Assembly: GCA_900095095.1 (NCBI GenBank)
Contig: FMBT01000292.1
Coordinates: 372,001 to 436,000, forward strand
DNA from: Fragilariopsis cylindrus CCMP1102
Taxonomy: Eukaryota > Bacillariophyta > Bacillariophyceae > Bacillariales > Bacillariaceae
DNA: 64,000 bases
Reading direction: 5' to 3'
Shown here piece after piece: positions 1 to 64,000 of the stretch. The notes under the pieces were generated by a model, which did no database searches, was not told the DNA's origin, and saw nothing but the letters and a program-made list of their open reading frames with translations. The translations under genes were made by a program, and so were the position numbers. Within the stretch, counting starts at the first letter, position 1. Each line of letters starts with the position of its first letter.

Positions 1-2206
1 AAATCGGGGTCACAACGTAGGGATTATCGTCCATTTGATCAACTCTATGACCAATAATTTGACGAGGGGGAGAGGCGGTACTGCATGAAGGAGAACCAAT
101 CGGAGGAGGAGGAGGAGTCGTTGATGAAACTAAGCCATTACAAGGGCTCCTCGGTGGAAGAGACCGGATCTTACGTCCGAATTGTAAACCACCCTTGAAT
201 CGAGGCTTGTTGCAGACATCCATTTTTGTAGCGTGTGCCCCTTCAAAAATAACATCGGAGTGTTCTGCTTCTATCATATCAGATGGTGACGAATCTCTCA
301 GCTCCCGGTCCACAGATCCAGCCCGTGGAGAAGAAGTTTCGAGTGCGTCTCCACGAAGATGAAGAGAAGTCAGATCTGAAACTTGTTTACGATCGATGTA
401 TGATACAATCGTAGGTGGTGCGTCGTCACCTCTAGTGCTGCCAGTACTACTAGTATTCAGAGACGCATTCGATCCTACACTAGGAGATTGTGCGGACCCA
501 CCTCGCCTGCTGCTAAAGGGTGGAAGATTGCGCAACCTGACACCGTCACGAAAAAAACGATCAGCACGAACACTTGCACCATCCATACGAACACGAGTGC
601 CTGGGCTTTCCGATTTGAATGCTGGACGTTTTTGATCCCGTTGCAGATGGTTCACATTTGCCACTTCTCGATCTGTCTCTGAGATAGCTGATAGGTATGT
701 GCCATGACTTTGACCGTTACTACTGTTGGAAGTCGTCGCACAACCAGAAGAACTAGAGATACTTGTAGGAAAGCTATTAGCCGTCTCGGGAGAATCTTGA
801 AGGTGTTGTGGATGAGAGTAACTACCATGTCGACCAACTATCTGGTTAGGTTCTGGGCTCGAAACGGAATATTGTTGTCGGTCGCATACGGCGGTCGTCT
901 TCGTAGTACCAATATTACTTGTTGAAGTAACGGTAGTCGAGGTTGCGACGCCAATGGAGGATTGAACCAAGTCATTTCTATCAGTGGACCCATCAGAAAC
1001 TGTTATATTGCAATTGGTTGGTGGAGATTCATCTGACGATATTGACGGTGGTCTCGCTGGATTCTCACGACCATCTCGAGGACGACCACTACTGATACGT
1101 AGGTTTCGAACATCCGTTAAGAACTTTGCAGCTCGAGATGCTGCACTCTTCTTCTTTGTTGCGTGCGGTTGCGGTATAACTTTTTCATCACCTTCTTCTT
1201 TCCATCGATTAGTAGTAGATGTGGAAGGGAACGGCACATTCGTCACTTCAATCGACGTCATTTCGCCCACATCATCGCCTTCGGCAACTCCCGTCAGTAT
1301 TTCGTCTTCATGTTGGATGGGATTGAAAATAACGGAACGGACTGGTCTCTCATTGGAACGGTTACTCGCTTTCAACATAGCATACGGTGGCATAGAAAAT
1401 GCGCTACCACCACCACCACCACCGCTAGTCTGGTTCGTTAATGATTCATTATTATTCTCCAAAATTTGAGAATTCGTCCTGGGAATGGATCCGAATGCGC
1501 TATACTTAGAAGTAGATAGAGGCGTAGACCTCGAGCGTGCATGATCCAAAATCTCCAATCCTGCTGGAGGTGGTTCATCCTCGTCACTATCACAGTCATC
1601 ATACTCATCATCATTGTTGTTGTTGTTGTTGTTGTTGATTGCAGACAATTGTGACTGCGTATGACGAAGAAGTGGCGTTGAATGAATATGTCTCCGAAGA
1701 GCAATCGGTTCAAGGAATTTTCCTTGTTGATGATGTTGTTGATGATTATTACTATGATTATGATTATTATGTGTTGTGGATGTTGCTGTCAGACGAGCTA
1801 AGCCTTCACCATAACCGCAAATCATCTCCTGTAAAGGTGGAGGAACAAATGTTTCTGCTCTCGTCTCGTTTATGTAAGTTTCGAACGTCCTAAAAGCTAG
1901 TTGTGCGAAAGATGATGATGAAGAAGCTGTTATGTTGCAGTTGTTGTTGACGTTGTTTGCTGCTGAAATCGCGGTTGGGGAAAGTTGGGGATTGTTCATA
2001 TTCATGTTCATGCTCATGCTCGTGTTCAATGGTTCTGTAGCTGTAGCAGTCGTAGTCGTATTATTCCCCGTGGATTCCTGAAAAGGATTAGTATGATAAG
2101 CTGACGAGGACGTCGTAGATAAAGATGTGTCGTCTGGGTCTGGGCCTACGCCGCTTTTAATCTCGATTGTTTGACGTTTTGCATCATTGTATTCTGACAT
2201 TACCAT
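1..2206 (-). CDS. Hypothetical low-complexity protein, 3' part beyond left edge
   Basis: A single reading frame stays open on the minus strand from an ATG at 2206-2204 to position 1, about 735 codons without a stop; I checked every codon. A second in-frame ATG lies two codons on (2200-2198). The protein begins MVMSEYNDAKRQTIEIK and is rich in Ser, Thr, Asn, Pro and Arg. It has an Asn run near 1616-1636, a six-Gly run near 1412-1429 and Met/Asn alternations near 2000-2025. I recognise no domain. Several Ser-Pro and Arg-rich Ser stretches look like a disordered, possibly phosphorylated regulatory protein, which is inference. Its C-terminus lies outside the window, so a domain may be there. An upstream exon is possible because an AG precedes the start region, but none is demonstrable. 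The divergent neighbour is the DEAD-box helicase at 4112. Confidence 0.75.
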   Translation of the reverse strand, partial: MVMSEYNDAKRQTIEIKSGVGPDPDDTSLSTTSSSAYHTNPFQESTGNNTTTTATATEPLNTSMSMNMNMNNPQLSPTAISAANNVNNNCNITASSSSSFAQLAFRTFETYINETRAETFVPPPLQEMICGYGEGLARLTATSTTHNNHNHSNNHQQHHQQGKFLEPIALRRHIHSTPLLRHTQSQLSAINNNNNNNNDDEYDDCDSDEDEPPPAGLEILDHARSRSTPLSTSKYSAFGSIPRTNSQILENNNESLTNQTSGGGGGGSAFSMPPYAMLKASNRSNERPVRSVIFNPIQHEDEILTGVAEGDDVGEMTSIEVTNVPFPSTSTTNRWKEEGDEKVIPQPHATKKKSAASRAAKFLTDVRNLRISSGRPRDGRENPARPPSISSDESPPTNCNITVSDGSTDRNDLVQSSIGVATSTTVTSTSNIGTTKTTAVCDRQQYSVSSPEPNQIVGRHGSYSHPQHLQDSPETANSFPTSISSSSGCATTSNSSNGQSHGTYLSAISETDREVANVNHLQRDQKRPAFKSESPGTRVRMDGASVRADRFFRDGVRLRNLPPFSSRRGGSAQSPSVGSNASLNTSSTGSTRGDDAPPTIVSYIDRKQVSDLTSLHLRGDALETSSPRAGSVDRELRDSSPSDMIEAEHSDVIFEGAHATKMDVCNKPRFKGGLQFGRKIRSLPPRSPCNGLVSSTTPPPPPIGSPSCSTASPPRQIIGHRVDQMDDNPYVVTPI

Positions 2207-4111
2207 ACGTTCGTATTGTTGTTCTTCATCAGACAAGACAAATTAAATTGTACTAACTCTCTATTTTCGAATTCGAAAGCAAAACAAGAGAATAGAAAAA
2301 CATAATGGAAAAAACATACATAAGGAAGAAGAAGAAGATTAGAAAACATACCGCCGTAAATCTCGAACACCAGACAACAGATAAAAGATACTATCGTAAA
2401 ATGAAGCATCTTACCGTAGCTTTTGAATGAAAACGAGCTTGCTTGGATCGATTGCTTCTTTTGTTTGTCTATGTAATGTAATAAGCTGTATAATTTTCTA
2501 TCTGAAGTGTATTCTATATTATAGTTCAAGAAGCGATGGCAATCATTAACGTTAACTTACTCGCTGTACAGTACAATACCAATTATTTTGTCAATTATGT
2601 GTGCTAGCGGACAATACATACAAAAATGACGAGATTAGAGATTATCTAGAGTTAGACGGAGCGATTGCTCCATACTTTCACAATAGTTACTCGAATACCG
2701 TACCGTAAATTTATTTCCAGTTTTACCGTAGTTTTACTTACTGCTGAAGTAGTTACAGTACCGTGCGGTGCTAGCTTACTACGTCCGCTAAAATATAAAA
2801 CATCGACAAATTTAGGTTTTGTATTTGTTTTTTGGCGCATACCACTCTAACCACCGTCGATTAAAAAAAAAATCGGCCTCAAAACCTCTCTATGCGTCAC
2901 AATCAAAAAAAAAAGAGAGCAAGAAAACAAACAAACAAAAAAAATCCTCCTCCTCGCCTCTTTTGTTATTGATCTCCGATGATAACACACAACCCTGTTT
3001 ATACAGTATTATACAGTTTTATCTTTTAACAGTGATAAATGATATATGTTCTCATGACCTGTAAATGTGTCCAGCTACCCAAGTTCAATAGACTGAGGTT
3101 TTCTATGCTACTAACATATGTGAATAGAAGTGTGATTTTAGTTGATCTATATGTGTGCTATATCTACTTGTATAGTCTGTCCTTAGTCAGTCATTCCCTA
3201 GTTACTTGTGTCTTACCCCTACACCTACTACAGTAGTACTACAAAATTCTTTCCATTTTATGTGGAATAGGGAGCCAGTTTTTGAGACAGCACATTTAAA
3301 TGGTGCACTTGTAGTAATACTTGTAGTAGTTGATTTTTAACACTTGATGTTCAGCATCAATATAATAATAAGGAGAAACATCAGAGCATATTCAGAGTGC
3401 ATCATGCATAAATGATGATTGTGGCATATCATATAACTTTCTGAACAACACTCCTCATGAAGACAACTATTTATTATTCTGTCTCACTGGAAATAATTTT
3501 TCACCACAATCACAGTATTTTGGGGGGTGACAATGTGTTAAAAGTGTGATGACGATGAATGAAGATAGAGACAGAGAGATGATTTAAGATTAACCATCAT
3601 GGATGATATGTGTTGTTCCAAAATGTAGAAAGAGAAGAAATGAGAAATAAACTAATTGCGTCTCTAGTCACTGGTACTAGTGTCGTTTTTCCTCTATACT
3701 GAATGAAGTCATTAAAAATGTCATATGGTTGATTTGGCATACATTATAATGATGATCAGCAGTAGTAGTCAGTAGTAGCTATGTGGGCGTTTATTAGATC
3801 AAAAGATTAAAGCATCAGTCCCATGTAATATATACATCCTACAAGATAGATGCAGTACCTGTAAGCTTATATTGCGTAATGAGATACTTTCTTGGTAGGA
3901 AGGCAAGGCAAAGCTAGGCATTACAAAAAATCTAGTAATACGGTTGAAGGACGTACACACGACTAGTTAGTCATCGGATTTCAGAAAAAAAAGCAGGCAA
4001 TGAGAATATTGAATACTGTATCGAATAATTGTCAACACAAACAAAGTCTCTAAAGGTTCTCGTTCAGCATTGTTCCGACACACACAACAAATACAATACA
4101 TTTACAATATC
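2207..4111. other. Divergent intergenic region
   Basis: Separates the left-edge gene (-) from the DEAD-box gene (+) and must carry both promoters. It holds an A-rich low-complexity patch at about 2866-2950. Short open frames here have no protein-like composition and match no family I know. No RNA gene or mobile element recognised. Confidence 0.5.
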
Positions 4112-7008
<2,897 letters not shown>

Positions 7009-7141
7009 ACATACAAATAGTTGTGTGTATAGCTTTCAAAAATTCTATTATAATTTTTTTCTACTATATTTTGATGTTCTTAATTTAAATTCAGGCAATT
7101 CACTCAACTGAATTCGTTGTACTTGTACTATATTTTCCACA

Positions 7142-8446
7142 TTATCGACGGAAACTTAAATTACCCTTTTTCAGCATCTTTAATCTCTTTCGAACGTTAC
7201 CTGACGCACCCTTGGCATCGGGAATGTTGATTCGTTTTCCACCTGCCAGGGCTATAGTTTTTACGGCAGGCAATCCAGTTTTTCGTGTTCTTGTGACCGT
7301 TTTTGTCACGGCCGCAAATGCGACGGCTGCCCCAAAGCCGCTTCTTGCTTTGGTAGCAGCAGGCGAGGGTTGAGGAGGTTGGCGGCGTGTTGACGTTACT
7401 TTGGCTTCCATTCGAAGTTGTCGGATTTTGTCAGAGCCAGATGACGCGGTACTAGTATTCGTACGAGATTGACTGAAACCACTGCCAAATGATTGTCGGT
7501 TGAGGATTTTGTCTTGTTTGTAACTTGCACTTGATACCTTTACAATCTTCGGTCGTACCGTATCCAATCGTCGTCTTCGTTCTCGCATCTTCTCTCCTTG
7601 CCTAGATCTTCGATCCTCGTCGTGCACTTTAAGTGTTAGGTAAAGCGTGCGCCAGGAATGACATTTCTTCGCAGTTGACAAATAACTTGTAGCAGGTGAT
7701 ACTTTGGTGGTAGAATCATTCTTCTCTCCAGGTTTCATCTTTACACCACATTCGGCTGCTATATCCTTCCAGGACTGCAGTGTCGCTTCGAGTGTTGTAC
7801 GTGGTGTCTTTCTTATATCTTTTCCGGAGGAGTACACGTAAGGCTCATCGAGGAAATCAATTTTTGTTGATTTGACAAGGAATTTTCTAACCTTCTTTCC
7901 TATCCCGCTGCTTTTCAAAAGATTCAAATCCATCGGAGACTCTGAGATAGTTTCGATGGCATTGAGTGCGGATGCCATAACCTTCTTATTATCTCCTTCG
8001 TTGAGACAATCATTGAGAGCTAAAATTCCATCCTCTAGTAATCCTACCAGAAAAGGATAGGGGTATAATAAACCTTTTGGTCTGGATACCCCGCCCGTCT
8101 TGAATTTGTAATTAACGCAATCTTTCCACACGTATAGGTCGGCAAATTTGGATTGTTGCAAGTGTGGATTTTGTTCTTCCACGTCAAGCATAAATTTGTC
8201 CGTTACAGCTGGATGAAATCTACCGTTCCCATCGATTCCTCCCTTTCCTTTTAGGGGCTTGGTTTTTCGATATCGCAACTTTAAAATAGATTCCCATTCA
8301 TACTCGTTGACTATACCAAATACGTTTGCAGGATAACGTTCAAGGTGGGTTACGACAGAGTTTATACATAAGTCATAGAGCTTGGGTATTCCCTTGATTG
8401 GCCGCGTTTTTCTCTTTGATGCACTTGCGATTTTTTCAAAAGGCAT
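7142..8446 (-). CDS. Elongin-A-like transcription elongation protein with TFIIS-N-like domain
   Basis: One exon, 434 residues, ATG at 8446. Residues ~19-125 read like the Elongin-A family: a BC-box-like start IPKLYDLCINSVVTHL, then EEQNPHL and VWKDCVNYKF, matching the NPHL...W..C...F signature of that domain. Residues ~155-245 resemble the TFIIS N-terminal (LW/TND) domain: LLKSSGIGKKVRKFLVKS followed by a terminal helix LQSWKDIAAE. The remaining ~180 residues are basic and disordered (RRRRLDTVRPK, QPPQPSP). In the family, Elongin A stimulates RNA polymerase II elongation and the BC box recruits Elongin C. Animal Elongin A carries the TFIIS-like domain N-terminal to the Elongin-A domain; here the order is reversed. 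No Elongin B or C gene lies in the window. Assignment is by motif reading only. Confidence 0.7.
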   Translation of the reverse strand: MPFEKIASASKRKTRPIKGIPKLYDLCINSVVTHLERYPANVFGIVNEYEWESILKLRYRKTKPLKGKGGIDGNGRFHPAVTDKFMLDVEEQNPHLQQSKFADLYVWKDCVNYKFKTGGVSRPKGLLYPYPFLVGLLEDGILALNDCLNEGDNKKVMASALNAIETISESPMDLNLLKSSGIGKKVRKFLVKSTKIDFLDEPYVYSSGKDIRKTPRTTLEATLQSWKDIAAECGVKMKPGEKNDSTTKVSPATSYLSTAKKCHSWRTLYLTLKVHDEDRRSRQGEKMRERRRRLDTVRPKIVKVSSASYKQDKILNRQSFGSGFSQSRTNTSTASSGSDKIRQLRMEAKVTSTRRQPPQPSPAATKARSGFGAAVAFAAVTKTVTRTRKTGLPAVKTIALAGGKRINIPDAKGASGNVRKRLKMLKKGNLSFRR

Positions 8447-9841
8447 TGTACATCAATATAATATGGAGATAGAGCAATATGTATTTTCTTTAACTACTAG
8501 CTGTCGGACTACAAGATAATTGGTGTCTGCTTGTAAAAAGTCTTATGTTGTGAAGTAGGTTTTATGTTTCATTAATGTCAACCAGAGTCAAGAGTCAAGA
8601 GTCAAGAGTCAGAGTCAAGAGCGAAGCTAAATCACAGAGCACGAGCGAGACACAAAATTTCGCGGAGGAGCCGCGAAACTCCTCGAATCTTACCACTTTT
8701 CTATTATTATTGAGAGCTTGTTACCGGTACAGTTTGTTTCAAGAAGAGAAAAACTAATGTAAATAGTGCTGATAACTTATGCCTGCTGGTATCAATGATG
8801 AAGTCATAGGAATCGTCATTAGTCAAATCATCTCAGGCTGCTTCTCTTTACAACTTTACATACCACGGTGTTATTATATTCTAGAGTACTCAGACAATGA
8901 TACTACGACTCCACATCATACTATTTTTGTACAAAATGTGTATTATCTCAGCAAAATTAGAAGTAGAAAAGGTAGTGAACTCTTAGTTGGCTGAGAGCAG
9001 GTAGATTCATTCCCTACTGCTAATGCTGTATACTACATGTTGTGCTAAGTGAACCTCCAATCTCTCATGAGTTCTTTTGCATTGATGTGTGTGCACAATA
9101 AAATTTTACATCAGTATTCTTATTGATTCACTTTTTTGACATATAGCACATCATCTTCAAATTTTCTGGTATTATTGCACATTTTCCCCTGTGTGTTTAT
9201 TATTGGTCCAGTAATTTATAGTCAACAACTTTTTCCCATGGTCATGACATTATGTTGACGGAATTAACTTAATTAATTTCTCCTAAATTGATCCTTGTGC
9301 ACCCTACTATCTAGTTTTCCACCTTCACACAGAACATGCCCAGGATACCTTTTCCAAGCAAAGAGTCCCGCTACCATTTTCTATATATCTTACATCCTTG
9401 GTGTCAATGTTTATGGCATTAACGTGGTGGATGTATAGAATCTGAGTGTACTGAATAATAAAGTACAAAGTGTCATTACATATACCGCATTGCTTGGGAG
9501 AAATTAGGACTTGAATTATAAGACAACTACTCATTTCCTTATCTGTGACCAAGTATTTCTACTGGTCAATGTAAACAGTGCATGTATCATTTCACTGGTT
9601 ATGGTTGCACATGCTCACTACTATTTGTATTTAAAGATAAGTGGGGTATTTTTTACAGCTAACTTGTTTTCGAATAAATATTAGACATCTAAATAAACAA
9701 CTATTCTTCTAGAAAAGACCTGCAATATTTCTCCTAATGTCTTCAAAATACAGATATTCAAAACCCTAGCTAGCTACTGTCCCTGGGGTCTATTAAACAA
9801 ACCAATATCGTTCTGATAAATTTCATATCTGATAGAAACTC
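8447..9841. other. Intergenic region
   Basis: Lies between the Elongin-A-like gene start and the MYB gene stop, both on the minus strand. It contains a short tandem repeat at 8583-8621. Small frames at 8779-8994 (+) and 9325-9552 (-) match no family I recognise. AT-rich, nothing else supported. Confidence 0.5.
8583..8621. repeat. Short tandem repeat, unit AGAGTCA
   Basis: Five to six copies of a 6-7 bp AGAGTCA-type unit in tandem with slight decay, 140 bp upstream of the Elongin-A-like start codon. Confidence 0.8.
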
Positions 9842-12325
9842 CTATCGCATTGGACTTGATCCTCCTATATTTTTCATCAGAGGACTTCCAAAATGCCCCA
9901 AAGGTGACTTTATAGAGTATAAATCAATATGATGAAGAGAATGATCAATATCTTGAATACTCCCAATCTTAGAGCTTTTAGGAGTAGCCAGAATTGCAGT
10001 AGACAAAAGATTATCCCTTTCATCAATTATTGATGTATTGCCTCGAACACGTTCACGTCCACTACCAGTTACGAGACCGATGCTGCTCTTGGTACGGCCT
10101 GGAGTTGTTGCTAATTCGTTTGCAAAAGGTGTCTCTTCGTTTACGCGTTTGCTACTGCTAGTTTTATTGTCATCTTGAAGATCGAAATTATCGGTAAGTT
10201 GATCTTTAAAGAAGACTCGGGGTGTGTGAGTAATGTTCGACTTAGAAGAGGCCGAACAAACAGCATGTTCCTTGGAAAAGGTATCATGTAGAAGTTTCGC
10301 ATCTTCTCCTCCCCAATTTGTAGCTATCCCCGGTGTACTACTTGTTTGTTGGGGTGTTGGATAGAGAAATGGGCTGAAGCAACTGCTTTCTCCTTGACGA
10401 GATCCTGGTTTTGTACCCGGAGTTGCAGGTAATGAATATTGCGACTTATGGTCGCCTGGATTAGGTTTGGCACATGACTCGAAGGGTTGACTTCCTACAA
10501 TAGGGCATATAATTTAAAAGTCAATGGAAAAGGTGCAAAATATAGAACCAAAATTTGAGTATCGATAATCTGAACAAAATAGAAAATTGACCGTTCGTTT
10601 TATGACAAAAATGTGATTTACCTTTCTGAATCTCCTTTCTTAATAGTGGAGAGTGCTTCAAATTTGCTGGATTAGGCAAGGGCGGCATCCTTTTTTCCGC
10701 ACTTGATAGATGTGGTGGAGGTGGCGGCGGCAAAAACTGTTGCCCCACTGGATAGAGGGGCGACGGATGGGCCCATTGCATGGGGTGGGGCGGTGGTACC
10801 ATGAATCCATTCATGTATTGGGGATGATGAGGATGGAATTGTTGTTGTGGTGTCCAATGATGACCACCACGATGCTGCTGGTTGATATAAAGGATTCTTT
10901 GTAGACGACTATACTCGGACGGATTAAGATCTAATGCATTGATTTCTTCAGTCGATCTACTCTCGATAGCCTTTTCGATAATTCTACGTCTTTCCAACGC
11001 CGAGCAGTATACACCTCCTGTATATCCACCCTTTAGGTCCTTCAGGAAACCTTCCACTGCAATCTTGTTGACGGGAGACACCAAAGTATTTTCTGAAGTA
11101 TTTGCATATTCCAATGTTGTTTTGACTCGCTTAATGCTATGTGGAGTGTATCCAGCACTAGGAAAAGCACTACTCATCATCATGGCATCGTACTGTCGTT
11201 TCATCATAATATTATGGTGAGAAGCAGAGGAACCATGAGGTATCGACATCGACATTGACATAGGAGTAGCAAAGGAAATCATTCCATTTGTATTCGTATA
11301 TATACGATTGGGATGTGAAGCTGGTGTTTCATGAGTTTTCGCAGCAGAATTTTTCGCTCTCTTTGTATTCTTCGAGCTCGTACTTGATTGCTGCAAAGCC
11401 TGCAGACATCCTTCGATGTCATCATTTCCAATCAGGAATCGTCCTGTCTTATCGGTTACTGCATCGTTTTGATCAACACGTTTGCTTTCAAGAAATTTTT
11501 CAATTTTCTTTCGCATTGATGAGTTCCAGTGATTCTTTATAGCGTTGTCAGTGCGACCGTTAAGTGCTTTTGCAATCTCTGCCCAACGATTGCCAAAACG
11601 CATATGACTTTCAATGATCATCCGGTCTTCCTCCACAGTCCATGTCTTTGACTTGTTGATGTTAGGGTTTAAATGATTGTGCCATCGCTCACGACACTGC
11701 TTTCCAGTCCTTCCTACAATCTTTGCAGCAATCGAGCTCCATTTCTTTGCCCCGTGTTGTCTAACAAGTTTGAGTATCTGATTATCTTCATTTTTTGTCC
11801 ACGGAACAGGTCCCTTGTTTCCCGGAGAATGTCGAAGATACGTATACCGTTCATTACATTCCGTACCATCCTTTCCCATAGTTGACCCCACCCGTTCCCA
11901 ATCAATGTCGTCTACAGAAATTAATTGCCCTCCCTGTCTTTTCTTTCGTGAAGCTTTCTTTCGGGCGGAAACAGCCGACTTCAATTTCTTGTCCTACATT
12001 ATAGAAAAAGAAGGAAGAAAAAAAAGAGAAATGTGTAAGTTTAGAAGCAAGCCTCATTTGGATTTGCAATCATGTGAGTTATTTTCGATCTTACATCTTC
12101 TTGACTCCAGATATCTCCCTTCCAGACAGTGTTGTCGTTCTTATTGTCTTCCTGTGAGCTCTGGGAATCGACCGAAGGTGAGAAGGGATGAGCTGTCTCT
12201 TTGTTATCAGTATTCATAGAAGCGGGGCTACTTTGTTGCTTCGTTTCAGAACTCGACGCATCATCGTCACCAAGGCTGGATTCCATTTCTTTAGACGACG
12301 ACGGAGGAGGAGAAAGGGCTGCCAT
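9842..12325 (-). CDS. R1R2R3 (3R) MYB transcription factor
   Basis: Three exons: 12325-12095, 11993-10622, 10494-9842, giving 751 residues; introns of 101 and 127 nt, phases close. After an acidic, Ser-rich N-terminus come three MYB repeats. R1 spans the first intron (WSQED|DKKLK) and ends [22 protein letters not shown]2 holds [35 protein letters not shown]3 holds [33 protein letters not shown]. All regular Trp positions in R2 and R3 are present. R1 carries an insertion of about a dozen basic residues ([11 protein letters not shown]) before its second Trp. The C-terminal half has Pro/His/Gln-rich stretches and several Ser/Thr-Pro sites (LATTPGR, ILATPK), consistent with CDK regulation as known for 3R-MYBs that control G2/M genes in animals and plants; that role here is inference. 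Confidence 0.92.
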
Positions 12326-12929
12326 CTTCTATGTTCTGCAAGACCTTTAAACTGTAATAATTATATCAGAGTCGATTATCCCCAAACTCTATTTCTTCTA
12401 CAAGCAATAATTGCACAGCTTGAATAATAATTCCTGAGTGCAAGTATCAAGTATCAAGTATCAAATAATTCAGATGATTCAAATTAAAGGAACAACAAAA
12501 CGAAAGTCTAATTTGTGATCGATGGATGTGTGTTCAAAAAGATAAGAGATGCACCGTAAATTAATCAAAGAAAAAGAAAGATCGCCTCGAAGATAAGTGT
12601 TTTTTTTTCAAAAATTTGAATGAAATCAAGCGAGCCAGCTCATCTTCGATTCGAATGAATCAAATTCAATCAAATTGGGGGATATGGCTCGGCGGGGGAG
12701 ACATGCTACCTTCACTAGATATTAAAAGGGGGTGATATTCATTGATCTAACTGTTTGCTTGTACTTTAGTTAATGTGCAATGGAGAGAGAGAGAGAGGGA
12801 GAGAGAGAGAGCAACATAGAAAAATAGCAACATACTACATCAATCTATCATGCTGTTTTCAAAGCTTCAGTTCTGTTTGCCCTTATTTCTGGTGTGACAG
12901 CTAGCTGCCGCAGCTGTCAACAAATCATA
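12326..12929. other. Intergenic, promoter side of MYB gene
   Basis: Upstream region of the MYB gene. It holds a GA microsatellite at 12783-12811 and no supported gene. Confidence 0.5.
12783..12811. repeat. (GA)n microsatellite
   Basis: About 14 GA dinucleotides with one interrupting G. Confidence 0.95.
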
Positions 12930-13720
12930 TAGCGTAACAATCGATTTGCCCTGGACCAATCTATCTTTCAAGCCCAGCCCCTGTGTTTCTCTTGTTGAGA
13001 CTTTACCATCGGTGTTTCCTACTGAGTGTGCCAAGGAGTTTGATAAGCCTATCTGTGGCAGTAGATGGTGTAGATTGGTTTAACTTTTGGAGTCATTATG
13101 ACCTTATAATTGACCAGGAGCCATCTGGCTTGTGGATGAATAACATGGCCTATAGTTTTGAACAGTGCTACCCCAAATCCAATTTCTCAAATATCACACT
13201 CTTTTACTGGCATTTTGGCTTCAAACTCCTGCTATCTGGAGCTGCTAACTTTGTTGTCAATTATATGATGCTTTGTTAAGGAATTAAAGAGAGACTCGCT
13301 GAAAAATTGCTTGATGTATACTCCACAATTACTCCAAAGTCGTGCTGCTTTGGATGCTGTAGCTGTTGTCAAGTTTTCAAAAGATTATGAGCTTAAAATC
13401 TCAGTGAAGAACTCAGGTCATCACTAACTGTGCTCGTCGCTAGTAGTGCGTGCGGTGCGTCCACCAAGTATAACACTCTTCACATCAACATGAACCATTC
13501 TACCAAATATGCTACTGGTAACGGAGGGACTGATTGTGAGACTGGTAGTAGTGGCAATAACCAAGAAGGCATCAGTGCCTACCACCTTTCCTTGACCAAG
13601 GGAAATCTGCTTTTATCCGTGTTGGGGGGGAGGAGAGAGAATTGGGATAAGTTCAAGTTATTATTATGTTGTCTTGATGGTTCGTTCTACAGTAACCTCT
13701 TCCCACAAATGTAGCTTGAA
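12930..13720 (+). pseudogene. Decayed FAD-linked oxidase (BBE/PCMH-type) remnant
   Basis: Pieces in different plus-strand frames read in order like a secreted FAD-linked oxidase. About 12945-13070 gives LPSVFPTECAKEFDKPICG. At 13285-13422 a frame gives AALDAVAVVKFSKDYELKIS then VKNSGHH, matching the family pattern ..VV+FA....L...VKnsGH of the FAD-binding PCMH fold, and then meets a stop. In another frame 13440-13510 gives SSACGASTKYNTLHINMNH, the expected GASS..TLHINMN continuation. At 13590-13650 a third frame gives LDQGKSAFIRVGG, with ENWDK continuing in a different frame. Frame changes and stops show it is not functional as read, unless unusual introns exist. The 13060-13279 piece is described separately. 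Confidence 0.6.
13049..13279 (+). pseudogene. Protein-like open stretch of unknown family
   Basis: A frame ending in TAA at 13277-13279 reads like a genuine protein piece: VDGVDWFNFWSHYDLIIDQE, then GLWMNNMAYSFEQCYP, SNFSNITLFYWHFGFK and ANFVVNYMMLC. The Trp, Cys and Asn-glycosylation content suggests an extracellular or membrane enzyme. It sits inside the FAD-oxidase remnant and may be part of the same decayed gene or a separate insertion. I do not recognise the family. Confidence 0.35.
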
Positions 13721-14102
13721 ACTGTAGATCTTTTTCAAATAGATAATATCCACCATATATAACATGTATGTGTAGGCATAGAGGTTTCGAAACTACACTG
13801 ACAGGTAGTAGTTTTAGACCACAATAAGATAGATGTAGTTCGATACACGCACAGTAGTGCTGGGGGGGTGCATTAGATTTTTTTTCCACGTCTGACGGAT
13901 ATCTAGCTAGCTAACTAGCTATAGCCAGCGCTACTACTAGTAACTTCGAAAACAAACTGGACGAACCATCGTGTGAACAATTAATATTTGAACAATGGAC
14001 ATTCCAATTTTTTCTTTACAGTACACCAGACAATTTCTGAATAACTTGAAACTGAATTGGACGTTAGATTGTGTGCAATACTGAAAAAATCAAGTCGATA
14101 TC
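13721..14102. other. Intergenic, upstream of SEC13
   Basis: Holds the SEC13 promoter and 5' leader. No gene or repeat supported. Confidence 0.45.
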
Positions 14103-15233
14103 ATGGCACAAGCAGCCCCTGCAGCAACCGTTAATCATCAAGAGGTTTCCAATGGACCGATTTTTGTGGATACCCAGCACGAAGATCTAGTACACGATGC
14201 TCAACTGGATTACTATGGTTGCAAGTTAGCAACGTCCTCGTCCGATCGAACCATAAAGATCTACAACGTCTCCGAGGAATCCGCAGAGCTTTCGGCCACA
14301 TTGCAGGGACACGAAGGTCCCGTGTGGCAAGTTTCTTGGGCGCATCCCAAGTATGGAGGTAATTTAAATTTTTCTTTTTTAAAACTGTTTTGTTTGATTG
14401 AATAAATGTATGCCATCCGATTGATTGATTTTTCACAGAAAGAAAAGTTACTATTATATCTCATTAAAATTATTATTACAGTCATTCTAGCTTCTTGTAG
14501 CTTCGATGGCTCCGTTTTGATTCACAGGGAAACTCGACCACGAGATTGGACTCTTTTGCATGCGGCTCGTCATGTGCACGAGTCATCTGTCAACAGTGTG
14601 GCCTTTTGTCCCCATGAATTCGGTCTGAGAGTGGCAGCCGCTAGTTCTGATGGGCGTGTGAGCATCTTGACACATCAACCTGACAATAGTTGGTCTACTG
14701 AATATATCGCAGACAATCCATTGGGTGTTAATTCGGTAAGTTGGGCACCTGCGGGTGCATTTTACGAAAACGACGACGACGAGCCATCATCGTCGGTAAC
14801 TCATCCAAGATTGGTAACAGGAGGATGTGATAACCGTATTAGATTTTGGGTGGAACAACCAGAAACAGGACAGTGGGCGGAAGATCTGTCATGTCCCGTT
14901 TCGAAAGATATTAGTCATAGCGATTGGGTACGAGACGTTGCCTGGGCACCTCCCATTCTTCCCAATGTCAACATGGTTGCATCTTGTTCTGAGGACCGTT
15001 CTGTCTTGATTTGGACACAAAATGGACTAAACCAAGAATGGAAGGCAACTTTGCTTCACACCTTCGATGCTCCTGTTTGGAGAGTCAGTTGGTCAACCAA
15101 AACTGGCCATATCTTAGCTGTCAGTAGTGGGGACTCAAATGTCACACTGTGGAAAAAGGGAATCGACGGCAAGTGGTATCAAATGGAAAGTATGCAAGAA
15201 GAGACGACGACAGATGTGGCACAAGAGGGATAA
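14103..15233 (+). CDS. SEC13: SEC13, WD40 protein of COPII coat and nuclear pore
   Basis: Two exons, 14103-14358 and 14482-15233, giving 335 residues; the 123-nt intron splits the codon at AHPKYG|VILASCS. WD repeats are clear: [111 protein letters not shown]. The short length and six blades fit SEC13, which completes its propeller with a blade from SEC31 in the ER-exit coat, or from Nup145C/Nup96 in the pore Y-complex. Start chosen at the first ATG, giving the usual short N-terminus before the first blade. One residue run ([11 protein letters not shown]) is an acidic loop insertion. Convergent with the RING gene. Confidence 0.96.
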
Positions 15234-15523
15234 AAGACACGGTATGAATACCTAAAAAATAAAAATAAATGAACTTCAGACATAAAAATAATGTATAATG
15301 ATAATGATGAATATAATAATAGTTTCTATATTCAATTTTCCCCAAATTAAATGTGATTTTTAATTTTTATTATACAATTTTTGCACAGGCGTAGATCGTA
15401 CAGTGTGTAATTCTACTCCAGTCCAAGAAGGATATCATACGGTATGAGACCATATTCTAGTGCTGTTTCTTATTCAGTTCATAAGAAGCAAGAGTGGTAA
15501 TGCGGCAATGGTCAGATATTTAA

Positions 15524-17662
15524 TTAAGTTACAGAGTCGCTCCGATCCCCGGTTCCTTGAGATGGGAATGTCAGATTTGCTGGCGGCTCAACACTTGCGC
15601 TATCACCGTCTGTTGTAGATGTAGTTAAGCTGAATGGAAACTTAGGGGCTTTCCACATAGTTAATCCCGTGTGGGCACTCATTCCAGAAAAGAATCGTTG
15701 TGTTTGCACAAGATAATCATGCGGGTGGGCACTCGATGAAAAAAGGGCTGAATGGCCACTCATACCCGTTCGAAAATCAATACCATCACTGGCGGGTCGA
15801 TCATGCATTTCTCTCCAAGCGCGAGCACCGGCTCGTAGAGCACTCGGTGACGGGTGAGAGGCCGAAGTCAGTAGTCGGGTGGGTGTATCTTCGACAACAT
15901 GACCATGCTGATGATAGCTGCGACGGTCGTGACGAGGAGTTTGAGGATAGCTGCTTTGGAATTGATTTCTCTGTTGTTGACTGATACTATTGAACTCTCG
16001 AGCAATAGCAGGACTGCGAGTGACATTTGGGAGAGCGGGGGGTTGCGTTCGATTACTCGATAATGGCAGGACTGCATTCAGAACATCACTGCTACTGCAA
16101 AAAAATGATCCCCTGGAACTATCTCCCGGTGGTGTCATGGGACGTTCCATAAACCTCGGTTTTAGGGGTGTGCTATCTTCGTATGTGTTACTGGGTCGTA
16201 CTTCTGGTTCTGGTGGTGTTTGTATATCTAAGGCAGCGACATCAGTAGTTATATCTCTCGCCCGGGCAGTGTCTGCAGCTGCGCCGGTGCTAGTGGATGT
16301 AGTACCACTCGGATCGTTATTTTCGATATTCTTATGAAAAGTATCGGCGGCAATCACTGTTAGATCTTCATCGGACATAAGTGAAACTTGCAACTCATTC
16401 ATGAATGCAATAAATTGATTGTCTATTTTCTTTTGTTCTTCTCGGAGTCCTTTCCTTCGTGTGGACATAAGCCGCAACATGGCTTCTAGTTTGCACGAAC
16501 GATCAACAGATCCTCCCACTAAAATTGTCAATGTTAATGTATAATGTATAGTGTCAATGTATGATGTCAATATATGATGTCAATGCATAATGTCATGTCA
16601 TACCAATAACAACATCCAAGTTCAAGTCAATGCCAATATCAGTTTCATATTGGGCGAAGCGAAGGTGAAAAGTATGGAAGCATTTTGTCAGTTTCAAAAC
16701 CTTCATGGTAACTTACACATACACAGTAGTCTATTACATAATTTATACTGTAGTAAATAATAGTAGAAATAATAAATTGTTTACGTACCTTTCACGAGTT
16801 GTTGTGCACCAGCCCGAACATATCCGTACCCCCGTGCCATTTTTGCCCATCCATATTGCGTCGACACAATCTGTACTCGATCTCCCCAACTAAGCCGTCC
16901 AGGTGAAGAAGAAGATGATAATTCGTTCCGGGATTGTTTATCTTCTGCTGTTATTTTGTCATCACCCTCTACCGGTACTTGTAACCCACCGATATTACTA
17001 TCCTTATTATAGAATCTAACTAATGTGTCAACATCTTCTTCCGAATGTTGTAGTAACGATTCAGGCCGATTTGGAAAAATTTCTAATCCATCCTTAGCAG
17101 CCACAGCATATGTTCCACAGTCACTAATCGCCAAGGACGTTCCTGTCTTGATTTTTTCTTCCTCATCGTCTTCCATATCTAATACGGATGGATTCACCAT
17201 AGGGGAATCATGTAACGATGGTTCATGTTCTTGACCCTGGACATTTGCGGTAGCCAGTTCGGTAGCTTCAATCAAGGACATCAACACAACATTTTTCGGT
17301 AATGGCAGTCGTCTTTTGATGGGAGGTGCTGCCGGTTTATTGTTCATCGTACCACCATTTCCTCCTCTATTATTGCTACCTCGAGAATTATTTGGACCTC
17401 CTAAATTTCTTGTAGACCAACCTGAGGATGATCCACTACCATTTCCAGATCCCGCCGTTGAAGGCTGACATTGATTTTGTCCTACCTTATTACTTTGAAT
17501 ATATTCAATTAGCGGTGTTCGGCATTCCATACACTTATCAAGACGCTTTGCGCATTCATTACAAATATAGGTATGTCCACAAGGTAAAACAACTGGGAAT
17601 CGAGTTTCGACGTTGAATTCTTCAAAACATATCATACAATGGAAGGAAAAAGGAGACGCCAT
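15524..17662 (-). CDS. RING-finger protein (probable E3 ubiquitin ligase)
   Basis: Two exons, 17662-16789 and 16518-15524, giving 622 residues; the 270-nt intron (VK|VGGSVD) closes in phase. Start at the ATG giving MASPFSFHCMICFEEFN. The C3HC4 RING occupies residues ~9-47: CMIC, CGHTYIC, C, CMEC. A Gly/Ser/Asn-rich linker follows, then a small SH3-like stretch WGDRVQIVSTQYGWAKMARG around residue 265-290 and a charged helix around residue 310-335 (RKGLREEQKKIDNQ). The C-terminal half is disordered, with Thr-Pro and Ser-Pro sites. The N-terminal RING with a long tail fits an E3 ligase; substrate unknown. Confidence 0.85.
16551..16602. repeat. Tandem repeat in RING-gene intron
   Basis: Four imperfect copies of a 13-14 bp unit of the type TGTCAATGTATGA inside the intron, near its 3' end as read on the minus strand. 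It probably explains why this intron is longer (270 nt) than its neighbours. Confidence 0.75.
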
Positions 17663-17913
17663 GATCTTTCTTTCTTTTTTGTTCGTTTTTGTTTTATGCG
17701 CCAAAATCAAGAAAAGTGCTGTTTTCTTTCTCTCTCTATTATTTTACTTTGTCTCTCTGTCTCACGCAGAAGTAACGAAACGAATTTCTTCCCAAAAAAA
17801 AAGAGAAATAGTAACTTTCAACGTACTGTGTACTGTAGCGTAGCGTAAGGATCCTTCAATTCAACGAATATAATTTCACCGTCAGAATGAGAGTTCCGAA
17901 ATGTTAATTGGTG

Positions 17914-17959
<46 letters not shown>

Positions 17960-18880
17960 CCTTGTTTGCTTGTTTGTTTGTTTGTGTAGTGAATAAAGTC
18001 TACCAGAGAATTATGATGTGAAGCCCTTTAACTCTTTTACCGGTATGTATGGTTTCCTATTTCTTATCTGATCCTGCCTGTCACAATCTGAATCCAGTAT
18101 GACGATTAGCAGGACGTGTATTGTATTCGATAGCAGCAAATAATAGAAAGTCTACTTGGAAAGGGTTGAGCAAAAGAAACGCAAGACAAGAATAAGAACC
18201 AAGCAAGCTTATTAATTAAAGCGAAAGATTGTTAAATTTTTGAATTATTCTTTTTACCGAAGCAATCTTTCATCTCTCTTTCTGGTCGAAAACAATCAAA
18301 CAATTAAGTGCTGTCTCTATTATATTCCTGAAGCTCGTCTAACAGTTAGTTTTATCAGAATTTTTTCGATAGTAAATAACGGTATTTTAGCCACATCATA
18401 CCATTCTTCATCCAAAGTGAAAAGCGTGCACGTGCTAAAACAAATTCCAATTATCACCCCTCCCCCAAAATAAAAGCTTTCATATTTTATATTTTTCCAA
18501 AATGAAAATAGTAGAACAAATGACGCTACAGTATACTTGTACTGACACTGTTAAAACTGCTAACTAGAGCTAGCTAGCTGCCTAGCTTAGTAGCCGCTAC
18601 CGTAGTTACTAGCTCAAGGTAGTAGTCCTACAACTGGCTGTATGTTTTATCCATTGATTGTCAAATGTCATTGATTGATCCATTAAATTGTCGCCCGCCT
18701 TCGACAAAGACTCTTTGAGTAGACGCCTTGCGGCGGAGAAAGTGTGAATTTGTATTGTTGGACAACAACCCTATCCAATTGCATGTATTTCTGAGATTAC
18801 TACAATCATCGCAAGAGATCATCTAATGCTTAACAACAACAACAACAACAGTAATAACCAACAAAATCAACACCAAAGAA
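17663..18880. other. Divergent intergenic region
   Basis: Separates the RING gene (-) from the DUF2439 gene (+). Contains a TA/GT microsatellite at 17911-17956 followed by a TTTG-rich run to about 17988. No supported gene. Confidence 0.5.
17911..17956. repeat. (TA)n(TG)n compound microsatellite
   Basis: About 7 TA units followed by about 13 TG units, a potential Z-DNA-forming tract 250 bp upstream of the RING gene start. Confidence 0.95.
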
Positions 18881-20962
18881 ATGGCACAATCAAACGGACC
18901 ATCGTCTTCGTCGTACTCGAGGACAACAGCGACAACGAATAATAATAATAATAATAATAATAATGTGATGAGTTGTCTGTTCACCAAACACAAAACACAG
19001 AAACGAAAAGTTTGGAATGATGGTCGTTTAGTATTGATCTCATCCAAGGCAATATTGTACGATGCAGATCCACCTCCAGGTTCAAACGATCCTATTCTTG
19101 GTGAATGTGAGATAAGTAATATTCAAATGCAGAATATTCTAGCTGCGGAAACAACTGCTCTTGAAATGGAACGATACTTGGTAGAAGTCGAGGGACCATG
19201 GTCATCATCGTCATCGTCATCGTCGTCGCTCTTATCTCAAAACGCACCACCGGTAGTGGCAGCATCAGCATCAGCTCGTAATCGTCGTCGACCAAAAGCA
19301 GTCTCGTCATCGATGAACAAACTCATGACATCATCCAAATTTAAAACACCAAAGCCTTATATTCCTCCCAGGAGCAGCGTCCGACCTGATAATAAGATAA
19401 TACAAATTTTGGGGAAACGACAAAGGCCACTTCAACCAGGAGAACTCGTTGCGATGCATCACGGTGGTGGTAATGGGAATGGGAATGATGGTGGGTACCC
19501 TCATCAAAGAGGCCACTACAATGATCACCAACGTCAACATCAGAATCATCAGCATCATCAGCATCATCAGCATCAGCATCGCTACAACGGACAAAATCCT
19601 TCTTCTCACGGAGATGATAACAACCATGACCATCACACATTCAATCAAAAGGGAAATAATAACAAAGATCTATATTCATCACGAGCACAGGATCAGTTAC
19701 TGCCACGCCAGCACCATAATGATAATAATCAACAACAAAATTATCATCAGCAACAACACCAACAACAACAACAGCAGCAAGTCACGTCTCACGGACAGTT
19801 ATCATTGAATTCTTGTCCACCACCACTACTACCACCACCCTCGGATGAGACGCACTCAGTTCGAACACCAGAGGGTCCAAGCACTTTCACAGTACCAGCA
19901 CATCCACCGTCGTCGTCGTTACGACCTTTTCTACACCAACCACCACCACAAAAAAATTATTCTACCGACGAGGAAAATCGTAGAAGGAGAAGAAGAAGCA
20001 ACAATAATAATGATAACGGTGGTGGTTTTGCTCGAAATGAATTCGATGCTGCCAGTTTTTACGGTTTAGATGAAGAAGAGGAAGAGGAAGAAGAGGATGG
20101 CAATGTAAATAAAAATCTGACTATTGCCGAAACGAATAATAAACAACAACATCAAAACGATGGTGCCGACGACGCAAATAATAATAATAATCATCAAATG
20201 ACTGGAATAAGATACAATCAGGGAGATAATGATAGTTACTACGATGACAAAGATGAACCACAAGAGCAAAAGCAAGATCAACACCATCGACGACGTCAGC
20301 AACAGCAACAGCAAAAACAAACAAACGAATGTGAACATGTACAACAGCAGGGGCAACGGGAAGAGGAGAAAGAAGAATCCTATCGAGATGGTGGTCATCG
20401 TACAATGAATGTAGATAAAGATGAAGATAAAAATGAAGTTGTGAATGATGATGAACCGGATGAAAACGACGAGATCGACGAAGGAGATAATGCACCATCA
20501 TCATTTCGGTTGATGTACGTCACCAATCCTGTTGGTGACAATATCACTTCATCTTCCTCGTTCTCTGGAAATCGACTCTTAGCTCTCTTTGGAGCCGTAC
20601 CACCACCGTCTCCCGAGATTTCTATCAATTCTGAAGATCATGACAATAGCAATAGCAACAATGAAAATGATGGAAACGAAAATGATAAAGAAAACTCGGC
20701 TGGAGACAGAAACGAGAATGATGCTGCTGCTGCTGCTACTGCTGTAACCAGTGATAGCAACAAGCATAGCACTAATGATGGCGGGCATGGAAAAACGAAT
20801 GACAATGACAAGAAAATAACTTTGGCTCAACCTAATGAAACCAGCAATTACAGTAACGATAAAGAAGAGGAAGGGATGAGCAGTGGGTTTTACTTGGCTC
20901 CCGCTTCAACATCTTCGGAAGAATCTAGCGACAACGACGACGATGATGACGAAGATGAATAA
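18881..20962 (+). CDS. DUF2439 protein, ZGRF1/Mte1/Dbl2-like, with long low-complexity tail
   Basis: One exon, 693 residues, ATG at 18881. Residues ~30-110 match the DUF2439 fold at the N-terminus of human ZGRF1, yeast Mte1 and fission-yeast Dbl2: CLFTKHKTQKRKVWNDGRL, then KAILYDADPP and the strand pair ERYLVEVEGPW. A second short conserved-looking block follows at ~150-190 (KPYIPPRSSVRP and RQRPLQPGEL). In fungi this domain protein partners the FANCM-type helicase Mph1/Fml1 at recombination intermediates; transfer of that role is inference. The remaining 500 residues are His/Gln, Asn, Asp/Glu and Ser homopolymers, encoded by simple trinucleotide runs. No helicase domain like that of animal ZGRF1 is present, so the fungal two-part arrangement fits better. 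Confidence 0.75.
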   Translation: MAQSNGPSSSSYSRTTATTNNNNNNNNNVMSCLFTKHKTQKRKVWNDGRLVLISSKAILYDADPPPGSNDPILGECEISNIQMQNILAAETTALEMERYLVEVEGPWSSSSSSSSSLLSQNAPPVVAASASARNRRRPKAVSSSMNKLMTSSKFKTPKPYIPPRSSVRPDNKIIQILGKRQRPLQPGELVAMHHGGGNGNGNDGGYPHQRGHYNDHQRQHQNHQHHQHHQHQHRYNGQNPSSHGDDNNHDHHTFNQKGNNNKDLYSSRAQDQLLPRQHHNDNNQQQNYHQQQHQQQQQQQVTSHGQLSLNSCPPPLLPPPSDETHSVRTPEGPSTFTVPAHPPSSSLRPFLHQPPPQKNYSTDEENRRRRRRSNNNNDNGGGFARNEFDAASFYGLDEEEEEEEEDGNVNKNLTIAETNNKQQHQNDGADDANNNNNHQMTGIRYNQGDNDSYYDDKDEPQEQKQDQHHRRRQQQQQQKQTNECEHVQQQGQREEEKEESYRDGGHRTMNVDKDEDKNEVVNDDEPDENDEIDEGDNAPSSFRLMYVTNPVGDNITSSSSFSGNRLLALFGAVPPPSPEISINSEDHDNSNSNNENDGNENDKENSAGDRNENDAAAAATAVTSDSNKHSTNDGGHGKTNDNDKKITLAQPNETSNYSNDKEEEGMSSGFYLAPASTSSEESSDNDDDDDEDE

Positions 20963-21157
20963 TCTTCTCTAATAATATGCAGTTTTCTTTTCTTTAGCTA
21001 ATTGTGTCTTCTAAAAACTTTACTCTAATCTTTAATTGCATCGTAGATGAGAGTACAGTATATTATTCGAAAAGCGGTATCGAAGGTTAACAGTCCGGTT
21101 CTTCAATGCGAAACCCCAATAGTACTGTAATATAGATCCCAATATGTTGAATAGCTG

Positions 21158-24100
21158 CTATCCAAATCCTTCACTGTCGTCGCTAGCATCGTCAAAGTCA
21201 GCGAGATCGACTAATCCCAGAATAGGATCGTCGACCACTCCCACGTCTTCCTTTCCCTCCTGCTCCACAGCAGAACTGACGAGAGGCTGATTCATTTCTC
21301 GCATCAAACGGACTAATCGATCCCAATCACTCCTTAAAACAATAAACATCAGAGCGCATGATGCAGTCGCGTAACCCACTGCCAACGAACCACAAACGGC
21401 GTTCAAGTCTAAATCGAAGACATATATGGAAATCAACGCACAAGGCATGGTAACCAACCATCTCGAGAAGAAAATTACTAAAGTTGCTAATCGAAATCGT
21501 CCTTGCGAACCTACCAGGGACCAAACGATCTGAGAAAAGGCCATAGTGAGATTGGCAAATCCGAGAAGGACAATTGTATTGTTCATGATATTTTGAATAG
21601 TGGGATCGGTTGTAAAAAGGACGGCTAAATACTGTCCAGTCATAAAAAGGGCTGATGTGACCAACACTGCCTGAGTGATAGCCATATATATCACACCGTA
21701 GCACAGATTTTTAGCGCGTTCAGTGGCACCAACGGATAAAAGATATGCTACTTGATTCGCTGCCGCCTCACCAATTCCTTCGGTACAAGACTCAAATAGA
21801 TCCCAAAATGCCCCCAGCAAAGCCCACGTTGCAACTTTAGAAGAAGGAAGAAAGAAGAAACGTTAGCAATATCATTGGCTACGGTGGAGACCAGAGCCGA
21901 GTCTACTTCTCGCAGGCAACACATACCTTCAGCAGGTCCTATATGACGGATAAATAGCGTTAAAATCTCCCATTCACCGTATTCTAATATTGTACCAAGT
22001 AATAATGGACCTGCAGCCTTCAGTAAATGCCAAATCCCCACCTTATTTTCGACTAACGCTATATTTTGTACAAGTCCCCGCCGAAAGGGCTTCATCCACC
22101 CTCTAGCTACTGGGTAAGTTATCTTCGCCACCGCAGATGCAATATTGATTAACACTGTTGTAAAATTAAGAACCAAATTAGACCGAGTGTACACCACAGC
22201 AAGCAATATTCACTGCAGTACACGTCATTAACACACACACACACAATTTACCTTGTATCCAACCCACACTGTTCAAAGAGGCATCGTCGAATAAGACCAA
22301 AACGCATGCAATAGCAATCACCTGCATAGCCGCTGCGACCAGATCAATCACGGATTCAAAGTGTTCATGACCACAAATGTGAAAGACAACAGTCAACGTA
22401 CGACTGAGTGCTTGTACCATGTATGCGAATACTACAATGTGTGTATATTCATATGCAAGTTCAGAGATCATGGTCGAATCTACCAACCACATCACGAAGG
22501 GTTTCATAAAAATTGCCCAAACTGAGAGAAGGGGGAGAGTCAAGACAAGTTGCAAGATGACAGCTAACTGGATGTATTGGCCCGCTAAGAAGTTAGCCTT
22601 GTTGCTGTCGTTAGATCCCTTCGTATGGGGAACATAATCCATGGATGCTTGCACAAAAGATGATAGAGAATCGATTATAGCGCCCGATAGCTCTTCGCTA
22701 GTGAGCCGTACAAAAAGTCCAACCAACAGGAATGCTTCAAAATTAGACCAAAAAAAAGACAAAAAAGTGAGTAGCTTTCTAAGGAACAAAAATAGGTCCA
22801 GAACGACTTTTCATTTCGTTGACTTTCTTTAACAACATACCAATCATGGATTCCGTCCCAAGAAATCGAGAGATGAATGCTATCGTGATGAGCCGAAAGA
22901 GAGCTTCAGAACTAGCGCCAAGTGCGAGGGGTATAGACGCTCGAAGTATAATTTTTTTATTCTGATCAGGTACGGCTAGCGCTAATAACCCTTCTAGTGG
23001 AGCAGAGCAACAACCCACTTGAGTGTTAAATTCAGCACCACCACCTTCACCACCACCTTCCTGATTAGGCTCTGTATTCCAATACTTTTCATCGGTCTCA
23101 ATAAAAATATTTCCCTTTCCTGGATCTTTTGCATCAGGAGCATCATCGGGAGATATATCATCTACTATTGAAGACATTGCTGACCGTTCACTAGCAGCTA
23201 TCGACCTTGAACCATTACGATTGGTCTTTCGCTGTGAATAACGTCGCTGTTGCTGTTGCTGTTGCTTCTCAAGTGCCGCCAGACGGTGCATCGCGAGAAA
23301 ATGTTGCTGTTGTTGCATTTGGAATTGCTGCTGCTGTTGAAGCTGCTCAAGCTGGTACTTTTTCATCATAGAAATATCGATTTGAATATTTGGTTGAGTA
23401 TGAAGTTGATGATATTGCTCACTGAGGATAGAACTAGCTACATCACTCATACCAAAATAGCTTTGCCTTAACTGTGTTTGTGGGAGACGACTTCGTCCTC
23501 CTTTTATAATACTATTACTATTGCTGCTACTAACCGCGCTGGCTTTTTTTTGCCCTGGCGATGATTCAACTTTTTTCTTACCTCCTATGATGGAAGGAGG
23601 GTTATTTTTATTACTATTCACAATGACATTTGATATGACATCTACTCGTCCGATCGGTCTTCGATTCTTCCATCGTCGGCCTCCCACATCTAATACGCGT
23701 TTAGAAAAACCTTTGTTGGATGGGTTGTTTGAATTTTGATAGATTTTACTAGTAGTAGCGGCGCTCGGAGCTATGCTACTAGAAGTTTCGATGGGTTGCT
23801 CAGAATTAGCAGCACCCTCATTAACTTGATGTTGTAGCGCTCGTTGTTGGTCTTGCGATTTCCTAGTTGTGTTGTGAAATTGTTGCGGGATTCCTCCAGC
23901 CGAAGATCGTAGAATATGATTCTGAAAATCTGGATCTCGATCAGGATAACTGTGATCAAGTTCTCGTAGAACCACACTTCGTAGTGCGGTACCTCTACGA
24001 CTACGGCTACTAGAAGTGACTGTCTTCGTTGTATTTACTTTAGAATCCTTTGCAGTAATATCATCTTTAGTGCCTATAGAAGAAGAAGAACTCGTCCTTT

Positions 24101-24455
24101 GTTGACCACCTCCTTTACTAATTCTGTCATCGCAATCTTGTGTTTTTTGATCACCGTCGTTGCTTATGATAACATCGTCTTCTTGTTGAGAAAGAGGTCT
24201 ACTTTCATCTTTTGAAGACCGATGTTGTGTAGATTCTTGGCATTGTTGTTCCAACTCTTTCAGTTTCTTTTCTTCCCGAGTACGGCTCCATGACACTAAT
24301 GGCGCAATGATAAGAAATGCAAGAAAAGTATAAACCAATACAAAGCTATAAAATCCCAGCCCTGGCTCATTTGATGTGATTTGATAGCCAGCAAACGGTT
24401 CAGCATCAAGAATTTCAATCGGGTAGTACGATGTGCTATTATCAGTGTGTCTCAT
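21158..24455 (-). CDS. MATE-family multidrug/toxin extrusion transporter with long N-terminal extension
   Basis: Four exons: 24455-22841, 22734-22252, 22154-21927, 21834-21158, giving 1000 residues; introns 106, 97 and 92 nt, all phases close. The transporter core occupies the C-terminal ~500 residues with multiple hydrophobic helices: ASIPLALGASSEALFRLI, FLLVGLFVRLTSEELSG, LAVILQLVLTLPLLSVW, AEVATWALLGAFWDLFESC (joined over the third intron), IGEAAANQVAYLL and others. This fits the MATE fold, which exports cationic compounds in exchange for H+ or Na+. The first ~500 residues are unusual: one membrane segment near residues 34-55 (YSFVLVYTFLAFLIIAPLV), then a Ser/Gln-rich region with Gln tracts. 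Donors in this gene are GTATGT or GTAAAT. Substrate unknown. Confidence 0.88.
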
Positions 24456-25874
24456 AATATTAAAATATTGATTATGTTTTTCGATAAATAAAAAGAAGAA
24501 AAAAGTTATTCTACTTTTAACTGCGACAGGCCGGGTATATTAGATAGTTGGAAAAGCAGGAAGTGTCGTTTCAAGAAAAGGGACGGGTAATATGAAATAT
24601 GTTAAGCTAATAGAAAGACTTTCCGCTTTTCATTTGTTCAAGTTGCATCAATAAAGTTCTTTTTTATTTCACTGTACTTGCACTAATAGTGTATGTATTA
24701 TTGCTACTACATTTGAACATGCAGTTACAGTGAATGTTTAATGTACTACATACGTCCAACGTACAAGTTTCCCACGACTGTAAGTAATCTATTTAATTGT
24801 TTAAAAAAAATGAAAAATCTGAATGGAACAAAACTACCACTACTTTATTGAACATTTTCTTGCATGCAATGAAAGGCACCAGCAGAAATTAAGTGGATAG
24901 AAATAAATGTTTCATACACATTAGCTGACCATCACTTCATTTTCTGTTGTACCAAAAGATACCATCCAACCATATCTGGTGACAGATATTACTATACTGG
25001 CAAGATCTACTATCATCACTCTATACACATTACTATATACAAGCAAAATGACATGATGTAGATGCTTTGAATTATGTTGTTTAAATCTGTGTGTGTCAGC
25101 AGGGATTGCTTTTTCTCAGAACATCTAAAAAGCAGAATATTTGCACACTTGTATGGAATGTATATGATAACTATTCAGTACATGTATCATCATATCATAT
25201 CATGCAGTCAGGAATATGATTCTTAAAATACACCATCACCTGTCGACCAACCTCACAACTAGAATGTGATAATAAAATTCAATTTACTAAACCCAAAAGG
25301 GAAAGCACAGATAGTGTAATAACAGATATTCTAGGTGTAAAGAAAAGTTAGAAGATTGTGATACATCTCCAAAGAGGTCTGCAAGGTCGATGATCCTATC
25401 CTAGTTGTGTACACATAGTACATCCTCGCAACGAGAGAAATTGAATCCCAGATCACAAACACGCTCGTTTTTGGCGCGACCCAATTCTTTAATTCCCACG
25501 ATTGACTGATTCATAAGAAATCTTCGCTCGCGCGTGTTAAATTAACTTCATATTTAGTAGCACGGAGATAAATACAGTAAACTTTTGATAGCTGTTTCGA
25601 AGTACGGTACCTGCGATTGATACCGTAGCAAACCGGTATGTTTACGCGTACTGTATGTTCGTTACAGTATGTGGCTTTCACATTTAAAGAATAGTTTAAA
25701 TTAGATGTTTGATTGTAGTGACCACCATTTCAACACATCAACTGGATAGATCAATCAAACGATTGATTCATTCGCCGCAGAAAAGGGCAGTATATCTTTT
25801 TGACAATATCATCTATCTCCCTTATCTCAGAGGAAAAGGGAAGTATATAATATATACAGCTGTACTACAGTACG
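24456..25874. other. Divergent intergenic region
   Basis: Lies between the MATE gene (-) and the F-box/Tubby gene (+). AT-rich; I see no gene, repeat or element. Confidence 0.5.
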
Positions 25875-28800
25875 ATGGAACCTACCGACAGCAGTGCATG
25901 TATTATTGATGAAAATAGTAAGAATAACGGACATAATAATATTAACAATAACAATAACAATAACAATAACATGAACGCGGACCCTGCAATAGTTATGGAT
26001 AGACCTATCGCTATCGCTATGGCTACCGCTATAGAGGAGTCTGATGTATCTTTTGATTTTGCCCCAACGACGGTAGCAGCAGCAGCAACAACATCAGCAG
26101 AGGCGGTTGACATTGCTGAAATAGAAATAGAAACAGAGTCAGAGTCGCCACCACATATCGATGAAAAGGCGAATGTTGTGCTGGAAACTATGGAAAATAC
26201 GAAAAGAGCCACTGATGATACCAAAAATGCGAATAATAATAATGATAATAATAATGATGATGAAATTAATGATACTAGTATTCTGAACGATAACGCGGTA
26301 ACAGATACTGAACGAAGCAAGGACCAAGAAAAAAATGAAAACTGTACTAACGAAGAAACAAAATTCGTATCAAAAGCTGAAGCGGCATCTACCACCAATA
26401 GCGAGGAAACGATTGCTTCACCTTCTTCATCAACATCATCATCATCATTATCTCCCAACAAAGGAATGTGGTTTCCTTCCAACAACAGCAATAACAAAGA
26501 TTATGCTTCTACTATAGCAGCAAAATCACCTCCCAAATCATACTCCCAGGATGAACAACAACAACATCAACAACAACAAAATTCTATGTTGATACTTTCA
26601 TTGCCTATTGATTCTTTGCATAGTATTGCATCCTTCCTTACACCTGTTGAATGGACAAAATTTGGTTTAAGTAATAAAATAGCAGGAAATATTTGTAGAG
26701 AAATTTTCCGTAGGGTACGAATGCATGGATTTCGATGTGCTACTGAGGTAATCACTGCTTGGGTAAGTTTAAAGTTTTGCTCATTTGCAATGCATGCCTC
26801 GTGATGAATATATATATATATGTATGTATGTATGCATATATGCATATGTATACATACATTCTAAAATACCTACTATGGGAGTGGTTATCTCTAGTTTTCA
26901 TACCTATTTGGTGTTCGCTGTTTTGGTTTTGAAAGGGTTGTCGGTTTGCTTATTTTAATTATCACTGCATCAGGCTAAATTGCCGCTTTCCTCTTACACT
27001 TTTTCCTCCTTTTTCATTCCTCGATTTTTCCCGTTTTCTTCTTACTAGAAACTTGGACAGCATGCTGATTCCAAAGAGCTTTGTGCACTATATGTCAGCG
27101 CGGGTGTTCCAATATATCCACATTCCTTGGGACACTCATACCATACATTGATTTGGAGACTAGCGATTGAAGCGAAGCATATACAAGAACAGCAGCAAAC
27201 CATTAATGACTTTTCTTCCAACACTACGTCGGGAACATCAACCTCGACCTCATCGGATGCAGCATCTGAAATCACTGACCGTCAAACCGCTACCCTTAGA
27301 GCAACAGCAACAGAAAATTCTGGCAATAATGTCCGAAGTAGACTTCGTCCGTTAGATCCATTTTATAGTGAACGTGATGACTCGAGGATGAGAGAAGAAT
27401 TACGTTCAGGATCAGGTTCACGTAGCCTCACTTATTTGGAACAAAAATCACTATACAATCTTAATGCTAATGAGAATGAATCAGATGTAGATGGAATATC
27501 CAGAACGAATCGGAGACGAATGTCGATTGATTGGAGAGCAATAATGCATCCTGTTCCGAGAGGGTTACCACATGCACAAGGACTACAGCACGTTCCACTT
27601 ATTCCACTTAATAATCCTCACAACATAGATGGCGAAAGGCCTCGTACTTGGTGGAATTCTTTGACAGGAATGGGTCGAGATACTATACCCCCTCGTCGTC
27701 AGGTGACACGTTCGAATTCATTTTCCGGCAATCGATATAGGACGCCATATGTTCATCTAAAAATCCATCGTCATTTACTCGATCAACATCTCCTAGGTCG
27801 ACCTGGAGTTAACGACGGTGATGGTTTGATGACTACACCAGCTGTTAATCTTTCAGCCGATTTCTTCCATCCCTTTTTTTCATTTCGCTCTTCTAATACT
27901 GAAACTATCCGATACCAAAACAGTACTTGTACCCATAATTCATCAGGTAACAATGCGGCTGCTGTCAGCAATATGTTATTGCCAGCATATACTCAACATC
28001 CTCGGCTCATAACAGTGACAGCGCCACTAGCAGATATTGACGACAATACCACTGGTTCCGCCACCACCACCACAGCTACCCTAACTAATGACCATACGAA
28101 TAATAATGATAATAATAATGACGAAAACCTAGGCGTGGCACGACGTCTCGAATTCGGAGGGTCGGTATCAACGGACGATTCTGATAGCGATGTAGAGGCA
28201 GAAATTGTCGCGCCACGTCCTAACTTATTGGAACCTACCCGTCCTAATAACTTGAACGAGATATTGGCAGCTGAAGCAGCTACGCAACCACCTGTCATGG
28301 CCCCACCAGTTCCTATGATGGCTAGCTCGGGTCCAAGTGCATCGTCTAGAACAATGCACCCGGATGGTCAGGGTATTAATATTCATAATAACATCTTGTC
28401 TAACATAGACCTAGATGTGTACAGTACTTCTTCCCGCGGCGTCAAATCCAACGGCAAAAATGCGACGGGTGAGGAATTGAACAACTACTTAAATGCACGC
28501 TTCGCAGTCTACCAACGTTATTTGGATAAACATTTTTCGAACAATGACAATGATAGCTTTGAAGAATGCATCATGGATTTATGGGACGAGTTCTTTCCAC
28601 AGACTGCCAATATCCAGTATTACGACAAGCATACAGCTGTGCCAAGAATATCTCGTCTAGATAAGTTTTTGACAAAGCCTTGTCCTAAGGCAATAGGCAT
28701 TGTACAATGCGAGATCGAAAGGGTCAAGGTAGGCTCGAAAAAGAAAGGTGTCAATATGAAGGGGCGTTTCTTTCCAACATATGAATACCGCTTGTTCATT

Positions 28801-30108
28801 CGACATCGCCCTTCTGACCCAAGTAGTGATACTGATGCCAACAACGATAGGAAAGCTCGACGTGATACTGTGTTAATGATGGCCAAGAACCGTGGTCGCA
28901 AACACACGGAGAATTCAGGGCACATACCTAGCATTACTTCAGCCAAAAAGGGATCCAACAATTACTATCTGCATTTGCCACAGCAAGATGATTTGAATCT
29001 GCATTATAAGAGTGTAAATGTTCCAGAAGATATCCCACAATCTGCCCAGAACGGGACCGGAACACGTATTACCACGTCAGAGTTTTCTGGTCTGCTTGGT
29101 CGTCTTCAAAGCAACTTTGTTGGAACAGAGTTCCAAATTTTTACGCCCAGACCGGCAATGATGAAGACAAAGGCGCTGTTAGCAAAATCGATCGCTGTTC
29201 ATCAAAGTAGTAGTATCGGGGCTTCATCTGACGAGGACATGCTTTACGAAAGTGGTCCACCCATTGAACTGGATCCTTCTGCTACTGCGCGTCGACGAAG
29301 TCGAAGTCGTTTTAGACGGCTTTCTCTGCGAGGAAGAAGCAGTAATAATGTTGATAAGCATACGATCGTAGTAGGCGAGCCTTCCGAGAATGTTCGATCT
29401 CATTCAACTTCTTTGACCTTGCGGCCGTCACGCTCATCAGGTGATGTAGTACCGGGGAGGAAAGCACGTCCTAGTCGGAGAGTAAGCGCTGCCGAAGCTT
29501 TTGAGTCACAGCATTATCAAGTCGAAAAAACCCAGCCTGCTTTTTACGAAGAAGAAGATGGAGCTATTACATATACAGCCAACTTGCTTGGCAGCCGACC
29601 AAGAATCATGGACGTTTGTATCCCCAAGGTTAATACTGACGGGGCAGGTATGGAATGGAAACGATATTTGGAAAATTGTAAAGAGCACGATCCCAGCAAT
29701 TCTGCCGATCGTTTATTAAATCATCTAAAACAATTACAGCAAAATGGTGAAATAGACGAACACGGGAGGCTGATCAACCCAGCTAACAATAATGCAGAGG
29801 TACTTGGCACCGACGAAACCGCATACTCCCCTCCAGGCGACTTCGGACTTTTAGCCTTGCAAAATAGACCCCCATGGTGGAATATAGAACTTGGCTCTTT
29901 TGTCTTGAATTTTGGAGGGCGTGTGAGTGTTGCTTCTGTTAAAAATTTCCAGCTGTGTGATCGCAGTGACCAAGACTATATCATGCTACAATTTGGCCGT
30001 ATAGAAGGACGTCATTCTTTTACAATGGATTTCCAACATCCATTGACGGCAGTGCAGGCCTTCGCGATTGCTATATCATCATTACAGTCTAAGATATCCT
30101 TTGGATAA
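25875..30108 (+). CDS. F-box and Tubby C-terminal domain protein (TULP family)
   Basis: Two exons, 25875-26762 and 27049-30108, giving 1315 residues; the 286-nt intron follows VITAW and is in phase. Residues 1-235 are Asn/Ala/Glu/Ser-rich. An F-box-like motif spans ~238-275 (LILSLPIDSLHSIASFL, then WTKFGLSNK). The Tubby domain starts at ~833 (FLTKPCPKAIGIVQCEIERV, then FFPTYEYRLFI and GRLQSNFVGTEFQIF) and ends at the C-terminus with both signatures: YVLNF-type FVLNFGGRVSVASVKNFQ, then DYIMLQFGRIEG, FTMDF and AVQAFAIAISSLQSK. The usual terminal KLACE is ISFG here. About 180 residues rich in Arg/Ser are inserted inside the Tubby domain between the phosphoinositide-binding strands. Plant TLPs share the F-box plus Tubby plan and act as SCF substrate receptors tethered to PIP2. 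Confidence 0.93.
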
Positions 30109-30373
30109 GAACACGAAACAACATTTTCCATAGATAAAAATAAATGCTGTTTATTTTAATTTGCATCATTACTGTATACTCTTTTATAAAAGAGTACTCT
30201 CTTGAGACATGAAGGATGGCTTTCTTTCTATTTCATATTGTAGTTTACCTCTGAAAATTGCGCCAACTACGTTCAACGTACGTGATAAAATTGCGCGAAA
30301 ATCTGAATTTTAATGATTGCAAATAAAGTGACACAAAACCATTTGGCGCTGATAAGAATAGGACGTTGTCACT
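30109..30373. other. Short tandem-gene spacer
   Basis: Carries the Tubby gene 3' UTR and the glycosylase promoter within 265 bp. Nothing else is visible. Confidence 0.5.
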
Positions 30374-32076
30374 ATGATCATCCTTCGTCGATCCAAGCGA
30401 CCTAAATATCCTTTGCAAACTCGTGTAAGAAAATTATCAGTAAGTTTCTGATGACGATTGTTTTAACTTCGAGTATAGTTACAAGTCGTAATGCGAGTTA
30501 TTAGACGCTGCTGAACGTTTGCGAGTAGCCAACGCCTGAACCTTGCAAGTACTTCGTAGCCACGTGGACTAACGTTTTATCGTTTGAATTTGCTCAGGAA
30601 TGCGATGAACACAATGGCCGTGACGGAGAGACTAGTGTTGAGGAAGGAAGCAACCATTTTCGTCGTCCTCCATTTATCTTGGGCCGTTTGGTAGAATTCT
30701 GCTTTGACGAAGACAGAACGAAGATATCGTACACAATTGAATGGGAAAATCAGCAAAAGAGCAAGAGAGAGAACAGTTATATTTGTGGTCCCGGGGAATC
30801 ACTATCCTTATCGCTAGAATCGACGACATCACTTGCATCTACATCGTGTGATATGAATGTCATCGAACTATGGACGGAATCAGAAGTTGCAATTGGAATT
30901 CTGCTTCATCAAAGGATGGGTCTCAAGGTCGCAAAAAAGTTTGATTCGGGTAATTTTATTGGACAAGTTGTAGATGTTTATGCAGATAATGATGGAGAAG
31001 TTTTCTACAATATTGTATACGACGATGGAGATTCCGAGGATTTCAACGAACAAGAATTACAAAAGGGACAAGACGTTTACTGCAAAATTCAACAAAAGCA
31101 ACGTAAAAGAAAGTTGTCTTTTACAACGAAAGGTGCATCTAACTCGACCAAAGCTAGTAGAAGTAACCACCTACTTACTCCTAGTAAACCTAGTAAGGTC
31201 CTGGTAACAAATAGTAATGGTGGAAGCATAACTTCTTCGTTTGAAGCTCTATATGATAAATCAATACCCATCCACACGCTCATTTTAGGAACTCATCCTG
31301 CAAAAAAATCACTGAGAGAAGGCAAGTATTTTTCTAATCCTTGTAATGCTTTCTTTTGGATCGCTGGTGATTGTCTAGGGTTTCGTCGTGATTTCGGCAA
31401 AAAAATTGATGGTGGATCCATGAAGCTCTGTTCGGATCTCCGATACGGAGAATCTCATGTAATTCCGTATGAACAACAAGTTAGTGTGTTGTGTCAGCAC
31501 GGCTTTGCCCTTTGGGATATTGTTGCGAGCTGCAGTCGCAAAGGATCTCTCGATAGCGCAATCAAATCTGATAAACCCAACGACATTCGAGCATTTGTGA
31601 AGCAACATCCAACAATTAAAACTATTGTTTTTGCCAACGGAAAAAGTGGCCTCGATTTCTTTAATCGTCATTTTAAAAAATGGTGGGAGACGGGAGAAAT
31701 TATTTTTAAATCATCTTCTGACGAAATCGAAGTCATCAAATCGGATAGGCCTAATGCAATCAGGTGCATATGTGCATTAAGTGTGTCACCAGCGGCCGCT
31801 ACTGTAACATACAAAGAAAAACGAGACTTTTGGGACGAGTTTATTTACTCTCCTGGACTGGAGTTTCACGAAGAGAATGTTCCAAAAAGAATTGTTACTC
31901 CAGTTTCTCATCGCGAACAGCAGCAGCAGCAGCATGCTAATTCGAATAACCATGATTATTGTAGAAGTACTGGTTGTGCAGCTATTGCTACCATTTCTCC
32001 TCAAGTTGGTGACCACTTTGGATCCAACTTCAAGTGCGAGATTGATACCAACATGTCACGATATCGCTGGCCCTAA
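30374..32076 (+). CDS. Tudor-like domain plus family-6 (HDG/MUG-type) DNA glycosylase
   Basis: Two exons, 30374-30439 and 30598-32076, giving 514 residues; the intron has GTAAGT and TGCTCAG ends, phase 0. I chose the ATG at 30374 because the main frame has no ATG before its conserved part and exon 1 (MIILRRSKRPKYPLQTRVRK) supplies a basic N-terminus. Residues ~130-175 form a Tudor/PTM-like strand set: VAKKFDSGNFIGQVVDV, FYNIVYDDGDSEDFNEQEL. Residues ~233-400 read like hypoxanthine-DNA glycosylase of the uracil-DNA-glycosylase superfamily: LILGTHPAKKSLREGKYFS then NPCNAFFW, ALWDIVASC, KGSLDSAI, and IVFANGKSG. Such enzymes remove deaminated bases in base-excision repair. A short Gln/His tail ends the protein. 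The Tudor-like part could bind methylated histone or chromatin, which is inference. Confidence 0.85.
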
Positions 32077-32535
32077 TCCATCTGATGGACTCGTCTGTAC
32101 TCAGAGCACCATACCACCTATCAAGTCAACAGATAGTTATAAGCGCGAACTAACATGGACGTAATGAACTAATTAAAAAATATAATAGGACGAGGATTAA
32201 TTTTGCAGACTAAATACAATTACGTTTTAGTTAATTTTCTCCTTTTCCATTGGATGCTACAAGCTAGAAAAATAGATCATAATGATATTATGTCGGTACC
32301 ACATTATCCGTACTTTTAGATAGCACAACCCTTCATTCACACTAAACTAGCTCCTTCAAAATAAGTGCATGATCAAACGAAGATGAAAGAGAAACGGCAA
32401 AAACAGTAGTAGCTAGAGTGCTGGAAAAGCAAGAATGAAGGAAAAGAAAATATTATTATCCGATAATAATATTCATATTAGCTTCAGTCTCAGTCGATTT
32501 ATTCCTCTACTGAAGAGACGCAACCCACAAAATTT
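32077..32535. other. Convergent intergenic region
   Basis: Contains the 3' UTRs of the glycosylase (+) and the carrier gene (-). No gene or element seen. Confidence 0.5.
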
Positions 32536-34884
32536 TTATAGGTTGACATTATAAATTTGGGACAAATCTTCGGTGTTGACTCCAAAAAAATTTCGGAAGA
32601 TGTCATATAAAAGAAATTGACCAGAAATGATTGATGCTGCCCACAACGATCGACTACCAAGACCACGGAATAGGGAGGATACGCCACCTTCTTCTATCAT
32701 GAGACGACTGCCTTCCAATACACCCAATCCCTTATTGTTTCCTGTGCTGCTTGTTCGACTTTGATCATCTTGCGAAACGTACGTCAATACAGCGTCGGCG
32801 GGTTGTGATACAAAACAGCTAAGGGCCCCACTAAATCCACCCGCTACCAGACTAACTAATAATGATGTCCAAGTTGCATCTCTCAGCATCGGCGAGGCCG
32901 AGTATATGGCCGCGCATGCTTGCTCAAAGGCAAGAAATTTAATAGATCCAAAGATTACCTGGCGTGTCATCAATGAAGGCAATCCTTTATACAGTGACTG
33001 CAAAGAAGAAGATAGCTCTACACTTTCATTTTCACTTCCTTCCAACGCAATGGTTTTTAAAGTTCCAATCAATCCTAAGGATTTGTACCGTGTAGGATCG
33101 GTCACAACTCGAATCCGTGCCGCTTCTAATGGTGTCAGGCCCAACGATGCGATCACTGCTGCTAATGCACCTGCAATTAGTGCAATATCATTAGCATGTG
33201 CAACGGCTAAATCTGGTGTCAATACGGTATGACCTAAGAATCTTTTAAAGAAAGCATAACTAGGATAAACACTTATTCCGTACCAAGCGTAGCCGGCAAG
33301 TGTCGCTTGAGCACCAGTAAGAAGACCCGAGATTCCCTCTTTCTCAACAATGTCGGTGACAATATTAATAGTTGAATATGATTCGGGTGCTGTTTGGGCC
33401 CGAGTCTTAACAACATCTAATGGGATAACAAATGAATGTGTTAATGCACAACCTGTTGCACCACTGATTCCAAACAGGGCATATATATCAAAGGTGAACC
33501 GCGGAAGTTCTCGCGTTAATGCACATGAAGCTAATGGACCAAACGTCGTTGCTGTAGCAGCTTGCCCAAATTCTTCACCGATCCCCACTTGGTAAAGACT
33601 TATAGATGGTTGAATCGAAAGAAATTTATCATCTGAATTTGAAATGACACAATTATACTCCTTTGATAATAAAGTTGATAGATCTTCTGTCATTGCGACT
33701 GTCATGATATCTTCTTGTTTTTGCTGCTGTTGCTTCGAGAGTTTTGGTGTTGATTTCGATATCGGTGAGGTTGATATAATTTTTTGTATAACGTCTCTCG
33801 GTTGTTGATCTACCGGCAAAGTAGCAGCTAAGAGGCATAGTTGTCGTCTCACTTCTTCTTTGTTATTGTTATTGTTATTGTTATCGTACGTTGTAGCAAA
33901 TCGTTCAAAGATCTGTTCATACCCCCGTCGACAGGTTGGAGCCTTTTGTAGGTACGATTGTAGAGCCTGTTGTAACGATACAGCCAAACTTCCAAAATCT
34001 CGTCCAAGTCGACTTTGTCTTTTTTCAGTTGATAATAATGAATACGATAGTTGATTTTGTTGCCACCAAGAAGCTACTCCTTCATCGTAGTTGATGAGAA
34101 ATCGTGTCAGGTAGGTAATGAAATATGCTGGAACTTTTACTGCTGTTGTTGTTGTTGTTGTTGTTGTTGTTTCCATTGCATTATTATTATCTTGAGTTTG
34201 ACCAGTACTACTTGCCAGAAGATTTTCGTCGTCGATAGCGACAGCGTCGTCCCCATCTTTTACGCGACGATCCCAACTACCATTAGCAAATTGTAAATCT
34301 TCGAGTGATTTTTTTGTAGATATTATTCCATCTTTTTCAGAATTTTGTGCTGCTACTGCTACTGCTGATTGTATAGGTAAGAATATAGTCACGGCAGCCA
34401 TAGCAAGGAGAAATCCCCGACGTTCGTCATGTAAGGATGAAGATGATAATAATGATAATGGTACTGACTGTCTTCCAGTATTTATTTCCGAGAGGAAAGG
34501 GGATGCCTTCTCGTCGTCGTTGTCGTTGTCGTCGTCTCTTTGGTCGCAGTCGTCATCAATCAAGTTTGGAGAATTGTAAAGTTTGATCGACGGCGGCGAC
34601 GGTGACGGCAAAATTGAAACTGACAATTTCTTATGAACATATCTTTTCGATTGATGCTGATGCTGATACTGATGCTGCTGCTGCTGTTGTTGGAATGCAA
34701 AACATGAATGTATCGTCATCGTTTTCATTTTCATTTCCGTCCTCGTCGTCTTTTTCGACGAGCTGCCAAAATTATTATAATACTCACCGACGCCGATACA
34801 TATTGCGCCAGTAATAACGACCATGACAATTTCCCATACATTATTATGTCTTCGTTTCTGTTGTCGTATTCTTCGTCGCAGCAT
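32536..34884 (-). CDS. Mitochondrial-carrier family protein, phosphate-carrier (PiC/SLC25A3)-like
   Basis: One exon, 782 residues, ATG at 34884. The C-terminal ~320 residues hold three carrier repeats: THSFVIPLDVVKTRAQ, then LTPLEAARIRVVTDP, then SQPADAVLTYVSQ. The third repeat lacks the basic residue of the usual P-x-[DE]-x-x-[KR] motif, as does the known phosphate carrier (HPADSVVS), and repeats one and two also match that subfamily. The N-terminal ~450 residues are atypical: a hydrophobic segment near residues 17-37, SCFAF near residue 60 resembling a plastid-targeting Phe motif, Gln/Asn/Thr tracts, a second hydrophobic stretch (GFLLAMAAVTIFLPIQSA) and a helical region with Cys pairs. This looks like bipartite plastid targeting followed by a thylakoid-type signal, so the protein may be plastidial rather than mitochondrial; that is inference. 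Confidence 0.85.
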   Translation of the reverse strand: MLRRRIRQQKRRHNNVWEIVMVVITGAICIGVGEYYNNFGSSSKKTTRTEMKMKTMTIHSCFAFQQQQQQHQYQHQHQSKRYVHKKLSVSILPSPSPPSIKLYNSPNLIDDDCDQRDDDNDNDDEKASPFLSEINTGRQSVPLSLLSSSSLHDERRGFLLAMAAVTIFLPIQSAVAVAAQNSEKDGIISTKKSLEDLQFANGSWDRRVKDGDDAVAIDDENLLASSTGQTQDNNNAMETTTTTTTTTAVKVPAYFITYLTRFLINYDEGVASWWQQNQLSYSLLSTEKRQSRLGRDFGSLAVSLQQALQSYLQKAPTCRRGYEQIFERFATTYDNNNNNNNKEEVRRQLCLLAATLPVDQQPRDVIQKIISTSPISKSTPKLSKQQQQKQEDIMTVAMTEDLSTLLSKEYNCVISNSDDKFLSIQPSISLYQVGIGEEFGQAATATTFGPLASCALTRELPRFTFDIYALFGISGATGCALTHSFVIPLDVVKTRAQTAPESYSTINIVTDIVEKEGISGLLTGAQATLAGYAWYGISVYPSYAFFKRFLGHTVLTPDLAVAHANDIALIAGALAAVIASLGLTPLEAARIRVVTDPTRYKSLGLIGTLKTIALEGSENESVELSSSLQSLYKGLPSLMTRQVIFGSIKFLAFEQACAAIYSASPMLRDATWTSLLVSLVAGGFSGALSCFVSQPADAVLTYVSQDDQSRTSSTGNNKGLGVLEGSRLMIEEGGVSSLFRGLGSRSLWAASIISGQFLLYDIFRNFFGVNTEDLSQIYNVNL

Positions 34885-35681
34885 TTTTTGTTGTTATAAA
34901 GATACACAAATCGTGAATTGTAAGTTATATATATGGGATCTATTTGAAGTTTCCTAAGCCAAGTGCATTTATAATCTACTTTTTGCTAACGTTACTGTGC
35001 TGTTTGTTTGTCTATCCTGGTCAATTTATTATGATTATGATCATTCCTAGTCAAGTTTTGATGCTTGATGAGGAAGTCAAAGAAGAAAGAACATGAAGAA
35101 GGAATGAATGAATCGGCGGCAGCTTGTCAAAAATTTGATTCATTCGATTGATGTGATGGATTCATTCATTCATTCACTCCATGGGCACAAGTTCACGCAT
35201 ATCATAGAACCCGGATGTTTGATGTTCACAAAAGCATATTCATTCACAACAGTACTTTTACTGCACAATTCACACACTCAGACATCAACTCATTGCCACA
35301 GAATATTATAAGGAAAAATTCAATTATCTATTTGTCCGTACGTCGCTCTAAATATTCTAAATATTTTTCTTATGATTTCGTAGGGTTAGAGAGCAAATTA
35401 AAAATTAAAAATTAAAGCATGTTGAAATGTTCTTAACCTTACAGGCAGAGGGGTTTTCCCTTTTTAAAATATTTTTTTATGTTCGACGGACGGACAGATG
35501 AGTCGCTCAAATGTGTCCAGTATATCTACGGTACTTGTATGAATTCCAGTTGGAGATTGTTGATGTTGAACTTCTTTTAAAACTTGCTACCGTACAAATA
35601 CATTCCAACATGCTAGTACAATTGTAGATAAATTATTAACGAACCGACAAATAAACTCTTGTATTTATTACATATTGTATT
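34885..35681. other. Divergent intergenic region
   Basis: Between the carrier (-) and small plastid-type gene (+). Contains several short ATTC repeats near 35100-35180. No gene supported. Confidence 0.45.
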
Positions 35682-36371
35682 ATGAAGTTTACTTTCGTTT
35701 CATTCCTATTGGTGTCTCTGGCGTCGCTGCTTACTGTACCGTCGAAATCATGTGTTGAGGCATTTGGAGTGACAGTGACACAACAGCAACGGCAACGGCA
35801 ACGACAATGCAAACGATTCGCGTCTTCCGCGTCTTCCGCGTCAACCACAACATCATTATGCGTTGTACCGGTTGATATAGAATTATATTCGTCGATAGCA
35901 ACGGCGACAACAACACATCATGCAGCAGCACAAAATTTATGGATTGCAACGATCGATTCTGATATCGCTAATATACAATTGGAAGAATTTAGAAAAGTTT
36001 TTGCGGGAGGAATTGCGGTAATGGCTGGTGGTTTAATATCGACTACTATGGTTGGTTTTATATTAAAGAAAAAGGATTTATATACTAGTCTAGCAGCGGA
36101 ATCGTATCTTGATATGGCCAAGGATGATCCTGACTTTTGGAAGAAAATGAGTGATGGATTAAGTGAGCAGGAAAAGGCAAAGGTTGAAACTTGGAGAATT
36201 AAGCAATTGCAACAACAAGAAGGAGGAAATGCCGTTGTTAATGTTGTAGATAGCAGCAGCAGCAGCAGCAGCAGTAGCAGCAATGATAACGAAAAGGAGC
36301 AAGTGGTTCCTTCGTCAAATGCCGACAAAGAAACCGCGAAGGCCTCCAATGATATGTTTAGTGATTACTAA
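35682..36371 (+). CDS. Small plastid-type membrane protein, function unknown
   Basis: One exon, 229 residues, ATG at 35682. The N-terminus MKFTFVSFLLVSLASLLTVP is a signal peptide, followed by CVEAFGVTV, where Phe lies just after the likely cleavage site as in diatom ASAFAP plastid targeting. A basic, Gln/Arg/Ser-rich transit region follows. One membrane helix lies at ~ residues 110-130 (AGGIAVMAGGLISTTMVGFI), then a charged helix (LDMAKDDPDFWKKMSDGLSE) and a Ser run near the end. I do not recognise a family. The layout suggests a single-pass plastid or thylakoid membrane protein. Confidence 0.75.
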   Translation: MKFTFVSFLLVSLASLLTVPSKSCVEAFGVTVTQQQRQRQRQCKRFASSASSASTTTSLCVVPVDIELYSSIATATTTHHAAAQNLWIATIDSDIANIQLEEFRKVFAGGIAVMAGGLISTTMVGFILKKKDLYTSLAAESYLDMAKDDPDFWKKMSDGLSEQEKAKVETWRIKQLQQQEGGNAVVNVVDSSSSSSSSSSNDNEKEQVVPSSNADKETAKASNDMFSDY

Positions 36372-36718
36372 CCTATTAAAAGTTAAAAATTACAAGTACT
36401 TCAGACAGGTCGCATGAGCAATGGGTACTGCAGTAAAGTTACATCAATTTATTTTACAACACTTTACAGTGCAATATTAAATATATACATACAAGGGACA
36501 GAACGTAATACATTCCATTAAGTCAAAAATTTAAAAATCATACCATCGATGACAATATTTCGTCAGATATTGTATTAACTGCTCAGTATCGTTATATACA
36601 ACGAATGATAGTCTCTCTCTCGCTGGTATTCCGCCCTTGGCCAAATTCTTCTATTGTTATACATGCATACATATATATATATATCGTCTAAATTTTTCTT
36701 CTTTTAAGCTAAAGAAAA
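36372..36718. other. Convergent intergenic region
   Basis: Holds the 3' UTRs of the flanking genes, with a short TA run near 36668-36682. Nothing else seen. Confidence 0.5.
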
Positions 36719-39526
36719 CTAATCGGGGTTTTGATTTCGTATATAGTGTTCGCAAATTGCTTGTAGTTGCATCGCATTCGCCTTTTGAGCAACTTGCAAA
36801 AGATACTCTACTGTATCAGCTTTAACATTCGATTGTAGTTGAGTCTCGCAAACTTGTTTCAGATGATCTAAAAAGAATCGGTCAGCCAATTCTAATATAT
36901 CAACAATCTTACCCAAACGACTGCTAATACTGCTAATACTAATACCAGAATCATTATTATTATTGTTATTGTTGTTGTTGCGTTCCATCATTGATGTACA
37001 AGTACCAGGAATTTCAGGATTTGGATTTGCTCCTGTGTAAATGTATTCCATAACTGCTAGAAATGCATCATATGAACAACCTGTAATTTCGATTTCTGAC
37101 GATGAGCTTTCACGAAAACCCGCTGTAAACATAGCTCGAAAGCAGTCGGAACACATCGCCAGGACCATTTTATGTCCGCTTACCTTGCGACCTTGGACGA
37201 GGAAAGTAACATCAGAAAATTCTTCATCATTGAAAAAATGTCGCAATCGTCGTTCAATTAAATGCGAGCTGGTTGCTTCTGTTACCGTGGCACGAGGCGG
37301 TGGATCTGTATCTAGGACGTAAAAGTCGTTAAGATAATCAGAACCACAACTACCACCAAAGACGTACATTTTACGATTGACAGCCGTTGCCGTGTGACCT
37401 GCACGCGAACCGGGAGGAATACCATGGAGAAGAACAGTAGGGGCAATATCTTCATCGTTTGGATTTGGTGAAGCAACAACAGTACCCATCGATCGTGGTC
37501 GAGCCGCTGATTCTCGGGATGTCCAATCAGCACGAGATGAGGTAAAACTACCGGCACGAGGATGATTACTATGATGCTGTGGATAATTATAGGACATCCC
37601 GTCACCGCTGTTATTCATCATATGATTATTTGAATGTTGATACTGGTGATGACCGTCATATTCATAATATCCTTGTCCTCCAAAGTTCCAATGGGGATTA
37701 GGTGGAGGAGGTTGGTACCCATTGTTGTCTTGGTGATTAGCTAACGTATGGTTCTGGTGACGGTGACGGTGATGTTGTTGTTGGTGATGAGTGTTGTAGT
37801 AATGTTGTGATGACATAATCAATGGTGGAAACCCAAATTGGTTTGTTCGATGATAGGATGGATGATGCATTTCGTACCCGCTTCGATGATGGTGATTGTT
37901 GCTGCTATTGTTGTTAGTATGTGAAACGGCTTCGTATTGTGTAACGTCCAACCAATTCCAAGAGGGTCCGTCTCGATCTAAGATCTGTAGATCTTGAAAA
38001 CACTTAGAACTTGTTCCACTTCCACCAAATAGATACAAACGTCCTCTTAACGCAGTTAATGTCATACCGGCTCGAGGGTGCGGAAGGACTCCATTAATTT
38101 TGGGACAGGTCCAGTTGCATGTTGTCGTATTAAGAATGTGAATATCATTCAATCGCGTTGTCCCATTCCATCCTCCGAAAACGAATAACTCGCCTGTCTC
38201 TTCCAAAATACAGCTCGAATGATTCGCCCTTTGTTGGGGACTGTCTCCAGTCGTAGATACCTTACGCCAGGTCATGGTGGGTACATGTAATGCATGAACG
38301 TCGTTTAAATATTCTCGTCCTACAATGTAGGGATTTATTTATATATTTGTTGGGTCGTATGGTTTCGATATAATCAGTTACAGGTTATTGGTCATTGGTT
38401 ATTGGTATGAGTTTGAAGTTGAGTAACGAATAAGGACAAGGTAAATTTGAAAGAAGAAAAAAAACACTTGTCATGACATAATACATAATACAATATATTG
38501 AATATGTATACAAACTAACATACCATTTCCGCCTCGAAATACCCATACTTCTCTCCTCGCCTTCACGTAATCGGCGGAATGCATGTTACAAGGTCCTGGA
38601 GGCGTTCCCTTGACAGCTGGTTGATACCATCGAAGGCAACGGCCGCCACGACTGATATCGAGAACATGCATATCACTAGCAGCTAGTGGACCCTGACCTA
38701 ACCATCCTCCTAATATGATGATTTTACCGGTAACGTCATTATCATCTTCGTCGTCGTTGTCATTATCATCTTCGTCTGTAGCGAGAGTTGCCGAATGTCC
38801 GTTTCTTCCAGGAGGAGGATTTCCTGTTATCGTATAACCTCCTTCTCCCGGATAAAATGCATCGTTGTTGCGAGATGATGATGGATGATGATGATTATAC
38901 GGATGATTACTGTACGCTCCTTGGTGATTGTGAGGATGGTCATCCTGAGAAGATTCATGTACGTTTGGCGGGTCGTTGCCAGCGACAGCATCTCCTTCGT
39001 TGTTATTACTGCTATCATTACTGATGTCATTATCATTGTTATCGTTATTGCTATTGTTATTGCTATTACTGTTGTTATTGCTGCCGTTACCTTCTTCTTC
39101 TCCTCCTTGGAAACTATTTTCTCTACGACCATCATCTACAGCTCCAGCTCTAGCTCCTTGGTCGATGACATTATTACTGACACCAGAAGTATTGCTATTA
39201 CTATTACTAGTAAAAGCAGAAGAAGAAGAGGTAAATGCACCACTATTCATATCGTTAGTGTGATAAGGACGGATCCATCGGTGTTGTCGAATACTATATA
39301 GGAGTAGTAAATTATGATTCCGTCTTCCATCGTAACCGCCGAAACAATATAGATGATCGTTAAAATACGTCACGGTGTGATTTTTAATAGTGGGAGCACC
39401 CAAAGATCCACCGTTTTGATCGCTGTCATCTACGACCCCACCAACGCCGCCGCCACCGCCGCCTCGCGACGTTGAAGATGGCGAAGAAGATGTGGAAATT
39501 TCTTCAGACCATTGCATAGTCTCCAT
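36719..39526 (-). CDS. Kelch-repeat and BTB/POZ protein
   Basis: Two exons, 39526-38524 and 38319-36719, giving 867 residues; the 204-nt intron lies inside a Kelch repeat (RGGNG|REYLNDVH) and is in phase. Start at the first in-frame ATG (METMQWSEE). Six Kelch units are visible: LYCFGGYDGRRNHN, IIILGGWLGQGP, VWVFRGGNGREYLNDVH, LFVFGGWNGTTRLNDIH, LYLFGGSGTSSKCFQDL and MYVFGGSCGSDYLNDFY. They are separated by long Asn/Ser/His linkers. The BTB domain occupies about residues 690-870: FSDVTFLVQGRKVSGHKMVL, then CFRAMFTAGFRES and YIYTGANP, followed by a BACK-like helical end. The Kelch-then-BTB order resembles LZTR1-type cullin-3 adaptors. Substrate unknown. Confidence 0.92.
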
Positions 39527-40016
39527 GATTGATGCGGTCACTTATTAATCAATATTATATTTAATTCTTTGAGATTATATTCTACATTATTCAAACATTG
39601 AGTCTTGAGAATTGAGAATGTTTCTTTTTTGTGTCGTTACTTACCGCTACATACTCTGCTGTCATCAACTTCGAAACTTCATTCGGTACAGTTGTTATCT
39701 TCTAACAGTAGAAAAAAAGGAATCTCATTATTTCCCCCTTTAATCAAGCAAGCCTATCTGATATCCGACTGCCCCTCCCCCCAAATAAAACTAGATGGAG
39801 ATTGCTGCCACTACTAACAGTAGTACAGTACTTTAGTACTGTAGTAGATTGCTAACAACTAACTGAACACTCTCTTTTTTACTGCCATCCAAAACATATT
39901 TCCCTAATTCATTGTGATGAAGATGAAGCATATTAAATACTGCTAAAATAGTTGTCCCACAGAGAGTGCGAGAACATACATTCCTCAGGTCAAAGAGGAC
40001 CGGAAATATAATACTG

Positions 40017-40049
<33 letters not shown>

Positions 40050-40818
40050 TATCAATGTATCAACAAAATATCATAGAAGAATAACTATAAGATTGGAATA
40101 TTAGGACAGTGGGACATTATTTGCTAGGACTTGTGCAGCATTATGTGGATTTTTAATAGTACAATTAAATGGATAGACTAGCAAATGCAACAACAACAAC
40201 AGCTCTGATAGGGACAAAAAAAACCACTGTGTGAAGCCTTTCAACTTATTGACAAGTAGGGATTGACTAATGAAAGGATATATACGTATCTCTTGTAGCT
40301 AGCATGATATCTTCAATTTGTCAAGCAGCATTCTCTACTACTACTAATACTACTACTACTTACTGATGGTGAAACTGATATATCATATCAGACAAAGATA
40401 TTATGTTGATTGATAGGCGACTCCAAAATCTTCCACTAGGATCATGAAAATTACAACTTCTACCTCTAACTATGATAAACGAAACCATTATTTGATCTAT
40501 CCTTATTGCTAGTTTGTCTTGACTAGTCATAATATCTTTCATGAACCATAACATGATTTCATTTTCTTTTAGAATTTATCAAGGCTACATTATATAGATT
40601 AACAAATAGTTTTGTTTGTAAGATCTTAATAAAGAAGTCTATATAAAATTTTATTGTTCATCATGGTATCTATTAGCGGGTGAAGCCCAATGATGATTTA
40701 TGCATTTCAGACAACTCGCTGTTGTTGTTACATTCTAGTCTATCAAAAAGAGAACTTGCGTACATATGTATGCAGCAGTAGTCTAGTTAGTGGTATCGCT
40801 CCCACCTAGAAGAAAATC
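39527..40818. other. Intergenic region
   Basis: Between the Kelch-BTB start and the cyclin stop, both minus strand. Contains a CTG microsatellite at 40018-40048. No supported gene. Confidence 0.5.
40018..40048. repeat. (CTG)10 trinucleotide repeat
   Basis: Ten perfect CTG units outside any gene I can support. Confidence 0.95.
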
Positions 40819-41766
40819 TCAGAATACCCCTGCTGAAACTTCTCTAGGAGAGTCTGGACCTGATATTTCCATTCCATGGTCCTTCGATGTCTTTGTGGTA
40901 GGTAATTGATTTGCTCGTACACATTGGGCATCAATCGTACGCATCAAATCCTGAAGATTTACATTGTTATCCAATGAAATTCTCAAATCTTCTGCGGCGT
41001 GTAGGACATCCCAAGAAGTACTCTCAAGACCTGTTGTAGACGCAACGTTGTAGAGGAATTGATGCCGTTGCCATAGTGGTAAACTTACATCGTCGATACG
41101 TTCCATTGCAATGATGATGGCTGCAAACGCCATTGAGGAAGCGGGATACTTAACAAATTTATATAAACAAGCGGAAATTTCTGATACAAACCGTGTAACT
41201 TCAACAATAATATACCTTGCCACTGGCGTAGACTCTGGCGGTAGCAGTCGAAGAAGTTGTCTCATAAAACATACTGGAGTTGGTGGATGTACATGCCACT
41301 TAAAGGCCTTGAGCATTTTCGTTTCCATACCTATCACATCGGCTTCGTTGAACAGACCACGACCTAATCTTACCATACTGTCTAACTTGACCATGGTAGA
41401 ATCATTTAATTTAATAGAAAGCATTAGACTAGTCATTGCGACAAGCTGAAAGTCTTTGCGAGAACGCACCAAATCACGGCAGGAAGCTAGATCTAAAAAG
41501 TATGTTGCAACAGAAACAGATTCGCGCCGAAGATTGCAATGGTCAACAACACCATACATCCACTCAACGATCCGTTGTCTCCAAGAACCATCAATCGTTT
41601 CACCGTCATCAAGCTTCGACGGTAACATTAGAGTTAGATAATCCTCTCGCTTATAGGTTCCTGCTTCCTGCCGTAGCATATTAGCGATGATATCACCAAC
41701 ATCATCTTGATGGCAGGCAACAGAAGGTGAAGGAGACGGTGGCGAGCACGGGGTATCATCAATCAT
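40819..41766 (-). CDS. Cyclin, diatom-specific type
   Basis: One exon, 315 residues, ATG at 41766. The N-terminal cyclin fold spans about residues 40-175: a start helix YLTLML, WRQRIVEWMYGVVDHCNL, SVSVATYFLDLAS, FQLVAMTSLMLSIKLNDST and the end ETKMLKAFKWHVHPPTP. A C-terminal cyclin fold follows with CFMRQLLRLLP and SSMAFAAIIIAMERID. It is shorter than A/B cyclins, without an obvious destruction box, and resembles the expanded diatom-specific cyclins thought to link cell division to nutrient and light signals. CDK partner unknown. Confidence 0.88.
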   Translation of the reverse strand: MIDDTPCSPPSPSPSVACHQDDVGDIIANMLRQEAGTYKREDYLTLMLPSKLDDGETIDGSWRQRIVEWMYGVVDHCNLRRESVSVATYFLDLASCRDLVRSRKDFQLVAMTSLMLSIKLNDSTMVKLDSMVRLGRGLFNEADVIGMETKMLKAFKWHVHPPTPVCFMRQLLRLLPPESTPVARYIIVEVTRFVSEISACLYKFVKYPASSMAFAAIIIAMERIDDVSLPLWQRHQFLYNVASTTGLESTSWDVLHAAEDLRISLDNNVNLQDLMRTIDAQCVRANQLPTTKTSKDHGMEISGPDSPREVSAGVF

Positions 41767-43823
41767 ATTTATTTATTTGAATCAACAAGTTCCTTTCGAT
41801 AGAAAATCTGATAATGTGGGATTATATGGGATTGTATGACACGAAGAGAAGTATTCTTTTTTTGTTTTTGTTTCGGATAAGGTACCAGTAGAAACTATAA
41901 TAGGAAGTATGAGATGATATGAGTTGAATTGTGTCGATCGAAAAACAAATTGAATCAACTGTGTTAACCAAAAATTGCAATTGTATAAATGAGTACTTGA
42001 ACTATGTGGAGATACACTGCTTCTGAGTACATTTATTACGGTAGTGGTTTTATAAATAAACTATTTTTCATAACCCAGAATCAAAATGTGATAAAAAGTG
42101 TGTAAAAGCACCTCCAACGAAGAGCCCGCCAGTTTTTCACATGTTTTTTGTATTCATTCACGGTTTAGTATAGCGATAGACTCATGAAATGTTTGTCGCA
42201 ACGCATGCATGATTTAAGTTAAAAATAGATCGACACCTTTTTCTTTTTTCTCAACGTCCAAGAAGGGCGATCCACATACTCTTAAAAATAGGCCACCGTC
42301 TATTTGAAAAGCACGTGCCCAACGGAACGGACTATTATGCTTTTTCTTCAACGGTTGGACGAACTCGTGGCGAGGTTAATCAAAATTAATTAACAAACAA
42401 AGTTGTTAAGCGATAACACGTAATCCAGTTCGCCTCATTTCACAAAACTGAAAAATTGAATTTTTTTGTCCGTACAACTCCGCGGGGCAAGCGATGTGCT
42501 GTACTTGCTACAATATTATGATAATATTTAATCTATTGTCGGGGGGATGACCCCATGATTGGTACCCCTATCTACTAGTCGACGACCCCGAAAAAAATAG
42601 AAGCGAGCGAGGAGCAAAAGCACGCCTGTTCCTCTATCAGCGCAAGTGCGTTGAATGCTACTTGTACTTCCTCCTCCGTGCACCCATTACGCTATCGTTT
42701 TGGTTACACGATCCTGTGAATTATACACGACTGAAAATTCTTAGCTTCTGTCCATGATTAAGTCTTGGTATGTTTCCTTCCAGTACCATTTCAGCTATCA
42801 AATCAATCATGTCATCATAATATCACACACACATTTTAAAGGCTACAGGACCACACACAGCTAGCTGCTACACAAAAGAATGACGTAAAAATTGATTCCA
42901 AGTACCATTCTACAGTGGTGCGGTGCAGTGTGTGTGTGAAAATATCACGTGTAAAGTACTATATTAGTGAGTGTACTTTTTTGATTGGTGGTGCACATGA
43001 TGGATGGCATTATTTTATTATCCATGATAAAGCAACACATCAAGCTAGAATCCTTCATAGGGTGAGGGCTAACCTGTAGCTGTCACATACTACACTAGAC
43101 CAACGTAACCCATAGCATGGCATAAAATACTTGATCAGTCCTGACCAAGGTCAATATATGACAACCAGTTTCAGAGGAAAGAAATAAGGAGAAGGCAACA
43201 TGATGCCTACCTTTGAATCAAATACCTTATTTTGTATATATCATAAATATCTATACGCTGTAAAGATAAAAATAAAGGTGCCCCCCTCTTTTATGTTTCC
43301 ACCACCATATATATTGTTGTCAGCTCTCCACCCTATTTTTATGTATTATTCTCCTGTGATTTTGTACAACAAAAAACGATGGTTGCATAATGAGATATAA
43401 AAAAGAATGCTATTTTAGTCATCCCTAGCCGTTTTCACCATTATAAGGGTACACATTCTTAAGTTTTAAATGAAATATATGAATATGGATTGTAATCTAA
43501 TAGATAACTCTAGGAGCAAGCTTATTTTATGTTACAGCACCACCAGATCAAATAGAAGCAGAAAGCAAAGTTGGCAAAACAACAATTATTCCAACCAATC
43601 AAGACCTCAGAAGGCAAGGAGTAATACATTTATTTGTTCAAAAAGAGCTTCCTATCAACGTGCGTGGCATATGCTTATTTTAGGATCTGCCCACAAAAAT
43701 GTAGTATATTATGGTATGGCGACAATGGATACAAGGCACTTTTTTTTTCTTTCGAAAATTGCATTCTGTGTAGTAGAGAATTCACAAGATTTGGATTGGG
43801 ATGAATTCCGGAAAAAATATTTG
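41767..43823. other. Intergenic region
   Basis: Over 2 kb, upstream of the cyclin gene and downstream of the plastid-type gene at 43824. More GC-rich around 42540-42720 than its surroundings. I see no supported gene. A plus-strand frame at 43200-43400 is lysine/tyrosine-rich, AT-driven and not protein-like. Confidence 0.45.
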
Positions 43824-45022
43824 TTACAGTTTTCGTTTTTCTGTCGCACTGCTAGCATTTTGAATTACAGAAGAACACGAGATTTGTGAAAATTCTCTAA
43901 CTAGTCTTTGGACTCGTCCTTCTGCTAGAATAAAAAGTGTCATCGACCACCTATTTTCTCCAAGCGCTGTATAAGTCTGCATCCATTCTCTTTTTTCATC
44001 TGAAAATAACCGTACCGGTATACTTGGATCACCTCCGAGTTGAATTTTTTTTAATGTTTTTCGGTTTACAGATGGCATATCAGCATTAATGAAAACAATT
44101 TTGTTAAAAATATCTTTTGGTAATTCCAACGACAAGCTTTTGATTGTGTTGCGAAATTCGATGGACTTTTCACGTGGATCGCTCACAACAATGATGTAAT
44201 CAGATTTATTGGTATTGCGTAACCATGGTAATAACCGCTTCGCACCAGTTCCACCGATGGCATTTTCTGATTTCATAGAAACTAATTCTTCGAATACATC
44301 AGATGGAGCTGGATCTCCCTCAAAAAGTCGATCAGCACCACGACCTTAATAACAATAATATATATAGAGAGAGAGAGAGTCACGATAAAACATAAATAAT
44401 AGGAGGTAAGAATGATATATTATTATGAATAATAATTCAAATTCAAATTCAAAAAGTTTTTCTTAGATATTTCAATAGAAAACTTACGATACGCATCAAT
44501 CGTTTCATCCTCCTGTTCTATAGTGAGATAATTATCCGACACAGAATTACCATCAGCATCGACACTCATCCGAATCGAAGCGGAACTGGAATTTAGTAAT
44601 GCATCAAAACGTTTTCGGTCGTTTTGTTCCTTTATTTCTTCATCCGTCAATCTCGAATCAACCTTAGACGACGAATCTACTTCTTTGTCATCATTATCGT
44701 TGTCCGCGCTATTATTTTGCTGTTGTTCTTTCTGCTGCTTGGCCAACATCATCTTTTTTTGAAGTTCTGCCTGTCGATTTTGTAACTTTTTCCCTATGAA
44801 CAGAGATGTGTTAGTGATTGTGATATCTTTGGGTTGTTGATTGCCGCCATAATGACGACGAGACACGGAAAAAATAGAAGGGCGGCCTCCGACGAAACTA
44901 CTTTGTTGATGAAATCCCCTCACATATGATAATGTTAGGTTTGATGCGAAAAGTAGTATGACCACAGCACCACGAAGAATGGAAGCACCGACGCTTTTTC
45001 TGCATGTGGAGGATGAATTCAT
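43824..45022 (-). CDS. Plastid-type protein of unknown function, signal peptide
   Basis: Two exons, 45022-44488 and 44344-43824, giving 351 residues; the 143-nt intron (ETIDAY|RRGADRLF) is in phase. The N-terminus has a hydrophobic signal ILRGAVVILLFASNLTLS then YVRGFHQQ, a possible plastid-targeting Phe site. A Lys/Gln-rich helical region (QKKMMLAKQQKEQQQN) and an acidic stretch follow. The C-terminal ~140 residues look folded: DYIIVVSDPREKSIEFRNTI, IFNKIVFINADMP, VRLFSDEKREWMQTYTALG, MTLFILAEGRVQRLVREF. The alternating strands and helices resemble a thioredoxin-like fold, but I see no CxxC motif and cannot assign a family. Confidence 0.75.
44357..44380. repeat. TA/GA microsatellite in intron
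   Basis: Short compound (TA)(GA) tract in the intron of the plastid-type gene at 43824-45022. Confidence 0.8.
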
Positions 45023-45438
45023 TACTGTTGATATTCCTGGGTATCTTCGTGCTTTAATTATCAGGGAGTTTGAGAATGATTCATTTCCATTCGATCATGG
45101 TCGAAGGTCGAATGAATCAATCAGAAAATGAAAATTAGTATTAATATTTGATAGCAGTACAGTATGTAAGATGCAAGACCGTAATTTTTGAATGAGTCAC
45201 GCATTTTATTTGTGCATACCCTGGTACTACTAGTAGTAGTACGTACGTACAATGTAGCGTAAGGTGAGGAAAAAAGTATGTACAGTACTGTACAGTCTTA
45301 CGTAAAAGTATACGGGATTCACTTGTTTTTAGAGAAAGTATACCAAATACGAATACTTTTCAAAAGTACCAGTGTGTACTGATGTGTACTTTCTTATACT
45401 AGTTCTACTGTAATTTATTAGTACTCGGTTGTACTCAC

Positions 45439-45480
45439 TGAAAAGTATACAAAATTGAACAGCCCCTCGTATACTTTTCA
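45439..45480. repeat. Inverted repeat, 12-bp arms with 18-bp spacer
   Basis: TGAAAAGTATAC at 45439-45450 and its exact reverse complement GTATACTTTTCA at 45469-45480, separated by 18 bp. The right-arm sequence recurs at 49129-49140 beyond the recombinase gene. Confidence 0.85.
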
Positions 45481-45507
45481 GACACGTACTGCTTAATCTA
45501 TAGTACT

Positions 45508-45700
45508 ATTAATTACTTAGAGGGTACCGACCAAAACTAAAGAAAAATGTCCATCAGCGCACAAAATTTGGAATTTTCACAGTGTTAATTTACTGCGTAC
45601 AATTAATTACTTAGAGGGACAGTTTTACCCACCAAAATTAGAGAAAAAATGTCCATCAGCGCACAAAATTCAGAATTTTCACCGCTTTAATTTGCTTTGC
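45508..45700. repeat. Tandem duplication of ~95 bp upstream of recombinase gene
   Basis: Copy one 45508-45600, copy two 45603-45700. They share ATTAATTACTTAGAGGG, CCACC/CGACCAAAA, then ATGTCCATCAGCGCACAAAA and AATTTTCAC in the same order with small differences. Confidence 0.9.
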
Positions 45701-45806
45701 ACTAGCTAGCTGCTGTAGCTACTGTAGGTTCATGATCCATTCATAAAATACTATTTACTGTCATTCATTCATAGAATATCAATCATCGTATTGTTATCAT
45801 CTCAAC

Positions 45807-48800
45807 ATGCCAAATGGAACACAAACAGGTCGCTACTATGCTCATGATAGAAACACTAATGATAGTGCTCCTATTATTGGAGCAAGTTTAGCTCTACCCG
45901 ATGACCATAAGGAAATGTGTAACGAAACAGCAAAGTATGATATGGATGACAAGTGTAGGACCAATTATCGTAACAGACTTAATGCAATCATGAAATATTG
46001 GAAGGAACATCTCCCTGAATATTATGCAATTGGTGTAGATGATGTAAGCACAGCTGATCAGCATGACAAAACAAAGTATTTCTTTAAAGGTAAATACAAG
46101 AAAGATCTTGTCTATGATGGACTGAATGCTGAATATTTTCTGTACTTCTTGACGAAGACCAAGACGAAACCCGATAAAAAATTGAAGAGTTGGGATGATC
46201 TTAGAAAGTACAAGGATGCTATTATGTGGGGATCTAAGACTGCGGACAAACCACTTCCTATATCCTTTTATAGAAAGATTGAAAAATTCCTTAAAGGATA
46301 TAAAAAAGAGTTTACAAATGCAAAGAAGAAAGGAAATACGGAAGATAACACTAGTGATCCAATTCCAATGACACTATATGTTCTGGTTTTACAATGGGCA
46401 TTAGATACAAACAATATCATGGTTTGGTTCTGGACGTTGTCTCAGTGGAACTGTATGGCAAGATCAGCGTCAATAGATCCACTTCATTTTGGCAATTTTA
46501 GCCTTGGTGTTGATTCTATTGTTGTGAAATATGATGACTCAAAAGCAGATAAAAATGCTGAACGCTTATCAGAAAAGAATATATTTGCTAATCCTTATGA
46601 TTGGCGTTTATGCTTTTGGACAGGGTTATGCATTTGGATTTCATTACGGGGAGAAGAAAAGTTGAAGGGAAACAGCAAATTATTCCTAACCAAAGGTGTT
46701 AAGGATGGTACAGCTTCTGCTAATTATTGTGAACAACTTATTTCAGTTGTAGCACCTCATAAAGAAGAAGTTGAAAATCACATGGAAGAAAAACGACTCA
46801 ATGCTTATAGCTTTCGCAAAGGATCATCTACTTATGCTGTTGCTGGTACAACAGTCCCACCGTCACTCAATTCAATTGCTAGAAGAGGCGAATGGAGTAT
46901 AGGAAAGGTATTAGACTGTTATTGGCACTTTGGGAGTGTGGGAGATCAATATCTTGGTCGAGTTTTGAGCGGATTAGATGCCAACTCAGATCAATTTGAT
47001 ACGTTGCCCCCACATTGGAATATGACTAATCCAATGAAAAATGATGACATTAAAAGTGGTATGGACATTATGTTTGGGGGTATTCTTGAAGAACATCAAT
47101 GTTTTGTCCCTATCTTGGTACGATCTTTTGCTTGTTTTGTCTATCATTCAAACTCATTACGAGAACAAATGACGAAGATACCTGGTCATCATTTCAATAA
47201 TATTAGTATTCTTCATCATCTAAACCGTCAATTATTAGACAGATTAAAAACTCTTGTTACTCTTGATCCAACCGATGGTGTAATGACAGTTACAACTGGT
47301 ATTCCCCCGCACATTAATCACGCACGATCAATCCAGGAAGTTCTTGGTATTGTTAAAGAGTTTAGAGATAATCAACAATCACAAACAGCTGAACTTAGAG
47401 CAGCTATTCATGATGAGTTTGAGGACCGCGCTTTAGAATCAGGCCATCCTACAAATGAACGTATTCAAATGATGTTTACTGAGGTTGAACGAAGATACAA
47501 TGAAAATCTTGATGAGCGAATTGAAAACCTTGTTGAACGCCTAGGTGGTAGTGGTAGTGCCAATAATGTATCTGCATCAGCAGCAGCAACATCTCAGGTA
47601 CGAACTGCAGGTGTAGCAGCAGATATGCTATTTACATATGGTGGACATTTTTATTTTGTCCCCGAACATTTCTCTTTTCCTACAGCAGCTACTCTAAAAG
47701 CTGGTATTGTTTTTTGGTTCTGTGGTATGGATGCATCAACAACTGGGAAACGCATTCGTCCCTTTAGAAATTTGAAGCCGAAATCACTACCAACAACTAC
47801 ATTAAGAACAACGTTCAAACTGCATTGGTGTCCAATATTTAGATACTTAGAAAAGCATGTATCATTATCATTACCAGAAGATTTTGATTTAATAACAAAT
47901 AATGATCTTAAAATATACCATGATGAATGTATTAAAGTACTTAGAGAGAGGGTTTCTTTTTGTTTTAAAAATGGAAAGAATAAAGCACTGAATTGGGTAG
48001 TATCAACATGGTCAAAACATATTCTTCCCTCATTCGTAAGAAAAAATGGCAATGATTGTGATAAAGAATTGTTGTTACCTTCTCTTACTAATCGTAACAA
48101 TCCTAGTCAAGAACAGAAGAAAAGAAAAAGAACCCCATCCACTACTGTGCGTCATCGAATCCGCCAACAACGCAGAAATACAACTACTACTACCACTACA
48201 ACTACTACTACTGCTACTGCTGCTGCTACTACTGCTGCTGCTGCTACTACTACTAATACTAATACTAATAGTAATAGTAATAACAACAACACTACCACCA
48301 CTACCACCACCACCACCAGCCGTAATAATAATAGTAGTAGTAATCATCAAAACCAACGCTGTATTAATACAAATAATAATAATCGTGGCACACAGCGTCG
48401 TTCTCAACAAGCTGCATTTGGTCGTATTAATAATGATAACATGAGACGACAACTCCAAGCACAAGCAGAAGCTTCCCACCAGCAACAACTTCTACTAAGA
48501 GGTCGTACTACTACTACTGCTACTACTACTACTGCAAATAATAATGGTAATAGCGTGCCTCCTACTGATGTTGCTACTGCAGCCTTAGAATCTTTAGCTA
48601 ATGCAGATGCTGGCAATACTACTGATCGTAGAGGAGAAAATGCAAGATGTGATATACCAGGCTGCGGTTGTACTAATCGACTTTACAAATGCCGCAATAA
48701 TAACAACAACTGCAAGAAGTACGTACATCATCTACCTTGCGGTATGACCAACAACTTATTCGATCCAGACAATGAACAGTACGTATTTTGCAGTGAAAAT

Positions 48801-48845
48801 TGCAGAGAACTGTTCAAGATAAACCCACATCAAAAAGGATCGTAA
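45807..48845 (+). mobile_element. Crypton-type DNA transposon tyrosine recombinase (1012 aa), apparently intact
   Basis: One uninterrupted frame from ATG at 45807, 1012 residues. The middle reads like the Crypton tyrosine recombinases known from stramenopiles. The first catalytic Arg is R219 in NCMARSASI, followed by a spaced D..K.D and FANP block (VVKYDDSKADKNA, IFANPYDWRL). The box-II region is NAYSFRKGSSTYAVAG with R337, then IARRGEWSIGKVLDCYWHFG, GDQYLGRVLSGLDA. The nucleophile is likely Y372 (Y382 is the alternative). The usual His of HxxR is Tyr334. The C-terminal third has Thr/Asn homopolymers (48180-48340) and ends with a Cys/His-rich module at ~948-1000 (CDIPGCGC, C, HHLPC, FCSENC), probably zinc-binding. 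Cryptons excise and insert as circles by site-specific recombination and have no long terminal repeats. Codon use and AT content match the surroundings. A domesticated host gene is the alternative. Confidence 0.88.
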
Positions 48846-48846
48846 A

Positions 48847-49021
48847 GGTCAATAATTAGTAGTAACTTTTACTTTTTGCACTGTAATTACTAGTAAAAAT
48901 TAATTTCAGTTCACAGTTGTTTTACTAGTGTTTCTGCCTGTTAAATTCTAAAAAAATTAGGTCAATAATCACTAGTAACTTTTACTTTTTGCACTGTACT
49001 AGTGTTTCTACTTGTTAAATT
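48847..49021. repeat. Tandem duplication downstream of recombinase gene
   Basis: GGTCAATAAT, then CTAGTAACTTTTACTTTT-like text and ACTAGTGTTTCT..TGTTAAATT occur at 48847-48947 and again at 48960-49021. The first copy carries about 38 extra bp in the middle. Confidence 0.88.
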
Positions 49022-49152
49022 ATCTTAGTTATTTTACAGTGGTTTTTCACTTGGTGCATGTCTGATATTACCACTGTATTTTGCACTGTATTAAGAATAC
49101 GACTGTTGTGCGCGGTGGTATACTTTTAGTATACTTTTCACGGTCACAGTAC

Positions 49153-49170
49153 AGTACTAACGTTAGTACT
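49153..49170. repeat. Perfect 18-bp palindrome
   Basis: AGTACTAACGTTAGTACT is its own reverse complement. It lies 12 bp beyond the downstream GTATACTTTTCA copy. Confidence 0.9.
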
Positions 49171-49200
49171 TCCTAGTCCTACAACTTAAAACTGTACATA

Positions 49201-49646
49201 TTCTTAGTACAACAAAACTCACAAGGTAACGCGTTAGCAAACAAATTTTCGAATTTATTTCATTCTCACATCTCATATCTTCTCTCATATATCATGAAGT
49301 ACACAAAAGAACAAGGAACAAAGAACAACAACACATGACAACAAGCAATGCAACAACTTGTCGATAATCTGAGTATTATACTTCATTTTTTGCAACGGAA
49401 AGATTATCAGATAAATATAAAATGCAATACTCCCACGGAAGATATAAGATAGATAGCTAATACAATACTTGTAGGGAATAGATATAAGAAAGAAGCGTAG
49501 AGTTTTAAGTCTATCGTATTTTTTTATTTCGCAGTATTTTAAATATTGCTAATTTATCTTCTGAACACATTAAAAAGACGCATTAGGAAAAAAATCATCG
49601 GTTAGCTTTGCTGCGATAAGCTTAGAGAGGGAGGAACGATAACACG
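49201..49646. other. Intergenic, upstream of PPR gene
   Basis: AT-rich region carrying the PPR gene promoter. Nothing else supported. Confidence 0.45.
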
Positions 49647-52403
49647 ATGCGATGGCAAACGAAAAAGTTGATATTTTCTGTGGTTGTTTTTCTTCTTTCT
49701 TGGGCAATCGATTCGTGGTGTTTATTATCCTCCGATAGAATATATTTGTCATCGCCGTCATCGTCGTTGCCATTTGGTGCAGGACCAATAACCAAGGATA
49801 GCGGTTATGTTTTCCTGAAGGAAAGGAGAAATCTCCTCGATCATCGTACAAGTAATTGTTCGCCCATGACAAAGACGAATACAAGGACAACAACAATAAA
49901 AGCGAGTAACGATGATGACCAGAACATTTATTTTGATAAAGGGGATAATAACAATAATAGCAACGATGAAACAAATGTCAGAGAAAGATTTTCTTCGAAA
50001 GTCAGCGACGGGGACGAAATTAATTATTTCTCATTGGAAAAGGTTACACGAGATCTATTGAACACAAATATAACTGTAGCTGGAAAATGGACGAAAGAAG
50101 ACCTTAGACGACTCAAAAAGGTCGTAAATATATGGTCACGTCGTGCTGGAGCCGTTCCAGCAGAACGTTCTTCTGGGACGGCTCCTGCTCTTCAGCAAGA
50201 ACGGCTTCTAAGGCGCGTAATTGAAGAGAAACTTACTGGGAATATTTATGCTTTAGAATTCAATATGACAGATATATATTCTGATATCATTTTGAGTTGG
50301 TCAAGATCACAGCGAGCTGGTGGCAGATATCGTGCAGAAGAAATTCTAATGGAAATGCAAAATGCTTACAATAGTGGAGAACACGATGGAAAGGATTTAA
50401 AACCAACAATATCTTCATGGAATGCTGTGCTCAATGCGTACGCATTATCAAAATCCAAGGATGCTCCCAATCATGCAATGCGAGTAATTTCAAAGCTCTA
50501 CCAGTTGATACTTGACGGAAAGACGGATGCTGCACCCAATCACGAATCGTACCTTTCTATTTTAAAGGCTTTTGCCAATGTAGGCGGTCCTGATGCTCCA
50601 AAACGCACCCTAGAGTTACTGACTCGGATGCAAAGACTTAAAGAAGGTGGATTCTCTTTAGACGTCACAACAGACTGTCACAATATTTACCTAGCTTCAC
50701 TCGTCGAATCAATGAAAGATGAAAAAGTTTCTAGTTCAAAAACCGCTCATCTAGCTGATTTGCATCTACGAAAAATGATGGAAGATCCAAATCCCTTGGC
50801 AAAACCAGATAGACGGAGTGAGTACAATTGCATCGCTTGATAAAAAAAAGATGTTACCGCACAAATTAAATAATATGATCCCAAGGGGTAATATATTACT
50901 ACCTTTGATGATCCCAACTTCAATGTTTTCGACCGATATCTTACATAATTCCATACTTTCAATATTATCTTTCAGGTTACAATATAGTACTTTCTGGATG
51001 GAGTAAGAGTGGAGATCACGATCTTGGAAGAAAGGCAGAATTATTGGTAAAAGAAATGGAGACCTCGTTGGAGGGGGGCTCAGTGCGTATAGCTCCAAAT
51101 ACTTACACCTACAACTGTCTTATCTCCTGTTATACGTGGTCTCGCTTTCCGGATAAGGGAGAAAAGGCGTTATCCGTCCTGGATAAGATGAAAGGAATTG
51201 CAGAAGTTAACCACTACTGTCGTCCAGACTCTACAACTTACAACTCTGTGATGAACTGTATAACTAAGAGCAATGACAAATCTGCACCATTTAAAGTAGA
51301 GGCTTTGTTGGAAGAAATGAACACAGTCTTCAAACGCACCGGAGATCCTTCCATAAAACCTACGAATCGATCTTTTAATGCATGTGTAAGTTCTTAAGTT
51401 ACCAACCAGTATACTGTAGCCCTACGTAGGATTCTAATTCCTTCTTATCATACCACGCGAATATTTTTTTGAACTGACACCAAAATCATCATTTGTTCTC
51501 TATTTGCAGATCGATGCTTGGGCCAGGTCGAAGTATAGAGAAGCTCCTCAGCGTGTCATAAATTGGATAAATCGTCTGCAGAATGACTTTGAATCAGGAA
51601 GAACCGACACAATGCCAAACAAATGGACGTACAACTCGTATATACTTGCACTATCTAAACAAAGAGGACCATCGAGCGCTGACGAAGCTGAAAAGATCTT
51701 GAACATGATGGAGGACAAGAGTCAACAATTTGGCTCTAGTAATCTAAAGCCTGACGTCTTAACGTATACCAATGTTCTGCATTGTATTGCGCTTAGTGAA
51801 TCAGATGATGCGTTTAAAAGAGCGCTTGCGATCCTTTCAAAGATGGAAGAGGGAGATGGGGATGTTAGGCCCAATGTTTATACTTATAATGTCCTGATCA
51901 ATGTTGTGGCGAAGTCCAAACTCCCGGGGAAGGCAAAAATTGCAGTTCAACTGGTGAATAGAATGAAGGAAGTAGCGATTCGTCCAGTCACAATCACATA
52001 CAATAATGCATTGAATGCCTGTGCGTACTCAAATAGAGAGGTAGATGATCGAGAAGAAGTTCTAGCCCTAAGTTTGATGGTGCTTCAGGAAGCGCAGAAA
52101 ACCTGCGGAGCAAATTATATCACGTATTCGACATATCTTCGCGTTGTTCGATTTTTTGTATACGATCATCTAGAACGGTGGCGTCTCATTCGGAAAACTT
52201 TTCGTCGATGTTGCGAAGATGGACAATTAACACCAGACGTTATGAAACAAATAAAATCAAGTCTAAGTTCACAACAGTACCAACTTCTAGTAAAAGAGGG
52301 GACTGATAAAAAAACCGGTCGATGGCAGGAAAAATATACGGCAAATGCGAAAAGACTGAAGAACCAACCATCGGGAAGACAGAAATCCGTTCGATTCAGA
52401 TAA
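49647..52403 (+). CDS. Pentatricopeptide repeat (PPR) protein, organelle type
   Basis: Three exons, 49647-50817, 50976-51385, 51510-52403, giving 824 residues; introns 158 and 124 nt, both joins fall within PPR helices (PDRRS|YNIVLSGW and FNAC|IDAWARS). The N-terminus has a hydrophobic signal LIFSVVVFLLSWAIDSWCLL, followed by a Thr/Ser-rich stretch, suggesting organelle import, probably plastid. At least eight PPR motifs are visible: TISSWNAVLNAYALSK, NHESYLSILKAFAN, NTYTYNCLISCYTWSR, DSTTYNSVMNCITKS, NRSFNACIDAWARS, NKWTYNSYILALSKQ, DVLTYTNVLHCIALSE, NVYTYNVLINVVAKS, TITYNNALNACAYS. PPR proteins bind organelle RNA and act in its processing or translation. The C-terminus is basic (KTGRWQEKYTANAKRLK). 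Confidence 0.92.
50148..50185 (+). repeat. Imperfect GC-rich hairpin inside PPR coding exon
   Basis: GGAGCCGTTCCAGCAGAA pairs with TTCTGGGACGGCTCC with one mismatch and a short bulge. It encodes the low-complexity GAVPAERSSGTAP stretch and is more GC-rich than its surroundings. Confidence 0.7.
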
Positions 52404-52766
52404 GAATAGACCAGAATCGAAAAATCAAATGATCCGGAAATAGGCACTTACAACGACAGAATCGTCTTGTCTTCTACCGAAATCTTCTACCAAACTTCTA
52501 CCGAAGTGATAGTATCTACTGCATATCGTATCATTTTTTCTTCTTCTAGAAATAGTACGGGCGAAACCATAGTGCAACATCATTCTTCGGTGATTGATTC
52601 TTGGTTGTACGCTATACAACTGCTATGTAAAGCCCTTTTTGCAAAAGATTTGATACATAGTCTTTGTTCTTATAGAAAAATTATCGTGTTAACTCTTAAA
52701 TAGAAAAATTTTCGTTTATACTTATAGAAAAATTATCTATGATTTGAGAACTAAAGTTCATCGCAT
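52404..52766. other. Convergent intergenic region
   Basis: 3' UTRs of PPR (+) and SET (-) genes. Three spaced copies of TAGAAAAATT at 52673-52735. No gene seen. Confidence 0.5.
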
Positions 52767-54464
52767 TTATGGTTTCGTGTGCTGTTCTGCATCATGAGGA
52801 TATAGCGCTTTGATTCGAATATGCTCTTTGCGAATTCTTTGCTCAAAACTTGACCAAACTCCAAATGTATTCATCGAAGGAAGCTTTAATTCATAGAGCG
52901 TTTTCACAGATCTTGATAGTAGCTCAGAAACCGCATTGGCAAGATCTAGGCTGGTTCGTGCAATATCGAAATGATCAGCTCCTAGTAGCGACTTTTGTAG
53001 TGGCAATAAACGATATGCAGATAACGTCTGACGAGCCAACACCCCCAGTTGCATAGAATTCGAAAGCGAGTTGTCCTTTATCACAGTAGCACAAATTTCC
53101 AAATGTAAGGATAATATAGGAATCAGTACTATATGATCTACGTTTTCTAGTTGTTGTTTAGATTCTTGATAGAGTTCCAATACTGATTGTTCCATTGCCT
53201 TCGGAATTTCGTATATTTCCGCTGAAACTGTAGGTGATAACTGTATAGAAGCTTCAATCTCAGTTCGCATTTTTTCTAACTCTTCTGTTGCACTTTCAAT
53301 ACGATCCGTCAAACTTTGTTCGACCGAGCCTCCATCAAGCGGTGATGGAGGAAGTTTATTTCCAATAAGTTCCATCCTGTATCTTTCGCCCTTGAGATGA
53401 GAGGCACCAATATCGAATCGGTGCTGTTCCCAAAGCAATTTACGCCTGGAAGCATGACTCACGACTCGAGATAAGTATGAAATAGTCAAGTTTTCGCCTG
53501 CTTGGACTGTACGAGTAGTGCGGACTTCTGAATATGAAGTACCATCTGTTGGGAACAATTTGGTACAATTAGGGTAGTCATCGTGATTAAGCATTGCCAC
53601 ATGCCGATAGACACCGGATTCAAGACCGTTGTATCTTAATGCTAGGAGCATCCGTAGTATGTCAATAGCAGTCAACGCCGAACCATCCCGCGAACATATA
53701 CCCTTTTCTCTGGCAATTTCTACCAAAACTACAACATCATGTTGAAACTGCTGCTGCTGCTGCTGATGATGTCGTTCCTCGGTTCCAATATCTTCCTCTA
53801 CTTCCGACGAAGAGGAATATTCTAGCTCTAACGTTTGGATCATTCTTGAAATTTGCTCATAGTTTTCGTTGTCTGTTGTATCGTCTATATGATGATGACT
53901 GTCCACGTGCTCTTTTGTCGGGTGGAAATCTTCGATATCGTGAACAAGCTGAGACGCATTTGAAGTCTCTAGCAAATGCTTGATAGATACTAGTCCAAGC
54001 TTAGTCCCAAGCTGCTCTTCTGGCCATTCCATCATCGGGGACTCTATCAAAATCAAATTACCGGGTGGGAGTGTTTCGGACGCAACATAACCACGTCCGC
54101 CACCTAAAGGGAGCGATGATACGAGAAGGATCTTTCCCTTATATATAGGATCAGGCCATGCTAGATCAAGCGTTTTTAAAGACGACAAATCCTCTCGCTG
54201 ACGCTCATTGTCATTTCCTGGTCTCTTCGCGAATGTCGTTGTCGTTGTCACATTGCCGTGCGGTAGAACGATCTTTTCGTTGGCAGCTTCGACGAGTGAA
54301 CTAGCCATTGCCATGGCATTGACGGAAGCAGCTAGTTCGTCGTCGTCATCGTCGTCATCACCAAAGAGACCAAAGGGATCCTCGTCTTGTTCTTCCTTCT
54401 CCATTTGCACTTGTTTTATAAGTTGTTTGTAGGTATACGTAGGGGAGTGTGGGGTATTGAACAT
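52767..54464 (-). CDS. SET-domain protein, SMYD-like split SET
   Basis: One exon, 565 residues, ATG at 54464. The first SET half lies at ~ residues 110-145 (GGGRGYVASETLPPGNLILI then ESPMMEWP). After an inserted acidic, His/Gln-rich segment the second half follows at ~ residues 285-345: AMLNHDDYPNCTKLF, SYSEVRTTRTVQAGENLTIS then YLSRVVSHASRRKLL. The N-H-x-x-x-P-N-C core and the Y of GENLTISY are the expected SAM and lysine-binding elements. The split SET and C-terminal helical part (ending near residue 550) resemble SMYD proteins, but no MYND zinc finger is evident in the insert. An acidic run D7 lies near residue 40. Lysine methyltransferase activity is inferred; the substrate could be histone or non-histone. 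Confidence 0.85.
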   Translation of the reverse strand: MFNTPHSPTYTYKQLIKQVQMEKEEQDEDPFGLFGDDDDDDDELAASVNAMAMASSLVEAANEKIVLPHGNVTTTTTFAKRPGNDNERQREDLSSLKTLDLAWPDPIYKGKILLVSSLPLGGGRGYVASETLPPGNLILIESPMMEWPEEQLGTKLGLVSIKHLLETSNASQLVHDIEDFHPTKEHVDSHHHIDDTTDNENYEQISRMIQTLELEYSSSSEVEEDIGTEERHHQQQQQQFQHDVVVLVEIAREKGICSRDGSALTAIDILRMLLALRYNGLESGVYRHVAMLNHDDYPNCTKLFPTDGTSYSEVRTTRTVQAGENLTISYLSRVVSHASRRKLLWEQHRFDIGASHLKGERYRMELIGNKLPPSPLDGGSVEQSLTDRIESATEELEKMRTEIEASIQLSPTVSAEIYEIPKAMEQSVLELYQESKQQLENVDHIVLIPILSLHLEICATVIKDNSLSNSMQLGVLARQTLSAYRLLPLQKSLLGADHFDIARTSLDLANAVSELLSRSVKTLYELKLPSMNTFGVWSSFEQRIRKEHIRIKALYPHDAEQHTKP

Positions 54465-54971
54465 ACTGTAGCTTCGAGATTGACCATTGTCATAAATTAT
54501 AATTTCAAAAGTAGGAAATCAAATCCAGCTTAACATCTACTGTAAGGATAGGGTTATTCCGTATTGTTATCGTTAATTATTAAATTAATAATCGTATCCT
54601 CGCTCACATACACACTGTAAATAACAAAATAGTACGATTTAAAAAACTACTCGAATACAAACAACAGCTACTGTACTAAGTCTTTATTATTGTCAATAAA
54701 TCGCCTTTCAAACCTACTAGTACTGTACCCTCGAATCATATTGTTGGATCCCCTAGAAAATAAAACAAAGTGGTCCTGAATCAAAAAAAATGTATTGAGA
54801 GTATCTTCTCTCTGTTACGGTACTTAAGTTTTTATTATTAAGCATGAAATTCTATATGTTGGGAAGAAAAGGTCTCCACAAACTCATCTCAATGATATTA
54901 ATCAATAGGCATTTTCTGATATACATCCTTTTTACTACTAGACGCTAGTAAGTAGCATAGTTGAACGTTAT
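54465..54971. other. Intergenic, SET promoter and peroxiredoxin 3' region
   Basis: AT-rich; no gene seen. The peroxiredoxin 3' UTR with its candidate SECIS begins just to the right. Confidence 0.5.
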
Positions 54972-55041
54972 CTTCAGTCCCTCCGCATCGGAAAAAAGTA
55001 TCTTTAAAAACAGATTCCAGACATCTAAAGAGGGACGTCAT
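54972..55041 (-). promoter_or_regulatory. Candidate SECIS element in peroxiredoxin 3' UTR
   Basis: On the minus strand, 68 nt after the stop codon, ATGAC is followed by GTCCCTC (55036-55030), then a 46-nt interior and its exact complement GAGGGAC (54983-54977), followed at once by TGAAG. ATGA opposite TGAA flanking a helix is the layout of the SECIS non-Watson-Crick quartet (UGA opposite GA). The interior can form a further hairpin (ATCT...AGAT around GTTTTTAA). The perfect helix is only 7 bp and the position of the unpaired apical AA is not canonical, so this is a candidate only. Confidence 0.45.
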
Positions 55042-55108
55042 TCATACCAGAAAATAACTAGTAAGTAATCAATCAAACGAGTTGTGAATCTACACACATG
55101 TCCCAAAG

Positions 55109-55903
55109 TTAATCTTTTTTGGCGGCGGCCATTTTGATCAAAGCAGGAGCAAGGGTTTTCTCTGGGAAATCATCACCGGCTGGGTCGCTCTCAGCTTCGG
55201 CAACTGCCATGGCTGTGATAATATTGTTCTCAACAATCATGGCAAATCGTTTGCTACGATTGATGATACCTACGGATTTGGGTCCATCGGCAGTAAGTTC
55301 CATGTCACAGGCTCTAGTAAATTCACTAGTTGGGTCAGAGAACATTTTGATGATTGATCCATGAGTTCCCTGGTCTTTCGCCCAGGCCTAAATTAATACA
55401 AATAGAGGATGGGGTATTATGGTAAGAAGGAAAGAAAAACAAAGGAAGAAGGCGAACAACATCATGAACAACAAATTCACACGGAACTTACACCCATAAC
55501 TGCTGGATCGTTTACACAAAAGACGATGACTTCTTCAATGCCAGCGTCTATCAGGGAAAAAATTAATCAAAAGAAAGGATTAGTGAGTGAACGCCTAGAA
55601 AGAGTTGTTGCCAATAAGTTGTTCAGATCTTGCATATTGCAACTTACCTTTGAGAGCGTCTGCAGATTCCAAGTAGCCTGGAATCTGACGGTCGGATCAG
55701 GTAGGTGTGAAAGCTCCTGGTAGTCCGACAACTGCAACCTTCTTGTTCGCAGTATACGTAGCCATGTCACAACGGGCTTCGGGATCGAAATCATAAAACA
55801 TTTCAACGGCAGGAATCTTGCTCCCGACCTTGAGGGCGGAAAATGCACCCACGGAAGTAACACGAGCCGACAAAGCGGCTAAGCAGATCGTAGCAACCTT
55901 CAT
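55109..55903 (-). CDS. Type-II (Prx5-like) peroxiredoxin with selenocysteine at the catalytic site, plastid-type
   Basis: Three exons, 55903-55648, 55547-55492, 55387-55109, giving 196 residues if the in-frame TGA at 55699-55697 is read as selenocysteine (residue 69); introns 100 and 104 nt, phases close. The family motif reads VVGLPGAFTPT-Sec-SDRQIPGY, exactly where the peroxidatic Cys of type-II peroxiredoxins lies (AFTPTCS). Downstream sequence continues in the same frame: LESADALK|DAGIEEVIVFCVNDPAVM and G|AWAKDQGTHG then SVGIINRSKRFAMIVENN. Cys96, 27 residues later, fits the resolving Cys of plant PrxII. The N-terminus MKVATICLAALSARVTS then VGAFSALKVG is a signal peptide with a GAFSA plastid-targeting site. 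The enzyme would reduce H2O2 and lipid peroxides in the plastid. A plain pseudogene is unlikely because all downstream motifs and splice sites are intact. Confidence 0.88.
55697..55699 (-). other. In-frame TGA, predicted selenocysteine codon
   Basis: The TGA falls at the peroxidatic Cys of the peroxiredoxin active site, flanked by intact family motifs on both sides in one exon and one frame. No GT-AG pair could remove it without deleting the active-site motif. Confidence 0.85.
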
Positions 55904-57444
55904 AATTTAACTGTTGGTTATCAATTTAATTTATTTATTTTCTATTAAGAAATAAACAAGTTATGCTGTATTTGTGATGGGATGTAAGGGGGTACCGGTA
56001 CAGCATGACAACGATCAATGATTTTCATTTTTGATGGATACGATGTTAGTATCTGGCGTCTGACTCGATTGAAAAAGCATAAAAATACCTCACGTGCTCT
56101 TCAACGTGTCATCAGCATCATTCTATTAAATAAATGATTGCTTTTTTGACATAGGACTACCGTAGTACCGTACAAGTATCACTTTTTATTGAAAAAGAAG
56201 TTCCGTGTTTCAAATTCCTACTAATAATGGCTGGTCCTGAGCCTAGCGCTTATGCGCGATGTAAGATCGATGACGCACGTACGTGCATAATGGATTTCCT
56301 CATTTCGCCGACATTCCGTTCGACGAATTAATTTTAAAAAAATTGTGGAAAAAAAGGAAAATTCCCGAAGTGTAAAGAATTTAATTGCATTCAACATTCA
56401 CCAAACATCAACTGTAAGTCCATTAAAAAGTTCTTCATTCCTAAGTGGGTCAATGCTTAGCACTTGATGCACAATATTTGGGTATGATGAACTACTGAAC
56501 ATATTTATTGTTGCTATTGCTATTATCACATACATATTCCAAGGAAAGCTCAAAAGACAAAAGTCCACTACAGAGCACCACCGCACCAGCCCCCAATCCC
56601 CACAATATACACAAATATACAAAGGATGACTAAAATATGTGTTTAGTGGTATCAAGTGACAACTGAGATATATATAATATTTGTCTATCTAGTATCACAG
56701 TATGACATACTACCACCCTAGTACAGTAGTATTATGTTGCCGGATCAAGTATAGTGGGCGGAATGATGATTGATGTAAGATAAAATTAATTGCTCTATTA
56801 ATAAGTTGACTTATTTCCCGCTGGACCAACAGTGAAAAATAGTTTGTCATTGATGATCATTAGAAAGGATGCTTTAATAGATGTCTAAAATTGTTTCAGT
56901 TCTACTGGTATGTTGTTAACAACATATTTAAATGCATCCTCAGGGTGTTTCGTTTCTACTACTTCCTCCAGTGAGCGCAGAATTCCCCATCTACCTTCCC
57001 ATAGCTTGTGATTGTTAGATACTAACACTGGAGGCTACTGTATTGATGCTGGTAGCTTTTACTACTGAAGGCAACAGTATGGAACACATCCCTTAGTGTG
57101 CAGTACATTAAGATATCAACAAGAAACAAGATGAGACTGAAAAACAAGATTGGACAGAAGTCCTCTAATAGTAGTGTAGTGTGACTACAGTCTATTGTAA
57201 AAATCAGACAATTGTAGTATGATTGTTCCAAATCAGCATACTAAAGTATCACAACAAGTTGCTACAACCGTTGAAGAATTAGTCAGGACAGAAAGGCGGG
57301 TTCTGGATGGATCTAAGTCTTTTTGAACGTGCGTGCTAACTCGTGGCACGGAAAATTCCTTTGGAATTACTAGGAATTCAAATGGAAAATTAATCCATCA
57401 TCATGACAATGAGAACATCAATCTGTTTATTGCAAACTTATAGG

Positions 57445-57483
<39 letters not shown>

Positions 57484-58422
57484 CAGTTAATAGAGACAAA
57501 AAGTTTTGGTATAATTTGGTCATTTGGGAAAATTCTAGGATGGCAGGCAGATCTCGAATTGCTAGGAAGAGGTGCATAAAAGAGGAGGATTAAAAATCAA
57601 ATAGTAGAGTATGAGGTAGGTAAGCTAATAGTACAGATGTCTCAATTACTGTTGTATTAGTCAATGCGATAATTTTTACTGTTGTTGGTGGTGGTACATT
57701 AAGAGAGGACCCATTATCAACGTGTATGTTGGATGTGTATTTTCAAAGAAAGGATCAAATTTATTTGTATCTTTACTAAGAGAGTGTATGTACTCAAAAA
57801 CCAGCCAAAATAATAACAACTTCTACTTGAATCATTGGAGTAGTGGGTGTTACTTTTATTCCTTAAGTGGAAATGTCTTGTCTCTTAGGCAAGCCCCTGC
57901 ATATCGGGTCTGTCGATGTGGGACGGATGCCCTGAAAACAATGGAATTTCCCGCCTATCACTACTCATCCATACTGCACCACCTAGCCCACACAGTAAGT
58001 TTGAATGTGTAGATTTGTGTGGAGTGGGTGCTGTAGTAGTACAGAACGTATGAGGGACTCTTATGGAGTTCCAAGTCCTAAAAAAAGGTGGACTTCACTA
58101 GCTAAAAAGTGCTTTTCTTGCGGTGGAGAGGTGCGCTATGAATATCTCTCTTCTAATTTCTAGTTACACGGGGAAGTTCTCATAACACAGTATTTATCAC
58201 ATGCTTATCACTTACTTGGATCCATCCAGAACTAGCTAAAAATGTAACTAGTCTTTCAGATCTTGGTTAGGTCTAAATTTCATACAATGTAATGCTGTAA
58301 TTATCCCTCATTGGTCTGCAAACAAAATCAAAAACCGCAGCAGCAACCAGACTGACTTATTTTAATATCATCATCTTACACACTACTACTTTAGTTAGTT
58401 TTGTTTTGATTTCATCAAGTGC
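55904..58422. other. Long intergenic region
   Basis: 2.5 kb without a supported gene. Contains an AT microsatellite at 57449-57479. Open frames at 56398-56655 (-), 57022-57231 (-) and 57722-58012 (+) show no family resemblance. Confidence 0.45.
57449..57479. repeat. (TA)n microsatellite
   Basis: About 15 perfect TA units. Confidence 0.95.
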
Positions 58423-58899
58423 TTGTGTTGGCCAATATATGATGTTTACCTCAAAATTTGTATGCTGCAACTTGTTTACCATGGATATGATGGAGCAGGT
58501 GGTATCAAATCTTACACTAGCGGGTTTGTTACATACTTAGATTTTACTCAGCCACTTGACTTACCTGTCACAGAATGGGACATTTCATTGGAGGTTGGGA
58601 AGCATATTCCTAGTAACTTCGAAGGCATGTTGTTTCGTAACATCAATTGTTATAACTGTAGGAGGGTAATAGTCTTAAGTTGGGGAATAGTAAAACAAGG
58701 TGGTTCTCGTCATATCAACTTGTATAGCAACAACTACATTTCTACAGTTTTTAACCAATTGGGCAACAGGATAGATACAAGTCTAGAAGCCAAGCTTTGT
58801 AAACAAAGAAATACCCATTGGTGGTTTACTAAGCCCATGATGGTGTTTCAGCAGGAAAAATCCTCTGTGCTAATATTTATATATATATGTATTATGTAG
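58423..58899 (+). pseudogene. SAM-dependent methyltransferase-like remnant, N-terminus missing
   Basis: A 158-codon frame with no ATG near its start reads like the second half of a class-I methyltransferase of a hypothetical family: YHGYDGAGGIKSYTSGFV, then DFTQPLDLPVTEWDISLEVG, KHIPSNFEGMLFRNI, VIVLSWGIVKQGG, SRHINLYSNNYI and WWFTKPMMVFQQ. The D-L..P, S-E-V-G-K/E-H-I-P and V-L-S-W..-GQGG-H-N pattern is well preserved. The SAM-binding GxGxG would precede it. In another frame just upstream 58415-58445 gives CVGQYMMF, possibly the remains of that motif. So the gene is probably broken and truncated, though an unseen intron is possible. Confidence 0.6.
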
Positions 58900-59227
58900 G
58901 CTATATATTTATATGTAGCGTAGCGTAGAACTGTAAAACCCCAACGCATATGAGTATAAAATCATAGATATAATTCACTACTGCACTTGTTCTTGTTAAC
59001 CCTACACAGTTTAACCCTGTCCCAAGGAGACTCAATTTGATAATTTGATAGTATGGTTGCTTGATCCCAGCTATCAACCTATGTTATTCAGTCCTAGTAA
59101 GCACCTGTACTACACGAAGATTACATACTTCAAGTAGCTTAATAAAATCGAAACATCAATCATAGAAAAATTGAAGTCTTTCTGTAGATGTGATATTTAT
59201 TAGATTTAAAAACTATCTGTTGCATTT
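58900..59227. other. Intergenic region
   Basis: 3' side of the NSF-like gene. Nothing supported. Confidence 0.5.
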
Positions 59228-62200
59228 TTATATATTGCAGACAATTCGTTCTGCAGCTTCCTTGTCCCGAACATAATCATCAAGTATATCTGACAGTGAG
59301 CTCAAAAGAAAACTATTAGGATCCTTTTCGAAATTTTCTTTGCTCGCACGGTAGCTCATTGATACGGCCCGTTCTAGAATTCTTAACGCTGTCTTGCATC
59401 CAACTTTTGTAAGACGACTCACAATTAATTCTGCCATAGCATAAGTAGTCTCTTCCTTGATATCTATGGATATAGCTCCCATTTGTTGGATGCCATCCAA
59501 AAATAATTGATGTATCGATTCGATACCAGACAATTCAGGAACTACCAGCGTTTCATCAAAAAGCTCGTGAAGAACTGTACATACTGCATCCGTTCGAGAG
59601 GTGGAAGCTATAACAGAGAGCGACTTGGCTTTTGAATCGGATTCTACATGGTCACTATTGAGATCTAAGTTATCCGCTGAAATACTGGATGATCTAACTG
59701 TAGGAGAACGCAGAAGTGCTCTTAGCGTTGATAGCATCAGGCTGCTGTATCCGCCTGGTCCAGCACCTGCACAAATTTGATCGATATCATCGAAGACCAG
59801 TAAGGCCTTGGACATGGATGAAGCCTCCGCGAAGTGCTCCACCATTGCTGTAGCTCTTGCTGACTCATCACCAGAATCTCCACTGGAAGTCAATATATCT
59901 AAAGAGGTGACTAAACGGACATAATTCGCATATCCTTTATTGGAGGCTTGAGAAGCAGCCCAACAGGCCAAAGCAGTAGCACCGGTACCACCAGCATACC
60001 CATCGCCAACTAATAGTAACGATTGTAATGTAGATGGGTGTTTTGGGCCCCCATTTTTATGCGGGATGTCTTCAAGGCTCATAAACTGCTCGGCAAGATA
60101 GCTGGGGGTAGAAGTAAAACGTTCCAAATCGCGCATCAGCCTCTGCATGGAAACAGAGCAGGAACTTATACCGTATGGAAATCGTGATTCCAGAACTTCG
60201 TCTTGCTTCCCTAAGGCTGGTTTGACTTCACCTAGCGCTCGCTCGAAATCAGTAACTGAAACTGTCGTTTCCTCTGCGTACTCTTCTTCAACTGTTCGGG
60301 CTAGCGCAAAACTAGCCGCACTTCGGACCAATCCAGCAAGCTCGGCTCCACTGAAGTACTCCGTTTTCGCCGGTAGTCCGTTAACCATATCTTCCAAGGC
60401 TGATTCCGTCATCGCTGGAAGTATTCCCTCTTCCTTCATATGACGGGTGTGGATCCGCAAGATATCTCTTCGACCCTTAATATCTGGCAATTCCACGCGA
60501 AGCTGAACCTCTAATCGACCGGGACGAACCAATGCAGGATCTAATAATTCAGGTCTGTTGGTTAGACCTATGACTAAAACATTGTTAGCTTGTTTGACAC
60601 CATCCATCTTCGATAAAAGCTGATTGACAACAGAGTCTCTGACACCAGTAGAATCGCCGCTAACGCTCCCGCGACGTCGTGCGATGGCGTCCAACTCATC
60701 AAGGATTATCACGTGCAACGCCGAATCATCTCCTACCTGCTCATATTCCAGCTCGGCTGGTTCAAATAACTGTCGAACGTTCTTCTCTGCTTCTCCAATA
60801 AATTTATCCAAACTGCCGCAAAATTTGTTAGTAAATGCTTTTCTGTTTATAGAAATATTGGTGATCAAATTCAAACTCTAGAAGACAAGATTTGATACTT
60901 ACATTTCGGGTCCGTTCACTATCTGTGGTTCTCGAGCTCCCAGCATTTCGCTGAGCTCTCGTGCGAGAAGAGTTTTTCCACATCCAGGAGGGCCTGATAA
61001 CAGAATGCCTCGTACATGGTTGACTCCTAATCTCCGAGATAGATCTCTGTTGGCTCTTGATGCGAGAACGCGTCGCACAATGTCATTTAACTGACCATCG
61101 AGACCACCTACTTTCTCAAACGCTAGTCCCATTTTAGTCCCAAGACTAGTAGTGTTCGATTCTTCTTCTTCTTCTTCTTCTCCCACATGCTGAACAATCT
61201 GTTGTTCGATATCTTGTGATTCAGTCGTGTTGTTGAGTTTATCTACTTGAATAGTCTTTGCGTCATCTATTTTCATTTCGGAATTTTCCTTCATAATTTC
61301 ATCAATCATAGTAATATCTTCTGTAGAAAAAGATTCCATATCAAGAGATGCAATACCATCTCCATCTATCCCTTTGCCCCCGATGGGTGGACGAATCACA
61401 ATTTCGATAAGCATCGTCTTACCACCTACTCCTGAGTAGCAACGTAATGCACCTCCAACGTATTTGATACAGTCATCACCACCGCCGCCCCTTCCTCCGC
61501 CAAGAGTTCCATCACCACCACCTCGTAGCTTCGCGGTAGTTATCTTTTTAAAAAATCCATTGCGATCAGGTCCTCTCAACATAGCTATTTCTCCCATCCC
61601 TGTCAGGCATTTCACCATCGACCACGAACCAGTCGGCCATCGACCTTGCCATTCCGTACCTTTTGGCAATACATGTAAAATACAGTCCCAATAATCTCCT
61701 CCTGATATCCGAAAGCGTCGTCCCATATCTTTATCGTTATTGCTTTCATTATTTTCTTCTTCATCAGCAACGATAGTTTCATTATTATCCGATTCAGGGT
61801 GCGGCAATACGTTTTTTCGTTGTAGCGATATTAGACGATCGTATATCTTTCCACCGTGCATTAATTGTATATGGTTAATTTGATCCATAACTGTCTCTAC
61901 TGCCGCATCATCAACCCACCTCCCCTATGGTATGTTATGGGTTATGTTCATTTAAATTGTAAGTGGTGTAGTATATTGAGCCAAAGCGAATGCTGGTGTT
62001 CTATCATAAAGTACCGATCAACCATTATAAAACTTACCCATTCGTATCTAAAAGAATCGTGGGCTCCTGCCTCGTTATCTGCTTTTTTGGGGGTAGCCGA
62101 TAATTCTGCTTTCTCAAAAAGAGTACTAGGAAACAAACTGGAACCTCCATCGTCAGAAGATTGGGTGGCAATGGCGGTGATGGGGTAGAACGTGATCGAC

Positions 62201-62295
62201 CTATCTTGTCGAAAATTCTGCCGTAGCCCAGTAAATGAAGAACAAAAATCACAGATCGCAAATATCCACACCAAAATCCGAAAGGAAAGTTTCAT
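59228..62295 (-). CDS. NSF (SEC18)-like AAA ATPase with N-terminal signal peptide
   Basis: Three exons, 62295-62038, 61924-60903, 60812-59228, giving 954 residues; introns 113 and 90 nt, and the second join restores [16 protein letters not shown]. The D1 ATPase is clearly NSF type: Walker [15 protein letters not shown] (~ residue 396), [12 protein letters not shown], Walker [63 protein letters not shown]2 is degenerate: the Walker A position reads [14 protein letters not shown] without Lys, while [10 protein letters not shown] remains. The N-terminus [20 protein letters not shown] then FTGLRQNF is a signal peptide with Phe after the cleavage region, as in plastid preproteins. The normal NSF N-domain is not recognisable; instead there is a domain with [15 protein letters not shown] and Gly-rich loops. 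NSF disassembles SNARE complexes in the cytosol; a secretory or plastid location would be novel. Confidence 0.88.
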
Positions 62296-63137
62296 ATTGT
62301 TTCTTTATTCGCTTCGATATCCCTCCCTTTATTGCTTGTGGTGATGAATTTATCTATGCTTGAATTGAGGATACTTGTAAATTCAACATACCGTATCGTA
62401 CTGCTACTGTAGTACAGTGGTACAATTATGAATACTGTATCGAATAACTATATTGAATAATACAATAACACTAGTTAATGAAATGTTTTTTTTTCGGATA
62501 CAATTATTTTAAATTGTGCTGCCGATCGATCCTATGACGTACTAGTACTTCTAGTCGAATATACTGAAGCGTCCGCGATTCACGACATACGCGCGGGATT
62601 AAAATTTTAAAACGCGCAAGGAGGGCCAGGTCTATTATGTACTTTCAAATTGGTTTTTTAATATAACTACCAGTTTAGGAACTAATGGCACACTTTTTTT
62701 TGCTCGGGATATGGGCCCAATAATTCAACTAGTTAATTACTGCAATAATTAAATTACTTAACTATTGTACTGCAATAGAGCATCGACTAGAATAAGGTTT
62801 TAAATAGGCCTACTAGCGTAATGACCGGTCATTATAATAGCACAGAATATACAGCTTTCAGAAACTGTCTTCCATTGGTCAATCCTATTTTTAGTTGTCG
62901 AATTACATATGGTTTTCTAGTACGTATAATGTTGAAAATTCAATTTTAAATTAAATTACTTAACTATTGCAATATTTCCTTGTCGCGAGGTATCGCGTAC
63001 ACGTGTAACGGATGCTCGGTAAAAAAAGCTAATCCTAATTACACATTTTTTCGTCGTAGCGCGTTGGTATGTTTCTACGGCGAGCATGAGTTATTAGTTC
63101 CTAAACTTGTACTATTATTCCACAAAATAAGTTTCTA
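62296..63137. other. Intergenic region between two AAA genes
   Basis: About 840 bp. The triplet-like phrase AAATTACTTAACTATTG occurs twice (about 62750-62767 and 62952-62969). No gene seen. Confidence 0.45.
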
Positions 63138-64000
63138 TCATCTTCTCCCATGATCTTCGGATTCCGAATACCACGAAAATGGATGCAGCAGCGGTGGCTC
63201 CTTGCTTTCTTGATTCGCATTATGATTGTTTGACGACAAAGATATCATACCTCGGCCAATGCTGTTTTTTCTAACCTTCATTGTTCGTGCCCGCTGTATC
63301 GCTTGAAGCAAATGACCTTGCTCAATATGCTTGCTTCCTCCCCTCACCGCCAAAAGTGCTGCATCGTTGACAACCTGCTTCAAGTCGGAGCCAGAAAAGT
63401 TGGGCGTTTGCTCTGCTAAGTAATCCCAGCATATGGTAGAAAAACGGCACCGTGTCTTGGCTGCATGAACTTTCAAAATCTCCATTCGTCCTCGATTGTC
63501 TGGAAAAGGAACGTGAATTTGTCTATCAAACCGTCGCAGAATAGCTGGATCGAGGACGTTGGGAATATTCGTTGCGGCAATAACAATAACGGTGACAGGG
63601 ACATCATTCTCAGAGTTATTACTGACAGTCGCAGAAACTTTATTTGTATGAAATCCATCCATTTCTGTCAGTAATTGGTTCAACGTTTGATCTCTTTCGT
63701 CATTGCTGCTCGTTATTCCATCATATGATCTTGACTTCGCCAGCGCATCCAATTCATCAATAAAGATGATAGCTGTTGCTGGTCGAAGGCAGCTGTTGTC
63801 CTTTTTTTCTTCCTTCTTGCCTGTATCTACATGTTTTGCTGTTAACCCCCACGACGGTAACCATCGACCTTGTTTGAGACGTTGTTTACGATCATAATTC
63901 TTTAGGGCAACCTTGCGGGCCTCTTTAAAAAGTTTTCTAACTCTTGCAGCACCCCGTCCCACGTACCTGATGAATTGAGGGTTGTTGTTATTGATTAATG
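63138..64000 (-). CDS. FtsH-type AAA ATPase without peptidase domain, 5' part beyond right edge
   Basis: Open on the minus strand to the window edge, with the stop at 63140-63138. It reads YVGRGAARVRKLFKEARKVA, then Walker B ATAIIFIDELDALAKSRS, RDQTLNQLLTEMDGF, sensor 1 VIVIAATN, ILRRFDRQIHVPFPDNRGR with the Arg finger, and FSGSDLKQVVNDAALLAVRG. These are FtsH-family AAA features. The Walker A lies outside the window. After the lid only ~45 residues remain, ending SESEDHGRR, with no HExxH zinc-protease motif, so it is a protease-less FtsH-like (FtsHi-type) or related AAA protein. A long Lys-rich insert (DRKQRLKQGRW, GKKEEKKD) precedes Walker B. An intron may end at 63970 (TTCATCAG|GTACGTG), in which case the coding part starts there. 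Confidence 0.82.
   Translation of the reverse strand, partial: LINNNNPQFIRYVGRGAARVRKLFKEARKVALKNYDRKQRLKQGRWLPSWGLTAKHVDTGKKEEKKDNSCLRPATAIIFIDELDALAKSRSYDGITSSNDERDQTLNQLLTEMDGFHTNKVSATVSNNSENDVPVTVIVIAATNIPNVLDPAILRRFDRQIHVPFPDNRGRMEILKVHAAKTRCRFSTICWDYLAEQTPNFSGSDLKQVVNDAALLAVRGGSKHIEQGHLLQAIQRARTMKVRKNSIGRGMISLSSNNHNANQESKEPPLLHPFSWYSESEDHGRR

Follow-up and report, generated by a model that had tools for sequence, protein, structure and literature searches.

Selenocysteine (Sec) peroxiredoxins of diatoms are a kind of protein that is already known. Thalassiosira pseudonana has two Sec peroxiredoxin genes according to the available part of one paper (PMC2375036), and the available part of 'The algal selenoproteomes' lists PRX as one of the Sec proteins with the widest distribution in algae (PMC7539508). 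That some algae carry such enzymes had been stated in the preliminary description of the present locus, and with diatom Sec peroxiredoxins in print in 2007 and 2020 this is correct. Judged from counts of terms, the main texts of both papers do not treat compartment, signal peptides or resolving Cys; in PMC2375036 the word chloroplast occurs twice, both times about the cell structure of C. merolae. In the mostly open-access literature on Sec peroxiredoxins or selenoproteins, diatoms and plastids, as far as its texts were available, no report of a plastid location was found for the Sec peroxiredoxin family, and the corresponding literature on selenenylsulfides and resolving Cys residues likewise gave no report for this family. 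The plastid of Chlamydomonas is the primary plastid of a green alga. A Sec peroxidase in a plastid is not unprecedented, since a Sec-type GPx of Chlamydomonas is said, in the passages available, to be chloroplast-targeted (PMC3095285). In T. pseudonana a chloroplastic PrxQ is described as being up in high light (PMC5139114, available part).

The window analysed here is a stretch of 64,000 nucleotides from Fragilariopsis cylindrus CCMP1102. On its minus strand, between 55903 and 55109, three exons give a frame of 196 codons followed by TAA, with one single in-frame TGA at codon 69 (Table 1). If the introns are retained the frame meets five more stops beyond the TGA, the terminal TAA being counted as the last of them. 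A database relative, P0001, matches the whole 196-residue product at 97% identity (its longest contig measures 923 nt), and its alignment crosses both exon junctions without a gap. The splice sites are intact, as are the motifs downstream of the TGA, both of which had been claimed from the sequence beforehand. It had also been foreseen that standard gene finding would truncate or mis-start the gene, and read with the standard code it indeed falls apart in the ORF list into two ORFs, one of 68 aa and another of 78 aa, the latter in exon 3. The gene adjoins a 565-aa ORF with a SET domain (window 52767-54464, minus strand).

Table 1. Features of the Sec peroxiredoxin gene, in window coordinates.
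Feature	Position	Strand	Remarks
Exon 1	55648..55903	-	Signal peptide, GAFSA, start of Prx domain and in-frame TGA; gap-free against P0001
Signal-peptide-like N-terminus to F21	55841..55903	-	MKVATICLAALSARVTSVGA followed by F; cleavage site placed by eye between VGA and FSA
TGA codon 69	55697..55699	-	Predicted Sec replacing the peroxidatic Cys; context GAFTPT-U-SDRQIPGY
Intron 1	55548..55647	-	100 nt, GTAAGT...TAG
Exon 2	55492..55547	-	
Cys96 codon TGT	55516..55518	-	Sec+27, exon 2; candidate resolving residue
Intron 2	55388..55491	-	104 nt, GTAAGT...TAG
Exon 3	55109..55387	-	Ends at TAA stop
SECIS-like hairpin	54972..55042	-	AATGAC quartet side, 8-bp stem GTCCCTCT/GGAGGGAC, TGAA quartet side

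The window gene encodes a PrxII/Prx5-type enzyme, with the TGA exactly at the position of the peroxidatic Cys, in one exon and one frame, as the preliminary description had it. Residues 25-170 match the Pfam Redoxin family (PF08534) with 86.2 bits against a cut-off of 26.6. The AlphaFold model of P0001 has a mean pLDDT of 85.3, with human Prx5 as its best structural match (Foldseek E 1e-17); it contains W at residue 69, and the confidence is reduced nearby. T66, R148 and R151 are identical throughout the 45 sequences compared, and these we take to be the catalytic Thr and the Arg residues that flank the peroxidatic residue.

A plastid bipartite presequence consists of a signal peptide, an aromatic residue at +1 and then a transit peptide-like stretch. 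In keeping with a diatom-like alga, the chlorophyll a/b-binding family has 104 matches in the genome, and its leaders are of the SAFAP type; among the 23 FCP frames printed, 14 have [FL]AP after a hydrophobic stretch, several of those lacking it beginning inside the gene, and some of the leaders are short. The window gene groups in a clade of 19 rows, itself included, with a tree support of 0.918. In 17 of the 19, A or S is followed by F and then by 4-8 residues up to a conserved Gly, and none of the 19 has an EL tail. The paralogue L005, with a signal peptide recognised by eye and the tail GGEEL, is likely to be an ER form. Other relatives carry RSFASVG, no presequence at all, or ASAFAP with a longer basic stretch (e.g., P0174 and P0216), which to our own reading look mitochondrial, cytosolic and of the classical plastid type, respectively.

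The main competitor for the location of the protein is ER retention or secretion, with an A-F motif that is nothing more than the end of an ordinary signal peptide. Only three residues separate F21 from the start of the Redoxin match at residue 25, leaving hardly any transit peptide, and A/S-F is also present in 7 of the 48 relatives that combine a presequence with a loose EL-type tail. Against this stand the A/S-F of the window clade together with its lack of EL tails, the FCP presequences of the same genome, which share the plan and include short leaders, and the interval between F21 and E34, which holds no acidic residue. Retention or secretion is a serious contender, which we consider somewhat improbable. 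A plastid location of the window protein is plausible from its presequence, and because of the three-residue spacer plastid import is put no higher than that. The signal peptide and GAFSA plastid site proposed earlier thus find support in the clade, but the same motif in ER-tailed relatives and the short spacer weaken the proposal.

L005 (contig C464, locus 1396-2055, minus strand) consists of one exon encoding 219 residues and has a TGA at the equivalent codon. The structure of the two genes bears on the idea that the TGA is a selenium-dependent switch, low selenium leading to a 68-aa product or to mRNA decay. In the window gene the TGA, in exon 1, is followed by two introns, an arrangement on which nonsense-mediated decay acts in other eukaryotes, while the frame of L005 has no intron. 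Such a switch would be compatible with the Sec account, but we find it quite improbable.

Database relatives were collected in three homology searches, each giving the best 120 of 7,789-7,949 matches, so the 260 relatives listed are skewed towards close kin. The alignment with Cys homologues, which had been proposed as a check, places the TGA in the column of the Cys of GAFTPxC. Among the 260 listed relatives this column 69 has W in 134, C in 86, D in three, R in two and I in one, and is absent in 34. The D and R rows weigh against a Sec reading of the column. The W probably represents TGA translated under table 4; the relatives were compared at the protein level, where W is a likely sign of TGA. 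An in-frame TGA at the position of a redox Cys is accordingly seen in two genes, the window gene and L005, and is indicated by W in the database relatives. Of the rows that lack column 69, 26 start downstream of the Sec site, one (P0059) has an unrelated N-terminus, and in seven, all of them diatom gene models, the Sec segment has been skipped (P0037, P0147, P0148, P0158, P0159, P0195, and P0255). In P0038, the row with I, intron sequence has apparently been read into the exon 3 part. Three database proteins labelled as MMETSP transcripts of Dactyl..., Eucampia, and Coret... (P0245, P0250, and P0257) have D-P at the Sec site and altered neighbouring residues, perhaps owing to a frame-shifted reading around the TGA. 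P0178, a protein of 287 aa with W at the Sec site, is a Grx-Prx fusion containing a glutaredoxin domain (PF00462) as well as Redoxin. Related loci are also found on viral contigs, where the best 80 of 562 display 36-45% identity to the query; these loci were left out of the further comparison.

The conservation downstream of the TGA is no lower than upstream. P0001 is identical at 43 of 44 positions over residues 25-68 and at 123 of 127 over residues 70-196, and the corresponding figures before and after the TGA are 23/43 and 84/125 for P0015. The window gene is under constraint, as judged from these comparisons. That faulty sequencing or a disabling mutation produced the TGA, the functional gene having Cys, would fit the existence of Cys homologues with the same motif, but as L005 shares the TGA, W is found in more than half of the listed relatives and the residues after the TGA are conserved, this is very improbable; the TGA is not an error and the gene is not dead.

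Absence of the Sec machinery had been named beforehand as grounds against a Sec reading, and the machinery is present: tRNA-Sec with the anticodon TCA, EFsec, SepSecS, and SelD. Thirteen tRNA-Sec matches are over the cut-off (L009-L016), three on each of the contigs C69, C547, C56, and C138 and one on C678, and those on C69 and C547 are repeated with a period of 163 bp. ARAGORN gave a TCA anticodon in the four tRNA-Sec loci that were run, calling two of the three genes on C56. Since C69 and C547 share 99.97% identity across 3086 bases, they are probably one array that has been assembled twice, leaving about 10 tRNA-Sec genes. Multiple tRNA-Sec genes were already known, as 11 non-identical predictions, of which two are disrupted by a mutation, have been described for F. 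cylindrus in the available part of PMC5330540, a number similar to both the 13 matches and the approximately 10 that remain without the duplicate. SepSecS is over the cut-off in the profile search of the genome. A second SepSecS piece, L018 (G000:C651:13064-13414), is matched across one in-frame TGA, which is probably an intron or the end of the frame. SelD is over the cut-off with model positions 46-262. The eukaryotic EFsec domain PF21208 gives two pieces over the cut-off on C108, where there is an ORF of 936 aa. TIGR00475, the model for bacterial SelB, found nothing over the cut-off in the genome; three sub-threshold places that were inspected appear to encode organellar IF-2, LepA-like and EF-Tu-like proteins. 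The PSTK models gave a weak match only, to a KTI12/PSTK-like gene. Further genes with an in-frame TGA encode GPx (L038, L039, and L040, and the GPx exon L041) and a SelT-like protein (L048).

A reassignment of nuclear TGA, for instance to Trp, would agree with table 4 yielding W and with TGA being a rare stop among the genes examined, where it ends one of 27 FCP reading frames, but it is hardly credible given that long frames such as the SET-domain ORF and the EFsec ORF lack inner TGA, that TGA occurs at the Sec sites of GPx and SelT, that the TCA tRNAs found are tRNA-Sec, and that Trp would presumably be unfit as a peroxidatic residue.

The 3' UTR of the window gene contains a SECIS-like hairpin around 68 nt past the stop codon. 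Under the stricter rule, the thresholds of which were chosen after the candidate was seen, the 601 nt downstream of the stop contain no other candidate, and 4 of 1000 dinucleotide shuffles equal this hairpin; in the whole window, both strands taken together, there are three such candidates, this one included. A looser rule adds a second, weaker hairpin in the 3' UTR. The stability of the 116-nt hairpin region is ordinary (z -0.77; 40 of 200 shuffles as stable or more). In classical SECIS elements an AA is found about 10-13 nt past the quartet, and the hairpin has no AA at the usual distance. The Rfam SECIS models did not match the window gene, the rest of the genome or any of the control genomes, and as they also missed the six other TGA loci (L005, L038, L039, L040, L041, and L048) this negative result is uninformative. 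A shape common to the TGA genes was sought in the 3' UTRs of GPx and SelT, but was dropped, as only loose likenesses were seen (AATGACG in the window gene, L005, and L048) and the window gene has the second, weaker candidate as well. The hairpin is nevertheless a good candidate for the SECIS element. The reading of UGA codon 69 as selenocysteine is strongly supported by the paralogue with TGA, the W column, the Sec machinery genes, and this hairpin taken together.

The residues that accompany Sec69 were compared after two removals, first of 40 of 262 rows that have neither W/Sec nor Cys at column 69 and then of 53 rows of the bacterial type, which carry Cys94 or His73. Cys96 is found in 120 of the 136 Sec rows, which include the window gene and L005, as against 10 of the 33 algal-type Cys rows; it is missing from 16 Sec rows. 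With a tree of 169 sequences, the data favour a model in which Sec and Cys96 depend on each other over one in which they change independently (LRT 25.8, nominal p 3.5e-5), and the fitted rate from Sec to Cys is 2.47 without Cys96 and 0.097 with it. The nominal p is overstated, because in a scan of 119 columns column 96 comes first (25.76) with column 177 practically level with it (25.46), and no fewer than 12 columns are above 12. The association between Sec and Cys96 is therefore suggestive. Column 149 has Cys in 108 of 136 Sec rows and 30 of 33 Cys rows and Ser in the window protein; that column aside, column 96 is the sole one with Cys in most Sec rows. Cys at column 94 is found in 53 of the 86 Cys rows, in bacterial-type relatives, and in none of the 136 Sec rows. 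In the P0001 model Cys96 ends the strand 91-96, and being on the same strand and two residues apart, columns 94 and 96 should face the same side. Cys96 may thus be a relocated resolving Cys and a candidate selenenylsulfide partner of Sec69.

Taken as a whole, the account that we regard as very probable is that of a nuclear diatom gene of the PrxII/Prx5 type whose UGA codon 69 would be decoded as selenocysteine by the cell's own tRNA-Sec, EFsec, SepSecS, and SelD, steered by the SECIS hairpin around 68 nt past the stop codon. The protein would enter the ER by means of its signal peptide and would probably go on toward the plastid by means of the A-F motif, the paralogue L005 instead having an ER-retention-like tail. 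The selenolate would then attack the peroxide, and either Cys96 or an external thiol, for example glutathione or thioredoxin, would probably resolve the selenenic acid. Of the Sec-dependent antioxidant enzyme inside the plastid that was suggested beforehand, the Sec part is strongly supported, while the plastid part is plausible from the presequence. A more far-reaching proposal is that there is a diatom plastid branch of Sec-PrxII in which Sec69 and the relocated Cys96 form a selenenylsulfide pair, beside Sec peroxiredoxins with ER, mitochondrion-like, and cytosol-like presequences, so that one selenoenzyme family would serve several compartments and lineages losing Cys96 would tend to go back to Cys; this is offered tentatively, and as a whole it is rather unlikely.

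If the protein is located in the plastid, the removal of peroxide at the photosynthetic organelle would be tied to the availability of selenium in one of the major groups of marine producers. Should the link between Sec and Cys96 be real, it would go some way towards explaining why some lineages keep Sec and others lose it. The seven diatom database models without the Sec segment also illustrate that gene models can skip Sec genes.

The T. pseudonana enzymes (PMC2375036) and the algal PRX family (PMC7539508), as described in the available parts of these papers, are like the window gene in being Sec peroxiredoxins of a diatom or another alga. What is distinctive for the subgroup of the window gene among the known diatom Sec peroxiredoxins is the plastid-style presequence and a partner Cys that tends to accompany Sec. 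The Chlamydomonas GPx is, as far as the text available shows, a Sec peroxidase like the window protein, but belongs to the GPx family and to a green alga (PMC3095285). The group of the ER-type paralogue L005 and P0019/P0020 is of the same family and has Sec (L005) or W (P0019 and P0020) at the same site, but differs in having KDEL, SDEL or EEL tails, in mostly lacking A-F and, for L005, in consisting of a single exon. With the PrxII/Prx5 enzymes, such as poplar PrxII (1tp9) and human Prx5 (1hd2), the window protein has the fold and the GAFTPxC motif in common, but it differs from them by the predicted Sec in place of Cys and by having a Cys at column 96 instead of at column 94.
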